This document shows, in pieces, positions 1 through 64,000 of a stretch of 64,000 nt of DNA (position 1 is its first letter; the number at the start of each line of letters is the position of its first letter). The translations under genes were made by a program, and so were the position numbers. The stretch lies in NCBI RefSeq assembly GCF_009734185.1, contig NZ_CP046393.1, positions 1,819,501-1,883,500 of the forward strand. Reading direction: 5' to 3'. A model generated the notes under the pieces. It was not told where the DNA came from, did not search any database, and worked only from the letters and a program-made list of their open reading frames with translations. This DNA is from Commensalibacter melissae. Lineage in GTDB: Bacteria; Pseudomonadota; Alphaproteobacteria; Acetobacterales; Acetobacteraceae.

Positions 1-824
1 ATATCGCTTTATCCTCTCCTGGCGCATCCATATCATCCGTCTATTCACCCAAAGCAGCCAAGGCAGGCTGTATCGTGATTGACAATACTTCCCATTTCCG
101 TATGGAACCTGATGTTCCATTAGTGGTTCCAGAGGTTAATCCGGAAGATTTAAAGAAAATCAAGCGGAATATTGTTGCAAATCCAAACTGTTCAACCATT
201 CAGATGGTTGTTGCCTTAAAACCTTTGCACGACTTGTTCAAAATTAAAAGAATTGTTGTTTCGACATATCAAGCCACAGGCGGGGCAGGCAAAAAAGGAA
301 TGGACGAATTATATATCCAAACCAAATCATCATTGGTTGGGGATTCCATTTCAATAAACAATTTTACCAAGCAAATTGCCTTTAACTGTATACCTCATAT
401 TGATAAATTCATGCCAGACGGATCAACAAAAGAAGAATGGAAAATGAATGTGGAAACCAAAAAAATTCTTGATCCAGATATCAATGTTTTTGCAACCTGT
501 GTTCGGGTTCCTGTTTTTATTGGACATGGCGAGGCAATTACCATTGAATGTGAACGCCCCGTTGATCTTGCCAAGGCACAAAAAGCCTTACGCAACGCTG
601 AAGGTGTCATTCTATTCGATAAACAGGAAGATGGCGGCTATATTACCCAGATTGAGGCGGCAGGAGAAGATGCCTCCTATGTTTCACGACTCCGTATCGA
701 TCCAACAGTTCCAAATGGCTTAGGACTATGGTGCGTTTCCGACAATTTACGTAAGGGTGCAGCATTGAATACAGTACAGATTGCCGAAAAATTAATAGAA
801 ATGAATCTAATTTCTAAACGGTAA
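1..824 (+). CDS. asd: Aspartate-semialdehyde dehydrogenase, 5' end outside window
   Basis: Reduces aspartyl phosphate to aspartate semialdehyde, the branch point to lysine/diaminopimelate, threonine and methionine. The reading frame is open from base 3, and its first residues match the end of the Asd nucleotide-binding domain up to the IDNTS and FRM motifs. A GTG at 75 encodes an internal valine of this conserved stretch and is not the start. The catalytic cysteine is in the NCSTIQMV motif near base 190. A histidine of the substrate site lies near GHGEAI, and the C-terminal GLGLWCVSDNLRKGAALN block is intact. About 80-90 N-terminal residues with the NADP-binding loop are missing because the window begins inside the gene. 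Confidence 0.95.
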   Translation, partial: IALSSPGASISSVYSPKAAKAGCIVIDNTSHFRMEPDVPLVVPEVNPEDLKKIKRNIVANPNCSTIQMVVALKPLHDLFKIKRIVVSTYQATGGAGKKGMDELYIQTKSSLVGDSISINNFTKQIAFNCIPHIDKFMPDGSTKEEWKMNVETKKILDPDINVFATCVRVPVFIGHGEAITIECERPVDLAKAQKALRNAEGVILFDKQEDGGYITQIEAAGEDASYVSRLRIDPTVPNGLGLWCVSDNLRKGAALNTVQIAEKLIEMNLISKR

Positions 825-830
825 TTTTTA

Positions 831-865
831 ACCAACAGATCATAAAATTGATATGATTTGTTGGT
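831..865 (+). terminator. Hairpin after asd, possible terminator
   Basis: Thirteen-base arms (831-843 and 853-865) pair around a 9-base loop, with a single G-U-type mismatch, 7 bases after the asd stop. The tail is A-rich with no clear T run on the plus strand, so it may stabilise the mRNA end and need not be an efficient intrinsic terminator. Confidence 0.5.
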
Positions 866-1175
866 ATCGAAATTAAAAACATAAATAAATTAATGATTAC
901 CAATTTCACGTTTCTATAGCCATTAATCCAATTTATACAAATTAATTTGATATTTATTTTATTATCCTGAAAATTGTTATTATCATATTCTTATTGTTAC
1001 TTTAAAAATAAAATAAAAAACTGTTTAGTCATCAAATAACAAAGACCCCGAATACTTCATACACAATCAATTGAATGTCCAAAAATTGACTGGATCAATC
1101 TTTTAGTGGGGTATAAAGTGCAATTAACTTAAATCGGTATCAGCCGTGTTATAAGGATTAATTAGGAAATCAAGA
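866..1175. other. AT-rich gap between asd and sdhC
   Basis: No open frame or RNA gene is apparent. It presumably carries the sdh promoter. A TTGACT at 1086-1091 and a TATAAA at 1112-1117 are the best elements seen, but their 20-base spacing is too long for a convincing sigma-70 promoter. A ribosome binding site (AGGAA) lies about 9 bases before the sdhC ATG. Confidence 0.4.
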
Positions 1176-1628
1176 ATGTCGGATATACGCAAAACTTTTT
1201 ATGTAGGTTACAAAAGTGACGGATCATATCGAAACCGACCAATGTCGCCCCATTTACAAGTTTACAAACCCATTTTATCAATGGTCTTGTCAATCAGTAA
1301 CCGCATTACAGGCGGTGCACTTTCCGCAGGAAGTGCATTAATGGTTGCCTGGCTGGTTTCAGCCGCAAAAGGACCAAAATCTTTTCAAAAAACTCAAAAA
1401 TTTACAGGAAGTTTTCTAGGACAAATTATTTTATTTGGTTTTTCATCAGCATTCTTTCTCCATTTTATTGGCGGTATTCGTCATTTTATTTGGGATTTAA
1501 GTGGCAAACGTCTTGAAAAACCTGAAATTAATCAAGACAGTAAATCAGAGGTTATCGGTGTTGCTGCTTTAACTTTAGCTTTATGGACCATTATTCTTGG
1601 TAAAAAAATCAAAAAAAGAAAAAAATAG
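1176..1628 (+). CDS. sdhC: Succinate dehydrogenase cytochrome b556 subunit
   Basis: Membrane anchor of complex II that binds haem b and ubiquinone. The N-terminal RPMSPHLQVY motif (residues 21-30) is diagnostic of SdhC. Three hydrophobic membrane segments follow, near 46-64, 84-101 and 125-142. The haem region HFIGGIRHF has His96 and His103. In the SxxxRxTG quinone-site motif the residue before Arg43 is Asn42, where many SdhC proteins carry His. The protein ends in a very basic tail. It is first in the sdhCDAB order, with a 64-base gap before sdhD. Confidence 0.93.
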   Translation: MSDIRKTFYVGYKSDGSYRNRPMSPHLQVYKPILSMVLSISNRITGGALSAGSALMVAWLVSAAKGPKSFQKTQKFTGSFLGQIILFGFSSAFFLHFIGGIRHFIWDLSGKRLEKPEINQDSKSEVIGVAALTLALWTIILGKKIKKRKK

Positions 1629-1692
1629 ACAACCTTCGTATTGATTAAAAAATATCAAAATAATTTTCTATAAACAATTAGGAGAAACTCCA

Positions 1693-2106
1693 ATGAATAC
1701 CTCTGTAGAACGCCCCACCATTCTACGATCTTACCTTGGACGTATGCGTGGATTGGGGACAGGACACAATATTTTCGAACATTGGTGGACCGAACGCATA
1801 ACCGCGGCAGGCAGTGCCCCTTTATCAATCTGGTTTATTATCCAAATGCTAAGATTGGGTGATGCAGATCATAAGGATGTTGTAAAATGGGCTGGAAAAC
1901 CTACGAATACAATTTTATTACTCACACTTGTCTTGCTAACATTCCGTCATATGCAACTCGGCTTGGAAGTCATTACATCAGATTACGCACGTGAAAGAAA
2001 AAGATTGGCTCTTAATTACTGTATTAAAGGTGGGGCCTTATTTTTAGGAATTCTATCCGTAATTTCTATATTAAAATTATTTTTTACTGCATCCGCCAGT
2101 AAATAA
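1693..2106 (+). CDS. sdhD: Succinate dehydrogenase membrane anchor subunit
   Basis: Second membrane subunit of succinate:quinone oxidoreductase. At 137 residues it has the usual size. It has the conserved EHWW(T/x)ER segment near residues 29-35, three membrane helices (about 42-55, 72-88, 108-130) and the haem-ligand motif RHMQLGLEVITSDY with His86. A clear AGGAGA ribosome binding site precedes the ATG. Together with SdhC it forms the haem b and quinone pocket in the cytoplasmic membrane. Confidence 0.93.
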   Translation: MNTSVERPTILRSYLGRMRGLGTGHNIFEHWWTERITAAGSAPLSIWFIIQMLRLGDADHKDVVKWAGKPTNTILLLTLVLLTFRHMQLGLEVITSDYARERKRLALNYCIKGGALFLGILSVISILKLFFTASASK

Positions 2107-2133
2107 TTCAGCATTTAAAGGATATATATCGTA

Positions 2134-3945
2134 ATGACTGATACTACTTTATCATTAAAAGATACGTATCGTATCGTGGATCATGCCTATGACGTCATTG
2201 TCATAGGGGCTGGCGGTTCTGGCTTGCGGGCAACATTGGGAATGGGTGCGGCCGGTTTTCATACAGCCTGTATTACAAAAGTATTTCCAACCCGCAGTCA
2301 TACAACAGCAGCCCAGGGGGGAATTGCGGCTTCACTTGGAAATATGGGAGAGGATCACTGGCAATGGCACATGTACGATACCGTAAAGGGCTCTGACTGG
2401 CTTGGTGATCAGGACGCAATTGAATATTTATGCCGTGAAGCGGTTCCTGCCGTTTATGAACTGGAACATATGGGAGTTCCCTTTACCAGGAATAAAGATG
2501 GTAAAATCTATCAACGTCCATTTGGTGGACACATGCGCGACTTCGGAAAGGAACCCGTTCAACGCGCTTGTGCTGCGGCAGACAGAACTGGTCACGCTAT
2601 ATTGCATACACTTTATCAACAATGCTTGAAACACAATGTTGAATTCTTTGTTGAATATTTTGCTATTGATCTTATCATGGATGAAAATGGCACATGTCGC
2701 GGTGTTACGGCATGGTGTCTGGAGGATGGCAGTATACACCGTTTCCGTGCAAATCTGGTTGTTCTGGCGACAGGAGGATATGGACGCGCTTTTCAATCCT
2801 GTACTTCTGCCCATACTTGTACAGGTGATGGAAATGCCATGGTCATGCGTGCTGGCATCCCAACACAGGATATGGAATTCGTTCAATTCCATCCAACCGG
2901 TATTTTCCCAGCCGGCTGTTTGTTAACAGAAGGATGTCGCGGAGAAGGCGGCTATCTGACAAACAGTGAAGGTGAACGTTTCATGGAACGTTATGCGCCA
3001 CATGCAAAGGACCTTGCTTCTCGTGACGTTGTCTCTCGTGCCATGATTGTGGAAATCAATGAAGGACGCGGATGTGGTCCCAATAAAGATCACATCATGT
3101 TACATCTTGAACATCTGGGGGCAGACCTTTTACACGAACGTTTACCTAGTATTGTTGAAACATCGCGCATTTTCTCCGGAATTGATGTAACCAAGGAACC
3201 CGTTCCTGTATTACCAACTGTCCATTATAATATGGGTGGTATCCCAACAAATCTTCAGGCCGAAGTTATTCGACCTACCAAAGACAATCCAGATGCAACC
3301 GTTCCGGGATTAATGGCAATCGGTGAATGTGCCTGTGTTTCCGTTCATGGTGCAAACCGCCTTGGTACGAATTCATTACTTGACTTGATTGTATTTGGTC
3401 GTGCAGCTGCCTTACGTGCAAAAGATATTCTTAAACCTGGCGCTCCTGTTGCTCCATTCCCTAAAAATGCCGGGGAAAATGCACTTGGCCGTTTAGATAA
3501 ACTAAGATTTGCCAAAGGTGGAACCCGTGTGGCTCAAATGCGTGACACCCTGCAAAGAACCATGCAACGTCATGCAGCCGTTTTCCGGAATACTAAAAAC
3601 ATGGAAGCGGGCGTTGAAAAGATTAAGGATATCTGGTCTGATCTGGGGGACATCTCTGTTTCCGATCAATCCCTGATTTGGAATACAGATTTAATGGAAG
3701 CCTTGGAATTCGAGAATCTATTGGCAAATGGTACCGTAACCATGGTAAGTGCAACCGCACGTCATGAAAGTCGTGGCGCACATGCCCATGATGATTATCC
3801 TGAACGTGACGATAAAAACTGGTTGAAACATACTGTTTCATATCTTAATGACAAGGGAGAGGTTTCACTTGATTATCGCCCAGTCCATATGAGAACTTTA
3901 ACCGATGAAGTTCAGGTTTTCCCTCCTAAAAAACGGGTATATTAA
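2134..3945 (+). CDS. sdhA: Succinate dehydrogenase flavoprotein subunit
   Basis: Catalytic subunit that oxidises succinate to fumarate on a covalently bound FAD. The 603 residues match the family length. The dinucleotide loop GAGGSG is at 25-30. The flavin-linking histidine is His56 in the SHTTAAQGG motif. Substrate-site blocks [21 protein letters not shown] and [10 protein letters not shown] are present, and the capping/C-terminal domain ends in KKRVY. AAAGGA lies upstream of the ATG, and sdhB begins 19 bases after the stop. The subunit looks fully functional, unlike the disrupted sdhB next to it. Confidence 0.97.
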
Positions 3946-3964
3946 TCAGAGAAGGTGATGACTA

Positions 3965-4746
3965 ATGGTTGAATTAAGACTACCCAAAAACAGTAAAATT
4001 GGAATTGGAAAAGTATTTTATGCCTCTTCACAGGCAAAAAATATTAAGAAATTTAGAATCTATCGTTGGAGCCCTGATGATAACAAAAATCCAGTTATCG
4101 ACACTTACGAGGTGGATCTGGACAAAATCGGCCCAATGGTTTTAGACGCGTTAATTCATATTAAGAATGAAATTGATCCGACTTTATCATTCCGTCGTTC
4201 TTGCCGTGAAGGGGTTTGCGGATCTTGTGCCATGAACATTAACGGATTAAATACCTTAGCCTGTTCAAAACACATTAATGAATATGAGGGGGATATTGCA
4301 ATTTATCCTCTCCCCCATATGCCCGTTATTAAGGATTTGATACCTGATCTTAATGGTCCATATGCACAATTGAGGGAAATTGATCCATGGCTTAAAGCTG
4401 ATACTCCCCCCCCCCCGATAAAGAACGGTTACAATCCATTGAGGAGCGTAAAAAACTGGATGGTTTATATGAATGTATCCTGTGTTTTTGCTGTTCAACC
4501 TCTTGCCCTTCATATTGGTGGAACGGGGACCAATATTTAGGCCCATCCGTTTTATTGGCTGCCATGCGTTGGGTTGCTGATAGCCGTGATGAGTATAAAG
4601 GCGAACGCCTTGATGAATTAGAGGATTCAATGCGTTTGTATGCATGCCGTACTATTATGAACTGTACACAGACCTGTCCAAAAGGTCTTAATCCAGCTCA
4701 TGCAATTGCTGAATTGAAAAGATTACAAATTGAACGTAAACTTTAA
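3965..4746 (+). pseudogene. sdhB: Succinate dehydrogenase iron-sulfur subunit, frameshifted in a poly-C tract
   Basis: Should carry electrons from FAD to quinone through three Fe-S clusters. The first frame (3965 to a stop at 4540) has the [2Fe-2S] ligands in CREGVCGSC and the later LAC. It reads correctly to ADTPPPP and then leaves frame. The missing part is in another frame: [20 protein letters not shown] follows the C run, then [12 protein letters not shown], and the ORF ending at 4746 has [17 protein letters not shown]. One extra C (12 instead of 11) restores a normal-length protein. As written, the product lacks the [4Fe-4S] and [3Fe-4S] clusters and gains an unrelated tail. Possible explanations are a homopolymer sequencing error, slippage-based variation or a true mutation. 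Intact neighbours favour a recent or artefactual event. Confidence 0.9.
4406..4416 (+). repeat. Eleven-C homopolymer inside sdhB
   Basis: An uninterrupted run of 11 C in otherwise AT-rich DNA, encoding the proline stretch of the SdhB interdomain linker. The reading frame breaks exactly here. Such tracts are prone to replication and transcription slippage and also to sequencing miscounts. Confidence 0.95.
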
Positions 4747-4765
4747 ATAAGCTAAAAGATGAGTC

Positions 4766-5443
4766 ATGAAAAAGAAATATATTTTTGACTCATCATTTCC
4801 AAATCGTCGGGACTATCATATCGCATGGCTCAACAGCCTATTTGTTGACCATGCGATTTTTCGTTTATTCTGGTCAAATTTTCAGACAGTGATCCCCGGT
4901 AAAGTGTATCGCAGCAACCATCCCACTCCAACCAGATTATTGAATTTAACAAAAAAATATCATCTTAAAACAATTATCAATTTACGGGGTAAAAGAAATT
5001 GTGGTTCTGATGCGCTATCCCGCCATATCAGTCATAAATTAAATTTAAAACATTACGACCTACCTTTTGAAAGCCGTGGAGCACCACATATTGATCGAAT
5101 TCTAAATCTTGCAAATATTTACAAAACTATTGAATTCCCTCTTTTAATCCACTGTAAATCTGGAGCTGATCGTGCAGGTTTAGTTTCCGCATTAATTCTT
5201 CTATTTGAAAACTACGATATTTATTCTGCAATGCGACAGCTTTCATGGAAATACGGTCATTTTAAATATTCCAGAACAGGAATTCTTGATGCTTTTTTTA
5301 CCCAATATCTTCAGCAAACGCATGAAAAAGTGAAATTTTTATATTGGCTTCAATCCCAATATAATGAAAAGCAATTAAAAGACTCTTTCAAATCGAAAAA
5401 AATCTCCTCTTTTATTACAGATAAAATTTTACATAGAGAATGA
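4766..5443 (+). CDS. Dual-specificity-type phosphatase family protein
   Basis: Cysteine phosphatase of the small tyrosine/dual-specificity family. The active-site loop HCKSGADR has the nucleophile Cys130 and Arg136. Upstream signatures are VIPGKVYRSNHP (about 43-53), the TIINLRGKRN strand (69-78) and a general-acid region at HYDLPFESRG (96-105). There is no signal peptide, so it is cytoplasmic or peripheral. It starts 19 bases after the sdhB stop and could be co-transcribed with sdh. Its substrate cannot be read from sequence. Related domains occur next to or fused with NAD-kinase-like domains in some bacteria, and here a NAD kinase lies 1 kb downstream. Confidence 0.8.
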   Translation: MKKKYIFDSSFPNRRDYHIAWLNSLFVDHAIFRLFWSNFQTVIPGKVYRSNHPTPTRLLNLTKKYHLKTIINLRGKRNCGSDALSRHISHKLNLKHYDLPFESRGAPHIDRILNLANIYKTIEFPLLIHCKSGADRAGLVSALILLFENYDIYSAMRQLSWKYGHFKYSRTGILDAFFTQYLQQTHEKVKFLYWLQSQYNEKQLKDSFKSKKISSFITDKILHRE

Positions 5444-5456
5444 AATATTTTTTAAA

Positions 5457-5960
5457 TCATTCTGCCATAACCTTAATAAGATGTAGCAACTTTTTCCTGA
5501 TTTCCTTATCTTTAATATGATAATACGCCTTTAACAAATCAACCGTTTCCTTATTATTCATAACATTCAAATCTGTAATTTTAATTTCCTCCTTAATGGC
5601 ATTTTCCTTATCCTTGGTAATTAATATTTTTTTAACATCTAATGCCGTTGAAAATGATGGAGGAACCTGACTTTTATTTTCTTCGTTTTCGGTCAAAAAC
5701 TCATCAAAGAAAAAATTAATCGGAACTTGCAAAAACTGTGCTATATAATAAAGTCTCGAAGCACCAACACGATTAAATCCCTTTTCATATTTTTGAATCT
5801 GTTGAAATGATAGACCTAAAGCTATAGCAAGTTTTTCTTGGGAAAAGCCCAATAACTTTCTTCTTAACCGGATACGGCTTCCTACTCGTTTATCTATAGG
5901 ATTGGGAGGAATTTTTTTTTCTTTTGAAATACAGTTTGATAGCAACTCATTTGCTTTCAT
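5457..5960 (-). CDS. XRE-family helix-turn-helix regulator
   Basis: The N-terminal HTH_3 domain (about residues 22-84) reads VGSRIRLRRKLLGFSQEKLA, followed by QQIQKYEKGFNRVGASRLYYIA, the usual alphaproteobacterial form of this family. The C-terminal half is charged and has no recognised domain. The start chosen is the ATG at 5960; a GTG at 5978 would add six residues, and neither has a strong ribosome binding site. It converges with the phosphatase gene and diverges from the NAD kinase gene. Targets are unknown. Confidence 0.8.
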   Translation of the reverse strand: MKANELLSNCISKEKKIPPNPIDKRVGSRIRLRRKLLGFSQEKLAIALGLSFQQIQKYEKGFNRVGASRLYYIAQFLQVPINFFFDEFLTENEENKSQVPPSFSTALDVKKILITKDKENAIKEEIKITDLNVMNNKETVDLLKAYYHIKDKEIRKKLLHLIKVMAE

Positions 5961-6443
5961 CAAATAATAAACTTTCACAATAAAATACTTGTAAAATCAT
6001 ATCCACAATAAATATTTATATTAAATAACTCTTTCAAAACATTATATATTACTAGACAAATATGATTGTTTACATTATTCTAAACTAATAAATATATATA
6101 TATATTTACATTCAGCCATGAAATATAATTTTAATTCAACACCATTATCTCTAATTGCATAATTTTTACCTAATTTATAAATATTAATAAATAATTAAAT
6201 TGTTTACCTAAAATTAGCAAATAAATTTTAAATTTTGGTATATCAATCCTTTTTTAAGTATTATTCAGTTTACAAATCTATCTATTCAACCCAGTAGTTC
6301 TAGTAAAATTTTAATAATAAATTATATTTGATTTAATAATTTTGATTGATTAAAAAAGAAATTAATTAAACTAAAACAATATTGTTTATATGTTGCGTAA
6401 TGTTTATAATTAATGAAATCTGTATAATTGCCGAGAACTATTT
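5961..6443. other. Very AT-rich gap between divergent regulator and NAD kinase genes
   Basis: No ORF, tRNA or clear hairpin. It contains a short alternating TA tract around 6091-6105 and long A/T runs. It must hold the promoters of both divergent genes, but base composition makes any -10 or -35 assignment unreliable. Confidence 0.4.
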
Positions 6444-7226
6444 ATGAGGTTTTTTGATAATCCACCCACAAAGTTTCATTTTTTATCCATGGATAAACCC
6501 GAGGCAATTCAATATAAAAATGACCTGGTAAAACAATATGGAAATGCAAGTATCGACCAAGCCGAAGTCATTATCTGTATTGGTGGTGATGGTTTTGTTC
6601 TAGAAACACTTCATACTTATATTAATTATCAGATTCCCATTTATTGTATCAATTTCGGTTCTGTTGGTTTCCTTACAAATCCCAAGATCAAGAAGGATCT
6701 TCCATCACTACTTCAAAAAACCCAACCAACTTGTCTTCATCCTTTGGCCATGTCAGCTAAAACAGTTGATGGTAAAACACACACAGCCCTAGCTTTTAAT
6801 GATATATTTTTATACCGGCAAACCAGACAGGCAGCCAAAATAAAGGTGATAATTAATCATAAGATCAGGTTATCCGAACTGATTTGCGACGGTATCATTC
6901 TTTCAACACCCGCAGGATCGACAGCCTATAATTTATCAGCACATGGTCCAATCGTTCCCTTAAATTCTGATTTGTTACCCTTAACTCCTATTTGTCCTTT
7001 TCGGCCACGCCGATGGAGAGGTGCATTACTTCCTTCAACAACTCTTTTTCAATTCTTGACCCTGGAAGAAAATAAACGCCCTATAGCAGCTGTAGCCGAT
7101 TTCACAGAGATACGTGACGTTGTCGAGATTACTGTCAAAGAAAACAAATCTATAAAATCTTGTTTACTATTCAATCCAAATCAAAGCTTGTCGGAACGGA
7201 TTATTTCAGAACAATTTTCTGAATAA
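6444..7226 (+). CDS. nadK: NAD kinase
   Basis: Phosphorylates NAD to NADP in the cytoplasm. The catalytic GGDG motif is at 47-50, followed by NFGSVGFLTN (70-79), NDIFLYRQTRQAAK (119-132) and the substrate loop LSTPAGSTAYN (153-163). The PFRPRRWRGALLP segment is typical of alphaproteobacterial NAD kinases, so the frame is intact. At 260 residues it is within the normal range for compact bacterial enzymes. The ribosome binding site is weak. Confidence 0.92.
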   Translation: MRFFDNPPTKFHFLSMDKPEAIQYKNDLVKQYGNASIDQAEVIICIGGDGFVLETLHTYINYQIPIYCINFGSVGFLTNPKIKKDLPSLLQKTQPTCLHPLAMSAKTVDGKTHTALAFNDIFLYRQTRQAAKIKVIINHKIRLSELICDGIILSTPAGSTAYNLSAHGPIVPLNSDLLPLTPICPFRPRRWRGALLPSTTLFQFLTLEENKRPIAAVADFTEIRDVVEITVKENKSIKSCLLFNPNQSLSERIISEQFSE

Positions 7227-7252
7227 ATATTGGTGAAACGTAATATCTATTT

Positions 7253-7942
7253 TCATTCACTATCAATTGTTGATTTACGGAAGATATAACCTTGTCCCCA
7301 TATTGTTGAAATAAAATCTTCCGCACCAGCATCTTGTAATTTTTTTCTTAATTTACATACAAAGACATCAATAATTTTAATATCGGGTTCTACATTGCAT
7401 TTGTATAAATGGTTTAAAAGTGCCGTCTTTGTAATTAAAGTGCCCCGTTGTAAAATAAGCAATTCCAAAATAAGATATTCCTTGCCTGTCAAATGAACCA
7501 ATGCTTTATTAACGAATACTTCATGTGTTTCCAAATTAATACTTAATGCATCAATATGAATAATTTTTTTGGAAAATACTTTTTGGACACGTCTCAAAAC
7601 CGCCTTGCATCTTGCAATCAGCTCATCCTCATAAAATGGAATTAACACATAATCATCCACACCTGCCTGAAAAGCTTTTATCTTACTTTCCAAATTATTT
7701 TGTCTGGAAACAACAATAATAGAAATCTTTTCATTTAATGCGCGCAATTCTCTAATGGTCGAAAAAAACAATTTATCCAAATTATTTCCTTCAACTATAA
7801 TAAGATCATATTCATACAGATGAGCCGTTGATAATACCTCAATATCAAACGATACCCTATCGATAGAAAAGTCTGTTACTTTAAGTTTTTGGTAGAATTC
7901 ATGCTCTAAAAAAAAGATTTCTCCCATAAGAAGAACGTGCAT
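7253..7942 (-). CDS. CtrA-like response regulator with degenerate receiver
   Basis: Two-domain OmpR/CtrA-type transcription factor. The C-terminal winged helix (about 133-229) closely follows CtrA: LTGKEY, EPDIKIIDVFVCKLRKKL and WGQGYIFR. The receiver (1-118) has lost its phosphorylation chemistry. The acidic pair near residues 8-10 is GEI, the phosphoacceptor at position 51 is Glu (motif LIIVEGN), and the conserved Lys before PF is Ile (LIPFYEDEL). Glu51 may mimic the phosphorylated state. GGAG lies about 8 bases before the ATG. It is probably a paralogue or diverged form of CtrA; whether a canonical ctrA exists elsewhere cannot be seen here. Confidence 0.85.
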   Translation of the reverse strand: MHVLLMGEIFFLEHEFYQKLKVTDFSIDRVSFDIEVLSTAHLYEYDLIIVEGNNLDKLFFSTIRELRALNEKISIIVVSRQNNLESKIKAFQAGVDDYVLIPFYEDELIARCKAVLRRVQKVFSKKIIHIDALSINLETHEVFVNKALVHLTGKEYLILELLILQRGTLITKTALLNHLYKCNVEPDIKIIDVFVCKLRKKLQDAGAEDFISTIWGQGYIFRKSTIDSE

Positions 7943-8123
7943 ACTTCTACTCCAGGTTATAAAATGAATTTAAAATACTACTATAAAGTGCATAAGTTTA
8001 TAAAAAAAATCAACAAAAACTTAATAATGATAATGATAAATTTGGAAAAACAATTTTTTTTCAACAACTTCGTAAATAATGTTGAAGTATTTATTATAAA
8101 AACCTCAACATTATAAATAAAAT

Positions 8124-8561
8124 CTATTCAGATTTTTTTCTAAATTTCTTTTTAATAAACTGCCATATAAAACTTCGTAAATATCCACCCAACGGCCCTG
8201 TAAGTGCAGTAATTAAAGTTGTCAGGGCAATTGAATCACGCAATTGCTTTAAATTATGGTTCCGAATCACCTTGGCTTCTATCTCTTCTTCACCAATTTT
8301 TGCCTGCAAGGCTAGATAGAAAAAGATACCAGCACACAAAATATCAAAAATTAGGATAATTAATGATGATCCCAAAAAACCAATATGAAACAACCAGCAA
8401 CACAGCGCCGCCAAAACAGCATGCAAGGAAATTAAAACAAATAATCCAAATACTGCCCCTATACAGCATAACAGGATTTGCTTGCTTACTCTAATTGACT
8501 TTTTTTTCAAAAGCAGGAGCTCTGCATCCGCTGCTGCTTTGCCAAATTCAACAATCTTCAT
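8124..8561 (-). CDS. YqjE-like phage-holin-family membrane protein
   Basis: The 145-residue membrane protein has two adjacent hydrophobic helices (about 27-52 and 58-86), then an amphipathic helix rich in Glu/Lys and a basic tail. This layout matches the Phage_holin_3_6 family (E. coli YqjE). It follows the YqjD-like gene by 30 bases, the same pairing as E. coli yqjD-yqjE. Despite the family name, nothing phage-like surrounds it. Its role is likely in the envelope or stress, as inferred from the family. Confidence 0.65.
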   Translation of the reverse strand: MKIVEFGKAAADAELLLLKKKSIRVSKQILLCCIGAVFGLFVLISLHAVLAALCCWLFHIGFLGSSLIILIFDILCAGIFFYLALQAKIGEEEIEAKVIRNHNLKQLRDSIALTTLITALTGPLGGYLRSFIWQFIKKKFRKKSE

Positions 8562-8591
8562 GTATATAGACCATTTCTACAACAAATATTA

Positions 8592-8849
8592 CTAGCGCGT
8601 CATCCGACCCAGTACAAAACCTATAATCGTGGAGATCAAAACCGCTTTGATCGATTTGGATTGAACTTTTTTAGAAAGCTGCTCTACTTGTTCTTCTGCA
8701 ACATCCTTCATATCATCCTTAATCTTATCTGTTTTATCTGCCATTTCAGCCAGAGCAGGATTAAGCTGTTCTTTTGAAGCCATGACATTATTTTGAACCT
8801 GATTTTTATTTTGCTTTAAATTTGTTTTTTTTTTCTTGCAAAAAAACAT
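8592..8849 (-). CDS. YqjD/ElaB-like (DUF883-type) membrane-anchored protein
   Basis: Small protein with a Lys-rich N terminus, an amphipathic helical middle (ALAEMADKTDKIKDDMKDV) and a single C-terminal helix ending VLGRMTR. This is the typical plan of YqjD/ElaB/YgaM proteins, which bind ribosomes and sit in the inner membrane in stationary phase in E. coli. The start chosen is the ATG at 8849, because AGAAGGA lies 7 bases upstream; a longer frame to 8888 lacks such a site. It is probably in an operon with the YqjE-like gene. Confidence 0.65.
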   Translation of the reverse strand: MFFCKKKKTNLKQNKNQVQNNVMASKEQLNPALAEMADKTDKIKDDMKDVAEEQVEQLSKKVQSKSIKAVLISTIIGFVLGRMTR

Positions 8850-9518
8850 TTTAATTCCTTCTACATATCCGATAAAACTTGTTTCCAAGTTTAATATATA
8901 TTTAAATTAATAATAATAAAAAAAGACAAGAAATATTATTTATTTTACTTTGAATAATGTAATAAGACTTAATGACAAGATCTAAACATACAATTAGATT
9001 TATTACTAATAAATGATATAACTCATAAAATGCTTTTTTTATCTATAATTGCATATTAAAATTACTTGATTTTAATATGCAATTTAATTTTTTCTATTCA
9101 AATTTTCCAATTATGGACCAAATATTTCCTTTCTATTTTAACCTAAATTTTATTTACTGCAAAACGCATTGTAAAATAAAATTAATGTACATATACAATG
9201 AAAATATCTTGACTTGAAAATAATTTAGGCATAATCCGCACGGAGAGCATTTAATAATTCTTGATTTATTCCCTTACTTAAATATGTTTTAAATGCTACC
9301 CATATCATTATCCGTTTCTATCATAAATGGATTATATTATAAACAATATTAGAGTTAATTTTTTAAGATCAAATTGATTGATTCATGTTTTGTGCTTTAA
9401 AGAAAATTTTGTCCATAAAAAAAACAAATTTATATTACTCTTTTTTATTTTTCTGGGAATTTACAAACTATCCATTAAAAATTAGTAAAAATGTTTCCTT
9501 TTTTCTGAGTGCAACAAG
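8850..9518. other. Long AT-rich gap upstream of the efflux operon
   Basis: No convincing coding frame. The FUSC permease gene often found at this place in DUF1656-HlyD loci is absent, and no remnant of it was seen. The gap contains a perfect 16-base inverted repeat (9047-9084) and a promoter-like TTGACT at 9209-9214 with CATAAT at 9230-9235 (15-base spacing, weak). Confidence 0.5.
9047..9084. repeat. Perfect 16-base inverted repeat
   Basis: Arms 9047-9062 and 9069-9084 are exact reverse complements around a 6-base loop. The plus-strand tail is T-rich (TAATTTTTTCT), so it could terminate a rightward transcript, but no gene ends just upstream. It could mark the 3' end of a small RNA, a bidirectional terminator or a protein binding site. 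Confidence 0.6.
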
Positions 9519-9713
9519 ATGATCGCAGAATTTGATTTTTTTGGTGTCTATATCGCCCCTTTTGTTGTTTATGCTTTATTTGCATTCGCCTTAACTGTTA
9601 TTATCCGTTCTTTCCTGTGGAAAACAGGTTTAATAAAATTATTTTGGCATCTTGCTTTATTTGAAGTAGCTTTATATTTCAGTATCCTATGTTTGCTTAT
9701 CTTATATGTATAA
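9519..9713 (+). CDS. DUF1656 small membrane protein (AaeX-like)
   Basis: Protein of 64 residues with two predicted membrane helices (about 9-30 and 40-62). The N terminus is MIAEFDFFGVYIAP, a characteristic start for DUF1656/AaeX. These proteins accompany HlyD-type adaptors in aromatic-acid efflux operons. It is the first gene of a three-gene plus-strand operon, 30 bases ahead of the adaptor gene. Its exact function is unknown in the family. Confidence 0.8.
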   Translation: MIAEFDFFGVYIAPFVVYALFAFALTVIIRSFLWKTGLIKLFWHLALFEVALYFSILCLLILYV

Positions 9714-9743
9714 CTTCTGACTTTAAGAATTTGTTTTTCAATC

Positions 9744-10655
9744 ATGGCACCCATTAGTAATATCATCCGCATCATCTTGACCCTAATCATTGTAGCCATG
9801 GCTATAATTCTAGGGGTAGCCTTGTGGGACACTTACATGATTGCCCCATGGACCCGTGATGGTCGTGTCAGAGTATACGTCGTTAAAATCGCCCCGGAAA
9901 TTTCGGGCACCATTGTACAGGTTCCTGTCAGGGACAACCAGTTTGTTCGCAAGGGTGATCCCCTTTTCGTAATTGACCCTTTACGTTTTAAAATCGCCAT
10001 TCAACAGGCAGAGGCAAATTTGGAAAATGCGGAGGCCAATCTTGCCTTACAACGTCGTAATGCAATGCGTCGCAAAGGATTGGAAGGCATTGTTTCAACA
10101 GAAGAAAAAGAAGATTTCAATACAAAGGTTAGAACCGCACAGGCAAGTGTAGATACAGCAAAAGCAGCCCTGACAGAAGCCAAGTTAAATTTGCAGCGTT
10201 CCATACTTTATTCACCTGTCAATGGCTATATTACAAATCTAAATTTACGGGTTGGTGATTACGTCAATACAGGCAATTCATATTTATCCGTTATTGATGC
10301 CGATTCTTTCTGGGTCTATGGCTATTTTGAAGAAACCAAAATGTGGGGCATTCATGTCGGCGATGTCGCCCGAATCAAGTTAATGGGATATAAACAGATA
10401 CTGCCCGGACATGTTGTCAGTATTGCCCGTGGTATCAATGACTCTAATGCCAACGCTGATAATTTTGGTTTGCAAAATGTTAATCCCATTTTTACCTGGG
10501 TTCGTTTGGCTCAACGTATTCCCGTAAGAATTCATATTGATCATATTCCAGACACGATCCATCTTTCCGCCGGCATGACCGCCACAATCAGTGTCGGCCC
10601 ACAAACAAGTGGCAGAAAAGGAAAACTGGCCACCTGGTTACAAGATCATCTATGA
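9744..10655 (+). CDS. HlyD/AaeA-family membrane fusion protein
   Basis: Periplasmic adaptor of a tripartite efflux system. One N-terminal membrane helix (about 8-28) is followed by the conserved APWTRDGRVR motif, a split lipoyl domain, an alpha-helical hairpin (about 88-150) and a beta-barrel. The IDPLRF, NLQRSILYSPVNGYI and GDYVNTG blocks are typical of AaeA/EmrA-type adaptors. Its stop overlaps the next start by 4 bases (ATGA), showing translational coupling. The matching FUSC pump is not encoded beside it. Confidence 0.88.
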   Translation: MAPISNIIRIILTLIIVAMAIILGVALWDTYMIAPWTRDGRVRVYVVKIAPEISGTIVQVPVRDNQFVRKGDPLFVIDPLRFKIAIQQAEANLENAEANLALQRRNAMRRKGLEGIVSTEEKEDFNTKVRTAQASVDTAKAALTEAKLNLQRSILYSPVNGYITNLNLRVGDYVNTGNSYLSVIDADSFWVYGYFEETKMWGIHVGDVARIKLMGYKQILPGHVVSIARGINDSNANADNFGLQNVNPIFTWVRLAQRIPVRIHIDHIPDTIHLSAGMTATISVGPQTSGRKGKLATWLQDHL

Positions 10656-12181
10656 GTATTTCAAACATGTTCCGTCTAAAATCTATCTGGCAGAAAGCAA
10701 TTACATTTTCCTTGATTGGATTGAATGCCTGCACGGTTGGCCCCAATTTTCATCGGGATCACATGAAAATTCCGGAACAATGGACTGAAAAAGTATGGAA
10801 AAGACCAGCCACAGCCCAAGAGATTGTCCAGGCAGCGAACAACATGCGTCGTTGGTGGGAACAGTTTCATGATCCATTGTTAAATCAACTTGTTGAAAAG
10901 GCCATCCAGAACAATTATGACCTTCAGATGGCGGGACAACGGATTTTGGCCGCTCAATCCTTGCGTGATCAGCAGGCGTCTAAATGGTATCCCCAACTGG
11001 ATGGTTCTGGCGGATTTGGATATCAGACATCTTCCAATACCTTATCCAGCAATATCTCGATATCAAAAGGAAATCCAAATAATGCCGTTATACGTCGTTA
11101 TGGCGCGACATTCAGCTGGCAACTGGATACATTCGGTTTGATCAGACGAATGGTTCAATCCCAAGAAGAGGCTGTAAAGGCCTCGATCGAGGATAGAAGA
11201 GCCGTCCTTTTAGCCATGCTTTCTCAACTGGCCAATAACTATGTAACCCTCCGCACCATGCAGCTACGGTTACGCATAGCGGATGAAAATGTTGCAATCG
11301 CCCAATATATCTATAATCTGGCACAAAAACAGTATATTGAGGGTACAGGCACGACTCTAAGCACTGCCCAGGCAGAAGCCGAGCTTGAAACCCAGCGAGC
11401 AAGTCGAGAACCCTTGAAAACCAGCATTACCCAGATTACCCATACAATTGATGTTTTGCTGGGACAAACGCCGGGAACCACGGAAACACTTCTTAAGATA
11501 GAACAGCCTTTACCAGACTTACCCCCATTTCCACCCTCCATTCCTTCCATTGCCCTGGCCAATCGTCCAGACATACGTATGGCCGAAAGGCAATACGCTA
11601 TGGCAACGGCAAATATCGGTGTTGCGGTTGCAGAACTCTATCCACAATTCACCATTGACATGAGTGCGATGCCAACGACTTCTTTTACCAGTCAAATGGC
11701 CAATATTGCCAGTCTGGTATCCAGCAGCTTTATCAATCTTTCCATTCCAGGTCTGCATGGTGGCCGCCTTAGTGCCGCGGTTAAGCAAGCGCAGGCTCAA
11801 GCAGAAGAGGCACGGTTAAATTACCGTCAAACAATCCTGACATCCCTGAAAGAAATCGAGGATGTTATCGCGGCCTGGGGTGATGATTCAGAACATGTTG
11901 ATCTGTTGCACAAATCCAAAGTAAGCAGCCAGACTGCCCTTATCCGTGCCCAAAAACTCTATAAAGCAGGACTTACAGGATATCTGGATGTCCTGACCGC
12001 GCAACGAACAGCCACAAATGCCGCCAATGAAGAGGCTGTGGCCATTTTGGAACGTTTCCAGGATTCCATCAATTTGTTCACGGCCCTTGGAGCCGGCTGG
12101 CAGGGTGTGGATATAACAAAAACGGAACTTCCCATGACCATCGAACAACAAAATCTGTTAGCGAAACTGGTCAAACAATAG
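10652..12181 (+). CDS. NodT-family outer membrane efflux lipoprotein
   Basis: Trimeric outer membrane channel of the OEP/TolC group. It has a signal peptide with the lipobox LNAC (Cys27), then CTVGPNF, a standard NodT-family start. Two OEP repeats with long coiled coils follow (about 60-260 and 280-480). At 509 residues it has normal length. It is coupled to the HlyD gene by a 4-base overlap. It would receive substrate from the adaptor and export it to the outside, probably aromatic or toxic compounds. Confidence 0.9.
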   Translation: MSISNMFRLKSIWQKAITFSLIGLNACTVGPNFHRDHMKIPEQWTEKVWKRPATAQEIVQAANNMRRWWEQFHDPLLNQLVEKAIQNNYDLQMAGQRILAAQSLRDQQASKWYPQLDGSGGFGYQTSSNTLSSNISISKGNPNNAVIRRYGATFSWQLDTFGLIRRMVQSQEEAVKASIEDRRAVLLAMLSQLANNYVTLRTMQLRLRIADENVAIAQYIYNLAQKQYIEGTGTTLSTAQAEAELETQRASREPLKTSITQITHTIDVLLGQTPGTTETLLKIEQPLPDLPPFPPSIPSIALANRPDIRMAERQYAMATANIGVAVAELYPQFTIDMSAMPTTSFTSQMANIASLVSSSFINLSIPGLHGGRLSAAVKQAQAQAEEARLNYRQTILTSLKEIEDVIAAWGDDSEHVDLLHKSKVSSQTALIRAQKLYKAGLTGYLDVLTAQRTATNAANEEAVAILERFQDSINLFTALGAGWQGVDITKTELPMTIEQQNLLAKLVKQ

Positions 12182-12329
12182 ATCTTCCTTTTTTTTCTCC
12201 ATTATCCAGCAACTGTCTGAATCTATAAAAGAAAAGTAAGATCAAACAATTTTCATTTTTTTTATTTAACGACAGGTTTAATATGCCAAAGATATTTTAA
12301 CCATCTTTGATATAAATCCATGCTCAATT

Positions 12330-14006
12330 ATGACAAGTGAAAATTTATTTGAAATCTCTGTACCTCTTATTAACGAGACCACCAAGAATGTTTCCACTAA
12401 AATCACTTTAGATAAAAGGGAGGCAATTTATATTGTTGGAGCGAATGGTTCCGGTAAAACCCATCTGGCACGATATATTGAACAATATATTATCCAAAAC
12501 TACGGTAAATATAAAACATATCGTATCAATGCACACCGTGCAATATTTTTAAATATTCCCCAAACTCAAATGAAAGAAGCACAAGCAAAACAAGCTTTGT
12601 TACCTAATCCAATAAGCCAATTATCAAGAAAAAATCAAGCTAATAGATTAACTAGTCAATTTGGTCAATTAGAATTTTACAATGATAGTGACGAGTTATT
12701 ACAATACCTATTTTCACAATCACATAGTATTGCCACGAATTTTTATAATGATTACAACCCTAATCGTCCTCCTTTACAAAAACCGACAAGCAAACTTGAG
12801 CAACTACAATCCATATTTGAAAAGATCCTCCCTAATAAACAATTAGAACACACCATAGATACAATTCGAATTAAGGATACCGATAAAGAAGATTATTACC
12901 CCATTATAGAAGCAAGTGAGGGAGAACGTTCTGTTTTTTATTTAATCGGTCAAATCCTTTTTCCGGATCCTGGTACCCTGATTATTTTTGATGAACCTGA
13001 ACAACATTTACATCCTTCCATCTTAACACCACTATGGAATGAACTGAAAAAAATACGTCCAGATTGTGCTTTTATAACCATTTCACACGATTTAAATTTT
13101 ATCGCCAATCAGGCAGGAAAAAAATATATTCTCAAAAAATACCAAAGAAATTTTTCTGAATCTGATAAATGGGATATAAAAGCGCTTCCAGATAATATGC
13201 CGTTATCAGAGGAAATTGTTACTTTGATTTTGGGTAGTCGTCGTCCCATTCTCTTTGTTGAGGGACAGGAAAACAGTTTAGATCAAGCTGTTTACCGCGC
13301 ATGTTATCCAGAATGGACAATTATTCCAAGCAATTCATGTACAGAAGTTATTCATGCGGTTAATTCGCTTAACAACCATCCATCTTTAACTCGTATTAAT
13401 TGTGCGGGTATCGTGGATGCTGATTATCGTGGTACAGATGAAATACAAAAACTGAATAATCAAAATATTTATGTGCTCAACGTCCTTGAAATTGAAAATC
13501 TTTTCTTATTATATGATGTTCTCGAGAGTATTGCTGAACTAGAGCAATATAACGATAAAACGGAAAAAGAAAATCTGATTCAAGAGATAACCTCTCAACT
13601 TCTCGATACTATCAATAAAAATAGAAATTCGTATATCGTGGAATATGGAAAATTACAATTAGGCAGATCATTTTCTAAACTTTCACCTTCTGATGATAAA
13701 ATCAAGAAGCAGGAATCTTTAATTGAATTTTTTAACAAAAGCCTTGATGAATTAAAAAATTCTTTTCAAGAAGATCTACAAAAAACTGAATACAATATTA
13801 ACAAAGCAATTGAGGAAAAAAATATAAAAGAGCTATTAAAATGGTATAATGGCAAAGGTGAAAGATTATCAATTATCAGCAAAATCTTAACGAAACAAAA
13901 AAAGGAAGATTTTCTTAAATGGATAAAACGCTTACTAGAAAATAGTAATGAAAATTTGATTGATGTATTAAAAAAACATTTACCAGAAATAAAAAATAAT
14001 GTCTGA
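12330..14006 (+). CDS. AAA ATPase-DUF4435 (TOPRIM-like) protein, candidate defence effector
   Basis: Single 558-residue protein. The N-terminal ATPase is ABC/SMC-like: Walker A GANGSGKT (37-44), signature-like ASEGER (195-200), Walker B LIIFDE (217-222), EQHLHP, and an H-loop His253. The C-terminal half begins RRPILFVEGQENS (304-316) with Glu311, then VDADYRGTDE with Asp363/Asp365, and EIENLF. This is the DUF4435/TOPRIM-like arrangement of OLD-family nucleases and of AriB. A long charged coiled-coil tail follows (about 405-550). ATPase plus DUF4435 recalls the PARIS pair AriA-AriB fused in one chain, but the ATPase part is shorter. It stands alone with its own promoter region next to a tRNA gene, and its base composition is more AT-rich than its neighbours. 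The defence role is inferred. Confidence 0.75.
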   Translation: MTSENLFEISVPLINETTKNVSTKITLDKREAIYIVGANGSGKTHLARYIEQYIIQNYGKYKTYRINAHRAIFLNIPQTQMKEAQAKQALLPNPISQLSRKNQANRLTSQFGQLEFYNDSDELLQYLFSQSHSIATNFYNDYNPNRPPLQKPTSKLEQLQSIFEKILPNKQLEHTIDTIRIKDTDKEDYYPIIEASEGERSVFYLIGQILFPDPGTLIIFDEPEQHLHPSILTPLWNELKKIRPDCAFITISHDLNFIANQAGKKYILKKYQRNFSESDKWDIKALPDNMPLSEEIVTLILGSRRPILFVEGQENSLDQAVYRACYPEWTIIPSNSCTEVIHAVNSLNNHPSLTRINCAGIVDADYRGTDEIQKLNNQNIYVLNVLEIENLFLLYDVLESIAELEQYNDKTEKENLIQEITSQLLDTINKNRNSYIVEYGKLQLGRSFSKLSPSDDKIKKQESLIEFFNKSLDELKNSFQEDLQKTEYNINKAIEEKNIKELLKWYNGKGERLSIISKILTKQKKEDFLKWIKRLLENSNENLIDVLKKHLPEIKNNV

Positions 14007-14030
14007 CAGATCATTCAAATATGATTCAGG

Positions 14031-14117
14031 TGGTGCGAACTGTGGGACTTGAACCCACACGTCCAAAACGGACACAAGATTTTAAGTCTTGAGCGTCTAC
14101 CATTCCGCCAAGCTCGC
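14031..14117 (-). tRNA. tRNA-Leu (anticodon UAA)
   Basis: Read on the minus strand, the acceptor GCGAGCT pairs with AGTTCGC, allowing one G-U. The D-arm is GGCGGAATGGTAGACGC. The anticodon stem is CAAGA/TCTTG with loop CTTAAAA, giving UAA. A long variable arm follows, as in leucine tRNAs, then the T-arm GTGGG TTCAAGT CCCAC and an encoded CCA (14031-14033). It lies 25 bases beyond the AAA-DUF4435 gene on the opposite strand. Confidence 0.96.
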
Positions 14118-14280
14118 CCATATTTTGTAAAAGGATTAATAGCATGAAGAACGAAAAGGTCAAAGAGTAAATTTAAAAAAAATTAATTATTTGAAAAAAG
14201 ATTTCAAATCCATGTAAAATTCTCCAATACAAGTAAATATACAGCCTACAATGAAGAAAGAAAATAGCTCATTGTGTTTT

Positions 14281-14718
14281 TCAATCGATCCACTCCACTA
14301 TATAATCCTCCAATTCCCCTGCATCATGTTCACTCACAACCTTTCCCCGCACGGAAATACCGGCTTTATGCATGGCTTCAAAATTACCGGCAATCAAATA
14401 ATGCCAAGGATAAAGTGTCTTGCCTTCCGCTATTAAACGATATGCACAGGTGGAGGGCAGCCAGTCAATCCTTGATAAATTCTTTCGGGTCAATTGAATA
14501 CAGTCCGGAATCCTGATTTTACGATGACAGTAATCCGAACATTGCCCTGTTTTTATATCCAGCAACCAACAGGCAACATTTGTATAATAAATTTCATTCT
14601 TATCATCATCCCGCAATTTATGCAGGCAACACCGACCGCAACGGTCACATAAAGCCTCCCATTGCTCCTTGTTCATTTCTTGAAGTGACAAGTTTTCCCA
14701 ATAACGATCCGTAACCAT
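14281..14718 (-). CDS. YcgN-like cysteine cluster protein (UPF0260)
   Basis: Small cytoplasmic protein with the cysteine cluster CDRCGRCC near the N terminus and further cysteines at NVACWLLD, GQCSDYC and PDC, then WLPSTCAYRL and YPWHYL. This pattern is typical of the UPF0260/YcgN family related to YkgJ zinc/iron chelatase-like domains. The ATG at 14718 is preferred; a TTG three codons upstream is also possible. The function is not established for the family. It is probably transcribed alone. Confidence 0.8.
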   Translation of the reverse strand: MVTDRYWENLSLQEMNKEQWEALCDRCGRCCLHKLRDDDKNEIYYTNVACWLLDIKTGQCSDYCHRKIRIPDCIQLTRKNLSRIDWLPSTCAYRLIAEGKTLYPWHYLIAGNFEAMHKAGISVRGKVVSEHDAGELEDYIVEWID

Positions 14719-14875
14719 AACAACCAATATAATATTCTGATCAAAAAAATGATTTACAATATTTCAAAATTCAATTTTTCAATAAATCAACTTTCATCTC
14801 AATTTATATAATTCAGGTTACGATTTAATTAAATTGAATAATTCAACAGGATTGATTATAAACCGTTTAATCAAT

Positions 14876-16327
14876 TTACAGATCAAAACTTTCCTGACGG
14901 TTTTCCTGCCGCTTCAAAACACGCACGTCTTTCTGCCCATCATAAAAAGTTAAGATCAAATCAGAACCAGCCCTCAATCCTCTTGCTTCAGTTACAGCCT
15001 GACCTTTCTTATTCTGTACCAAGACATATCCCCGTGCCAATACAGCCTTGGGGGAAAGGGCTTCCAATCTTGCCGTGACACTTTCCAATTTCAGCTGCCT
15101 TTCTCTCAATAAATTACGTACATTCGATATGGAGAACAGGGGTAAATTATTTTCCAACTGACGCATATAATGCAGCCAAGAAATTGCATATTGTTTTTCA
15201 TTAAAGGCCAGTTGTCTCTTGAAACGATCAATCAGTCCCAAAAGATATTGATCAACAGCCTGAATGAAAGAAAGCTGATGTCTCCTTTTCAGAACCAATG
15301 CTGGAAGCGCCAAATCCAGACGATAGGAACGGTCATCCAGGCGCATACGGTTTTGCGCCAATAAAGTGGGAACATCCGGCAGTCTGGTAATGGCCTTATT
15401 CAAACGCAGTTGATAAGATTGAATAATCTGTATTAATGCTTTATTCAAACGCGTAACCAGCTGCATTATTCTAGCAGCAAGATCAACCTGCGAAGGAACT
15501 GCCATTTCCGCAGCTGCAGTTGGAGTCGGGGCCCGACGGTCAGATGCGAAATCAATCAAGGTTGTATCTGTTTCATGTCCAACTGCTGAGATCAGGGGAA
15601 TTTTCGACTCTGCTGCGGCTCTTACAACAGCCTCATCATTAAAGGCCATCAAGTCTTCCAGTGATCCACCTCCTCGTGCAACAATCAAGATATCAGGACG
15701 TGGAATTTTACCGTTAACAGAAAGGGTGTTAAATCCAATAATAGCCCTGACAATCTGTTCACTTGCCCCCTCTCCCTGAACCGCCACTGGCCAGACCAGG
15801 ATATCCCTGGGAAAACGTCGTTGAATTGTTGTGCGAATATCGTGCAAAACCGCGCCTTTAGAGGATGTAATCACACCTATTACTTTTGGCAATAGAGGAA
15901 AAGGACGCTTTTTTTCCTGGTCAAATAAACCTTCAGCTTCCAATCTCTTTCTTAATTTTTCGATACGGGCCAATAAAGCCCCTTCGCCGGCATAATCAAT
16001 CTGATCAACAATAAGCTGATATGATGAACGTTCCCCATAAGAAGAAATCTTGCCTGTTGCAATAACCTCAATACCGTTTTCGAGTTTTATAGTAAGTTTT
16101 GCCGCCTTGAACCGCCAGATAATTGCTGTCAGTTTTCCATTTTCATCTTTTAGGGAAAAATAAATATGTCCAGACGGATACTGTTTTAACTCGGTAATTT
16201 CCCCCCTCACTTTAATCCGAGAAAAATTTCCTTCCAAAACTCGCTTAATCGCTGTAGAAATATCCCCTACACTAAATTCTGGTATATTATCCGTCATTCG
16301 ATCAGAAAGTTGCTCATCTATCGACAT
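14876..16327 (-). CDS. xseA: Exodeoxyribonuclease VII large subunit
   Basis: Large subunit of the single-strand exonuclease ExoVII, used in repair. It has an N-terminal OB fold (about 18-115; VSDI-like start, IKVRGEITELKQYPSGHIYFSLKD). The catalytic domain includes GVITSSKGAVLHDI, DILIVARGGGSLEDL, FNDEAVVRA and SAVGHETDTTLIDFASDRRAPTPTAAAE. A coiled-coil region precedes the C terminus. At 483 residues it is normal. It is divergent from purD with 52 bases between start codons, so the promoters overlap. The small subunit gene xseB is not next to it. Confidence 0.95.
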   Translation of the reverse strand: MSIDEQLSDRMTDNIPEFSVGDISTAIKRVLEGNFSRIKVRGEITELKQYPSGHIYFSLKDENGKLTAIIWRFKAAKLTIKLENGIEVIATGKISSYGERSSYQLIVDQIDYAGEGALLARIEKLRKRLEAEGLFDQEKKRPFPLLPKVIGVITSSKGAVLHDIRTTIQRRFPRDILVWPVAVQGEGASEQIVRAIIGFNTLSVNGKIPRPDILIVARGGGSLEDLMAFNDEAVVRAAAESKIPLISAVGHETDTTLIDFASDRRAPTPTAAAEMAVPSQVDLAARIMQLVTRLNKALIQIIQSYQLRLNKAITRLPDVPTLLAQNRMRLDDRSYRLDLALPALVLKRRHQLSFIQAVDQYLLGLIDRFKRQLAFNEKQYAISWLHYMRQLENNLPLFSISNVRNLLRERQLKLESVTARLEALSPKAVLARGYVLVQNKKGQAVTEARGLRAGSDLILTFYDGQKDVRVLKRQENRQESFDL

Positions 16328-16379
16328 AAATATGATACAGCCTTATCCAAAAAAAGAAACATCAGTAAAGGAAATCTCT

Positions 16380-17654
16380 ATGCGCGTTTTACTCGTCGGT
16401 TCTGGGGGAAGAGAACACGCCCTTGCCATGGCTCTTGCTTGCTCACCCAATCTTACCGAGCTTTTTATCGCACCAGGAAACCCAGGTACTGCACAATATG
16501 GTAAAAATATAAACATTAAGGTAGATAATATTACCGATTTAGTAAAATTTGCACAAGACAATCATATTGATCTTGTTATTCCCGGACCAGAATTACCTTT
16601 GGTTAAAGGATTAACCGATGCTTGCCAGCACGCCGGGATCCTCTGTGCAGGTCCCAGCCAAGCGGCTGCACAGCTGGAGGGAAGCAAGAGTTTCACAAAA
16701 ATGATCAGCGATGCCGCCCGGATCCCAACTGCAGCATGGAAAGAGTTTACAGATAGTGAACAAGCGGTTGCTTATTTGAAAACCCAATCTTTTCCAATTG
16801 TCATCAAGGCAGATGGTTTGGCGGCAGGAAAAGGCGTTATTATCGCCTATACCTTTAAGGAAGCTGAAGAAGCGATCGAAACAATCCTGCAAGATAACCG
16901 TTTTGGCGAAGCAGGCAATAAAATCGTTATCGAAGAATTTCTGACAGGAGAGGAAATTTCCCTATTTGCCTTTTGCGATGGAGAACATGCGGTTTTAATC
17001 GGAGCGGCTCAGGATCACAAACGCATTGGCGATAATGATACAGGACCCAATACTGGCGGAATGGGTGCAATATCCCCACCACCCTTTTTTGATCACGCAG
17101 CCCAAGAGAAAGCGTTGGATATAACAGTCAGACCCATGCTGCGCGAAATGATAAAACGTGGAATTCCTTTCCGTGGCATTATTTTTGCCGGACTGATGAT
17201 TACAAATGATGGGCCCTATCTAATTGAATATAATGTTCGTTTTGGAGACCCGGAAGCGGAAGTTCTGCTTCCTCGACTGGAAACAGATTTGTTAGATATT
17301 CTCTATAATCTCAGTCAAGGAAAATTAAAAAAATCAAAAATCAAATTCTCTGATCAAGCAGGGATTTGTATTGTTATGGCGGCAAAAGGATATCCGGGAA
17401 CACCAGTTGTAGGCGGAATTATCAAAAATATTGACCAAGCTGAATCCATACCCCATGTAAAAGTCTTTCATGCTGGAACCAATTATAACGCTCAACAAGA
17501 ACTTTGTGCAGCAGGAGGTCGTGTCTTATGCGTTGCCGCTTTTGATAAAACACTCAAACAAGCACAGACAACCGCATATAATGCCGTTAACAAAATTAAC
17601 TGGAAAGATGGTATCTGGCGCACGGATATCGGTAATAAAGCTTTAAAACAGTAG
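16380..17654 (+). CDS. purD: Phosphoribosylamine-glycine ligase
   Basis: Second step of purine synthesis, joining glycine to phosphoribosylamine with ATP. The start is the ATG at 16380, which encodes MRVLLVGSGGREHALA and follows an AAAGGA site; the in-frame ATG at 16332 would add an unlikely tail. ATP-grasp features include IKADGLAAGKGV, EEFLTGEEISLFAF, GPNTGGMGAISPPP and YNVRFGDPEAEV. The 424 residues match the family. The C terminus ends at GNKALKQ. Confidence 0.96.
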   Translation: MRVLLVGSGGREHALAMALACSPNLTELFIAPGNPGTAQYGKNINIKVDNITDLVKFAQDNHIDLVIPGPELPLVKGLTDACQHAGILCAGPSQAAAQLEGSKSFTKMISDAARIPTAAWKEFTDSEQAVAYLKTQSFPIVIKADGLAAGKGVIIAYTFKEAEEAIETILQDNRFGEAGNKIVIEEFLTGEEISLFAFCDGEHAVLIGAAQDHKRIGDNDTGPNTGGMGAISPPPFFDHAAQEKALDITVRPMLREMIKRGIPFRGIIFAGLMITNDGPYLIEYNVRFGDPEAEVLLPRLETDLLDILYNLSQGKLKKSKIKFSDQAGICIVMAAKGYPGTPVVGGIIKNIDQAESIPHVKVFHAGTNYNAQQELCAAGGRVLCVAAFDKTLKQAQTTAYNAVNKINWKDGIWRTDIGNKALKQ

Positions 17655-17817
17655 AATAATATAAAAACGATATTCAAAACAGGTTAAATTGAATGTATCT
17701 TAAAATGCGTTCAATTTTTACAATTCAGCAAATATCCATTTTATTTTCTACAAATTATAGTAAAAAATATTGCTATTTAATTTAACTTTATCTTCATACT
17801 CTAAATAATGATTAAGA

Positions 17818-18852
17818 TCAAAAATCAACATTTTCAATAAAAGACTTCATTAAATCTGGCGCTTCCATTTTTTTAATTTTTGAAACCTTTGATCCTGCCC
17901 AAAATGCGGCATACTGAGGCTGTCTAGTATATTCGTAAATTTTCTTGGCAAAATAATAAGTATAAGGATAAGGTGGTGTTAAAGGCCGATCTGGTGAATC
18001 AATTTTTAAATGCCAATCATTAACCAACCCCCTGGCAGGTCGACCAGAAATGGTCGCGGTAATTTGCGTAACTTTAGAATTAAATAATGATTGTCTATAG
18101 GTTTCACTCGCTTTTGACGAACTGCATTGGACGAATGCCGTTCCTAACTGAACACCATTTGCCCCCACTCTAAGACAATCATGAATATCTTGTGCATCCA
18201 TAATACCACCGGCAGCCACAACTGGTATTGATAAATTATTTTTAATCAGAAAAACCAGTTCTAGTGTTGATATCGCCGAATCAATATTTGGATTAAAAAC
18301 ACCCCGATGACCACCCGCTTCTATACCCTGCGCTATTATTATATCTATACCAGACCTTGCTATGTATGAAGCCTCTATCAAATTTGTCGCAGAAGCCATC
18401 GTAACAATATTGGCTTGTTTCAATCTGTGAATTTGACTTTTGCTTGGAATTCCAAAATGAAAACTAATAGCGGGAACTTTTTCTTGAATTATTAAATCCA
18501 GAAAATTGTCATTCTCTAAAAAACTGGAATAAAGACAAGAAAAAGCCTGACTAAAATTATTCATCAGATCTATCCTGCCAAATTTTGAACAACAATATTG
18601 AACCCACTGATTTTCAAGTGTAGCGTCTGATTTCTCTGGTTGATGACAGAAAAAATTGACCTGAAAAGGTAAGGAGGTCAGCTGTTTCAGCTGTTCAATT
18701 TGCTTTTTCGCCTCTTCATGATTGCAGGATCCCAGTCCCAATGATCCCAATCCACCAGAATTTGAAACCTCAGCTGCCAGTTTTGGTGTTGATACACCCG
18801 CCATTGGTGCAAGAAAAATAGGATATTGAATATTCAAAAATTTTCGTAACAT
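17818..18852 (-). CDS. Nitronate monooxygenase family flavoprotein
   Basis: FMN-dependent TIM barrel of the 2-nitropropane dioxygenase family, which oxidises alkyl nitronates. Signature parts are PIFLAPMAGVSTPKLAAEVS with GGLGSLG, the IIAQGIEAGGHRG loop, and the phosphate-binding VVAAGGIMDAQD and GANGVQLGTAFVQC. At 344 residues it is full length. It is divergent from the FAD/NAD(P)-binding gene and is one of two NMO-family genes flanking it. The substrate is uncertain. Confidence 0.85.
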   Translation of the reverse strand: MLRKFLNIQYPIFLAPMAGVSTPKLAAEVSNSGGLGSLGLGSCNHEEAKKQIEQLKQLTSLPFQVNFFCHQPEKSDATLENQWVQYCCSKFGRIDLMNNFSQAFSCLYSSFLENDNFLDLIIQEKVPAISFHFGIPSKSQIHRLKQANIVTMASATNLIEASYIARSGIDIIIAQGIEAGGHRGVFNPNIDSAISTLELVFLIKNNLSIPVVAAGGIMDAQDIHDCLRVGANGVQLGTAFVQCSSSKASETYRQSLFNSKVTQITATISGRPARGLVNDWHLKIDSPDRPLTPPYPYTYYFAKKIYEYTRQPQYAAFWAGSKVSKIKKMEAPDLMKSFIENVDF

Positions 18853-19035
18853 TTTTTATACACTTAAATACTAATAATATACTTCTTAATAAAACCAATT
18901 AAATTATAACTTTATTAGTTATTTTAATTTGTATTATATTTCGTTTCAATGTGTTATTTATTATAATAAAATAATTATATTAATAATGCATTAATTTTAT
19001 TTAAAAATATTAATATATTAATAGAAGAAAAAATT

Positions 19036-20826
19036 ATGAATAATGATTATAATAAGATTAAAATATCTATAATAGGATTGGGATCAAGAGGCCTCAACGT
19101 ACTTGAAAGAATTATATCCCATTGTATTTGGGATGAGAAACTAAAAGATAAGCAGATTATTTTACAACTATTTAACGAAAATAAAGATTATGGTGCCGGT
19201 TGTCATGATATCAATCAATCAGAAAATTTATTAGTTAACACTATTTGCAGTCAGATTACTGTTTTCCCTGATGATACGGTTAAAAACTACAAATATGCAA
19301 TCCGGGGACCAACCTTTTATGAATGGTTAAAAATCAAATATAAATCACAAAATAAAACAATCAACCCTTTAAACTATTATTCACGAAAGGATCTTGGCGA
19401 ATACCTATGCTGGGTCTTTAATTATTTATGTTCTATCAAGGTACAAAACCTTCAGATCATCAAAATACAAGAAAAAGTTATAAACATTTTCGGAAGTGAT
19501 AAAAAAAAATGGAATATCGTTACGAAAAATAATACTTACTCATCTGATATTATTTGTATAACCACCGGTCACGATACCCAAAATTGCGAATTTCCAAATA
19601 AGAAAAAAATATATGCTTATCCTTTGGAAAAATTAGACCATATCATTACGAATAAAGAAACCGTTGCAATACAGGGACTTGGCTTGACCACATTTGACGT
19701 TATTTCCAAATTGACTGAAGACAGAGGAGGGAAATTCATTAAGGAAAAAGACCACCTAATCTATCAACCCTCTGGAAAAGAACCTAAAATTATAGCTTTT
19801 TCCAGATCAGGATTACCCTTGAATGCACGGGGGATAACGCAAAAAGAATTAAGAGAACAATACAAGCCCCAAATTTTTACCAAAGAAAAAATAATTAAGT
19901 TAAAAAACAATAAAAAAAATGATTTTGAAAAAGATTATCTACCGTTATTGATTGAAGAAATGGAATGTGTTTACAGTTTTACCTACCTCAAAAATCAGGA
20001 CATAATCAAAGCATATAATTTCCTTAATGACTACCTAAGAAACAAATCACAAAGAAACGCGATTGTAAAAGCCTATATTCCTGATGAAAAAGAAAGATTC
20101 TCATGGGAAAAAATTAGCGATCCGCTTGCCCATACTTCCTTCAAAAGCCAGAGAGAATTTCATGAATGGCTTTTAAACTATTTACAGGAAGATATACATA
20201 ACGCTTTACAGGGCAATATAGACAATCCCACCAAGGCAAGCACTGATATTTTAAGGGATGTACGTGATTGGATCAGATTAACCGTTGACCATTGTGGCCT
20301 GTCGGAAAAAAGTGCTATCTGGTTCAATGAAGTATTTAAACCTATCATGATCCGAATTTGTGTTGGTCCACCTCTTGAGAGGATTCAACAAATGATCGCT
20401 TTAATCAAGGCCAACATATTGCGCATAGATTTGGGACCGAATGTTAAAGTAGAAGAAAAAAAGGAAAGCTTTTACCTAACAACACAATTTAACGAAGTCA
20501 TGCGTGCTGATTATTATATTGTTGCCATGGTCAATGCACCCATTGCAAAGGAAAGCAAAGACATTTTTTTTCAAAATATCCTGAAAAACAATATAGGCTG
20601 TCAATTCCATATTGGCAATTATGCTCTAGGAGAATTTAATGTCAATGCAAACTTCAATTTGATCAATCAAAACAATCAGATAATCAAGTCTATTTATGCT
20701 CTAGGTGTTCCCACTGAAGGCAGTAAATTTTATACTTATATTTTACCAAGACCTTTTGTTAATTCGACAGCTTTATTTGATGCAGAAGTCTGTACCAATA
20801 ATTTGTTATCGCAAATTGCCAGATAA
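19036..20826 (+). CDS. FAD/NAD(P)-binding protein (NAD_binding_9 family)
   Basis: Large protein (596 residues) with an N-terminal Rossmann motif GLGSRGLNVLERI (14-26) and the sequence NENKDYGAGCHDINQSENLLVN. Later motifs are IICITTGHDTQ (second nucleotide-binding edge) and VAIQGLGLTTFDVISKL. This fits the COG4529-like FAD-NAD(P)-binding group. A conserved C-terminal block includes IYALGVPTEGSKFYTYILPRPFVNS. It is Lys/Asn-rich and more AT-rich than neighbouring housekeeping genes, possibly acquired. Its reaction is unknown. A possible partnership with the flanking NMO-type flavoproteins is inferred only from position. Confidence 0.6.
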   Translation: MNNDYNKIKISIIGLGSRGLNVLERIISHCIWDEKLKDKQIILQLFNENKDYGAGCHDINQSENLLVNTICSQITVFPDDTVKNYKYAIRGPTFYEWLKIKYKSQNKTINPLNYYSRKDLGEYLCWVFNYLCSIKVQNLQIIKIQEKVINIFGSDKKKWNIVTKNNTYSSDIICITTGHDTQNCEFPNKKKIYAYPLEKLDHIITNKETVAIQGLGLTTFDVISKLTEDRGGKFIKEKDHLIYQPSGKEPKIIAFSRSGLPLNARGITQKELREQYKPQIFTKEKIIKLKNNKKNDFEKDYLPLLIEEMECVYSFTYLKNQDIIKAYNFLNDYLRNKSQRNAIVKAYIPDEKERFSWEKISDPLAHTSFKSQREFHEWLLNYLQEDIHNALQGNIDNPTKASTDILRDVRDWIRLTVDHCGLSEKSAIWFNEVFKPIMIRICVGPPLERIQQMIALIKANILRIDLGPNVKVEEKKESFYLTTQFNEVMRADYYIVAMVNAPIAKESKDIFFQNILKNNIGCQFHIGNYALGEFNVNANFNLINQNNQIIKSIYALGVPTEGSKFYTYILPRPFVNSTALFDAEVCTNNLLSQIAR

Positions 20827-20874
20827 TATTTTAACAAATATTCAATAGTTTTTTAAAAACTAGTTTAATCCAAA

Positions 20875-20909
20875 AAATTCTAAATTATTTGAACAGTAAT
20901 TTAGAATTT
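20875..20909 (-). terminator. Terminator between convergent genes
   Basis: Perfect 13-base arms (20875-20887 and 20897-20909) with a 9-base loop. For the minus-strand flavin oxidoreductase gene the stem is followed by a run of six U. It may also serve the plus-strand gene ending at 20826. Confidence 0.7.
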
Positions 20910-20936
20910 AACATTCAATACTGGATAAATTTATCA

Positions 20937-22355
20937 TTAATATCCGGTTATAATTCGATCAACCAACTGTTTAACTGTTGGAATAAACCCATTATCATAA
21001 AATGGGTCAGATCCAAATCGCCACCCTGTGGTTCCACTAAACATCAAATTATGATCAACCACCTCTTTTGCGTCAGGACCATTTGCATGAGCTATTGCCT
21101 GTAATGTTTTCTGGATACAAAAAGAGCGGGGATCGGGTCGATTTCCTGTCGTATAACTGGGACCAACCTGTGACCAATTTGAAAACTGGCACATTGACAG
21201 GCATCCCATGCAGTTATTCTGATCCTGTTGTATCTCTCCTGCTTTTTCAGGAGTTACAAAAATGAATGTATGATCTGGAGTCCGGAGAGGCTGAGTAAAT
21301 CCCTCGCTTTCCCATTTCTTAATATTTTCAAAACTCGTCTGGGTAACATAAATCAAACGTTTTCTAGCCCCATATTCATATGGAACATTCATCATTTCTG
21401 TTGCTTCCCTTGAAAAAGGAACTTGCCTTTGAGACCGTTCCCTCAATTCATTAAGAAAACTATTTTGAACTGCCGATGAATAAAAACCTGTAGGAGAGAA
21501 ATGATTAAGATATACATCACCCTTTTTCAATGTCCGCAAACGATCTTTCCAAGCTTGAGGGATTTGGCTTTCCCTCGTTAACAAAGGTCTTGTACCGAAC
21601 TGAAATGCAATCATACCCAAATCTGGATTATCAATCCAATCTTCCCATTCAGAAAGCCACCAGACATTACCTGCCATAATGATTGGAACATGATCCAGTC
21701 CATATTGGCGCATGACTCTTCTCAACTCTACAACGCGTGGAAAAGGATCCTGCGGTTCTAATGGATTTTCACTATTTGATAACCCATTATGCCCCCCAGC
21801 CCTCCATGGATCTTCATAAACCACCCCACCAAGCCATTCTGGCGTTTTTCTGTAAGATCGACGCCATAACGCATTGAAAGCACGTCCAGAGGAAACAATG
21901 GGATAGTAATATAATGCATGTTTTGCAGCAATTTCTGATAAACGATAGGGCATTCCCGCTCCACAGGTAACACCATCAATCAAACCTTTCGATTGTTCCA
22001 AAACCTGAGATGCAATCAGTTCACTTGCTGCCATTTCCCACATAATATTGACATGAAGAGGCACTTTTGGCCCCGCAATATCACGGGCAACCCTTATTTG
22101 GGTTATTCCGCCCTTAATTGCATATTGAATGAGTTCTTCATGTCGTTCACGCCGTGTTTTTGCATGATAGATCTGGGGAATAACATTGCCATTTTCATCA
22201 TAACTATCAGCATTTACAATGGAAATGGTTCCAATTCCACCCGCAGCAGACCAATGACCAGCAGATACTCCTGTAGAAACAGAAACCCCTTTACCCCCTT
22301 CAATCAAAGGGAGGACTTCTTTATTTCCCATACGAATTGAATTAACTGCTTTCAT
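20937..22355 (-). CDS. NAD(P)H-dependent flavin oxidoreductase (NMO-like, long form)
   Basis: Protein of 472 residues related to nitronate monooxygenase but longer. It has GGKGVSVSTGVSAGHWSAAG near the start, LIDGVTCGAGMP, VPIIMAGNVWWLSEWEDW and FGTRPLLTRES barrel motifs. The C-terminal extension carries the cysteines CMGCLSMCQFSNW, which may bind metal. This long form is common in Alphaproteobacteria, with an undefined substrate. It lies upstream of pnp on the same strand but 130 bases away, so it is probably separate. Confidence 0.8.
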   Translation of the reverse strand: MKAVNSIRMGNKEVLPLIEGGKGVSVSTGVSAGHWSAAGGIGTISIVNADSYDENGNVIPQIYHAKTRRERHEELIQYAIKGGITQIRVARDIAGPKVPLHVNIMWEMAASELIASQVLEQSKGLIDGVTCGAGMPYRLSEIAAKHALYYYPIVSSGRAFNALWRRSYRKTPEWLGGVVYEDPWRAGGHNGLSNSENPLEPQDPFPRVVELRRVMRQYGLDHVPIIMAGNVWWLSEWEDWIDNPDLGMIAFQFGTRPLLTRESQIPQAWKDRLRTLKKGDVYLNHFSPTGFYSSAVQNSFLNELRERSQRQVPFSREATEMMNVPYEYGARKRLIYVTQTSFENIKKWESEGFTQPLRTPDHTFIFVTPEKAGEIQQDQNNCMGCLSMCQFSNWSQVGPSYTTGNRPDPRSFCIQKTLQAIAHANGPDAKEVVDHNLMFSGTTGWRFGSDPFYDNGFIPTVKQLVDRIITGY

Positions 22356-22487
22356 TATTACTCCTGCTCTATATGCAGTGGACTAAACAATCTAAACCAA
22401 AAAAAACTTTGAATAGCCCACTTATATTTATTCCAATAAAAAAATCAAGAATCATCTTTTTATTGAAAAAATGATACACATAAAAAC

Positions 22488-24656
22488 CTATGAGCGTTTG
22501 GACTGGTTATCATTGCGATTACGAGATGACGAGCTGTTTTTGACTCCAACGACCTCACTGATGTCAACACCTGTTTCCTGATCTACCTCACGCATGGAAA
22601 GCTTGATTTTTCCTCGATCATCAAAACCTACAACCTTTACCTTGACAGTATCCCCCATTTTGACAACGTCACTTGTACGACCGACACGCCCGGCTGATAA
22701 TTCAGAAATATGAACCAGCCCGTCACGAGCCCCCATAAAATTGACAAATGCTCCGAAATCGGCAACCTTTACAACTTTTCCTGTATAAATGCGGCCAACT
22801 TCTGGTTCAGCAATGATTGCAGTGATACGCTCCTTGGCTTTTTCCGCCTGTTCATTCGATGTAACAGCAATTTGTATTGTACCATCATCATCAATATCAA
22901 TTTTACAACCTGCATATTCAACAATTTCACGAATTGTTTTACCGCCAGATCCAATAATATCCCTGATCTTTTCCTTGGGCACATTCATAATGATTACATG
23001 TGGTGCATTCTCTGCAATGTCATTACGGCTTTCTGTCAAGGCTTTTGCCATTTCACCCAAAATATGAATTCTTCCTTCACGAGCCTGTTCCAAGGCCTGT
23101 TCCATAATTGCTGGTGTAATGGATGTAATTTTAATATCCATTTGTAAAGCGGTGACACCAACTTCAGTACCAGCAACTTTAAAATCCATATCTCCCAGAT
23201 GATCTTCGTCACCAAGGATATCACTCAATACAGCAACACCCTTTTTCTCCTTGATCAATCCCATGGCAATTCCCGCTACAGGACGTTCCAGTGGCACACC
23301 TGCATCCATCAGGGATAAAGAGGTTCCACAAACCGTAGCCATAGAGGACGAACCGTTACTTTCCGTAATTTCAGAAACTACACGCATGGTATATGGAAAT
23401 TTTTCCTTGCTTGGCAACAGAGGATGAATAGCTCTCCATGCCAGTTTTCCATGACCAATTTCACGACGCCCAGGTGAACCCAACCGTCCACATTCCCCCA
23501 CAGAATAAGGAGGAAAATTATAATGCAACATGAAATTAGAACGATATTCCCCTTCTAACGCATCCACAACCTGTTCATCTTGAGTTGTACCTAAAGTTGT
23601 CACAACCAGAGCTTGCGTTTCACCCCGGGTAAAAAGAGCAGATCCGTGTGTTCTAGGTAAAACACCAACCTCACTAATAATGGGTCGAATCGTGGTTAAA
23701 TCACGTCCGTCAATCCGCAATCCTGTCTTTAACACTGAATTACGAACAATATCGGCTTCCAATTTATCAATCAAGGAACCCGCCTTGGCTGTATCAAATT
23801 CTTCCTCAACAAGCTTATCAATAATTTTGGTACGTGCCGCATCCAGTAAAGTGTAACGTTTTTGCTTTTCCTTTTCCTTATAGGCTTCCGCCAAAGGTTT
23901 GCGTCCAATCTTGTCAATACGAGTTTTTAATTTCTTCTCTTCTGCAGTAGGTTCAGACAATTCCCAAGGTTGACGGGCAGCATGCTCGGCCAAAGCGATA
24001 ATTGCATCAATAACAGGCTGACAGGCCTCGTGACCAAAATTAACAGCCCCCAACATTACTTCTTCACTTAATTCCTGGGCTTCGGATTCAACCATCAGAA
24101 CCCCTTCGGAAGTACCCGCCACAACCAAATCCAATTTGGTTTGATCCATTTCCGCCAAAACCGGATTTAGAACATATTCATTATCAATATATCCAACCCG
24201 GCAACCCGCAATAGGTCCAAAGAAAGGAATACCGGACAGGGTCAGCGCTGCAGAACAGCCAATCATGGCAACAATGGCAGGATCATTTTCCATATCATGA
24301 CTTAAAACAGTCGCTATAACCTGCACTTCATTACAAAAATTATCAGGAAATAATGGACGAATAGGCCGATCAATAAGTCGAGAGATCAATGTCTCGATTT
24401 CAGAAGCACGCCCCTCACGTTTGAAAAAACCGCCAGGAATTTTTCCAACTGCAAAAGCCTTTTCCTGATAATGCACAGTTAATGGAAAGAAATCCTGATC
24501 TGGATTGGCTTTCTTATTTCCAACAGCTGTACATAATACTGTAGTCCCGCCATAAGTGGCCATCACTGCACCATCTGCCTGACGCGCTATTTTACCTGTT
24601 TCCAGAATAAGAGGACGTCCCCCCCATTCAATTTCCTTACGATAATATTTAAACAT
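22488..24656 (-). CDS. pnp: Polyribonucleotide nucleotidyltransferase (PNPase)
   Basis: 3'-5' phosphorolytic exoribonuclease of the degradosome. Two RNase PH domains (about 10-145 and 310-540) are joined by a helical linker, followed by a KH domain with the [10 protein letters not shown] loop (about 555-615) and an S1 domain (about 620-690). The [27 protein letters not shown]-type region and the [10 protein letters not shown] motif are present (cited by key residues). At 722 residues it is full length, with a basic, Ser/Asn-rich tail. It is preceded by rpsO and a leader hairpin that probably mediates autoregulation. Confidence 0.98.
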
Positions 24657-24722
24657 TTTTTATCCTATGAAGTTATACGCAAGAAAATTTTTTAACCATC
24701 ATTACATTCAATGCTGTAAATA

Positions 24723-24790
24723 ACAGCGTTTCGGACGGCATGGAGCATTTATATTTTGTTATTTTCACACCATGTGGCCTGAAACGCTGT
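24723..24790 (-). promoter_or_regulatory. pnp leader stem-loop, likely RNase III/PNPase autoregulatory site
   Basis: Outer arms 24723-24732 and 24781-24790 pair perfectly (10 bases). After an internal bulge, CATGG at 24739-24743 pairs with CCATG at 24770-24774. The structure lies in the untranslated leader between rpsO and pnp. In E. coli the pnp leader hairpin is cut by RNase III and then controlled by PNPase. The same position and length here suggest the same mechanism, which is an inference. Confidence 0.55.
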
Positions 24791-24853
24791 AAAGACTGGA
24801 TTTCAAAAAACTTTCCTGTTTTGATTATAATATACTCAATATTCTTAATTTAT

Positions 24854-24894
24854 AAAATAAAGACTGGTTTAATAGATAAACCAGTCTTTATTTT
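24854..24894 (-). terminator. Terminator immediately after rpsO
   Basis: Perfect 18-base arms (24854-24871 and 24877-24894) with a 5-base loop, starting directly after the rpsO stop codon on the minus strand. The 3' arm ends in a U-rich run. It probably terminates much of the truB-rpsO transcript, with partial read-through to pnp. Confidence 0.85.
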
Positions 24895-25164
24895 TTAACG
24901 ACGCAAACCTAAACGCTTGATCAGGTTTTCATAACGGCTTTTATTAACCCGACTGATGTAAGCCAGCAAACGACGACGTTGACCAACCAATTTCAATAAC
25001 CCACGCCGGGAATGAAAATCCTTGGCGTGTTCTTTCATATGTTCAGTTAAATTATTAATTCTTTCTGTTAACAAAGCAATCTGAACCTCAGGAGACCCTG
25101 TATCATTTTCTTTGGTTTGGTATTCTTTAATTAGCTGGGTACGACGATCCGGTGTAATCGACAT
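24895..25164 (-). CDS. rpsO: 30S ribosomal protein S15
   Basis: Protein of 89 residues that binds 16S rRNA at the central three-way junction. The start is the ATG at 25164 ([15 protein letters not shown]), preceded by AAAGGA; the longer frame to 25182 adds a non-conserved tail. The [22 protein letters not shown] and [20 protein letters not shown] blocks are typical. It starts 19 bases after truB, so the two are co-transcribed. Confidence 0.98.
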
Positions 25165-25183
25165 CGTATATCCTTTCATCAAT

Positions 25184-26113
25184 TTAAATATTAAAAATAC
25201 GAACAGGACGCAGCCATTTATTGTTTAAATGGCACAATCCTATAAAATGCTCCTTTTTCATTGCACGAACAATGCCATCATATGAATTCACATCCAGTGC
25301 AAAACGATTCCGTATCTCGGTCAGATCAATAGATTTGCCAAAATTCAGGGATTCAGCCTCCTCTTCAGTCATAGCTAGAGCCGGGATGTCGTCCAGCGCA
25401 GTTTGAACGGGAAGAAGCATATCTAAAGAAACAATTCCTTTTTTGCCATTTTCAACGAGTTTGTCCAGTAAAAAAGCATTTGCAATATCAAATGGACCCA
25501 CGCGAAGGCGGCGTAATTCAGAAACATAACCAACTGTATTACAGGCAACCGCCAAATCCCTGGCTAAAGAACGCATATAAACGCCTTTACCAGAAACAAC
25601 TTCAAACTTTGCACGATCTTTATCAATCCGTTCTATCATTCGAAAAGAATCAATACGTGCCAACCGTTCTTTTAGTTGAGGTTTTTCCCCTTGACGTGCT
25701 AAGTCATAAGAACGTCTACCTTGCACCTTTACCGCTGAGTAAATAGGAGGTACCTGATATATTTCTCCTTGAAAGGACTGTAAAGCCTTATTGATTTGTT
25801 CATCACCCGGTCTGAACTCTGAATGGTCAAGAACCTCACCTTCAGCATCATCCGTTGTACGAGATTCTCCAAAAGTAAGTTCAAAATGATAAACTTTTGT
25901 CTTATCCATAATGTAAGGGATTGTTTTGGTTGCCTGGCCAAAAGCGATGGGTAACAACCCTGTCGCCAATGGATCCAAGGTACCACTATGCCCTACCTTA
26001 CAGGCATTAAAAGCATATTTCACCCTATTTACAACGTAAGCAGATGTCACATTTAATGGTTTATCAACAAGAAGCCATCCATCCAACTTCTGTTTACGTT
26101 TTGTATGCATCAA
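25184..26113 (-). CDS. truB: tRNA pseudouridine(55) synthase
   Basis: Makes pseudouridine 55 in the T-loop of tRNAs. It has [18 protein letters not shown] at the start and the catalytic motif [15 protein letters not shown] with its aspartate. [19 protein letters not shown] and the later [16 protein letters not shown] follow, then a short PUA-like C-terminal region. At 309 residues it is full length. It heads the truB-rpsO-pnp half of the split cluster. Upstream, 216 bases separate it from the divergent mlaE gene. Confidence 0.96.
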
Positions 26114-26329
26114 TCAATCAAAAATCCTAATTCTCTGAAAAGTAACTTTTATATTACCAATACTTCTCTTTTTTACATAGTTACTTTTTACAAAAAAAAC
26201 CATATTATATAAAAAATTAAAATGATAATAAATTCACCTACATTTCATATAAGTATATAATGTTTTATATATTTACCTTTTTAGTATAATTTTATGAAAT
26301 AAAATTATTCAACATTATTCAGACAAAGC

Positions 26330-27469
26330 ATGAGCGATATAAATTCAGATCAGCAGCCTCAGTGGAAACTAGAGCAGCAAGAAAATCATTATGTTATTTC
26401 CTTAAGTGGGCAATGGTTAGCAAAAAACAATAACATTCCCCGATTTTCTCCAAAAAATCTAGAAAGGATCCCTGCTCATCAAACGCTTTATTTTGATGCT
26501 AGAAATCTTAAAAACTGGGATAGTGGATTGATTGTCTTTCTTTGGGATATCAAATGTCAGGCCACCAAACATTCCATAAAATTCTCTGACAAGGATCTGC
26601 CTGCTTCCGCACAAGAACTTCTTTCCCTCTTGCATGAAAGCAAAGATGAGGCACCTGTTAAACATTCATCTCCCTTTCGTCCCTTATATATGATTGGTGA
26701 ATGGACTATCAACGGACTGACCAATCTTGGCATAACTGTCCAGATGCTTAAGGAAGTTATTATTGGTATTTTAAAATCCCTCACCGGCCGTTCTTACATG
26801 CGAATTGTGGATTTGATTTCTGATGTCCAGAACGCTGGTCCGTCTGCCCTCTTAATCATCAGTGTTGTTAATTTTCTAGTCGGGGCAATTCTTGGTTTTG
26901 TCGGTGCAGTACAATTACGCAGGTTTGCAGCTGACGCTTATGTGGCAAATTTGGTCAGCATTGCAACTGTTCGGGAAATGGCTGCCGTCATGAGTGCTAT
27001 TGTTATTTCAGGCCGAACAGGTGGGGCCTATGCAGCCCGTATTTCAACAATGCAGGGCAATGAGGAAATCGATGCGTTAAAAGTCATGGGTGTTTCCATT
27101 ATGGAATATCTTATTCTTCCATCAATGCTCTCACTTGTAATCACCATGCCGATTTTATATCTTTATGGCTGTTTTATGGGAATTCTTGGCGGATTGATTG
27201 TTTCCATTTTCATGTTAAAAGTTTCAATCATAGGATTTTTACAACAAAGTTTCGGAGCGGTTGCTTTCAACCAATTTGTGTTTGGTGGTCTCAAAACCAT
27301 TTCATTTGCAATATTTATAGGGGTAAGCAGCTGTTACATCGGGTTAAAATCAGGACGAAGTGCGGTTGATGTCGGCTTGGCTGCAACCAAAGCTGTGGTT
27401 ACTGGCATTGTAGGGGTGATCGCTATTGATGCCATATTTGCCGTTATTGCTGATATGATTGGAATATAA
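26330..27469 (+). CDS. mlaE: MlaE-type ABC permease with N-terminal STAS-like domain
   Basis: Inner-membrane permease for phospholipid transport across the envelope. The first 110 residues look like a STAS fold (LEQQENHYVISLSGQW, TLYFDARNLKNWDSGL), a form found in many alphaproteobacterial MlaE proteins. The permease region (about 130-379) has five to six helices and the conserved VREMAAVMSAIVISGRTGGAYAAR and EIDALKVMG motifs. It is the first of four plus-strand genes, with mlaF starting 3 bases after its stop. Confidence 0.92.
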   Translation: MSDINSDQQPQWKLEQQENHYVISLSGQWLAKNNNIPRFSPKNLERIPAHQTLYFDARNLKNWDSGLIVFLWDIKCQATKHSIKFSDKDLPASAQELLSLLHESKDEAPVKHSSPFRPLYMIGEWTINGLTNLGITVQMLKEVIIGILKSLTGRSYMRIVDLISDVQNAGPSALLIISVVNFLVGAILGFVGAVQLRRFAADAYVANLVSIATVREMAAVMSAIVISGRTGGAYAARISTMQGNEEIDALKVMGVSIMEYLILPSMLSLVITMPILYLYGCFMGILGGLIVSIFMLKVSIIGFLQQSFGAVAFNQFVFGGLKTISFAIFIGVSSCYIGLKSGRSAVDVGLAATKAVVTGIVGVIAIDAIFAVIADMIGI

Positions 27470-27472
27470 ATA

Positions 27473-28264
27473 ATGAGTAACCAATCCAGCAATATACTTC
27501 TATCCGTTAAAAATCTCACCATTGGTTACGGTACAAAGGTTATCCAGAAAAACATTAATTTTGACGTTAAGCAAGGCAGTATTTTTGCCCTAATGGGTGG
27601 TAGTGGATGTGGAAAAAGTACACTTCTTAAATCCATGATAGGGCTTTTAGAACCAATAGCGGGTGATTATCTTGTCAAGAATGAAAATTACTGGAAAGTT
27701 TCGAGAAAACATCGCATAAAAATCGCGCATAATTTTGGTATTTTGTTTCAAAATGCTGCTCTATGGAGCTCTATGACAGTAGGTGAAAATGTTGCGCTTC
27801 CATTGCAACTTTTTACCAACCTTTCTCCAGAAATGATTCACCGATTGGTAGAATTAAAACTGGGGCTGGTTGGAATGGAATATGCCATTAACCTGTATCC
27901 CTCTGAATTAAGCGGAGGAATGAGAAAACGGTGTGGCTTGGCTAGAGCTCTTGCCCTTGATCCAGAAATCCTATTTTTTGATGAACCCTCAGCCGGACTT
28001 GATCCCATCACTTCTAAGAGACTTGATGATTTAATTCTCACCTTACGAAATGGATTGGGAACCACAATCATCATAGTCAGTCACGAATTATCAAGTTTAT
28101 TTACAATTGCAGATGATGGTATATTCCTTGACGCGGAATCAAAGACACCTCTTGCCCATGGTTCACCACAAGAAATGCACGATCATCCATCCTGTCAATT
28201 GGTTTACGATTTTATGCATAGACAACGTTATGAAAATGCAGAAGAGAAAGAAAAACAAAGATGA
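27473..28264 (+). CDS. mlaF: MlaF-type ABC ATPase
   Basis: ATPase that powers the MlaE permease. Walker A GGSGCGKST is at 42-50, the Q-loop is in NFGILFQNAALWSSM, the signature is LSGGMRKRCGLARAL (about 146-160), Walker B is ILFFDEPSAGLDP, and the H-loop is VSHEL. At 263 residues it is typical. Its stop overlaps the mlaD start by 4 bases, which indicates translational coupling. Confidence 0.95.
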   Translation: MSNQSSNILLSVKNLTIGYGTKVIQKNINFDVKQGSIFALMGGSGCGKSTLLKSMIGLLEPIAGDYLVKNENYWKVSRKHRIKIAHNFGILFQNAALWSSMTVGENVALPLQLFTNLSPEMIHRLVELKLGLVGMEYAINLYPSELSGGMRKRCGLARALALDPEILFFDEPSAGLDPITSKRLDDLILTLRNGLGTTIIIVSHELSSLFTIADDGIFLDAESKTPLAHGSPQEMHDHPSCQLVYDFMHRQRYENAEEKEKQR

Positions 28265-29211
28265 CCATTAATAAACAAACCACAATCGGGGCTTTTGTAT
28301 TAGGAGGAATAATTCTTGCTCTTTGTGCTGTTATTTTTTTCAGTAATTTTAATCTTTTTTCAAAAAAAGAGCATGCCATAATCGTTTTTCCAAGCTCAAT
28401 ATCAGGATTATCCATTGGAGCGCCTGTTACGTTCAGAGGAGTACAGGTAGGAACCGTTGATTCCATTAATCTCCAATTCGATCAAGGCAGTCACAAAGCC
28501 TATATCCCTGTAGTAATCAATATTGATCCCAGAAAAATCCGCATAGGATATAAATATAATAATTTTAAAAAACTATTGGAAAAAATGATAGAAAATGGAC
28601 TTTGTGCAGAAATTAGTACAGAAAGTTTTGTTACCGGTACGTCCAATATTTTCCTTGATTTTGATTTACAGAATGCCCCTCACTTTCATCCTGTGATTGC
28701 AAAAAATCTTACAGAAATACCTTCCCGTCCCTCTACGTTTCAAAAAATCAAATCCGAATTAATGAATCTACAACTTGAACAACTTTCCAGAAACCTAAAT
28801 AACACTGCGCAAAAAATAGGACAACTTGCCGAAACTTTAAACAAGCAAACCCCTGATCTTATTAATAGCGTCAAGAAAACATCAGATAGTACAAATATTC
28901 TGGTGACTCATATCAACAAAAACATAGATGGTTTATTGAAGAACTTTAATAAATTGCTTGTTGATGGAGATGTCCAACTTCGTTCACGCGGAAAAGAGCT
29001 TCACATTCTATTAAACAATTCAAACAAAGCCGTGTCATCAGCATCAGAAATGATTGATAATGTGAAAACGCTTACCTCATCCCGTTCACCTTCACGAAAC
29101 AATCTTGAAATTATCCTAAAGAACCTTGCTGATGCTTCCACTTCACTTCGAGGATTTTCGCGGGAAATAGAACGTAATCCTAAATTATTACTGATTGGTC
29201 GAAAACAATGA
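28261..29211 (+). CDS. mlaD: MlaD-type MCE-domain substrate-binding protein
   Basis: Anchored periplasmic lipid-binding subunit. One N-terminal membrane helix (about 9-31) is followed by an MCE domain (about 40-118) with SISGLSIGAPVTFRGVQVG and TGTSNIFLDF. A long helical region (about 155-300) rich in Asn and Lys is probably a coiled coil spanning part of the periplasm. At 316 residues it is longer than E. coli MlaD and typical of alphaproteobacterial MCE proteins. Confidence 0.92.
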   Translation: MTINKQTTIGAFVLGGIILALCAVIFFSNFNLFSKKEHAIIVFPSSISGLSIGAPVTFRGVQVGTVDSINLQFDQGSHKAYIPVVINIDPRKIRIGYKYNNFKKLLEKMIENGLCAEISTESFVTGTSNIFLDFDLQNAPHFHPVIAKNLTEIPSRPSTFQKIKSELMNLQLEQLSRNLNNTAQKIGQLAETLNKQTPDLINSVKKTSDSTNILVTHINKNIDGLLKNFNKLLVDGDVQLRSRGKELHILLNNSNKAVSSASEMIDNVKTLTSSRSPSRNNLEIILKNLADASTSLRGFSREIERNPKLLLIGRKQ

Positions 29212-29801
29212 ATAAATTCATCGCTTTATCCTCATTAAGTACCTTATTTATTCTCGGGGGATGCAGTGCTCCCCCTCTTAAATATTACACTTTCAATGAA
29301 AATATTATAAATCAGTCGACAAACAAAATTACACAATATTCTGAAATCTCCCCCACTATTATCATTACACCGATCACAATACCGGATTACCTTGACACAA
29401 CCGATATTGTTACCCGAGAAAACAGCAGTCTTCATCATAGTGTCAACGGAAGAATGAGTAGCGTTTTATCCGTTGCCATAACCGATTATGTTACACATTT
29501 GCTATCCGTAAAAAATCCAACTCTATTCATAACCAATCAAAGACAGGTTGGTATGCCAACAAGTCAGATCCTGATCAATATCAGCCACTTGGATGTACAA
29601 AATCTGGGGAATCAAAATGGCTCAGCAATCTTGGAAGCTGATTGGTCCATTATTCCCAGAAATGAACATCTACCCATCAACAAACAAAAAGGAACCTTTT
29701 TTGCATCGGGTTCCATTGCTTCTGACAGTGATGTAATCAAAATAGAAGAGGCTCTATTAATCCAACTGGTTAATCAAATCAATAAAAATCCTTTGTACTA
29801 A
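29208..29801 (+). CDS. ABC-type transport auxiliary lipoprotein
   Basis: Outer membrane or periplasmic lipoprotein of the ABC_trans_aux (PF03886, PqiC/MlaD-partner) family. The signal peptide ends in the lipobox ILGGC (Cys19). The mature part has PPLKYYTF, TPITIPDYLDTTDIVTR and a conserved beta-rich core. It overlaps mlaD by 4 bases and closes the operon. It converges tail-to-tail with rbfA, with 5 bases between stop codons and no room for a separate terminator. Confidence 0.85.
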   Translation: MNKFIALSSLSTLFILGGCSAPPLKYYTFNENIINQSTNKITQYSEISPTIIITPITIPDYLDTTDIVTRENSSLHHSVNGRMSSVLSVAITDYVTHLLSVKNPTLFITNQRQVGMPTSQILINISHLDVQNLGNQNGSAILEADWSIIPRNEHLPINKQKGTFFASGSIASDSDVIKIEEALLIQLVNQINKNPLY

Positions 29802-29806
29802 CTTGA

Positions 29807-30235
29807 TTATTGATTTTCTTTTTCAAGGTCTCTCAAAACTTCCGGACTATTCAGCACTGCATCAATCTTAGCTGCATAGTCCAAAGTTGTATCAGGCTGA
29901 AATCTCAAATCAGGTAAAAATTTAAGTCTAATTTTTTGTGACAGCTGGTTTCTCAAATAAGGTGCAACTCGTTTTAACGCAGGTAAAAAATCCCCTACAT
30001 CACTTTTCCCTAAGTGAGAAATATATACAATTGCATGACGCAAATCAGGCGTCATGCGCACTTCCGTTACTGTAAATTTCTGTCCCTGAAGTTCAGGCAC
30101 ACGAAATTCGATCCGGATAAATAAATCTGCCAAAATATGCCTGATTTCTTCAGCAACGCGCAATTGCCGTTGAGAAGGGCCTTTTTTTGAATCCTTTTTC
30201 AAAAAATCCTTCCCAGTTACTATAAATTTATCCAT
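29807..30235 (-). CDS. rbfA: 30S ribosome-binding factor A
   Basis: Cold-shock and 16S rRNA maturation factor with a KH-like fold. SQRQLRVAEEIRHILAD at the start, VTEVRMTPDLRHAIVYIS and the LRFQPDTTLD motif near the end are diagnostic. It starts at the ATG at 30235, sharing one base with the infB stop (TGATG), so translation is coupled. A TTG one codon upstream is an artefact of frame extension. The C-terminal tail is acidic. Confidence 0.95.
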   Translation of the reverse strand: MDKFIVTGKDFLKKDSKKGPSQRQLRVAEEIRHILADLFIRIEFRVPELQGQKFTVTEVRMTPDLRHAIVYISHLGKSDVGDFLPALKRVAPYLRNQLSQKIRLKFLPDLRFQPDTTLDYAAKIDAVLNSPEVLRDLEKENQ

Positions 30236-33051
30236 CAAGCCTGTACTGTTTCAATTTCATAACATTCAACAACGTCTCCCTCTCGCAAGTCATTGTATCC
30301 TGCAAAAGAAAGTCCACATTCATAATCATGTGCCACTTCTTTGACATCATCCTTGAAACGTTTAAGCTGGCTTAAATTACCCTGATGAATAACAACATTG
30401 TCACGCAACAACCGAACACCGCAACCTCGACGAACCACACCCTGTGTTACGTAACATCCTGCAACCTTACCAGTTTTACTGATGGTAAAGACTTTACGAA
30501 TTTCTGCATAACCCAAGAATTTCTCACGCTGTTTTGGTGCAATACGTCCTTTAATAATCTGTTCAATATCATCAACCACCTGATAAATAATTGAATAATA
30601 ATGAATATCAACACCTTCATGCTGTGCAAGTTCTCTAGCCTGCGTTGTTGCCCTTACATTAAAGGCGATAATGATAGCCTGTGATGCTTTGGCAAGTTGA
30701 ACATCACTTTCCGTAATCTGACCAACTGTTGCGGATAAAACGCGAACTTTAATTTCCTCATGTTCAAGTTTCTGAACTGTTGCCTGAATAGCCTCAGCAG
30801 ATCCCTGAACATCAGCCTTGATTAAGACAGCAATTTCTTTTTGCTCATTTGCTTGAATACGCGCAAGCATCTGATCCAAGGTTCCACGTGCAGCCATTCT
30901 AACCGCTGCCTGTTTTTCACGAGCCTTACGTTGCCTAAATTCAGAAATTTCACGAGCTTTACTTTCACTATCCACAACAACAAAAGGCTCACCAGCACGA
31001 GGTACACCCGTTAAACCCAAAAGCTCTACGGGTGTGGAAGGTCCAGCTTTTTTCATATTCTTGCTTTTATCATCCAGCATCGCACGAACACGACCCCATT
31101 CAGAACCAGCGACAATAACATCTCCTTTATTCAAAGTTCCTTTCTGAACCAATAAAGTCGCAACAGGTCCACGTCCCTTGTCCAAACGACTTTCAATAAC
31201 AGCACCCTCTGCCACTCTATTCGGGTTTGCTTTTAATTCCAACAATTCAGCCAGCAAAATGATTGCTTCTTCCAGTTTGTCCAAGCCGATATGTTTTTTA
31301 GCCGAAACTTCAACATCCTGAGTATCACCGCCCATTTTCTCAACGACGATTTCATGATTCAAAAGCTCCTGTCTTACACGGTCAGGATTGGCCCCAGGCA
31401 AATCACATTTATTAATGGCAACAATAATTGGAACATTTGCAGCTTTAGCATGTTTAATTGCCTCAATTGTCTGAGGCATGACCCCATCATCCGCAGCAAC
31501 AACAAGAACAACGATATCCGTCACTGACGCTCCCCTGGAACGCATCGCCGTGAATGCCTCATGACCAGGCGTATCTAAAAAGGTGATTTTAGCACCTGAC
31601 TGCATTCTAACCTGATAGGCGCCAATATGCTGGGTAATCCCACCAGCCTCCTTATGCGCAATATCCGTTGTCCGCAGAGCATCCAGCAAAGAGGTTTTAC
31701 CATGATCAACATGTCCCATCACCGCTACAACAGGTGGACGGGGCAATTTATCCTCATCCTTATCCTCTACACCTTCAATACCAAGTTCAACATCACTATC
31801 GGCAACCCTATGCACACGATGACCAAATTCCTCAATAATCAATTCGGCCGTGTCTGCATCCAATGACTGATTAACTGTTGCCATCACACCCATTTTCATC
31901 AGGGCTTTAATAACGACTCCTTGGCGTGCCGCCATACGATTGGCAAGTTCTTGTACGGTAATTGTTTCTGGAAGAGTGACATCACGAACAACCTTTACCT
32001 GATCCGTACGTAATTTCTCCAACTCTGCTTGACGGCGTTCACGTTCTCTTTGACGACGTACCGAAGCCAACGAACGAACTTTATTATCATCCTCGCCCTC
32101 AATCGCTGCCTGAATATCTATTTTACCAGAACGTCGACCATCCCCCTTGCCTCGACTACTGCTTTTACGATTTACACCGCTTCCACGACGGGATGAACCA
32201 CGACGACCTTCCCCTTCATCAGAATCCATATCATCCTGAACATTAATCCTGCGTGAAGATTCAACAGATTTCTTATTTATTTTTCCGTCTTTTTCAGATG
32301 TTTTGACATTGAGAACAGATTCACTTGAATTTTTTACTGAGGTTTTACCAGAAACGGATTCTCCATTCTTAACAGACTCACTCACCACAGGTTTTTCAGG
32401 CAAAATAGCTCTTTTTGCCAAAGGTTCCACAGGAACAGGCTCTGGTGCCAAGGTAATTTCACCAGGAATAGGAACCTTGGAAACCTTGACCCGACGTAAT
32501 GGAGGTTCAGATGCAGTTTTCGTTTTTTTAGATTTTATAGTTTTTTTAGATTCTTCTATCTCAGATACAGCAATTTTTTCCTGCTCAACAGTTTCTTTGC
32601 CTTCTTCCTGCGCAGCCTTTTCAGCCTCTGCCTGTGCCTTGGCTAGAACTTTCTCTTCTTCCTGTTTTTTACGTAATCTCTCCGCTTCTGAAAGAATAGA
32701 TATTTTTTCCTGTTCTTGACGTTCAAGATTTTTACGCTGCTGTTCAAGCTTTTGTTCTTCCAGAACACGCTGTCTGATGGCTAATTCTGCAGCTGTCAAG
32801 GAGCGTTTACTCGAACCAGCAGATGCTTTTTTTGCCGCAGGTTTACGGACACTATTAACCTGTTTTTCCTTACTGCCAGGCGCACTACGCTTTTTACGCA
32901 CTTCAACCTGGACAACCTTGCTGCGTCCATGGCTAAAACTTTGCCTAATAGATCCGGCATCGACAGTCTGCCCCACGTCCCTTTTTACTGATGAACGTAA
33001 AGATAAACGTTTTTTACCCTGTCCTTGTTCTTGATCGTTGCCTTCGCTCAT
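30235..33051 (-). CDS. infB: Translation initiation factor IF-2
   Basis: GTPase that places initiator tRNA on the 30S subunit. The start is the ATG at 33051 (MSEGNDQEQGQGKKRLSLRSS), the standard alphaproteobacterial start, with AGG upstream. A long Lys/Glu/Ser-rich N-terminal region (about 1-360) is low-complexity, followed by an IF2_N domain. The G domain has GHVDHGKT, DTPGHEAF and NKCD, followed by domains II, III and C2. At 938 residues it is in the expected range for the group. It is coupled to rbfA. Confidence 0.97.
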   Translation of the reverse strand: MSEGNDQEQGQGKKRLSLRSSVKRDVGQTVDAGSIRQSFSHGRSKVVQVEVRKKRSAPGSKEKQVNSVRKPAAKKASAGSSKRSLTAAELAIRQRVLEEQKLEQQRKNLERQEQEKISILSEAERLRKKQEEEKVLAKAQAEAEKAAQEEGKETVEQEKIAVSEIEESKKTIKSKKTKTASEPPLRRVKVSKVPIPGEITLAPEPVPVEPLAKRAILPEKPVVSESVKNGESVSGKTSVKNSSESVLNVKTSEKDGKINKKSVESSRRINVQDDMDSDEGEGRRGSSRRGSGVNRKSSSRGKGDGRRSGKIDIQAAIEGEDDNKVRSLASVRRQRERERRQAELEKLRTDQVKVVRDVTLPETITVQELANRMAARQGVVIKALMKMGVMATVNQSLDADTAELIIEEFGHRVHRVADSDVELGIEGVEDKDEDKLPRPPVVAVMGHVDHGKTSLLDALRTTDIAHKEAGGITQHIGAYQVRMQSGAKITFLDTPGHEAFTAMRSRGASVTDIVVLVVAADDGVMPQTIEAIKHAKAANVPIIVAINKCDLPGANPDRVRQELLNHEIVVEKMGGDTQDVEVSAKKHIGLDKLEEAIILLAELLELKANPNRVAEGAVIESRLDKGRGPVATLLVQKGTLNKGDVIVAGSEWGRVRAMLDDKSKNMKKAGPSTPVELLGLTGVPRAGEPFVVVDSESKAREISEFRQRKAREKQAAVRMAARGTLDQMLARIQANEQKEIAVLIKADVQGSAEAIQATVQKLEHEEIKVRVLSATVGQITESDVQLAKASQAIIIAFNVRATTQARELAQHEGVDIHYYSIIYQVVDDIEQIIKGRIAPKQREKFLGYAEIRKVFTISKTGKVAGCYVTQGVVRRGCGVRLLRDNVVIHQGNLSQLKRFKDDVKEVAHDYECGLSFAGYNDLREGDVVECYEIETVQA

Positions 33052-33110
33052 ATACCTGCCTGTTCTTAAATCCATTTTCGATGGGTTGACTTATTCCATC
33101 GATTTATACC

Positions 33111-33695
33111 CTAATTTATTATTCCTGATAACCGTTTATTATCAAAAAGAATTTGTTTTACAAACGGCCCCCTGTAAATTGCTGCATGAACTATATATTC
33201 TCGACCAAAAATCATTCCCAATTCTTTTGCCGTAAAAACTGCCATGACAGGTAAAAGACCCGTTCCTGATAATATACGCTTTTTTTCTTCTTCACTACCA
33301 TCTATAGCCTGTATAATCAATCCAGCAATATTCTGAGAAATCTTTTCTCTTACTTTTACAAAACCGTACGTAATCTGTCCAGCACGTCTTGCAAAACCAA
33401 ATGTATCCTTAATTTTATTCCGCAAACCATCCCTAATTATTGACACCAAATTTTCCGGAACCGTAACCTGACATTGCATTGCACGTGAGAACGAACGCAT
33501 TTCTATCGCCTTATGTATGATATTTTTATCGGCTTTCAACCACATCCCTCTTCCAGGAAGCCGTTCTGTCAAATCTGGAACAATATATCCATCTGGCGAC
33601 AAAACAAAACGAATTAAATTTTCAGGATCATCTCTTTCCCTTGTAACCACACAAAAACGTTGACGATTCGCCAAGCTATCAGGCCTTTTATTCAT
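33111..33695 (-). CDS. ylxR: YlxR/DUF448 RNA-binding protein with L7Ae-like C terminus
   Basis: N-terminal DUF448 domain (about 8-80) with RQRFCVVTRERDDPENLIRF and LPGRGMWLKAD, then an L7Ae/L30e-like region (about 95-185; FGFARRAGQITYGFVKVREK). The two-domain form is usual between nusA and infB in Alphaproteobacteria. It may regulate transcription or bind RNA, as shown for YlxR in other bacteria. It lies 59 bases upstream of infB and is separated from nusA by a strong terminator-like hairpin. Confidence 0.9.
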   Translation of the reverse strand: MNKRPDSLANRQRFCVVTRERDDPENLIRFVLSPDGYIVPDLTERLPGRGMWLKADKNIIHKAIEMRSFSRAMQCQVTVPENLVSIIRDGLRNKIKDTFGFARRAGQITYGFVKVREKISQNIAGLIIQAIDGSEEEKKRILSGTGLLPVMAVFTAKELGMIFGREYIVHAAIYRGPFVKQILFDNKRLSGIIN

Positions 33696-33735
33696 TAGCG
33701 TAAACTATTCAAAATTAAAAGAAAATAATAAATCA

Positions 33736-33769
33736 AAATGATTAGGCCTCTCATGAAGCCTAATCATTT
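33736..33769 (-). terminator. Terminator-like hairpin between nusA and ylxR
   Basis: Perfect 12-base arms (33736-33747, 33758-33769) around a 10-base loop, located 19 bases after the nusA stop on the minus strand. The downstream tail is T-rich (TTTTGATTTATT). It would divide the rimP-nusA part from ylxR-infB-rbfA unless read through. Confidence 0.8.
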
Positions 33770-33787
33770 AAATATCATTATCAAATT

Positions 33788-35317
33788 TTATTCTTTATTT
33801 TGACTTTCCTCGCTTCCCTCTTCTTCAAACCAATGTTCTCTGGCCTGCATAATAATTGCATTGGCTGTTTCTTCATCAATTGCATCTGCACCAAGAATCT
33901 CGATCAATTCATCACTGGCAAGGTCAGCTAAATCATCAAGCGTTTTCACCCCTTTTTCACCCAATAAGATCAACATTTGTGGTGTAAAGCAATCAAGTTC
34001 CACAAGCTCATCCGAAACCCCAAGAGCCTGCCTTTTCTCATCCAGAGAACGATGTTGTTTTTCCAAACATTCTTCTGCCCTCTGGACAAGCTCTTGCGCG
34101 ATATTTGCATCAAAACCTTCAATTTCAGCCAATTCCTGAGGATCGGCGAAAGCAAGCTCCTCAATAGTATGAAAACCTTCTGTAACCAACAGGCCGGCAA
34201 TCACATCATCAACATCCAGCTCTTCGGCAAAAATAGCGGATCTGCGACGGAATTCTTCTTGTCTACGATCTGATTCTTCTGTTTCGGTCAGAATATCAAT
34301 GTCCCATCGTGTCAATTGACTGGCCAAACGAACATTTTGTCCACGACGTCCAATAGCTAAACTCAATTGATCATCTGGAACCACAACCTCCACACGCCCA
34401 GCTTCCTCATCCATGACAACTTTTGTAACTTCCGCTGGTGCCAAGGCATTCACGACAAAGGTGGCCGCCTGACCGCTCCAAGGAATGATATCAATTTTTT
34501 CCCCTTGCAATTCCTGTACTACAGCTTGTACGCGGGATCCCCTAACCCCAACACAAGCACCAACAGGATCAATGGTACTGTCTTTTGAAATAACAGCCAT
34601 TTTCGCTCGGGAACCCGGGTCTCTGGCGACTGCCTTAATCTCGATAATACCATCATAGATTTCAGGCACTTCCTGTGCAAACAATTTCGCCAAAAATGCG
34701 GGGTGCGTCCTAGATAAAAAGATCTGTGGACCACGTGGCTCCTTACGGACATCACAAATATAGGCTCTTACACGCTCTGAATTCCGAAAGTTTTCTCTTG
34801 GAATCAATTCATCACGCCTTAACAAAGCTTCGACACTACCAATTTCCACCAACAGATTACCATATTCAGTTCGTTTCACTGTTCCATTCACAATTTCACC
34901 AATACGATCCTTGAAATCCTCATATTGACGATTCCGTTCACATTCACGAACACGTTGCACGATAACCTGCTTTGCAGTCTGTGCAGCGATACGGCCAAAA
35001 TCTATGGGTGGCAATGGATCAATAAGATATTCACCAACCTTAATATCAGGCTGTATCTTGAGCGCAATTTTATATGGAATTTGTGAAGCCTCATTTTCAA
35101 CTTCCTCCACGACTTCTGTCCATCGGGAAAGGCGCACCTCTCCCGTCTTACGATCAATTATCGCACGAATGTCTTTTTCATGACCATATTTAGCGCGTCC
35201 AGCCTTTTGAATGGCCTGTTCCATCGCTTCGAGAATCTCTTCCCGGCTAATGGCTTTTTCACGAGCAACAGCATCAGCAACCAATAACAATTCAGGACGA
35301 GCAACAGACGTATCCAT
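33788..35317 (-). CDS. nusA: Transcription termination/antitermination protein NusA
   Basis: RNA polymerase-associated elongation factor. It has an N-terminal domain (about 1-130; AVAREKAISREEILEAMEQAI), an S1 domain (about 135-200; VNGTVKRTEYGNLLVEIG), KH1/KH2 domains (about 230-350; VGACVGVRGSRVQAVVQEL, AIGRRGQNVRLAS) and acidic C-terminal helix-hairpin-helix repeats. The 509 residues are normal for the group. It lies 61 bases after rimP. Confidence 0.97.
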   Translation of the reverse strand: MDTSVARPELLLVADAVAREKAISREEILEAMEQAIQKAGRAKYGHEKDIRAIIDRKTGEVRLSRWTEVVEEVENEASQIPYKIALKIQPDIKVGEYLIDPLPPIDFGRIAAQTAKQVIVQRVRECERNRQYEDFKDRIGEIVNGTVKRTEYGNLLVEIGSVEALLRRDELIPRENFRNSERVRAYICDVRKEPRGPQIFLSRTHPAFLAKLFAQEVPEIYDGIIEIKAVARDPGSRAKMAVISKDSTIDPVGACVGVRGSRVQAVVQELQGEKIDIIPWSGQAATFVVNALAPAEVTKVVMDEEAGRVEVVVPDDQLSLAIGRRGQNVRLASQLTRWDIDILTETEESDRRQEEFRRRSAIFAEELDVDDVIAGLLVTEGFHTIEELAFADPQELAEIEGFDANIAQELVQRAEECLEKQHRSLDEKRQALGVSDELVELDCFTPQMLILLGEKGVKTLDDLADLASDELIEILGADAIDEETANAIIMQAREHWFEEEGSEESQNKE

Positions 35318-35378
35318 TTTAACCTCACAATCTATTGTACCGGATTAAACCGGTTTTGATTTTATTTTCACTTATGCT

Positions 35379-35921
35379 TTATTCGGTTTCCGACCCAGAT
35401 AAAACATTGACCATATGACTGCATGCATCAATTAAAGAATCAGTCAGCACCAATTTAGCCTTGCGTATTTCTGACAAAGGTAATTCAACTTCAGAACCTG
35501 TATCTAAACGCATACGCGCATTCTGTTCATCCGCTCCCAAGGCAATCCCGGAAAAGCGTCTTCTGCCTTCAATTGGAATCATCATTTCCACTTTGGCAAG
35601 ATGACCCGCAAAACGGTTCCAATCTTTTACACGCACCAAGGGACGATCGATTCCGGCGGAGGAAACCTCCAATGTCCAGGCACCTTCCATAGGATCATGA
35701 ACATCCATTACAGCACTTACAGCATGACTGATCTGTTCACAATCCTCAACATTAATCAGACTACCATCAGCCCGATCCACCATAATCTGTAAGGTCAAAG
35801 CTTGTTTGCCCAACAAAGCCACTCTAACCAACTCATATCCCATATCAATCAAAATAGGTTCAACCAAAGCGATAACACGTTGTTCAATACGTAAATCAGA
35901 AATATTTTCTACGGATTCCAA
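35379..35921 (-). CDS. rimP: Ribosome maturation factor RimP
   Basis: Assists 30S assembly. [26 protein letters not shown] and the [20 protein letters not shown] and [12 protein letters not shown] motifs define the family (about 30-110), with a C-terminal SH3-like domain. The start is a TTG at 35919-35921. An in-frame TAG lies a few codons upstream and no ATG or GTG is available before the conserved domain. The TTG has no recognisable ribosome binding site and sits directly behind the U tract of a terminator-like hairpin. Confidence 0.92.
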
Positions 35922-35924
35922 AAT

Positions 35925-35950
35925 AAAAAAGGCGGCCGACTAAGGCCACC
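35925..35950 (-). terminator. Terminator-like hairpin at the rimP start
   Basis: On the minus strand GGTGGCC (35950-35944) and GGCCGCC (35937-35931) pair with one G-U around a 6-base loop, followed by six T (35930-35925). The TTG start codon of rimP is only four bases further on. It is either the end of an upstream short transcript or an attenuator in the leader of the rimP-nusA operon. Confidence 0.75.
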
Positions 35951-36077
35951 CCCCACATCAAACGGAAGACAATTTTGTATTAATTTAACAATCTTATAAA
36001 TGCTTTACAAGTAACAAATCCAAATATTTATAATTCCATGATAATGACACGTTATGTTTGGACATATTACAAATGAA

Positions 36078-36110
36078 AAGTGACCTGTTTAACAAATAAA
36101 CAGGTCACTT
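36078..36110 (-). terminator. Terminator after acnA
   Basis: Perfect 13-base arms (36078-36090 and 36098-36110) around a 7-base loop, 24 bases after the acnA stop on the minus strand, followed by a T-rich tail (TTTTCATTT). Confidence 0.85.
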
Positions 36111-36134
36111 ACACTTTAAAACGGATTTTAAGAC

Positions 36135-38819
36135 TTAGGCCATTAGTCTGAGAACATAAGGTAAAATGCCACCATTACGATAATATTCTACCTCTTCTTG
36201 TGTATCAACACGACAGATTACAGGAATATCCTGATGTGAACCATCATTGCGAGTTATTCTCATAATCATTTTTTGACGCGGTTTTAAAGTTTCTATACCC
36301 AAAATATCGATTTTTTCATCACCCTTCAATCCCAACGTTTTACGTGTTGTACCCTCTTCAAATAAGAGTGGCAATACACCCATTCCAACAAGATTAGAAC
36401 GATGAATACGTTCAAAACTTTCAGCAATAACGGCTTTTACACCCAACAACGTCGTACCTTTTGCCGCCCAGTCACGGGAGGAACCCATTCCGTATTCTTT
36501 ACCGCCAAAAACAACCAATGGTGTATTTTCTTTTTGGTATTCCATGGCAACATCATAGATTGCCCCTTCCTTACCATCAGGATAATGCTTACTATATCCA
36601 CCTTCAACTCCTGGAACCATTTCATTACGAATACGGATATTGGCAAAAGTGCCACGCATCATGACTTCATGATTACCACGACGTGAACCATACGAGTTAA
36701 AGTCCTCCACCCTGACTCCATGTTCAGTCAAATATCTGCCGGCAGGGGAATCTTTACGAATGGAACCAGCTGGAGATATATGATCTGTTGTAACATTATC
36801 CCCTAATAACGCCAATATTCTTGCCCCTTTAATATCATGACGGGCTTCAGGATGCTGCTTCATTCCTTCAAAATAGGGAGGATTACGAACATAGGTTGAT
36901 TTTGAATCCCAATCATAAGTCTGAGATCCAGTTGCCACAGCCAATCTCTGCCATTCAACCGTACCTTTACTGATATTATCATATCCCTTACGGAATTCTT
37001 CACGCGTAATCGCTGCTGCCATTACCTCTTTGATTTCCTCTGTTGAAGGCCAAATATCATGTAGATAAATTTCCTTACCATCCTTGGAAACACCAATAGG
37101 ATCCTTTGTAATATCCTTACGCAAGGTTCCCAATAAAGCATAAGCGACTACCAACGGTGGACTTGCCAGATAGTTTGCGCGAACGTTTGGAGAAATACGT
37201 CCCTCAAAGTTACGGTTTCCCGAAAGAACTGCTGTTGCCACCAAATTGTTATTTTCGATAGTGTCAACAATTTCTGGTGCCAGGGGACCAGAATTTCCGA
37301 TACAGGTTGTACAACCATATCCAACAATATTGAATCCAAGCGCATCAAGAGATGGAATTAACCCGGCCTTTTCTAAATATTCAGTAACAACTTTTGAACC
37401 AGGTGCAAGAGACGTTTTAACCCAAGGCTTCCGCTTCAATCCCAAAGCATGTGCTTTTTTTGCCAATAAACCAGCAGCAATCATCACTTCCGTATTAGAG
37501 GTATTGGTGCATGAAGTAATTGCCGCAATTACAACTGAACCATGTTCGAGTTTGAAATCTTTACCGGCAACGGCACAAGCGACATCTTGATCTTTACCTT
37601 CAACATGGAATCCTGAAGACAGCTCTTTGACGAATGCAGAGGTTGCATCGCTGAGGCTGATACGATCTTGTGGACGACGAGGACCTGAAATAGAGGGAAC
37701 AACATTACCAATATCCAGTTCCAAAGTATCAGTAAATTCTGGTTCTTCCGCATTCGCTTCACGGAACATACCCTGTGCTTTAAGGTAAGCTTCCACCAAC
37801 TTAATCTGATGATCGTCACGACCGGTTAATTTGAGGTAATCCAAAGCTTGCTGGTCAACCGGGAAGAACCCACATGTTGCGCCATATTCAGGTGCCATAT
37901 TTGCAATTGTAGCCCGTGTATAAAGTGGTAAATGATCCAAAGCCGGACCATAAAATTCAACAAACTTGCCAACAACACCCTTCTTACGTAACATCTGTGT
38001 AATCGTCAGAACAAGATCTGTTGCAGTTACACCTTTTGCCAATTTTCCTGTTAACCGGAAGCCGATAACATCCGGTATTAACATTGTAATCGGTTGCCCC
38101 AACATGGCTGCTTCAGCTTCGATACCTCCAACACCCCAGCCAAGGACACCCAATCCGTTGACCATTGTTGTATGGGAATCTGTTCCAAAAAGAGTATCTG
38201 GATAGGCATAAGTTTTTCCATCTTCATCACGAAGCCAAACAACCTTGGCAATATGTTCCAAATTAACTTGATGACAAATTCCAGTATCAGGTGGAACAAC
38301 GGAAAACCCTTTGAATGCTTCTTGTCCCCAACGAAGAAAAGCATACCGCTCAGCGTTTCGTTCAAATTCAAGTGTTATATTTTCTTTCAGTGCCGCATCA
38401 GATCCAAATTTATCGACCATTACAGAATGATCAATCACCAGATTTACCGGAATTAATGGATTAACCTTTTGCGGATCACCTTTTAACTGGGTCATTCCTT
38501 CACGCATAGCAGCCAAATCGACAACAGCTGGAACCCCTGTAAAATCCTGCATCAAAATACGGGAAGGACGAAAAGGCACTTCGGACTGGCTATGATGATT
38601 CTTTTGCCATCCTATAATTGCCTTGGCATTGTCTACCGTAAAAGATTGACCATTTTCAAAGCGTAAAACATTTTCCAGCAATACTTTTAAGGTATTTGGT
38701 AAACGACGAAAATTACCCAATTTTTTCTCTGCTTCAACCAGTGAAAAATAATGATAGGTTTTTCCATCGACTTCCAACGTTTTACATGTTTTTAAATTAT
38801 CCTGACCAATCAGTTTCAT
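36135..38819 (-). CDS. acnA: Aconitate hydratase A
   Basis: Interconverts citrate and isocitrate in the TCA cycle with a [4Fe-4S] cluster. Cluster cysteines are in ITSCTNTSNTEV (about Cys437) and GYGCTTCIGNSGPL (about Cys503 and Cys506). Other blocks are TDSHTTMVNGLGVLGWGVGG and, in the swivel domain, GKEYGMGSSRDWAAKG. At 894 residues it matches the AcnA/IRP type. It is divergent from ccmA, an order known in acetic acid bacteria, with about 180 bases between the start codons. Confidence 0.98.
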   Translation of the reverse strand: MKLIGQDNLKTCKTLEVDGKTYHYFSLVEAEKKLGNFRRLPNTLKVLLENVLRFENGQSFTVDNAKAIIGWQKNHHSQSEVPFRPSRILMQDFTGVPAVVDLAAMREGMTQLKGDPQKVNPLIPVNLVIDHSVMVDKFGSDAALKENITLEFERNAERYAFLRWGQEAFKGFSVVPPDTGICHQVNLEHIAKVVWLRDEDGKTYAYPDTLFGTDSHTTMVNGLGVLGWGVGGIEAEAAMLGQPITMLIPDVIGFRLTGKLAKGVTATDLVLTITQMLRKKGVVGKFVEFYGPALDHLPLYTRATIANMAPEYGATCGFFPVDQQALDYLKLTGRDDHQIKLVEAYLKAQGMFREANAEEPEFTDTLELDIGNVVPSISGPRRPQDRISLSDATSAFVKELSSGFHVEGKDQDVACAVAGKDFKLEHGSVVIAAITSCTNTSNTEVMIAAGLLAKKAHALGLKRKPWVKTSLAPGSKVVTEYLEKAGLIPSLDALGFNIVGYGCTTCIGNSGPLAPEIVDTIENNNLVATAVLSGNRNFEGRISPNVRANYLASPPLVVAYALLGTLRKDITKDPIGVSKDGKEIYLHDIWPSTEEIKEVMAAAITREEFRKGYDNISKGTVEWQRLAVATGSQTYDWDSKSTYVRNPPYFEGMKQHPEARHDIKGARILALLGDNVTTDHISPAGSIRKDSPAGRYLTEHGVRVEDFNSYGSRRGNHEVMMRGTFANIRIRNEMVPGVEGGYSKHYPDGKEGAIYDVAMEYQKENTPLVVFGGKEYGMGSSRDWAAKGTTLLGVKAVIAESFERIHRSNLVGMGVLPLLFEEGTTRKTLGLKGDEKIDILGIETLKPRQKMIMRITRNDGSHQDIPVICRVDTQEEVEYYRNGGILPYVLRLMA

Positions 38820-39002
38820 AATGATATCCTTAAATTATGTCGTTAGATAATCGTGTATAAACAACATTTTATATTTGTTATCTCGCCAATTACACTATAC
38901 TTATTATATCTTGAATATCATAAAAGCAATTATTCATGGGCTTTTACAATTTCACTAAACAGTGTACTTTTGTAACTTAAAATCATTTTTGAAACCCTTT
39001 TC

Positions 39003-39623
39003 ATGACCGTATCTATTGTCAATCTAACCACATTTCGAAATGAAAAACTGGTCCTGAACAATATCAATTTTTCTCTATCTGCAGGGGAAAGTCTCTGTAT
39101 CCATGGTCCAAATGGCGTTGGCAAAAGTACGTTATTAAGAATTCTCGCAGGGTTCAGAAAACCAGATTCAGGTAATGTTTTATGGAACTCCAGAAACATC
39201 TTTGAACATCATGAAACTTATGAAAATTATCTTCAAACTATTGCCTGGTTGGGTCATTCAAACGCCTTAAAACCGATTATGACTGTGAGAGAGAACCTGC
39301 AATTATATTCAAAATTTTACAAAACCAATCTTCACGATTGTTTGAAAAAATTTAATTTATACCATTTAATTGATACTCCCGTTCGATTATTATCCGCTGG
39401 TCAAAAACGTCGCACAGCCCTGGCTCGCATTTTGCTTAAACCTGCAACAATTTGGTTGCTAGATGAACCAACCGTTGGATTGGATAGAGAAAACATGATC
39501 AATCTTGCTGAAATATTTGCCTCTTTTCAAAAAAACGGTGGCATGATTTTAGTCAGTACACATACAGATCTTCCATTGATCAACACAAAATCTCTTAATC
39601 TTTCACTTCCTTCCTTACATTAA
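39003..39623 (+). CDS. ccmA: Haem exporter ATP-binding protein CcmA
   Basis: ATPase of the CcmABCD system for cytochrome c maturation, used to release holo-CcmE. Walker A GPNGVGKST is at 35-43, the signature is LSAGQKRRTALARI (about 131-144), and Walker B is IWLLDEPTVGLD. At 206 residues it is typical of CcmA and shorter than most ABC ATPases. ccmB follows 12 bases later. Other ccm genes are not in the window. Confidence 0.93.
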   Translation: MTVSIVNLTTFRNEKLVLNNINFSLSAGESLCIHGPNGVGKSTLLRILAGFRKPDSGNVLWNSRNIFEHHETYENYLQTIAWLGHSNALKPIMTVRENLQLYSKFYKTNLHDCLKKFNLYHLIDTPVRLLSAGQKRRTALARILLKPATIWLLDEPTVGLDRENMINLAEIFASFQKNGGMILVSTHTDLPLINTKSLNLSLPSLH

Positions 39624-39635
39624 GATATCTTTCCC

Positions 39636-40298
39636 ATGCCTTTCATTCTTCTTTTACAACGAGAAATATTGCTTTCTTTCCGGCATGCCAGTGATACCGT
39701 TGGAACAATCCTGTTTTTTATTTTGACAGCGACTCTTTTCCCGCTTGCGCTTGGACCAGAACCTCAAAAACTTCAGCAAATAGCCCCCGCCATTTTGTGG
39801 GTTTGCGCCCTGTTGGCCGCTTTGTTGCCTATGGAACGCATATACCAGCAAGATTATGAGGATGGGTCCCTAGATCAATTTTTTTTGCTTGGAATATCTC
39901 CCTCTACCTTGGCTTTCACCAAAATGACAGGTCACTGGTTATGTACAGGAATCCCTCTTCTCTGCGCCAGTATCCCCTTAACAATTTTATATAACTTACC
40001 CATATCAATCCTGCCCATTTTTATTATCAGCCTTTCACTTGGAACCGCCTGTCAATCTCTTGTCGGGGGAATGACAAATTCTATTGCCCTTGGAGCCAAG
40101 AAAAACTCTTTTTTGCTCCCTTTATTAACTTTTCCCTTGTTAACCCCCGTCCTTATTTTTGGCACCATGCTTATTGATGCAAAATTAAATAATCTCGCAT
40201 TCCTACCCAATCTTCAATTACTCGGGGCATGTTTTGCTATTGCTTTACCTTTTTGCCCACTTGCTGCTGGGGCAGGTTTACGATTGGCAATAGAATGA
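39636..40298 (+). CDS. ccmB: Haem exporter permease CcmB
   Basis: Membrane subunit of the cytochrome c maturation ABC complex, 220 residues with six hydrophobic helices. It starts LLLQREILLSFRHASDTVG and carries the FFILTATLFPLALGPEP, GILWVCALLA-type and ERIYQQDYEDGSLDQ motifs of the family. It converges with the CopC-like gene with only 6 bases between stop codons. Confidence 0.93.
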   Translation: MPFILLLQREILLSFRHASDTVGTILFFILTATLFPLALGPEPQKLQQIAPAILWVCALLAALLPMERIYQQDYEDGSLDQFFLLGISPSTLAFTKMTGHWLCTGIPLLCASIPLTILYNLPISILPIFIISLSLGTACQSLVGGMTNSIALGAKKNSFLLPLLTFPLLTPVLIFGTMLIDAKLNNLAFLPNLQLLGACFAIALPFCPLAAGAGLRLAIE

Positions 40299-40304
40299 AC
40301 AAAA

Positions 40305-40670
40305 TCAGGGATTAACAGCCTCAAAAGGAATTTCACCTGTACTTTCCTCCCCCTTCCAATTCCAAACATGCCATTGCAAGATATATTGCCCCGCCTTTAA
40401 CGGATATGATGTTTTAACTTCCCTGTGATTTAATGCAGTTGTTGCGGGAATCAAATCAGGTTGTCCAGATTGATTTATCAATAACAAACGACTGCGGAAA
40501 GGATCAAATTCATGGTCATAAATCAAATGAATTTCTTGATTCCCAGCCTTAATTTTCTGATGTGGCTGAGGATTGGAAAACTTTAAACCGATTGCATTAG
40601 CTGTACCAGTCGATAATAACAAGACAGTGCAGCAAGCCATAAAAATTAATTTATTTTGTTTTTTACTCAT
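40305..40670 (-). CDS. CopC-fold secreted protein lacking copper ligands
   Basis: Periplasmic protein of 121 residues with a signal peptide cleaved after TANA (Ala26). The mature part follows the CopC/YobA immunoglobulin-like fold: FSNPQPHQKI, FDPFRSRLLLINQSG, LKAGQYILQWHVWNWKGEESTG. In CopC the Cu(II) ligands are the N-terminal His and the Asp/His of a DGH motif. Here the mature N terminus is Ile and the DGH position reads KGE, so the Cu(II) site is gone. Its actual role is unknown. Confidence 0.75.
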   Translation of the reverse strand: MSKKQNKLIFMACCTVLLLSTGTANAIGLKFSNPQPHQKIKAGNQEIHLIYDHEFDPFRSRLLLINQSGQPDLIPATTALNHREVKTSYPLKAGQYILQWHVWNWKGEESTGEIPFEAVNP

Positions 40671-40801
40671 TTTGAAAGTCCTTATTAAATTTATTCTTTC
40701 AAATCTTTCAAAAAAAACTATAGCCCTATAAAATGGTTAAAACCAGTCCTTACAATAATGACTGCGATCACTTACCTAATTAACCTCAACTGGAAAGATA
40801 A

Positions 40802-41164
40802 ATGATCTTTCATCTGCGCTCTTTGGCTGTAACCATAATTGCTGGAATTAGTCTAAATATCCTGTTTACCTATAAAACTGTCGCCCAATATAAACGATGC
40901 TGGCTGGAAAATGGTGTTGTTACTATCAACTGCGCCCCTGCTGATGGTTATTTTTTCATAAATAAACAAAATATATATAAAAAATGTCCAATAGTTGCAG
41001 GTATTTTAAAAAAATCCTGCAATATAGAAGATGGTTATGGGTTATTTTATAAAAATTATCATTGGTATCAATGTCCCGTACAACAAGGTAAAAAATTGGA
41101 TCATTGCACTTTGGCTTCCGGATACCAGATTGTTAAACTGCATCAAACTTTTTTAAAAGACTAA
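40802..41164 (+). CDS. Secreted protein with three 29-residue cysteine-pair repeats
   Basis: No family recognised. A signal peptide (about 1-29) ends near VAQ. The mature 91 residues consist of three tandem repeats in exact 29-residue register: Cys33/Cys44, Cys62/Cys73 and Cys91/Cys102, each with a Gly at +5 from the first Cys and a Gly-Tyr five residues after the second. The consensus is (Y/W)xxC-x4-G-x5-C-x4-GY. Three disulfides, one per repeat, are likely. It is divergent from the CopC-like gene with a 130-base gap. It is probably a periplasmic or extracellular binding or structural protein. Confidence 0.7.
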   Translation: MIFHLRSLAVTIIAGISLNILFTYKTVAQYKRCWLENGVVTINCAPADGYFFINKQNIYKKCPIVAGILKKSCNIEDGYGLFYKNYHWYQCPVQQGKKLDHCTLASGYQIVKLHQTFLKD

Positions 41165-41249
41165 CAATCTTTCAACGTTTTGAACATTCAAAAGTCAAAT
41201 ATGACGGCTGTTATCTCTTCTTACTGCTTATATAAACTCTAAAAATGAT

Positions 41250-41283
41250 AACTGTATGGCTTATATTAAGATACCATACAGTT
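41250..41283 (-). terminator. Terminator after the tricorn-like protease gene
   Basis: Perfect 10-base arms (41250-41259, 41274-41283). For the minus-strand gene ending at 41291 the stem is followed by TATCATTTTTAG, giving a moderate U tract. Confidence 0.7.
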
Positions 41284-41290
41284 TGATACC

Positions 41291-44200
41291 CTATTTCCTG
41301 TTAAAGGGGATACCGTTCTCAGGATAAGCGGTTTTCCAGGAAGGAGACTGAGGCATAGATACAGGATGATCTCTTAACTCTTTTAGCAAATAATCTATTG
41401 CCGTTTCCAATTGTCTATCATGCCCATGCTGTAATTCATCTGGAGTATTCTCAATTTCAATATCTGGATCGACCCCGTGATTTTCAATAATCCATTCTGA
41501 TTGTAATCCATACAAGCTTTCTTCTGGAATAGTAATATATCCTCCATCCCTTAGCGGCCAAAAACCGCGAATACCACGTACGCCACCCCAGGTTCGCTTG
41601 CCAATCAGTTTACCCAAACCATATTTACGAAAATAATAAGGAAAGATATCACCATCAGATGCAGAATACTGGTTGATTAACGTGACCTTAGGTCCAACAA
41701 TCAACTGTTCAGGCAAGGAATGAGCCATTTTTTCACGGTTTGTGGTCATTCCCACCAAAATTCTCCTTAAACGCTCAAGAAGAATTTCATCGATAAAACC
41801 GCCACCGTTCCAGCGATCATCAATAATAACGGCCTGTCTATCCAGCTGGGCATAAAACTGACGGATAAACTGCTGCAATCCAAGCTCTTCCATATCTGAA
41901 AGATAGATATAGGCTATTTTCCCACCTGATAAACGATCAACCAGTCTACGATTATGTTCAATCCAGTCTTTCTCTCTTAATGACAGTTCACTTTTAATCG
42001 TATTGACTGTTACATTTTTCACGGCTTTTGTTTGCCGATCCTCAAAAGAGAGTTGGACAGGATTTTCGAGCCCGACAAAAAACCGGTAAGGGTTGGTATC
42101 ACTCTTTACCTCTTGACCATTTACCCTTAACAGATAATCACCTGCATGAATATTAAATCCGGGTTCGGATAAAGGACTGCGATAGGCTTTGCGACTATTA
42201 TCCCCGGAATATATTTTTGCCAAATAATAACGCTGCTTCTGTGCATCATAGGCAAAGTCAACCCCCAATAAGGCTGTGGGAACTGTTTTTATCAAATTCT
42301 GTTGATCTCCACCTCCAACATATGTATGTGAATTGCCGATTTCTCCAACCATCTGACCAATAAGATAATTGATATCCGACCTTGATCCAGCCAATGGCAA
42401 TAATTTGGCATAACGATCATGAATTTCATGCCAGTTCTGTCCATTCATTTGGGGATTAACGAAAAGATCACGCTGTAGACGCCAGGCATTATCAAACATT
42501 TCCCGCCACTCTTCAGACGGAATGACAAAACTTGTTAAGGATTCAAGCTTTAATGATTTATCTTCCGTATGTTTTTCCTTGGCATCACTAATAACCCACT
42601 GGTTATTCTTGTTATATAAAAATTTCTGACCGTCATACGAAAGACTATAATTCTGAATACCCTGTTCAATTATAGTATCTTTCCTCTGTTTAACGTCATA
42701 AACATGCAACGCAGGTTTTTCACCCGGAAATTCACTAGAAATCGTTTGTGGAGGACTCATCAAGTAATAAACCTTATCCCCTGCAATCTGCATATCTGTA
42801 ATCATGCCACCTTCAATTGGTAGGGGAACAATTCGATCTTCCAATCCTTTTTCATCGATCTGAATTGAAGAAATCGTTTTTCCATCCTTCTCTCTTATAA
42901 CCCTATCTTTATCTGTAATTCCCTCATCAGAACGAGGGGCGAATAAGGATGGGGTTGCAACCTGTAGGGTTGCCACATATATTCCCGCGCTTTTAACCGT
43001 CAGGGCGTTCATTTCGTTGTCAGCAAAAACAGTATTTTCATGACGATTGGAAACAAAATATAAATATTTTCCATCAGCAGAAAATAGTGGCAAATAATCA
43101 TTATTGTTTCCGGATGTTAGCTGAACAAACTTATTCGTAGCAAAGTTATAAGCCCAAATTGCCCGTTGCTGATTGGATTGAGTTAAACTATAAACCAACC
43201 AATGACTGTCAGGAGAAAAACTAAAATCATGTATTTCCGCATGAATATCGGTGGCAATTTTTTTTACGGATTTACCCTCAAAATCAACTGTCCATAAATT
43301 ATGGTTGCCATCTGAAAAGGCAAGCTGTTTTCCATCGGGAGAAAAACGCGGAGCATAATAATAACCTGACTTGAAATGGGTTAAAAGCCGTTCGGCCCCT
43401 CCCAGAGATGGACGAACAGCAATATTCTGTTCACCATCACTATCTGTTGTATAGGCGATCCATTTCCCATCCGGTGACCAGACGGGATGATCTGCATCTA
43501 CATTACTTGCATTAATCAAATTTCGGATAGCTCCATTTTCAACAGGAACGGTGAATATATTTCCCCTTGCGGCAAAAGCGGCCCGTTTTCCATTTGGAGC
43601 AATCGAGAAATCAGGTTGTTGGGCAGAATCAGTTTTACGTACATCATCAGTCAAAGACACATGACGACGCATGATTTTTATACCATCATCCGGTACAATA
43701 ACATGGATTTCATGCAGGTGCTCCGATGGAAGATCAAGCACGTATAAATGACCGCCCTGTTGAAAGACAATGCCTTGATCACCCAATGACGGAAAATCAA
43801 TATCATAATCGGTAAAATGCGTTACCTGGCGTTTTTTTCCTGTCGTTTTGTCATAAACCCATAAATTAACGCGTCGATTTGCATCCCTGTCAGATAAAAA
43901 ATAAATTTTGTCCTGATACCACATCGGAATGGTATCTGTGCCTTTCCAATGAGTTATTTGTTCCAGTTTTTTTGTATCAAAATCATAAATATAAATATCC
44001 TGTGCCAGACCACCATCATAACGTTTCCAGGTTCGAAAATCACGATAGATACGGGTATAAGCAATTTTTTTTCCATCACAATCATAACTTAAAAATCCAG
44101 AACGATCCAGGGGAAGCGTTTTTGGCAGACCACCTTTTATGGATACGGAAAAAGGCAAACTCATCCAGCTGTTCCACGCATTGCGACGAGATAAAAATAC

Positions 44201-44656
44201 GATTGATTTCGAATCCGGTGTCCAGGTGACAACCATATTATCAGGCCCCCAACGTTCCGGTGCAGAAGCAACAATGTCAGAATGATAGGTTAATCGTTTG
44301 ACCTCTCCACCCGCAGCGGGCATGAGATAGACGTCTCTATTGCCTTGATAGCTTCCTGTAAAAGCTAGCCATTGACCATCCGGTGAAAATCTCGGCATCA
44401 AATCCTCACCCTGTTCGGAAGTCAACCGAACGGCCGTTCCACCTGATTTTGAAACCTGCCAAAGATTACCCCGTGCCGAAAAAACAATTTTATTCCCATG
44501 TAAAGTTGGATAACGCATGAGAACTTGATTGTTTAAAGTTTGACTTTCCTGGGCAAGAGCTGGAAAAAAAGTTCCTGCACAACCGATCATTCCGACATGA
44601 AACAATATCGTATTTACTAATAACCTATTCCATCTGTTCATGCCAAATCCACGCAC
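41291..44656 (-). CDS. Tricorn-like S41 peptidase, exported
   Basis: Large exported protease (1121 residues). A signal peptide ends near FFPALAQ (about residue 35). The N-terminal half has WD40/TolB-like beta-propeller repeats with repeated FSPDGKxLAF motifs. Then come a tricorn C1 domain, a PDZ domain (about 830-900; GFNIHAGDYLLRVNGQEV) and the S41 catalytic domain with NQYSASDGDIFPYYF (nucleophile Ser about 998) and GGVRGIRG. It probably degrades peptides in the periplasm. A GTG at 44656 has GGAG upstream; an ATG five codons later (44641) is the alternative start. Confidence 0.9.
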   Translation of the reverse strand: MRGFGMNRWNRLLVNTILFHVGMIGCAGTFFPALAQESQTLNNQVLMRYPTLHGNKIVFSARGNLWQVSKSGGTAVRLTSEQGEDLMPRFSPDGQWLAFTGSYQGNRDVYLMPAAGGEVKRLTYHSDIVASAPERWGPDNMVVTWTPDSKSIVFLSRRNAWNSWMSLPFSVSIKGGLPKTLPLDRSGFLSYDCDGKKIAYTRIYRDFRTWKRYDGGLAQDIYIYDFDTKKLEQITHWKGTDTIPMWYQDKIYFLSDRDANRRVNLWVYDKTTGKKRQVTHFTDYDIDFPSLGDQGIVFQQGGHLYVLDLPSEHLHEIHVIVPDDGIKIMRRHVSLTDDVRKTDSAQQPDFSIAPNGKRAAFAARGNIFTVPVENGAIRNLINASNVDADHPVWSPDGKWIAYTTDSDGEQNIAVRPSLGGAERLLTHFKSGYYYAPRFSPDGKQLAFSDGNHNLWTVDFEGKSVKKIATDIHAEIHDFSFSPDSHWLVYSLTQSNQQRAIWAYNFATNKFVQLTSGNNNDYLPLFSADGKYLYFVSNRHENTVFADNEMNALTVKSAGIYVATLQVATPSLFAPRSDEGITDKDRVIREKDGKTISSIQIDEKGLEDRIVPLPIEGGMITDMQIAGDKVYYLMSPPQTISSEFPGEKPALHVYDVKQRKDTIIEQGIQNYSLSYDGQKFLYNKNNQWVISDAKEKHTEDKSLKLESLTSFVIPSEEWREMFDNAWRLQRDLFVNPQMNGQNWHEIHDRYAKLLPLAGSRSDINYLIGQMVGEIGNSHTYVGGGDQQNLIKTVPTALLGVDFAYDAQKQRYYLAKIYSGDNSRKAYRSPLSEPGFNIHAGDYLLRVNGQEVKSDTNPYRFFVGLENPVQLSFEDRQTKAVKNVTVNTIKSELSLREKDWIEHNRRLVDRLSGGKIAYIYLSDMEELGLQQFIRQFYAQLDRQAVIIDDRWNGGGFIDEILLERLRRILVGMTTNREKMAHSLPEQLIVGPKVTLINQYSASDGDIFPYYFRKYGLGKLIGKRTWGGVRGIRGFWPLRDGGYITIPEESLYGLQSEWIIENHGVDPDIEIENTPDELQHGHDRQLETAIDYLLKELRDHPVSMPQSPSWKTAYPENGIPFNRK

Positions 44657-44681
44657 TTTATTATCTCCATCTGTTCATGCC
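44629..44681. repeat. Sixteen-base direct repeat around the tricorn gene start
   Basis: The 16 bases at 44629-44644 recur exactly at 44666-44681. The inner copy encodes the internal Met-Asn-Arg-Trp of the protease. The outer copy places the same ATG and codons upstream, where they run into a stop after five codons, forming a tiny upstream reading frame. Confidence 0.8.
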
Positions 44682-44789
44682 CTTTTCAGCCATTAAAATC
44701 TTCAATCGCAAAATTGCTTGTCAGGCCGAATCATTTTTTTGTAATAAGTTAAAAACTTATCGCTAAAATCACAACAAGGAAACCTAAAA

Positions 44790-45032
44790 ATGTCAGACGC
44801 ACTTCCCGATCGCCTTTCTGCCGATCCACAAAGCCCATACTATAATGAAGAGCTTTTAAACCGTGGAGTTGGTATTCGCTTTAAAGGAGTGGAAAAAGAT
44901 AATGTTATTGAATATTGTCTGAGCGAACAATGGGTCAAGGTATCCATCGGCAATACATTGACACGCAGTGGCAAGCCCATGAGCATGAAACTCAACGGTC
45001 CTGTTGAAGCATACCTCAAAGAGGAAAAATAA
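44790..45032 (+). CDS. DUF3297 family protein
   Basis: Eighty-residue cytoplasmic protein beginning MSDALPDRLSADPQSPYYNE, with the conserved GVGIRFKG, VIEYCLSE and GNTLTRSGKPMSMKLNG blocks of DUF3297. The function is unknown. It has its own upstream region (AAGGAAA before ATG) and a terminator behind it, so it is probably monocistronic. Confidence 0.85.
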   Translation: MSDALPDRLSADPQSPYYNEELLNRGVGIRFKGVEKDNVIEYCLSEQWVKVSIGNTLTRSGKPMSMKLNGPVEAYLKEEK

Positions 45033-45042
45033 TATTAAAAAT

Positions 45043-45083
45043 TAAAGTAACGTAAATTTAAATATCATTCATACGTTACTTTA
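45043..45083. terminator. Bidirectional terminator between DUF3297 and hydrolase genes
   Basis: Perfect 12-base arms (45043-45054 and 45072-45083) with a 17-base loop, starting 10 bases after the plus-strand stop and 13 bases after the minus-strand stop. T-rich ends occur on both sides. Confidence 0.7.
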
Positions 45084-45096
45084 TATCGACAGCAAT

Positions 45097-45834
45097 CTAA
45101 AAAGAATCCATTAAAAACCGAATGACAAGCCCCATACAGGTTTGAAACAGGGCGGGATCATAGCGTGGCCCTTCATCCCTTAAAAAAGCGTGCTGGGCAT
45201 TGAATTCATGCCATTCGTACTGAACCTCTGCTTTTTCCAGGGCTTCACGAATCAATTGCCGACCCGCAAAAGGGATATGGGGATCCTGTTTTCCCCATGT
45301 AAATATAACCTTTCCCTTGATATCCTTAAATCGTTTCAAGGTATCATCCCTTTGCCCCTTACCAAGGGTGGCATCATGCACATTGGTGGCATAAAAACAG
45401 ACAGCTGCTGATATTTCAGGGTTCAGGGCGGCTCTTAACGCTAAATGCCCTCCTAGACATACCCCCATTGATCCAATCTTGCTATTAGAATAAGGATAGG
45501 TTTTTAACCATTCAATAACTGACTTCGTATCGGAATCATAAGCGGAAACAGGTTTTTCAAATTTCAAATAGTTACCCCGATCCGTCCCTTCCTTATCATA
45601 TTCCAAGGCAACACCTGGATTTTCATATTCATGATAGACTTCTGGAACAATAACAATATAACCCTGCCCTGCTATATAAGATGCCAAACGACGAATTGGC
45701 TGAGTTACCTGATAAATTTCGGAGTAAAATATGATCGCTGCATATTTTCCCTCTTTGACAGGTCGGAAAATATGACAACGCATCAAGCCTGTTGGTGTGT
45801 TAAGATCCTCTGTCTCATTCGAATAAATAATCAC
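45097..45834 (-). CDS. Dienelactone hydrolase family protein
   Basis: Alpha/beta hydrolase of the DLH group. The nucleophile is Cys126 in GVCLGGH, the acid is Asp184 in GKQDPHIP, and the base is His215 in QHAFLRDEG, followed by RYDP. IIFYSEIYQVT near residue 34 is also typical. There is no signal peptide. The 245 residues are usual. The substrate is unknown; no aromatic catabolism genes lie nearby. Confidence 0.88.
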   Translation of the reverse strand: MIIYSNETEDLNTPTGLMRCHIFRPVKEGKYAAIIFYSEIYQVTQPIRRLASYIAGQGYIVIVPEVYHEYENPGVALEYDKEGTDRGNYLKFEKPVSAYDSDTKSVIEWLKTYPYSNSKIGSMGVCLGGHLALRAALNPEISAAVCFYATNVHDATLGKGQRDDTLKRFKDIKGKVIFTWGKQDPHIPFAGRQLIREALEKAEVQYEWHEFNAQHAFLRDEGPRYDPALFQTCMGLVIRFLMDSF

Positions 45835-45855
45835 CCATTCATCCTTTTGTTATCA

Positions 45856-46302
45856 TTATTTAAAATATTTTGCGGTTATTAATATCTTATTATTTTCATC
45901 AAGCAATTTTAGGTATTTTCCACCAATGGAAACTGATTTAACCAATTTTAACTTGTCAAAGAAAAATTCATCCTGCGCATTAACCTGGGGATCCAAACAG
46001 GTATTTTGCTGACGTTCAATTTTACTGATTGTAATTTGGTTTCCATTGTTTTGAAAAAATCCAAGAAATTTATTACATAAACCACTTCCATTAATTCGAT
46101 GTGTATAAGGATTAAAACTTAAATATGTGAATTTCTGATCATTTTGATAGGATTTAATAAATGTTTTTTGATGACTTAAATGTTCAACACGCCATATTGA
46201 TTCATCAAAAGGGGCTTTACTTTTTGAATCTTGGGCAAAAGCTGAATTTATTCCTGCCCCCAATAACCCCATACCTAAAATCATTACAATAATTTTTTTC
46301 AT
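45856..46302 (-). CDS. META domain protein, exported
   Basis: Protein of 148 residues with a signal peptide cut near INSAFAQ (about 24). A single META/HslJ-like domain has the INGSGLCNKFLGFFQ and ITISKIERQQNTC motifs, with two Cys that may form a disulfide. HslJ-type proteins are linked to envelope stress, but the role here is unknown. It is on the same strand as the hydrolase gene, 21 bases upstream of it, so possibly co-transcribed. Confidence 0.75.
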   Translation of the reverse strand: MKKIIVMILGMGLLGAGINSAFAQDSKSKAPFDESIWRVEHLSHQKTFIKSYQNDQKFTYLSFNPYTHRINGSGLCNKFLGFFQNNGNQITISKIERQQNTCLDPQVNAQDEFFFDKLKLVKSVSIGGKYLKLLDENNKILITAKYFK

Positions 46303-46393
46303 TTAAATTTATCCTTCTATTGAGCTTTCCCATTCAAGTAAATCTACCTAATCATACGAATAAGTTGAAGTAAACAAAATGAATGCGAAATAA

Positions 46394-46780
46394 TCAATGA
46401 AAACAAGATCTCATCATATAAACCGTTGCAATTCCGAGAATGGTCAACCCTATTGAACAAATAAGATGCGTAAACACTATAATTCCTGCCCACATAAAAC
46501 GCCCTTCTTGCATGGAAAGAACAACTTCTGCAGAAAAAGATGAAAAGGTTGATAAACCACCCAAAAAACCCGTAATAATGAAGAGGCGCCATGGTAGCAG
46601 GACTGGAATTACCACAAAAATTGCCACGGCAATACCAATAAAATAACCAGCAAGACAATTGGCAGCCAAAGTTCCAAGGGGCAAATAAGGAAAAAAAGCA
46701 TTCAAGGCAATCCCCAACCACCAGCGCAACAGACAGCCCAAGGCCCCACCTATACTGACCATCATAATTGAATTGATCAT
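46394..46780 (-). CDS. crcB: Fluoride efflux channel CrcB
   Basis: Dual-topology fluoride channel of 128 residues and four helices. GGALGCLLRWWLG at the start, LGTLAANCLAGYFIG and the GFLGGLSTFSSFSAE motif containing pore-lining Phe and Thr/Ser are conserved. Only one copy is seen, consistent with a homodimer. No fluoride riboswitch fold was recognised upstream. Confidence 0.93.
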   Translation of the reverse strand: MINSIMMVSIGGALGCLLRWWLGIALNAFFPYLPLGTLAANCLAGYFIGIAVAIFVVIPVLLPWRLFIITGFLGGLSTFSSFSAEVVLSMQEGRFMWAGIIVFTHLICSIGLTILGIATVYMMRSCFH

Positions 46781-46891
46781 TCATTTACCTTGTTCATACA
46801 ATTTATTGAATCAATCCTATAAATAAATCATTCAAAATATTAATAATAATTTGATAATCATAAATAAAACCATTCATCAAATTGATATAAT

Positions 46892-48187
46892 TTAATTTTT
46901 TATTATCATGTTATTACTTATTTCAATTAACTGATCATAAAAATCATGAATGTTAACAATATCTTTTATATTAGTTTCAAAGATATTTCTTTCCACTTTT
47001 TTTCCCTGTATATTTGAATAGGCCTCAACAAATACCTTTAGATGACCATCCCATGATAATCTAAGCATAAATTGACCGACAAATCTGTTTACTGATATTC
47101 TCCTTTGATCCGCCTCTTCAACCTGAAGATCCTGTAAAAAAAATAACTTGTCATTATTTGGCAAAGTCTTACACAACCTTCTTAAATTCACCCAATCACT
47201 ATCATTTAAAAATTCTCTCTCTTTAAAATCTTTTGAAAGATAAGGGGTATCGAATGTATTGCGAATTTCCACTTTAGAAGCATTATAATCCTTAACAAGC
47301 CTATTAAATAAATCTGGCAATTCTTTCAAGTTAGACTGATATGCCATGATTATAAATTGTATTCTAATTGGATGAACAGATGTCAGGACCGCTTTTTTCA
47401 ACTTCTCCATATTTTCCAAAAAAACATATTGTTTGGCACCTTTTCTCAATTGTTCATAAATTACAGAATCAAAGGATTCAAGAGAAATATTGATATGATC
47501 TATCCCGGAATTAACAAGCCAATTAAAAAACTGATCTGACATTCTCTTGGCCAGATTAGTTGTAAAAAAAATTTTATTTCTATAAATTTCAGGAACTTTC
47601 TCTATATAATCCTTTAATTTGGGATGAAGAGTAGGTTCATGCAGACATGAAAACCAAAATTCACTGTTCCGAATATAAGGCAAAAAACGTAAAGCTGACT
47701 CTATAACCTCTTCACTCATAAAATATGTTTTATTTGTCGAGGTATAATCATACAAACAGAATGGGCAGCGTAAGTTACAATTATTAACAATATCCATTGC
47801 CATATGTACAAATGGTTGAAATTCCAATCTAATATTTGATGCAAAAGGTATTTTATAATTTGAATTTTTTACTCGAATAACAACATTTTCATGCTCTTTC
47901 ACACTGAGTACACGTGGGAATTTCATATAGAATGCATAATAACAGCTCCCATCTCCAATTTCTTTAATCGTTTCATAATGCAATTTATCAGCTACAGAAG
48001 AGACCAGTATTTCATTTGTCTTCTGCAAAATTGCTTCACAAATCAAACGCTGATTAGGAAAATCCTGATTGCATACCCAACCATATGCATATGAATCACT
48101 CAATTCATCTACAAATCCTATAAAAGGCTCATGAACTGTAAATAAGGATTTTAATTTCTTTAATAGTTTTTTAGAAATATTATACAT
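46892..48187 (-). CDS. Radical SAM protein with N-terminal accessory domain
   Basis: The radical SAM core (about 125-345) has the [4Fe-4S] motif CNLRCPFC (Cys137, Cys141, Cys144), then EFWFSCLHEPTLHP and HINISLES. An extra N-terminal domain (about 22-118) has AYGWVCNQDFPNQ and IGDGSCYYAF. It resembles a domain often attached to glycosyltransferases in Acetobacteraceae-like proteins (GW..D...P, GIGDGxxxF). The C-terminal region resembles a SPASM hairpin (FMLRLSWDGHLKVFVEAY) but has no cysteines. It may modify a polysaccharide, lipid or peptide. It stands alone, and its function is unknown. Confidence 0.75.
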   Translation of the reverse strand: MYNISKKLLKKLKSLFTVHEPFIGFVDELSDSYAYGWVCNQDFPNQRLICEAILQKTNEILVSSVADKLHYETIKEIGDGSCYYAFYMKFPRVLSVKEHENVVIRVKNSNYKIPFASNIRLEFQPFVHMAMDIVNNCNLRCPFCLYDYTSTNKTYFMSEEVIESALRFLPYIRNSEFWFSCLHEPTLHPKLKDYIEKVPEIYRNKIFFTTNLAKRMSDQFFNWLVNSGIDHINISLESFDSVIYEQLRKGAKQYVFLENMEKLKKAVLTSVHPIRIQFIIMAYQSNLKELPDLFNRLVKDYNASKVEIRNTFDTPYLSKDFKEREFLNDSDWVNLRRLCKTLPNNDKLFFLQDLQVEEADQRRISVNRFVGQFMLRLSWDGHLKVFVEAYSNIQGKKVERNIFETNIKDIVNIHDFYDQLIEISNNMIIKN

Positions 48188-48518
48188 TATGCAGATTCAT
48201 AAAAATGAAGGCTGGCTTTATATAATACATATTCGAAAAAATTACGATAAATAAAATATATTTGTACAGAAATAAAATTGGTGAGCCATAAAAAACAATA
48301 AATTATTTATAAAATTTCATGAACAGTTATGTATGATCTTCAGCTTGATTGATCAATCCTGTACAAAACCAGTAATAATTTCATAATGTTTATATTTATA
48401 ATATGCAATATTTATGATTGAAATTCAATAAAAGAACCGCTATTAAAAACCCGTAATTAATTTATTGATAAATAATTACATATTTTAGTACTTATTTTAA
48501 TATATTATTGGATTTATA
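48188..48518. other. AT-rich gap between divergent radical SAM and TRL-like genes
   Basis: No gene, RNA or strong hairpin was seen. It must carry both promoters; base composition prevents a reliable assignment. Confidence 0.4.
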
Positions 48519-48827
48519 ATGAAAAAACTGTTTTTTTTACTAGCAACCACGGGATTACTAGCCGGATGTGCGGGTGGTAAATCACCAGTGGGACTAGCTT
48601 TAATCAGTAATGTAAAAGGCCCTATTTCAGCAACTGATCACACTGTCACCTCAAAAAAAGGTGCAAGTTGTGCCCACAATCTACTAGGTATTGTTGCAAG
48701 CGGAGATGCATCAATTGATTCTGCCAAAAAGAAGGCAGGCATAACAAAAGTTTCTTCTGTTGATTATAAAACCACAGGTATTTTCCCTTTTTATGGAAAA
48801 ACCTGTGTCAATGTAAAAGGGGAATAA
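48519..48827 (+). CDS. TRL-like family lipoprotein
   Basis: Protein of 102 residues with a lipoprotein signal peptide and lipobox LLAGC (Cys17). The mature part includes KGPISATDHTVTSKKGASC, NLLGIVASGDASIDSAKKKAGI and YGKTCVNVKG, matching the TRL (tRNA-associated locus) family of small lipoproteins. It is unknown in function and probably lies in the outer membrane or periplasm. It is transcribed alone. Confidence 0.8.
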   Translation: MKKLFFLLATTGLLAGCAGGKSPVGLALISNVKGPISATDHTVTSKKGASCAHNLLGIVASGDASIDSAKKKAGITKVSSVDYKTTGIFPFYGKTCVNVKGE

Positions 48828-48969
48828 CTTCCTTTATATAAATAATTAACTTTTTTGGAAGTTGTTTATAAATTATTAATATAAACAATTTCTAAAAAGT
48901 GTTTTTTTCGCTTTATAAATAAGAAACAACACTTTGCGATTGCTTTTGACTTACTGATAATCATGCGAT

Positions 48970-50523
48970 TTAATCATTATCTCCGAGTGTGACAGCGATA
49001 AATATGGACTGGCCATCTCTTAAAATTCTCAATAAAACAGTTTTGTCTGTTTTTAGAGATGAACTAATCAACCGGTTCGCCATTTCCGGTTTATCAACAT
49101 CTTGATTATTAACGGATACAATGACATCACCGTTCTGCAATCCGGCATGATCAGCTGGGGAATCGTTTTTAATCGAGGTAACAATTACCCCCTTGATTTT
49201 TTCATCAATACCAGCCTGTTGCCTTATTTCAGGGGTTAATAATGATAAGGAGACACCCAAACTGCCAGGAGCAGGAGCTGGTGTTTTTTTACTCTTGGTA
49301 TCCTCGTTTAGATTACCTACCTGAACCTTTACAACTTTCCGCGTGCCATTTCGCAAAATATTCAGATCAATCATTGTATTTGGAGTAATAGCCGCAACCT
49401 GGTTGGCAAGATCCCTCGGATTTTCAACCTTTTTATCATTCAAAGAAAGAATGACGTCCCCAACCTTCAGTTGGGCCTTTTCAGCAGGACTATTGTTTGC
49501 AACAGATGCAATCAAAACCCCTTTTGGTGGAATACCATGCTCAGAGGGAGGCAATTTTAACATTTTCACCATTGAAGGTGTGATCATCTGGCCCATAACC
49601 CCTAAATAACCACGGGTAACATGTCCTGTCTTTTCCAATTGAGTAACGACATTTTTCACCGTATTTGATGGAATGGCAAACCCGATACCGATTGATCCTC
49701 CTGATGGAGATAAAATTGCTGTATTAACACCGATAACCTTACCATCTTGAGAAAAAAGAGGCCCTCCCGAATTTCCACGATTGATTGGAGCATCAACTTG
49801 GATAAAGGAATCGTAAGGAGTATCACCGATATCCCTTCCCCGGGCAGATACAATCCCTGCGGTAACGGTACCCCCCAAACCATATGGATCTCCAACTGCA
49901 ATTACCCATTCACCAGGTTCAATACCATTTGAATCTCCAAGCTGGATAAATGGCAAAGGTTTTTCAGACTGGATTTTTAACAACGCCAAATCTGTTTTTG
50001 AATCCCTTCCAATAATTTTTGCCTGATATTTCGCACCAGTCTCCAGGGCAATCGTTATTTTCTTCGCCCCTTTAACAACATGATTATTGGTTACGATATA
50101 ACCATCAGGCGAAATGATAAATCCTGATCCACGTGCCTCAGCCACCTGCTTGGGCATTTGTTGTGGAAACATGGGAAAGGGAAAAGGAAACGGAAACGGA
50201 TTCATATTATCATCGCCATTGGGAAATCCATTTCCCATCATTGAATCATCATTGTCTCCGACAACAACCCGTGAAGTAATGGATACAACGGCAGGTTTGA
50301 CCTGTTTGACCAAATTTACAAAATTAGGCAGATTTTGCGTTGAGGTTACCGGCTTGATCGCATCAGAATGATCTTTTAACAAATCTGTTGCCTGGGCTGA
50401 ATTATAACCTGTGACTGCACTGCCCAGCACTAAAGAAGCCAATAAACCCTGTTTAATTTTTTTTCCACAAACATGATTTATAAGCTCTAGAACCGTTTGC
50501 TTTTTTTTAGAAAATTTATCCAT
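48970..50523 (-). CDS. degP: Do-family periplasmic serine protease (DegP/MucD-like)
   Basis: Envelope quality-control protease and chaperone. An N-terminal export signal (about 24-46) is followed by a trypsin-like domain with the triad His148 (NNHVV), Asp178 (SKTDLALL) and Ser252 (GNSGGPLF). Two PDZ domains follow (about 290-385 and 420-510). An odd Pro-Phe repeat (residues 109-119) lies in the LA loop. The 517 residues match the family. It is probably induced by envelope stress. Confidence 0.93.
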   Translation of the reverse strand: MDKFSKKKQTVLELINHVCGKKIKQGLLASLVLGSAVTGYNSAQATDLLKDHSDAIKPVTSTQNLPNFVNLVKQVKPAVVSITSRVVVGDNDDSMMGNGFPNGDDNMNPFPFPFPFPMFPQQMPKQVAEARGSGFIISPDGYIVTNNHVVKGAKKITIALETGAKYQAKIIGRDSKTDLALLKIQSEKPLPFIQLGDSNGIEPGEWVIAVGDPYGLGGTVTAGIVSARGRDIGDTPYDSFIQVDAPINRGNSGGPLFSQDGKVIGVNTAILSPSGGSIGIGFAIPSNTVKNVVTQLEKTGHVTRGYLGVMGQMITPSMVKMLKLPPSEHGIPPKGVLIASVANNSPAEKAQLKVGDVILSLNDKKVENPRDLANQVAAITPNTMIDLNILRNGTRKVVKVQVGNLNEDTKSKKTPAPAPGSLGVSLSLLTPEIRQQAGIDEKIKGVIVTSIKNDSPADHAGLQNGDVIVSVNNQDVDKPEMANRLISSSLKTDKTVLLRILRDGQSIFIAVTLGDND

Positions 50524-50612
50524 AAAATTCCTCGTAATTTCTTTATTTTTACATAAAATTAATTATTTAAGAAATAATATGATGATCAATTATGGCAAAA
50601 ATTAAAAATTTT

Positions 50613-51080
50613 TTACCGTAAATTCATAAAAAAATTTCTTAATAATTTTTGACAGGCATGCTCCCGAACACCTCCAATTATTTCGGGATGATACATCGTT
50701 TGCTGGTGTGAAAATATACGCGCCCCGTGCTCTATTCCCCCACCTTTTGAATCATATGCTCCAAATACAATTCTTGCGATCCGAGCATGCATTGCAGCAG
50801 CGGCACACATAGGACAGGGTTCTAATGTAACGACCAGACTATATCCCATAAGCCGTTTACTCTTGACTTTTAGACAAGCTTTTTTCAAAACGATCATTTC
50901 GGCATGCGCCAAAGGATTTTGATGCGCCTCTACCTGATTAAAAGCCTGCGCAACAATCTTGTTTTCCGGTGATAAAACAAGCGCTCCAACCGGAATCTCT
51001 CCCCGCTGATATGCTTTCCTCGCAAGATGCAGAGCCTGATCCATTCTCCAGTAAGATTGTTTAGGATACAATGATATCAT
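50613..51080 (-). CDS. tadA: tRNA-specific adenosine deaminase
   Basis: Deaminates A34 to inosine in tRNA-Arg(ACG). The zinc site is His59 in AHAEM (with catalytic Glu61) and Cys89/Cys92 in LEPCPMCAAAAMHARI. The 155 residues are normal. The start could also be the ATG at 51044 (MDQALHLARKAY), because conserved sequence begins there. It is divergent from the amidotransferase-like gene. Confidence 0.94.
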   Translation of the reverse strand: MISLYPKQSYWRMDQALHLARKAYQRGEIPVGALVLSPENKIVAQAFNQVEAHQNPLAHAEMIVLKKACLKVKSKRLMGYSLVVTLEPCPMCAAAAMHARIARIVFGAYDSKGGGIEHGARIFSHQQTMYHPEIIGGVREHACQKLLRNFFMNLR

Positions 51081-51277
51081 ACCTTAAAATTAATACATGT
51101 TATAATTCTATAGTAAATTTTGAATATAGAATATGTCATCTAAATCACCAATTCTTTCAATTAGAAGAACTATTTTCATCTTTAGTTAAAAGATACTTTG
51201 ACAAAAATATCTTTTTCTTATTAAAAACGTCTATCCAATATATTCCCCTTAATATTCACCGTCTCCATGATTCTTGT

Positions 51278-51979
51278 ATGACAAATTCTTCTTTACCCTT
51301 GATTGGCATCACGCTGGATAGTAGTACAATTCCCTTTACAGATAATCACAACATTTGTTCCTATATTCTGGACAGAAACTTAAAAACAAGTGTTCTTGAG
51401 GCAGGTGGAATTCCGTTGGGTATTTTTCCAGTCAATCAAAAGAATTTATCAATGATTCTTGACAAAATGGATGGGCTTGTCCTTTATAAAAATAAATTTT
51501 CCGACTCTTCAAAAAATCATGATCCCTTTGAACAAAATCTTCTTCAATATGCTTGGGAAAAAAACATTCCCATTCTGGCCATTGCAGGTGGGGCCTGTCA
51601 CATGACCTTTTTTCTCCAAGGGGAATTATATAAAAATATTCAAACGGAATTGCCTGAAAGCCTTCCCCATATTCAAATAAATTCTCCCTATCAAGGAAGT
51701 CACTGCATTCAACTTCAGCCAAAAAGCTGTTTATATTCTTTAACCAAGCGAACAAAATGGATGGTAAATTCTTTTCATCAATCTGGAATAAAATCTGCAG
51801 GAAAAGGGATCCCAAGTGCCCTTGCCGAAGATAACACTATCGAAGCAATTGAAGATCCTTCAAGGGTTTTTTTTGTTGGTGTACAATGGCATCCTGAATT
51901 TGCTGTTGATTATACTGATCGCAAATTATTTTCAGCACTAATTGCCAAGGCCAGAACCTATGCCCAAAACAGATCCTGA
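51278..51979 (+). CDS. Class-I amidotransferase-like protein (peptidase C26 family) without nucleophile
   Basis: The start chosen is the ATG at 51278 (MTNSSLPLIGITLD), where similarity begins; the frame is open further upstream to 51071. It is related to gamma-glutamyl-GABA hydrolase (PuuD). AGGIPLGIFP, LDKMDGLVL and the C-terminal GVQWHPEF with its His and Glu are preserved. The nucleophile motif, usually ICRGxQ, reads IAGGACH, so the catalytic Cys is Ala103, although a Cys sits at 107. The GG-x-D motif after DGLVL is also lost. It is likely a pseudoenzyme or has a shifted active site. It overlaps the next gene by 20 bases. Confidence 0.75.
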   Translation: MTNSSLPLIGITLDSSTIPFTDNHNICSYILDRNLKTSVLEAGGIPLGIFPVNQKNLSMILDKMDGLVLYKNKFSDSSKNHDPFEQNLLQYAWEKNIPILAIAGGACHMTFFLQGELYKNIQTELPESLPHIQINSPYQGSHCIQLQPKSCLYSLTKRTKWMVNSFHQSGIKSAGKGIPSALAEDNTIEAIEDPSRVFFVGVQWHPEFAVDYTDRKLFSALIAKARTYAQNRS

Positions 51980-52736
51980 TTCTCCCAATCTCTCATTTTC
52001 AAAAGGAGAACGCATTGCCAAATGGCTTGCACGTGCAGGTGTGGCATCCAGAAGAGATGCTGAGAAACTGGTTTCGGAAGGTAAAGTCTTTATTAACCAA
52101 CAGCAAATCACCCAACCCGCCACCTTTGTCTCGAATAATGACAATGTCTATGTTAATGGAAAACTCATTGCTTATCCAGAACATTCTCGTTTGTGGCGGT
52201 ATCACAAACCTGTTGGCCTGATAACCACCCACAAAGACCCAGAGGGACGACCCACTGTTTTCGATGCACTCCCGCCTAACATGCCACGTGTTATCAGTGT
52301 AGGTAGATTGGATTTAAATAGTGAAGGCCTTCTACTACTCACCAACGATGGCTCCCTGGCAAGGCAGCTGGAACTTCCCTCCAATCACTGGGTGCGTCGG
52401 TATCGGGTCCGGGTATTTGGTCATATCGTACAAGCAAAACTGGATCAGCTAAAAGATGGCATTACAGTTGAAGGAATACACTATTCCCCAATCATTGCCA
52501 AAATCGATTCACAAAAAGGAATGAATGCTTGGCTTACAGTTTCATTACAGGAAGGTCGTAACCGGGAAATCAGACGAGTTATGCAACATTTTGATTTACA
52601 AGTTAATCGTCTAATCCGAATTGCCTATGGACCTTTCCAGCTGGGTTCATTACCAAAAAATAGTCTTGATGAGGTTTCAGGAAAAGTCATTAGAGAGCAA
52701 ACGGGTAAACACATACCTTTATCCAGAAATAAATAG
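51960..52736 (+). CDS. rluB: RsuA/RluB-family pseudouridine synthase
   Basis: Modifies 23S (or 16S) rRNA. It has an N-terminal S4 domain (about 15-70; RIAKWLARAGVASRRDAEKLV), then the catalytic domain with GRLDLNSEGLLLLTNDG containing the catalytic Asp, and EGRNREIRRVM. It starts at the ATG at 51960 after AAGG; an in-frame TTG at 51942 is less likely. RluB versus RluE/RsuA cannot be fixed from sequence alone. rsmD follows 4 bases later. Confidence 0.88.
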   Translation: MPKTDPDSPNLSFSKGERIAKWLARAGVASRRDAEKLVSEGKVFINQQQITQPATFVSNNDNVYVNGKLIAYPEHSRLWRYHKPVGLITTHKDPEGRPTVFDALPPNMPRVISVGRLDLNSEGLLLLTNDGSLARQLELPSNHWVRRYRVRVFGHIVQAKLDQLKDGITVEGIHYSPIIAKIDSQKGMNAWLTVSLQEGRNREIRRVMQHFDLQVNRLIRIAYGPFQLGSLPKNSLDEVSGKVIREQTGKHIPLSRNK

Positions 52737-52740
52737 ATAC

Positions 52741-53298
52741 ATGCGAATTATTGCCGGTAAATATAAGGGTACACATTTGTACCCCCCTGCTGGTCTGGAA
52801 ACCCGTCCAACGGCCGATCGTGTAAGACAAACATTATTTGACATGCTTATACATGCAGAATGGGGAGGACAATATTTTTTGCAGGACAGCCTTGTTCTCG
52901 ATGCTTTTGCCGGAACGGGTGCCTTGGGTATTGAAGCTTTGTCCAGGGGGGCAAGAAAAGGGTTTTTTTGTGAAAAAAATAAATCAACTCGTCAGGTTTT
53001 AGAAAAAAACTTGACCCGTTGTCATTGCCATTTGAATAGTGTAATTTACAGTGATTATCAGGCCCTGCCAATAACTGAACACCCCTGCAACCTGGTTTTC
53101 TTGGATCCCCCATATCGAAAAAACCTTATACCTTATACACTCCAGACGCTAGAAAATAAAAATTGGCTTTCCACCCGATCCATTATCATTACAGAAATTG
53201 CACAAGATGAAAATCTTATGCTAAATGATAATTATCATATGTTAGCTGAACGAAATTTCAAAAATACATGCCTAAAATTTTGGGTAAAAAGAAAATAA
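52741..53298 (+). CDS. rsmD: 16S rRNA (guanine(966)-N2)-methyltransferase
   Basis: SAM-dependent methyltransferase. The start is the ATG at 52741 (MRIIAGKYKGTHL), the standard RsmD start; an earlier overlapping in-frame start would run inside rluB. TRPTADRVRQTLFDML, the SAM-binding DAFAGTGALGIEALSRGA and the catalytic LDPPYRK are present. At 185 residues it is normal. It is operonic with rluB. Confidence 0.94.
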   Translation: MRIIAGKYKGTHLYPPAGLETRPTADRVRQTLFDMLIHAEWGGQYFLQDSLVLDAFAGTGALGIEALSRGARKGFFCEKNKSTRQVLEKNLTRCHCHLNSVIYSDYQALPITEHPCNLVFLDPPYRKNLIPYTLQTLENKNWLSTRSIIITEIAQDENLMLNDNYHMLAERNFKNTCLKFWVKRK

Positions 53299-53368
53299 CC
53301 AAGGGTATATTTCAGTTTTATAACCCTATAAAAATAAATAAACCCCTGTAAGGATTTGGATAATTACT

Positions 53369-56053
53369 GTGCCTAACCAGAATAAAATTGGAAAAAACAC
53401 GACTTCAAAATTTCAATCTTCATTCAGTAAAAGGCTGATACAGGCAAGCGGCTGGATTCTATGGATATTTGCCTTGTTACTTATGCTGGCATTGATCAGT
53501 TACAATCCTTATGACCCTTCATTCAATACCTCGTCAAACCAGCCTCCCAGCAACTTGCTCGGTTATATTGGATCCCATTTGTCAGATATTTTAATTCAAT
53601 GGGTTGGAATAGCCAGTTTTTTCCCGGTGCTCGTTTTTATTGCATGGGGTTGGCGCATCATACGATTTCAATATTTAAAAGGAATAATTATCCGTTTTAT
53701 AGCCATGATTATTGCCATACCAGTCATGGCTGCGCTAATTGTGGCAACCATCCTGCTATTTTCAGGCAACAAAGTTCCTACGCTTGTTATTCCACCTGGG
53801 TTGGGGGGATCAATTGGTTACGTGATCGCGAGAACATCTTTGATAGCGGCTCAGGATACACTTGGCATTATGGGAAAAATCTTGATCTGGGTTTTAAGCG
53901 CCATATTTTGTTTGCTGTTAATCCCTCTAACAATGGGATTGTCAAAACAGGAATGGAAAAAAATCATAGGTTTTTTCAAAAAGATCTTTCAATTTTTCTA
54001 TTATACTTTACTCAGGAAATCTAAACCTGCCGAACCAGAAACTGATCATTATATCAATAATTCTTATAATGTTCCTCCACGAACCTACAATCATTCGCCT
54101 TTTAAATCCAATCCAGATATCCTGAAGGAAGAACAAACCTATACCCCTCCTGCGTATCAGGATTCTGTCAGGGAAACAACCCATGCCATTCAACCTTATG
54201 CAAAAAAACAGAAACCCTCTTCACTGGCACCAGACAACACACCTATTTTCAACCCGGAGGACGATCAGGAAGATGCCCAGAATAATTATCGGCCGGCATC
54301 GCAGTCCTTGATAACAAAGCAAGAAACAACAGTATCCACCACAGTTAATAAAAACGAACAACCTCTGAGAGAATTAACAAAACCCACCGAATCAATAGAA
54401 TATGGAGATACCCGGCAACCTGACAAACCTTATGAAAAAAGGGAAACTACGCCCATAAAAAATAAAGGTATTTTTTCCCTGCTCCATAAACCTCTTAAGG
54501 AACACTTTGTATCTTCCAATAATGCATCTGAATCTCACCCTCCCTCATTTGAAGAACAATCAGGAAACAGTTGGTCTTTTCCTTCCCTTTCCCTGTTAAA
54601 ACCCAATTTAAATCACGAAAGCAATAAACCTACACCTGAAATGCTTCATGCCAATGCTCGCATGCTGGAAACCATTTTGGATGATTACGGGGTAAAAGGT
54701 ACTATAGGTAATATTCTACATGGCCCAGTAGTAACTTTATATGAATTGGAACCGGCTCCAGGTATCCGGTCTGCTCGTGTCATTGGCCTGTCCGATGATA
54801 TCGCCCGCTCTCTTTCCGTTATATCAGTGCGCATTGCCACCGTTCCAGGCAGAAATATTATCGGAATTGAGGTTCCCAATAATATTCGTGAAATTGTATA
54901 TTTTTCCGAACTACTTAATACAGAAAACTGGTACAGAAATTCTGCACGTTTATGTCTGGCTTTGGGGAAAAACATTTTTGGTGAGCCAATTTATGCAAAT
55001 CTTGCAAAAATGCCACATCTATTAATTGCTGGAACAACCGGTTCAGGGAAATCAGTGGGCGTTAATGCCATGATTCTATCCTTATTATATCGCCTATCTC
55101 CTGATGAATGCCGTTTGATCCTAATTGATCCAAAAATGCTAGAGCTTTCTGTATATGAAGGTATTCCCCATCTTTTGACCCCTGTTGTTACCGATCCGCA
55201 CAAAGCCTTGTCTGCCTTGAAATGGGCGGTAAGGGAGATGGAAAGACGTTATCGTCTTATGTCCCAGCTTGGAGTCAGGAATATTGATGGTTATAACCAG
55301 CGCATAACCAATGCAAAAAATCAAAGCAAGGTCATGACAAGACGCATACAAACAGGCTTTGATCCTGAAACTGGTAAACCAACATTTGAGGAACAGCAAA
55401 TTCCCCTTGAACATTTTCCCTATATCGTTATCGTCATTGATGAAATGGCTGATCTCATGATGGTGGCCGGCAAAGATATCGAAGCTGCCGTTCAACGTCT
55501 TGCACAAATGGCTCGAGCTGCCGGAATACATGTTATCATGGCAACACAGCGTCCTTCCGTTGATGTAATTACCGGGACCATTAAGGCGAATTTCCCCACT
55601 CGTATTTCTTTTCAGGTAATCAGCAAATTTGATAGCCGAACTATTCTTGGTGAACAAGGAGCCGAACAATTATTGGGACAGGGAGACATGTTATTCATGC
55701 AGGCGGGTGGACGTATTGAACGCATTCATGGTCCCTTTGTTTCTGATGAAGAGGTTGAACGGGTTGTTCAGCATTTACGCACACAGGGTGAGCCGATTTA
55801 TGTTGAAGATGTTACCGTTGACCCTGTGGAAGATAATAATGGACGTTCAGGCGGTAATAATGATGAATTATATAACCAGGCAATCAATCTTGTTTTAAGG
55901 GAGGGAAAGGCTTCCACCTCATTTATTCAACGTCATTTATCCATCGGGTATAATCGAGCAGCCAAAATTATTGAACAAATGGAAAAAGAACGGATTGTCA
56001 GTCCTGCCAACCATGTTGGTAAACGTGAAATCCTTATTAAAAGATCAGAATAA
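53369..56053 (+). CDS. ftsK: DNA translocase FtsK
   Basis: Septal DNA pump for chromosome segregation. It has a GTG start and four N-terminal membrane helices (about 27-190), then a Pro/Gln/Glu-rich linker (about 220-420). The motor domain has Walker A AGTTGSGKSV (about 554-563) and Walker B VIVIDEMADLMM. The C-terminal gamma winged helix (about 825-890) has STSFIQRHLSIGYNRAAKIIEQME. At 894 residues it is typical of Alphaproteobacteria. Confidence 0.97.
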   Translation: MPNQNKIGKNTTSKFQSSFSKRLIQASGWILWIFALLLMLALISYNPYDPSFNTSSNQPPSNLLGYIGSHLSDILIQWVGIASFFPVLVFIAWGWRIIRFQYLKGIIIRFIAMIIAIPVMAALIVATILLFSGNKVPTLVIPPGLGGSIGYVIARTSLIAAQDTLGIMGKILIWVLSAIFCLLLIPLTMGLSKQEWKKIIGFFKKIFQFFYYTLLRKSKPAEPETDHYINNSYNVPPRTYNHSPFKSNPDILKEEQTYTPPAYQDSVRETTHAIQPYAKKQKPSSLAPDNTPIFNPEDDQEDAQNNYRPASQSLITKQETTVSTTVNKNEQPLRELTKPTESIEYGDTRQPDKPYEKRETTPIKNKGIFSLLHKPLKEHFVSSNNASESHPPSFEEQSGNSWSFPSLSLLKPNLNHESNKPTPEMLHANARMLETILDDYGVKGTIGNILHGPVVTLYELEPAPGIRSARVIGLSDDIARSLSVISVRIATVPGRNIIGIEVPNNIREIVYFSELLNTENWYRNSARLCLALGKNIFGEPIYANLAKMPHLLIAGTTGSGKSVGVNAMILSLLYRLSPDECRLILIDPKMLELSVYEGIPHLLTPVVTDPHKALSALKWAVREMERRYRLMSQLGVRNIDGYNQRITNAKNQSKVMTRRIQTGFDPETGKPTFEEQQIPLEHFPYIVIVIDEMADLMMVAGKDIEAAVQRLAQMARAAGIHVIMATQRPSVDVITGTIKANFPTRISFQVISKFDSRTILGEQGAEQLLGQGDMLFMQAGGRIERIHGPFVSDEEVERVVQHLRTQGEPIYVEDVTVDPVEDNNGRSGGNNDELYNQAINLVLREGKASTSFIQRHLSIGYNRAAKIIEQMEKERIVSPANHVGKREILIKRSE

Positions 56054-56070
56054 GGGGAAGATTCTTTACC

Positions 56071-56736
56071 TTGCTTCCTTTTAGAATTCTTTATCAAGAT
56101 AACTATTATATTATCATTGACAAACCTGCTGGAATGCCTGTGTATTCGAGCGATAAAAATGACTCCATTCCCTCTGTCGAAAATTTTTTTCCCCTGTTAT
56201 CAAGACGAAAAGAAGGGCCGTGGCTAGTACACCGTTTAGACCAGGATACAGCAGGATGTTTATTAATAGCCCTACGCAAGCAAGCCCTAATCAAGGCCCA
56301 AGCCTGTTTTGCGCAACATAAAGTAAATAAAGTCTATTGGGCCATTGTTCAGGGTAGACCGAAAAAATATTCCGGTATCATTACATCCCCCCTTTTAAAA
56401 ATAACACAAAAGGGCCAATGGAAAATGATACAAGATAATAAGGGTCAGAATGCACTGACAAAATGGAAATTTTTGAAAGGCGATAATACTTGCAGTTTAA
56501 TTGAACTTAATTTACAAACGGGTAGAACCCATCAGGCCAGAGCCCATTGTTCCATTATGGGACATCCAATTATCGGTGATACAATATATGGTGCCAAGAA
56601 ATATTCATCCATTCCATTATCATTATTGAGTCGAACCCTAACGCTTCAATTGGAAACAGCCATTTCTGCTACGGCTCAGCCACCACAACATATGCTACAT
56701 TACATAAATAAATTCAGCATATATAAAAAGTCTTAA
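56071..56736 (+). CDS. RluA-family pseudouridine synthase
   Basis: Protein of 221 residues with the catalytic HRLDQDTAGCLLIA motif (Asp in HRLDxxTSG-type block), the N-terminal IIDKPAGMPVY and the later LQTGRTHQARAHCSIMGHPIIGD. It lacks an S4 domain, as in RluA/RluC-type short forms. It starts with TTG at 56071, with AAGGGGAAG upstream. It lies 17 bases after ftsK on the same strand. The exact rRNA or tRNA target is not determined. Confidence 0.87.
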   Translation: MLPFRILYQDNYYIIIDKPAGMPVYSSDKNDSIPSVENFFPLLSRRKEGPWLVHRLDQDTAGCLLIALRKQALIKAQACFAQHKVNKVYWAIVQGRPKKYSGIITSPLLKITQKGQWKMIQDNKGQNALTKWKFLKGDNTCSLIELNLQTGRTHQARAHCSIMGHPIIGDTIYGAKKYSSIPLSLLSRTLTLQLETAISATAQPPQHMLHYINKFSIYKKS

Positions 56737-56767
56737 CCTTCAAGATCAAGACCTTTATATTTAAATT

Positions 56768-57646
56768 CTATGTCGAGAAAATTTTTTTAATGACATTATC
56801 AACACTTTTATGCCAATCCGGTAGCCGTATGGCAAAAGTTTTATAAAGCTTGTCCGTATTCAACCTTGAATCCTGTGGTCTTTTTGCAGGAGTTGGCCAA
56901 TCTTCAGTTTTTATAGAAGTAATGGAAGGCATTTTTTGCCCATAACGCTCTGCCTGTCTCAATGCATATACAGCCAAATCATACCAGGTCGCATCACCCG
57001 TTCCAACAGCATGATAAATACCGCTCCAATTATCCTGCCATTTTTGACCGACAATCCGATCTGCTATTTTCATAATCGCCCAAGCCAAATCATCAGAACA
57101 AGTTGGATTTCCCTTCTGATCCCCTACAACACGAAGCGCTGGATTTTTGGCTCCCGCATTAATGATAGTACGAACAAAATTTTTTCCGTGTTCCGAATAA
57201 ACCCAAGCTGTCCTCAATATAATTACATGAGGATGAGCCTGTAAAATAGCCTTCTCTCCTGCAACCTTACTTGCCCCATATACTGTTTCGGGAGAAATTG
57301 GATCCGTTTCAACATAGGGAGTCCCCTTTTCACCAGAAAATACATAATCTGTTGAAATATGAATCATGGGAATATTATATCCTGCACATAATTCAGCAAA
57401 ATAGGCAGGCCCATCGCTATTGACCAAATAGGCTTCATCTCGATGATCCTCTGCCGCGTCAACAGCCGTCCATGCTGCGGTATTTACAACAAGGTCAGGT
57501 CTATCTTGCTCAAAAACTCCACAAATCGTATTATGTTGTGTAAAATCAAACTGTGGACGGCCGATGAACTTTAAGCGTTTATCATGCAAATTCCGTAAAG
57601 ATTCTGTCAATTGTCCATTTTTCCCGCCAATTACTAGAATTGTCAC
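56768..57646 (-). CDS. rfbD: dTDP-4-dehydrorhamnose reductase
   Basis: Last step of dTDP-L-rhamnose synthesis. It has an N-terminal Rossmann motif GGKNGQL, the segment AAWTAVDAAEDHRDEAYLVN, the STDYVFSGEKGTPY block and the catalytic YxxxK in YGASKVAGE. The 292 residues are typical. It is the fourth gene of the minus-strand rfbBACD operon. Confidence 0.96.
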   Translation of the reverse strand: MTILVIGGKNGQLTESLRNLHDKRLKFIGRPQFDFTQHNTICGVFEQDRPDLVVNTAAWTAVDAAEDHRDEAYLVNSDGPAYFAELCAGYNIPMIHISTDYVFSGEKGTPYVETDPISPETVYGASKVAGEKAILQAHPHVIILRTAWVYSEHGKNFVRTIINAGAKNPALRVVGDQKGNPTCSDDLAWAIMKIADRIVGQKWQDNWSGIYHAVGTGDATWYDLAVYALRQAERYGQKMPSITSIKTEDWPTPAKRPQDSRLNTDKLYKTFAIRLPDWHKSVDNVIKKIFST

Positions 57647-57658
57647 CAGTTTATCCTT

Positions 57659-58219
57659 TTATGAATATGAAAACCAATTCTTTGCTGCTGAAAATGATGG
57701 ATTTTGCATATCTTTTTCTGATAAAATCGCATCATTTACAGCGATTGGCCATTTAATGCCAATTTCTTTACAATTCCATAAAACAGCACGCTCACTGACT
57801 TTATTATATAAATTTGTACATTTATATTGTACCATAACGTTTTCTGTTAACGTACAAAAACCATGTAAAAATCCTGGTGGTATCCACAATTGAGACCAAT
57901 TGTCAGCTGATAATTCCGCAGCAACCCATTTCCCATATGTCGGAGAACCCGTTCGCGCATCAATAGCCACATCCCAAATCGAACCTTGCGTACATCTTAC
58001 CAACTTCCCTTGTTCATAAGGGCCCAACTGACAATGCAAACCCCTCACAACACCTTTCTGAACAGAAAGGCTTTGATTATCCTGCACAAAAGGCAAATCA
58101 ATCCCGACTTCTTTTAATCGCTGCGCATTATAGGTTTCTGAAAAAAATCCACGATTATCCCGAAAGCGAGGAGGTGTTATCAATAATACTTCTGAAATGG
58201 CTAATTTTTCTATTTTCAT
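57659..58219 (-). CDS. rfbC: dTDP-4-dehydrorhamnose 3,5-epimerase
   Basis: Cupin epimerase of the rhamnose pathway. It has RDNRGFFSETYN, QDNQSLSVQKGVVRGLHCQ with the catalytic His, WDVAIDARTGSPTYGKWV and LWIPPGFLHGFCTL. At 186 residues it is full length. rfbD starts 12 bases downstream. Confidence 0.96.
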   Translation of the reverse strand: MKIEKLAISEVLLITPPRFRDNRGFFSETYNAQRLKEVGIDLPFVQDNQSLSVQKGVVRGLHCQLGPYEQGKLVRCTQGSIWDVAIDARTGSPTYGKWVAAELSADNWSQLWIPPGFLHGFCTLTENVMVQYKCTNLYNKVSERAVLWNCKEIGIKWPIAVNDAILSEKDMQNPSFSAAKNWFSYS

Positions 58220-58248
58220 GACAAATATTTCTTACTTTTAATAATTAA

Positions 58249-59154
58249 TTACTTTTGATTAAAACCTTCGTTTGCAACATCCATCAACATTCTCCCAAGG
58301 TCTGTTTTATTCAATTTTTTTGCAATTGCACGTAATTGCTCCGCATTAATAAATCCTCTATGATAGGCCACCTCAGCAGGAGATCCCACCAAAATCCCTT
58401 GTCTTGCCTGAATCATTTGCACAAAATTTCCCGCCTGCATCAAACTGGCGGGAATACCGGCATCCAACCAAGCACAACCCCGACCCAGACGCTCTACATG
58501 TAAATTGTCATTTTCAAAATAAATTTTATTTAAATCCGTGATTTCATATTCACCACGTGCTGATGGTTTTATTTTTTTTGCATATTCTGTAACCCTTGAA
58601 TCATAAAAATACAGTCCTGTAACAGCCCAGTTTGAAGGAGGATCTTTCGGTTTCTCTACAATCTGGGTTACCTTGCCATTTTCATCAAATGTCACAACAC
58701 CATACCGTTCAGGATCACTAACCTGATAACTGAATATCGTTGCACCGGATTTTCGTTGAACCGCCTTTTGCAACAGCTGACTTAAATGTGAAGCAAAGAT
58801 CAAGTTATCCCCCAGCACCAGGGCACAAGGGGAAGCATCCAACCACTCTTCAGCTAAAACAAAAGCTTGTGCAATACCTTCAGGTTTGGGTTGAACACAA
58901 TAGTCAAATTTCATTCCAATATCAGAACCGTTTCCCAATAATCTTTTGATTTGCGGTATATCATGAGGGGTAGAGATAATCATGATTTCCCGAATACCCG
59001 CCAGCATTAATGTTGTCAGCGGATAATAAATCATGGGTTTGTCATATATAGGCAATAATTGTTTACTGGAAACAGCTGTCAAAGGATATAACCTTGTACC
59101 TGATCCACCAGCCAGTAATATACCCTTTATTGATTTTTCATGCTGATTTGTCAT
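58249..59154 (-). CDS. rfbA: Glucose-1-phosphate thymidylyltransferase
   Basis: Makes dTDP-glucose. It starts at the ATG at 59154, which overlaps the rfbB stop by 4 bases (ATGA); the longer frame to 59211 lies inside rfbB. It has [40 protein letters not shown] and [21 protein letters not shown]. The 301 residues match RmlA. Confidence 0.97.
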
Positions 59155-60206
59155 TGTTTTATTCCCAACCGTTGTCCAGCATAATGTTTTTGACGAATAT
59201 TTTTCCACCAATCCTCATGATTCAAATACCATTGAATCGTTTTACGAATTCCTTCTTCAAAATTGTGTTTTGCTTTCCATTTTAATTCGGTTTGTGCATG
59301 GACTGGATTTATTTCATATCTAAAATCATGACCTGGACGATCCGTCACAAAATGAATCAACCGCTCATATTTTCCCTGAGGATCAGGCTTCAGCTCATCA
59401 AGAATATGACAAATCGTTTGCACAACCTCCAGATTAGTTCTGGGTTGTTGGGCACCAATTGCATAAGTTTCTCCCGGAATTCCAAGCTCTATAGCTTTTA
59501 CAAGCGCTTCAGCATGATCCTCAACATACAGCCAGTCTCTTATATTGTCTCCCTTACCATAAACTGGTAGAGCCTTGCCTTCCAAGGCATTGATAATCAT
59601 TAACGGGATTAACTTTTCTGGAAAATGCCAAATGCCATAATTATTTGTTGTGTTTGTCACAAAAGTTGGAAGTCCATATGTATGAAACCAAGCCCTAACC
59701 AGATGATCTGAAGCTGCTTTTGAAGCAGAATAAGGACTGCGTGGATCATAAGGGGTTTGTTCTGTAAATGGGGGATCATCAGACTGTAAAGCACCAAAAA
59801 CTTCATCTGTTGAAATATGATGGAAACGGAATTTTCTTTGTCTATCTACTGACATTGCTCTCCAATATTCATAAGCAGCCTGTAATAAACAATATGTTCC
59901 ATGAATATTGGTCCGAATAAACACTTCAGGCCCATCAATCGAACGATCTACATGAGATTCTGCAGCCAGGTGCATTACTGCATCAGGTTTGAATTGATTA
60001 AATATTTTTTTTAATGAAATAAAATCAGTAATATCAGTTTTGCAAAAAGAATACCGGCTATTTCCAGCTATTTCTGCCACATTTTCAAAAGAAGCCGAAT
60101 ACGTTAGGATATCGATATTAACCACTTCATGCTGCGTATTTTTTATAAGATGTCGAATCACAGCTGAACCAATAAAACCACATCCTCCAGTGACTAAAAT
60201 CAACAT
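59151..60206 (-). CDS. rfbB: dTDP-glucose 4,6-dehydratase
   Basis: First gene of the rhamnose operon. It has an NAD-binding [14 protein letters not shown] at 6-19, the substrate loop [24 protein letters not shown], and catalytic Tyr/Lys in [15 protein letters not shown]. The 351 residues are normal. The rhamnose product is probably used in the O-antigen or an exopolysaccharide; the flippase gene nearby fits this. Confidence 0.97.
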
Positions 60207-60364
60207 TATTAATGTACCTTAAATAATTTTTTTGTATTTTATATTATAAATTTATTGAATATCTTCAAAATATCTTAAAAATTTATAATAATTAAATCAA
60301 ACCAATTTGCAATTTATGATATAAATACCCATATTTTTTGACTATATAAAGTATATCATTGCTT

Positions 60365-61024
60365 ATGTCTAACAATAATTTTAGTTTCATAGACCATCCT
60401 GATGCTATTGGTGATACGACACGTTTCTGGTTTATTCGTCATGCAATTGTTAATGAAAAGGATCGTTCTTACCTTTATGGTACTAAAGATGTTCCAATCT
60501 GTCCTGCACATTTAAAAAAACAACAAACATACTATCAGTTTCTGGCCAATAAATTACCCAAGACACAACTTTGGTTCATTACTAGCCTGTCCCGTACAAG
60601 AGATACGGCCTTACAAATTCAAAAGGCGGGTTATGGATCTGAGAATTTACAAATCGAAAATGCTTTTCTGGAACAGAATCTTGGAGCCTGGCAGGGTCTA
60701 TCACATGTTACAGTTGAAAAACACCGAAAATTTTCTGCGCATCCTTTTTGGCCCTTCTCAGCCGAAGAAACTCCACCCAAAGGTGAAAACATGAATGATG
60801 TCCATCAAAGAGTCAGTTGCAAAATGGAGGAATTTAGCAGAATATACACAAATAAAGATATTATTGTCATATCTCATGGCGGGGCTATTCGGGCTGCCCT
60901 TGCCTATGCTTCAAAAATCCCGGTTAATTCAGCATTATCCTTTGCCATTTATAACCTTTCCATTACTCTGATAGAAAAAACACGTGAACATTGGCATATT
61001 ATTACGGTAAATGATATGATTTAG
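60365..61024 (+). CDS. Histidine phosphatase family protein
   Basis: Cytoplasmic protein of 219 residues. The phosphoacceptor is His26 in FIRHAIVN (the canonical RHG is RHA here), with Arg in TSLSRTRDTA and the second His in VISHGGAIRAAL. The LGAWQGLS segment is typical of the cobalamin/PGM-like branch. It starts at the ATG at 60365; a TTG two codons earlier is less likely. It lies divergent from rfbB and upstream of the flippase. The substrate is unknown. Confidence 0.8.
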   Translation: MSNNNFSFIDHPDAIGDTTRFWFIRHAIVNEKDRSYLYGTKDVPICPAHLKKQQTYYQFLANKLPKTQLWFITSLSRTRDTALQIQKAGYGSENLQIENAFLEQNLGAWQGLSHVTVEKHRKFSAHPFWPFSAEETPPKGENMNDVHQRVSCKMEEFSRIYTNKDIIVISHGGAIRAALAYASKIPVNSALSFAIYNLSITLIEKTREHWHIITVNDMI

Positions 61025-61152
61025 CCTTTTATTTTTCTAAAAAAAATTACTATATATTTTAACTTAAAAAAAATTGCTAAGGCATTATCTCTTTAATGCC
61101 CTGAAAAACTGAAAATAACAAAATCTGTTTACTTGAAACTATGGAATAAAGA

Positions 61153-62481
61153 GTGCCAAAGAATAAAATCCCTTCCTACAGAGGCAGTTTAAGGCGGTCA
61201 GGATATAACGTATTAAAATTATTAAGCGGAAAGATCATCAATGTTCCTCTTGGTTTAGCCCAAATTTATTTAACAACCCGACTCATTGGCGATAAAGGAT
61301 ACGGTTTTCTGGTTCTTATATACGCTTTTGGCCAGCTTGTGGGCGATGTGGCAGAATTTCAATCATGGCAGACTGTCTTGCATTACGGTCTTAAACCCTA
61401 TCAAAATAAAGATCTTCCCCTTTTTCAACGAGTGTTGCGATTTTCTTTTTTACTTGATGCATGCAGTGCTACCTTTGCCTTGGTCGTCAGTGTTCTGATT
61501 GCCATAAATTTCAGCAATATTTTGGGGTGGCCACCTGAATGGCATTATCTGGGTATCATTTTCAGTTTTTCTGTTTTATTTACGACAAGTGCAACAGCCA
61601 ATGGCGTTTTATTATTATTGAACCGTTATGATTTACTGGCCATTCAAGGGACAACAACAACAACAGTTCGGTTCTTGGGCATCGCTTTTCTTACCCTTAT
61701 TCATGGTGGTATGTTGGGAGCAGTTATTGTCTGGACTTTTGCCACTTTCATGAATTTCATTACTATTTTGGTCACCGCTTTGTACCAACTTTACAAGCAA
61801 GGTTTTTTAAAAGGATTTTTCAATCGTATTAATGATGGGCTTACCAAAGATTTACCCGGGATATGGAAATTTGCCTGGAATACCAATATAAACATGACTT
61901 TTTCCCTTGTTTCCGCCCATATAACCGCTCAAATTATTGGAAGTATGCTTGGTACTGTTCAAAATGCACGCTATTCGATTGCCAATAAAATTTCAGAAGC
62001 GATTGCAAAACCTGTCATTATGCTACAATCTACATTATATCCGGAAATGACCCGCTCATGGCAGGGCAGCAAACCATCGCACCTTTATAAAATGGCCTTG
62101 CAAATCACTCTTTTAACCGGCGGTATCATTTCCGTTATTTTTCTCATTCTACCTTATATTGCACCATATATCATTTCATTATTACTTCATAAATCCACCA
62201 CACCTGAAACCCTTCATTTACTATATTGGTTGGCTGGTGCAAAAGCAGTTATCCTATGGGGGATTTCCTTGGAACCCATTTTAATCACAACAGGAAATAC
62301 CAAAGGGGCATCCATTTCTCGTGGAATAAACAGTTTCATTTATATACCAATGTTGATTATTTTTATTCAAAAATGGGGGATACAGGGGATTGGACCAGCC
62401 ACCCTAATTTCATCTGTATTACTGGTTATTTCCCAAATCCTTTTTGTTATAAAATATAAAAAGAAAACTATAACACAATAA
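61153..62481 (+). CDS. Polysaccharide flippase family protein (Wzx/MATE-like)
   Basis: Integral membrane protein of 442 residues with about 12 hydrophobic helices and a basic start. It has LLSGKIINVPLGLAQIYLTT at the first helix, typical of the oligosaccharide flippase/MVF group. It starts with GTG at 61153, preceded by GGAATAAAGA. Likely role: moving lipid-linked sugar units to the periplasm. The rfb genes next door supply dTDP-rhamnose; the substrate is inferred. Confidence 0.8.
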   Translation: MPKNKIPSYRGSLRRSGYNVLKLLSGKIINVPLGLAQIYLTTRLIGDKGYGFLVLIYAFGQLVGDVAEFQSWQTVLHYGLKPYQNKDLPLFQRVLRFSFLLDACSATFALVVSVLIAINFSNILGWPPEWHYLGIIFSFSVLFTTSATANGVLLLLNRYDLLAIQGTTTTTVRFLGIAFLTLIHGGMLGAVIVWTFATFMNFITILVTALYQLYKQGFLKGFFNRINDGLTKDLPGIWKFAWNTNINMTFSLVSAHITAQIIGSMLGTVQNARYSIANKISEAIAKPVIMLQSTLYPEMTRSWQGSKPSHLYKMALQITLLTGGIISVIFLILPYIAPYIISLLLHKSTTPETLHLLYWLAGAKAVILWGISLEPILITTGNTKGASISRGINSFIYIPMLIIFIQKWGIQGIGPATLISSVLLVISQILFVIKYKKKTITQ

Positions 62482-62675
62482 TAAATCCTGCATTATTATG
62501 AATAATATTCTTATTAAATATTATAATATTGTTTAATGCTCATTAATTTTTTTATTATTTAAATAACCAAAATTCAAAAACATGAATTTTAAACTCATAA
62601 TATGGGGCTTTTAACTTAAAAATGCATATTTCTCAAAATTATATTTGATAAATAAAAATTTCTGTATCAAGAAAA

Positions 62676-62751
<76 letters not shown>

Positions 62752-62828
62752 CACACAGAACTTTTATCAAGAAGCGATCAAAAATACAAGATGAATTCAG
62801 TAATTAGACTGAACTTTCCTTATAAAAT

Positions 62829-63302
62829 TTAAAAATTAAATTCTCCGCTTTTCCCACCCTTTTTAGAAACAAGATGAATGTTATGCATGACCATTCTTTT
62901 ATCTACCGCTTTAAGCATATCATAAACGGTTAACAATCCTACAGAAACCCCTGTCAACGCTTCCATTTCAACTCCTGTTTTGCCCTCTGTATCAACAGTA
63001 ACCCGCATATGCACAATATGTTTGCTTTCTTCCAATTCAAATTCCACTTTTAGATGATTTAGCGATAATGGATGACATAAAGGGATCAAATTTGAAGTCT
63101 GTTTGCTGCCCTGTATGGCGGCAATTCTTGCTATACCTAGTATGTCACCCTTATGACTGTTTCCTTTTTTCAAAAGTTCAAAAGCTTCCTGAGACATCTG
63201 GATTGCCCCCCCAGCCATGGCAGTTCTTTTCGAGATTTTCTTATCTGCGACATCAACCATGTGAGCTTGCCCAGACTCATCAAAATGCGTCAATTTACTC
63301 AT
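62829..63302 (-). CDS. moaC: Cyclic pyranopterin monophosphate synthase
   Basis: Second step of molybdenum cofactor synthesis. It starts [18 protein letters not shown], and contains [28 protein letters not shown] and [23 protein letters not shown] with the catalytic residues. The 157 residues are typical. It is divergent from moaD with 56 bases between them. Confidence 0.96.
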
Positions 63303-63358
63303 GATATTCTTCCTATATTAATCTTTAAACTCATTCTAGCAGATGCTATATATATAAT

Positions 63359-63607
63359 ATGATAAAAATCCGTTATTTTGGTTTTCTTAAAGATATTTTA
63401 CAAATTGAAGAGGAAGAAATTACCTGGGACAACGGTAATTCACAAGATTTACTCAATTTTTTAAGAAGCCGCAATGCCTCTTGGTCGGACGCCTTGGCAG
63501 AAGAAAACATTTTCCGCCTGGCCATTAATCAACGCATTATCTATCAACCCACTCCCCTTCATCCTGATGATGAAGTTGCCATTCTACCTCCTGTTACAGG
63601 AGGTTGA
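63359..63607 (+). CDS. moaD: Molybdopterin synthase sulfur carrier subunit
   Basis: Ubiquitin-fold sulfur carrier of 82 residues. It starts MIKIRYFGFLKDIL and ends in PPVTGG, the Gly-Gly that receives thiocarboxylate sulfur. It is followed directly by moaE, with which it forms molybdopterin synthase. Confidence 0.95.
   Translation: MIKIRYFGFLKDILQIEEEEITWDNGNSQDLLNFLRSRNASWSDALAEENIFRLAINQRIIYQPTPLHPDDEVAILPPVTGG
63598..63603 (+). promoter_or_regulatory. moaE ribosome binding site inside the moaD Gly-Gly codons
   Basis: AGGAGG within ACA GGA GGT TGA, the last codons and stop of moaD, lies 5 bases before the TTG at 63609. This ideal site supports TTG as the moaE start over an in-frame ATG at 63570 that lies within moaD. 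Confidence 0.7.
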
Positions 63608-63608
63608 A

Positions 63609-64000
63609 TTGTTCTCTGTCAAAATACAGACCCAACCTTTTTCACAAGAGGAATTCCGAAAAAAGATTCACGCTTTCAATTGCGGCGCAATTGTCAGCTT
63701 TACCGGTATCGTCAGGGGGTTTGATGAAAAAGAACCGCTTGATTATCTTTATCTTGAACATTTTCCGTCTGTAACTGAACAAGAAATTGAACGAATAATT
63801 CATTTGGCAAAAAAACGATGGGATATACAGGGTTGTCAGGTTATACACCGCGTGGGGAATTTACGGGTAGGAGAAGAAATCGTTTTGGTTCTGACAGCGG
63901 CCAGTCATAGAAAGGCTGCATTTGAATCTGCTGAATTCATAATGGATTATTTAAAATCAGAAGCTCCATTCTGGAAAAAAGAATTTTTTAGAAACGGACA
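63609..64000 (+). CDS. moaE: Molybdopterin synthase catalytic subunit, 3' end outside window
   Basis: Converts cyclic pyranopterin phosphate to molybdopterin using MoaD thiocarboxylate. The frame runs from the TTG at 63609 through VSFTGIVRGFDE, YLEHFPSVTEQEIERI, IHRVGNLRVGEEIVLVLTAASHR and the catalytic Lys region APFWKKEFF to the window end without a stop. About 130 residues are visible, close to the whole protein. It directly follows moaD. Confidence 0.95.
   Translation, partial: MFSVKIQTQPFSQEEFRKKIHAFNCGAIVSFTGIVRGFDEKEPLDYLYLEHFPSVTEQEIERIIHLAKKRWDIQGCQVIHRVGNLRVGEEIVLVLTAASHRKAAFESAEFIMDYLKSEAPFWKKEFFRNG

Follow-up and report, generated by a model that had tools for sequence, protein, structure and literature searches.

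C or G tracts of the length described here are usual substrates of phase variation. Such poly-G and poly-C tracts are found in the pmpG genes of Chlamydia (PMC6740158, excerpt), and homopolymeric A and T tracts within genes have been argued to be a general device for reversible inactivation, with rates of change raised about 1,000-fold (PMC2831843, excerpt). In insect endosymbionts, frameshifts in poly-A/T homopolymers can be rescued through slippage of RNA polymerase or the ribosome (PMC3017870, excerpt). For the genus Commensalibacter, all of the genes of the tricarboxylic acid cycle have been reported to be present, and the genomes of AMU001 and ESL0284 are named as complete (PMC10149009, excerpt). 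The AMU001 assembly was built from Nanopore and Illumina reads (PMC6318369), and an Illumina draft of ESL0284 comprises 1,948,862 bases in 13 contigs (PMC6211356, excerpt). A count of gene presence, it should be noted, could pass over a frameshift.

A frameshift of this kind is recorded in the sdhCDAB locus of Commensalibacter melissae, within the 64,000-base stretch of contig NZ_CP046393.1 that was analysed and that is called the window below. All features of the locus lie on the + strand. The genes for the cytochrome b556 subunit, sdhC (1176-1628, 150 aa), the membrane anchor, sdhD (1693-2106, 137 aa), and the flavoprotein, sdhA (2134-3945, 603 aa), are intact, as had been read from the sequence originally, and each scores above its NCBIfam cut-off (TIGR02970, 97.9 bits against 52.3; TIGR02968, 58.6 against 41.8; TIGR01816, 968.9 against 727.35). 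The gene for the iron-sulfur subunit, sdhB, is in two pieces. The first (3965-4405) is in frame, carries the [2Fe-2S] domain (PF13085, 4.7e-35) and matches the SdhB chains of known structures. It is followed by an unbroken run of 11 C (4406-4416), exactly the number given in the original prediction, and there the frame is lost. The open frame continues through a tail of 40 aa (4417-4540) that has no counterpart in the SdhB of AMU001, and it ends at a stop; the resulting frame of 191 aa (3965-4540) therefore consists of about 151 aa of SdhB and 40 aa of a foreign frame.

The remainder of sdhB lies in another frame and runs to the natural stop (4417-4746). Its 109 aa (4417-4743) form a cysteine-rich dicluster domain, with Pfam matches to Fer4_8 (PF13183, 1.5e-10) and Fer4_17, and they match the SdhB chains of known complex II structures (1yq3_B, 6e-51); the earlier claim that the rest of the gene continues out of register is thus borne out. 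From general knowledge of complex II and from the cysteine motifs of this piece, we take it to hold the ligands of the two other clusters. Both domains of an SdhB, 2Fe-2S and dicluster, are consequently present in different frames; no single open reading frame containing both was found, since the 191-aa frame stops before the dicluster domain. When this frame is scored alone, it exceeds the cut-off of the broad model TIGR00384 (134.2 bits against 88) and falls below that of the succinate-specific model PRK05950 (170.4 against 228). A second sdhB elsewhere in the genome was considered and rejected, because a search of the genome returned a single match.

In relatives, sdhB is whole. The closest genome compared, that of C. 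melissae AMU001 from honey bees (NZ_CP033087.1), is 99.0% identical across the window and 99.3% identical over 6,574 columns at this locus, and its SdhB is an uninterrupted protein of 260 aa. Another genome of the species, G061, does not differ from AMU001 over a stretch of 4,000 bases and was counted as that strain. At the tract, the alignment of the two strains contains one gap and one mismatch: the stretch recorded here is one base shorter, and the C stretch of AMU001 is interrupted by a T, so that its longest run is 9. A match to sdhB is present in 52 of the 59 relatives searched (53 of 60 when this genome itself is counted), and in all 52 the best match lies in an open frame of at least 255 aa, which is what the alignment with related genomes proposed in the original prediction yields. 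Five of the seven relatives that have no match (G014, G020, G037, G052, G056, G058 and G059) are less than 90% complete. Four prolines occupy the site of the tract in 20 of the 29 best-scoring relatives read there; these 20 include all seven other genomes of the genus, which use mixed proline codons at this place. A long tract was found at the site in none of the eight other Commensalibacter genomes (AMU001 plus these seven). Because the run is interrupted in AMU001 and the other seven have mixed codons, this genome is the only one of those examined that has the tract.

How unusual is such a run? It is the only C or G run of at least 10 bases in a single-contig genome of 1,960,656 bases. A first-order model based on the composition of the window predicts 0.58 runs of at least 11 where one is observed. 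Under the same model, runs of at least 8 are fewer than expected (17 observed, 34.5 expected); the other 16, of 8 or 9 bases, each sit within an open frame, with frame lengths from 156 to 835 aa that are in some cases clipped by the ends of the stretch taken, and they fall mostly in glycine or proline codons. The original prediction had leaned on the rarity of a long C tract in an AT-rich genome, and here it overstated the case: the G+C content of the window is 38%, of the 770 proline codons in the frames counted, 156 are CCC, and four prolines are common at this position (20 of 29 relatives). A run of 11 C is not surprising by itself; what is notable is the broken frame in a conserved gene.

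These observations are best explained if the tract is an accident of codon choice rather than a device. Four consecutive prolines, common in the SdhB of this group, would have acquired codons made up of almost nothing but C. Long runs of C are easily miscounted, both by DNA polymerase and by sequencing, and a recorded stretch one base short relative to AMU001 would then place the second half of sdhB out of frame. It is very probable that this accidental C run has a recorded length that is off register, either through a base-count error or through a fresh slip in the sequenced clone; between these two, the odds are about even. An error or a very recent slip is indicated because the gene has no other damage. 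Counting should also fail first at this run, as no C or G run in the genome is longer; the gene is otherwise perfect, and a full set of cycle genes is reported for Commensalibacter genomes. The break and its position, the intact sdhB of relatives, the lack of further decay and a tract that is not conserved are all observed directly; slippage as the cause, and the cell or the sequencing as its place, are what we infer here.

One finding speaks against an error, namely that the assembly is otherwise clean when compared with AMU001. The window's 64,000 bases yield 30 indel entries, and a further 119,042 aligned bases yield 19. Judged on frames of at least 50 aa in the window and at least 80 aa in the further bases, and with one entry at the edge of a stretch in the latter (stretch position 39598) set aside, no broken gene interior was seen across these 183 kb in this genome apart from that of sdhB. 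The other indels are outside the frames considered, keep or restore the frame, or make a difference of 4 or 5 aa to a frame, and the last were taken as gene ends. Those that keep the frame or are compensated include 13 in a gene at 12330-14006, a pair at 20148 and 20153, and three-base gaps at 30182 and in the further bases. An indel at 16347 is upstream of the conserved start of a gene that, from its sequence, we presume to be purD-like. Short frames seen in one genome only, at 12189 (83 aa, in AMU001, opposite a 509-aa gene), 17673 and 24795, were taken as spurious. General homopolymer noise in the assembly is therefore unsupported, as the indels other than that of sdhB break no gene interior, and a record that is clean elsewhere speaks against careless assembly.

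Two other places in this comparison deserve mention in their own right. At 48519-48827, this genome has a small, open lipoprotein-like frame of 102 aa; in AMU001 one A is missing just after the start codon (the indel at 48522) and the frame is absent. The gene at 12330-14006, which encodes a protein of 558 aa and is named ATPase-like from its sequence motifs, carries 13 of the 30 indel entries of the window. Near its stop, AMU001 has a direct duplication of 19 bases at 13983, adjoining a tRNA gene (14034-14117). To judge from its sequence, this ATPase-like gene is possibly a fast-evolving, defence-like one.

If the break is real, its age can be bounded. Outside the tract and the codon that precedes it, the sdhB genes of the two strains differ by three silent changes and by no amino-acid change, and the one difference in the second piece is silent. 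For comparison, 40 other frames of the window show a silent difference from AMU001 of 0.0237 per site and an amino-acid difference of 0.0028 per site; these frames are what remains of 45 of at least 150 aa that were chosen mechanically, after five, sdhB among them, were dropped because of gaps or the window edge. With branches of equal length and a neutral rate set to the silent one, an sdhB without constraint since the two strains split should have gathered about 7.2 amino-acid changes on this branch, and the chance of seeing none is 0.0008. By this calculation, a real break would be no older than about the final 42% of the branch. Such a break is thus recent, because no amino-acid change separates the two sequences outside the tract; a base-count error would have no age. 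The further lesions or relaxed selection that mark a decaying pseudogene were not found in sdhB, with its zero amino-acid and three silent changes.

This evidence bears directly on the proposal that the break is real and fixed in the population of the strain, as a first step of erosion in a reduced bee symbiont that has lost succinate dehydrogenase and runs a branched cycle as other insect acetic acid bacteria do. There are precedents for such a loss. Genes for succinate dehydrogenase were not identified in Bombella (PMC9147383, excerpt), Acetobacteraceae of the ant gut lack the enzymes of the cycle past succinyl-CoA (PMC6558740, excerpt), and in Chlamydia the genes for SDH subunits are repeatedly broken; of three C. 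muridarum genomes, one has its iron-sulfur gene frameshifted (PMC6740158, excerpt). Among 28 members of the family from other genera that were searched, two have no match to sdhB (G014, which is 86% complete, and G020, 99%), and the cleanness of the present genome elsewhere also favours a real change. However, sdhC, sdhD and sdhA are intact, and sdhB has neither a second lesion nor an amino-acid change relative to AMU001. Fumarase is kept, as is a member of the CoA-transferase family: fumC and a gene of the succinyl-CoA:acetate CoA-transferase family both score above their cut-offs in open frames. The species has also been reported with all genes of the cycle, though that count has the blind spot for frameshifts noted above (PMC10149009, excerpt). 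Otherwise the species looks built for a working complex II, and loss at the level of the lineage is judged very unlikely.

Long C or G tracts are not confined to this genome. Four of the seven other genomes of the genus contain 11 tracts of at least 10 bases between them; seven of these lie inside long open frames, three are at apparent frame changes, and one, of 17 C, is in no long frame. One example within an open frame is the 11-G run of a biotin carboxylase gene of 452 aa (L166, 1501-1511, G006:C1), an equally long tract in an unbroken core gene. Two of the frame changes concern a lipoprotein-like gene, which is split into two frames at a 10-G run in one genome (L134, 918-1689, G002:C1) and is split at an 11-G run in another, at the same place and six bases from the end of the contig (L170, 920-1517, G007:C5). 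In relatives within the genus, this genome included, members of this family have frames of about 261 to 285 aa. From these sequences, the lipoprotein-like family would be a better candidate than sdhB for a phase-variable surface gene family.

The third frame change occurs at a 10-C run (L169, 1278-1631, G007:C3) and is followed soon by further stops. The stretch past this run reads, by its motif, like what we take to be an acetyltransferase; no Pfam match was found for the 118-aa acetyltransferase-like frame, and the gene is probably a remnant. The 17-C run (L171, 1501-1517, G007:C8) may reflect either a flaw of the assembly or a switch of the promoter type. A frame of 342 aa ends about 300 bases from it and, by motif, resembles what is presumably a DNA cytosine methyltransferase.

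Loss of frame at long C runs thus does occur elsewhere in this genus, and a real slip in sdhB becomes believable on that account. The recurrence of such breaks, at the same place in two species in the case of the lipoprotein-like family, counts against a mere accident at sdhB, and C-run switching may exist in the genus Commensalibacter. It might then be asked whether the tract in sdhB is itself a contingency switch, at which replication slippage turns complex II on in some sub-populations and off in others. The undamaged state of the rest of sdhB agrees with this, as do the pmpG and A/T-tract precedents cited at the outset and the changes of frame at C runs of 10 and 11 at one place in the lipoprotein-like family of G002 and G007. 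Nevertheless, the long tract is absent from the site in eight other Commensalibacter genomes; sdhB encodes a housekeeping respiratory subunit rather than a surface structure; tracts of at least 8 are fewer than the simple model predicts (17 against 34.5); MutS and MutL are present; and seven of the 11 tracts of at least 10 in sister species are inside long open frames, that of the biotin carboxylase gene among them. A contingency locus would be expected to keep its tract, at varying length, at the same place in relatives, and no such tract was seen at sdhB in a comparison that includes one other strain of the species, AMU001. Because the sdhB tract is not kept, the breaks in the lipoprotein-like family do not make sdhB a switch, and a phase-variable respiration of this kind is considered most improbable.

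A narrower version supposes that the C run is newly formed and highly slippery, so that complex II would flip at a high rate in bee guts; sdhB would then be a contingency locus of recent and accidental origin within central respiration, and the genus also has frame breaks at C runs in its lipoprotein-like family. This idea is a long shot, put forward as speculation. Loss of mismatch repair was also considered as a cause of the break and is unsupported, since mutS and mutL are both in open frames and above their cut-offs.

It is also conceivable that the count in the DNA is real and that slippage of RNA polymerase or the ribosome at the tract yields some full-length SdhB. The downstream frame is clean, and rescue of poly-A/T frameshifts is described in the insect endosymbionts cited above (PMC3017870, excerpt). 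Against this, a study of E. coli and Buchnera found insertions during transcription only in runs of A or T; its authors infer that G/C runs are not prone to slippage, although C and G made up just 20% and 3% of the runs sequenced there (PMC5574713, excerpt). The run here is one of C, not of a base, A or T, at which transcription slips. In addition, the RNA just 3' of the tract is not unusually folded (z -1.33), and no relative examined shares the arrangement. Rescue by slippage is accordingly held to be extremely improbable. A programmed ribosomal frameshift can be rejected, since 25 of 200 shuffled sequences fold as well as the RNA after the tract and AMU001 needs no shift. Of the four options that accompanied the original prediction, phase variation and slippage rescue fare poorly, given a tract that is not kept in eight other genomes, the presence of mutS and mutL, and a run that is composed of C; real loss and base-count error stay as candidates.

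The consequences differ with the origin of the count. If it is true, the clone makes SdhC, SdhD and SdhA together with a 191-aa stub of SdhB that lacks the [4Fe-4S] and [3Fe-4S] part, and succinate dehydrogenase should be absent from it. The member of the CoA-transferase family could go on producing succinate, which complex II would not oxidise. Such a clone could be viable, because Bombella lives without an identified succinate dehydrogenase; the strain could not run the complete cycle of the species description, which would affect how experiments with it in bees are read. If the count is an error, complex II will be missing by mistake from metabolic models derived from the record. It would be unusual for central respiration to have a switch: no phase switch in sdhB was reported among the papers listed, and the excerpts of the literature searched hold no statement on the C count of this sdhB. 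The original observation is true and its cause is most likely ordinary, a slip at a chance run of C, in sequencing or in the cell.

Set beside described systems, the locus most resembles the sdhCDAB operon of AMU001, with 99% identical DNA and the same protein apart from the break; the difference is that AMU001 has an open frame of 260 aa and a T-interrupted C stretch, whereas in the window the run is of 11 C and sdhB is in two pieces in different frames. Like the poly-A/T frameshifts of Blochmannia, the break is a single indel in a mononucleotide run of an otherwise undamaged gene of an insect symbiont, but in Blochmannia the A/T runs are numerous and some of the frameshifts are shared between species, whereas here there is one C run in one genome (PMC3017870, excerpt). 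With the contingency loci of Chlamydia pmpG it shares a frameshift in a C/G tract without further decay; those tracts recur and vary in length over strains and paralogues, while that of sdhB is private and lies in a core metabolic gene (PMC6740158, excerpt). Finally, if the count is real, the strain would be, like Bombella, an acetic acid bacterium of bees that has no working complex II. In Bombella, however, the genes for succinate dehydrogenase, succinyl-CoA synthetase and malate dehydrogenase were not identified (PMC9147383, excerpt), whereas here the operon is complete except for one change of register.
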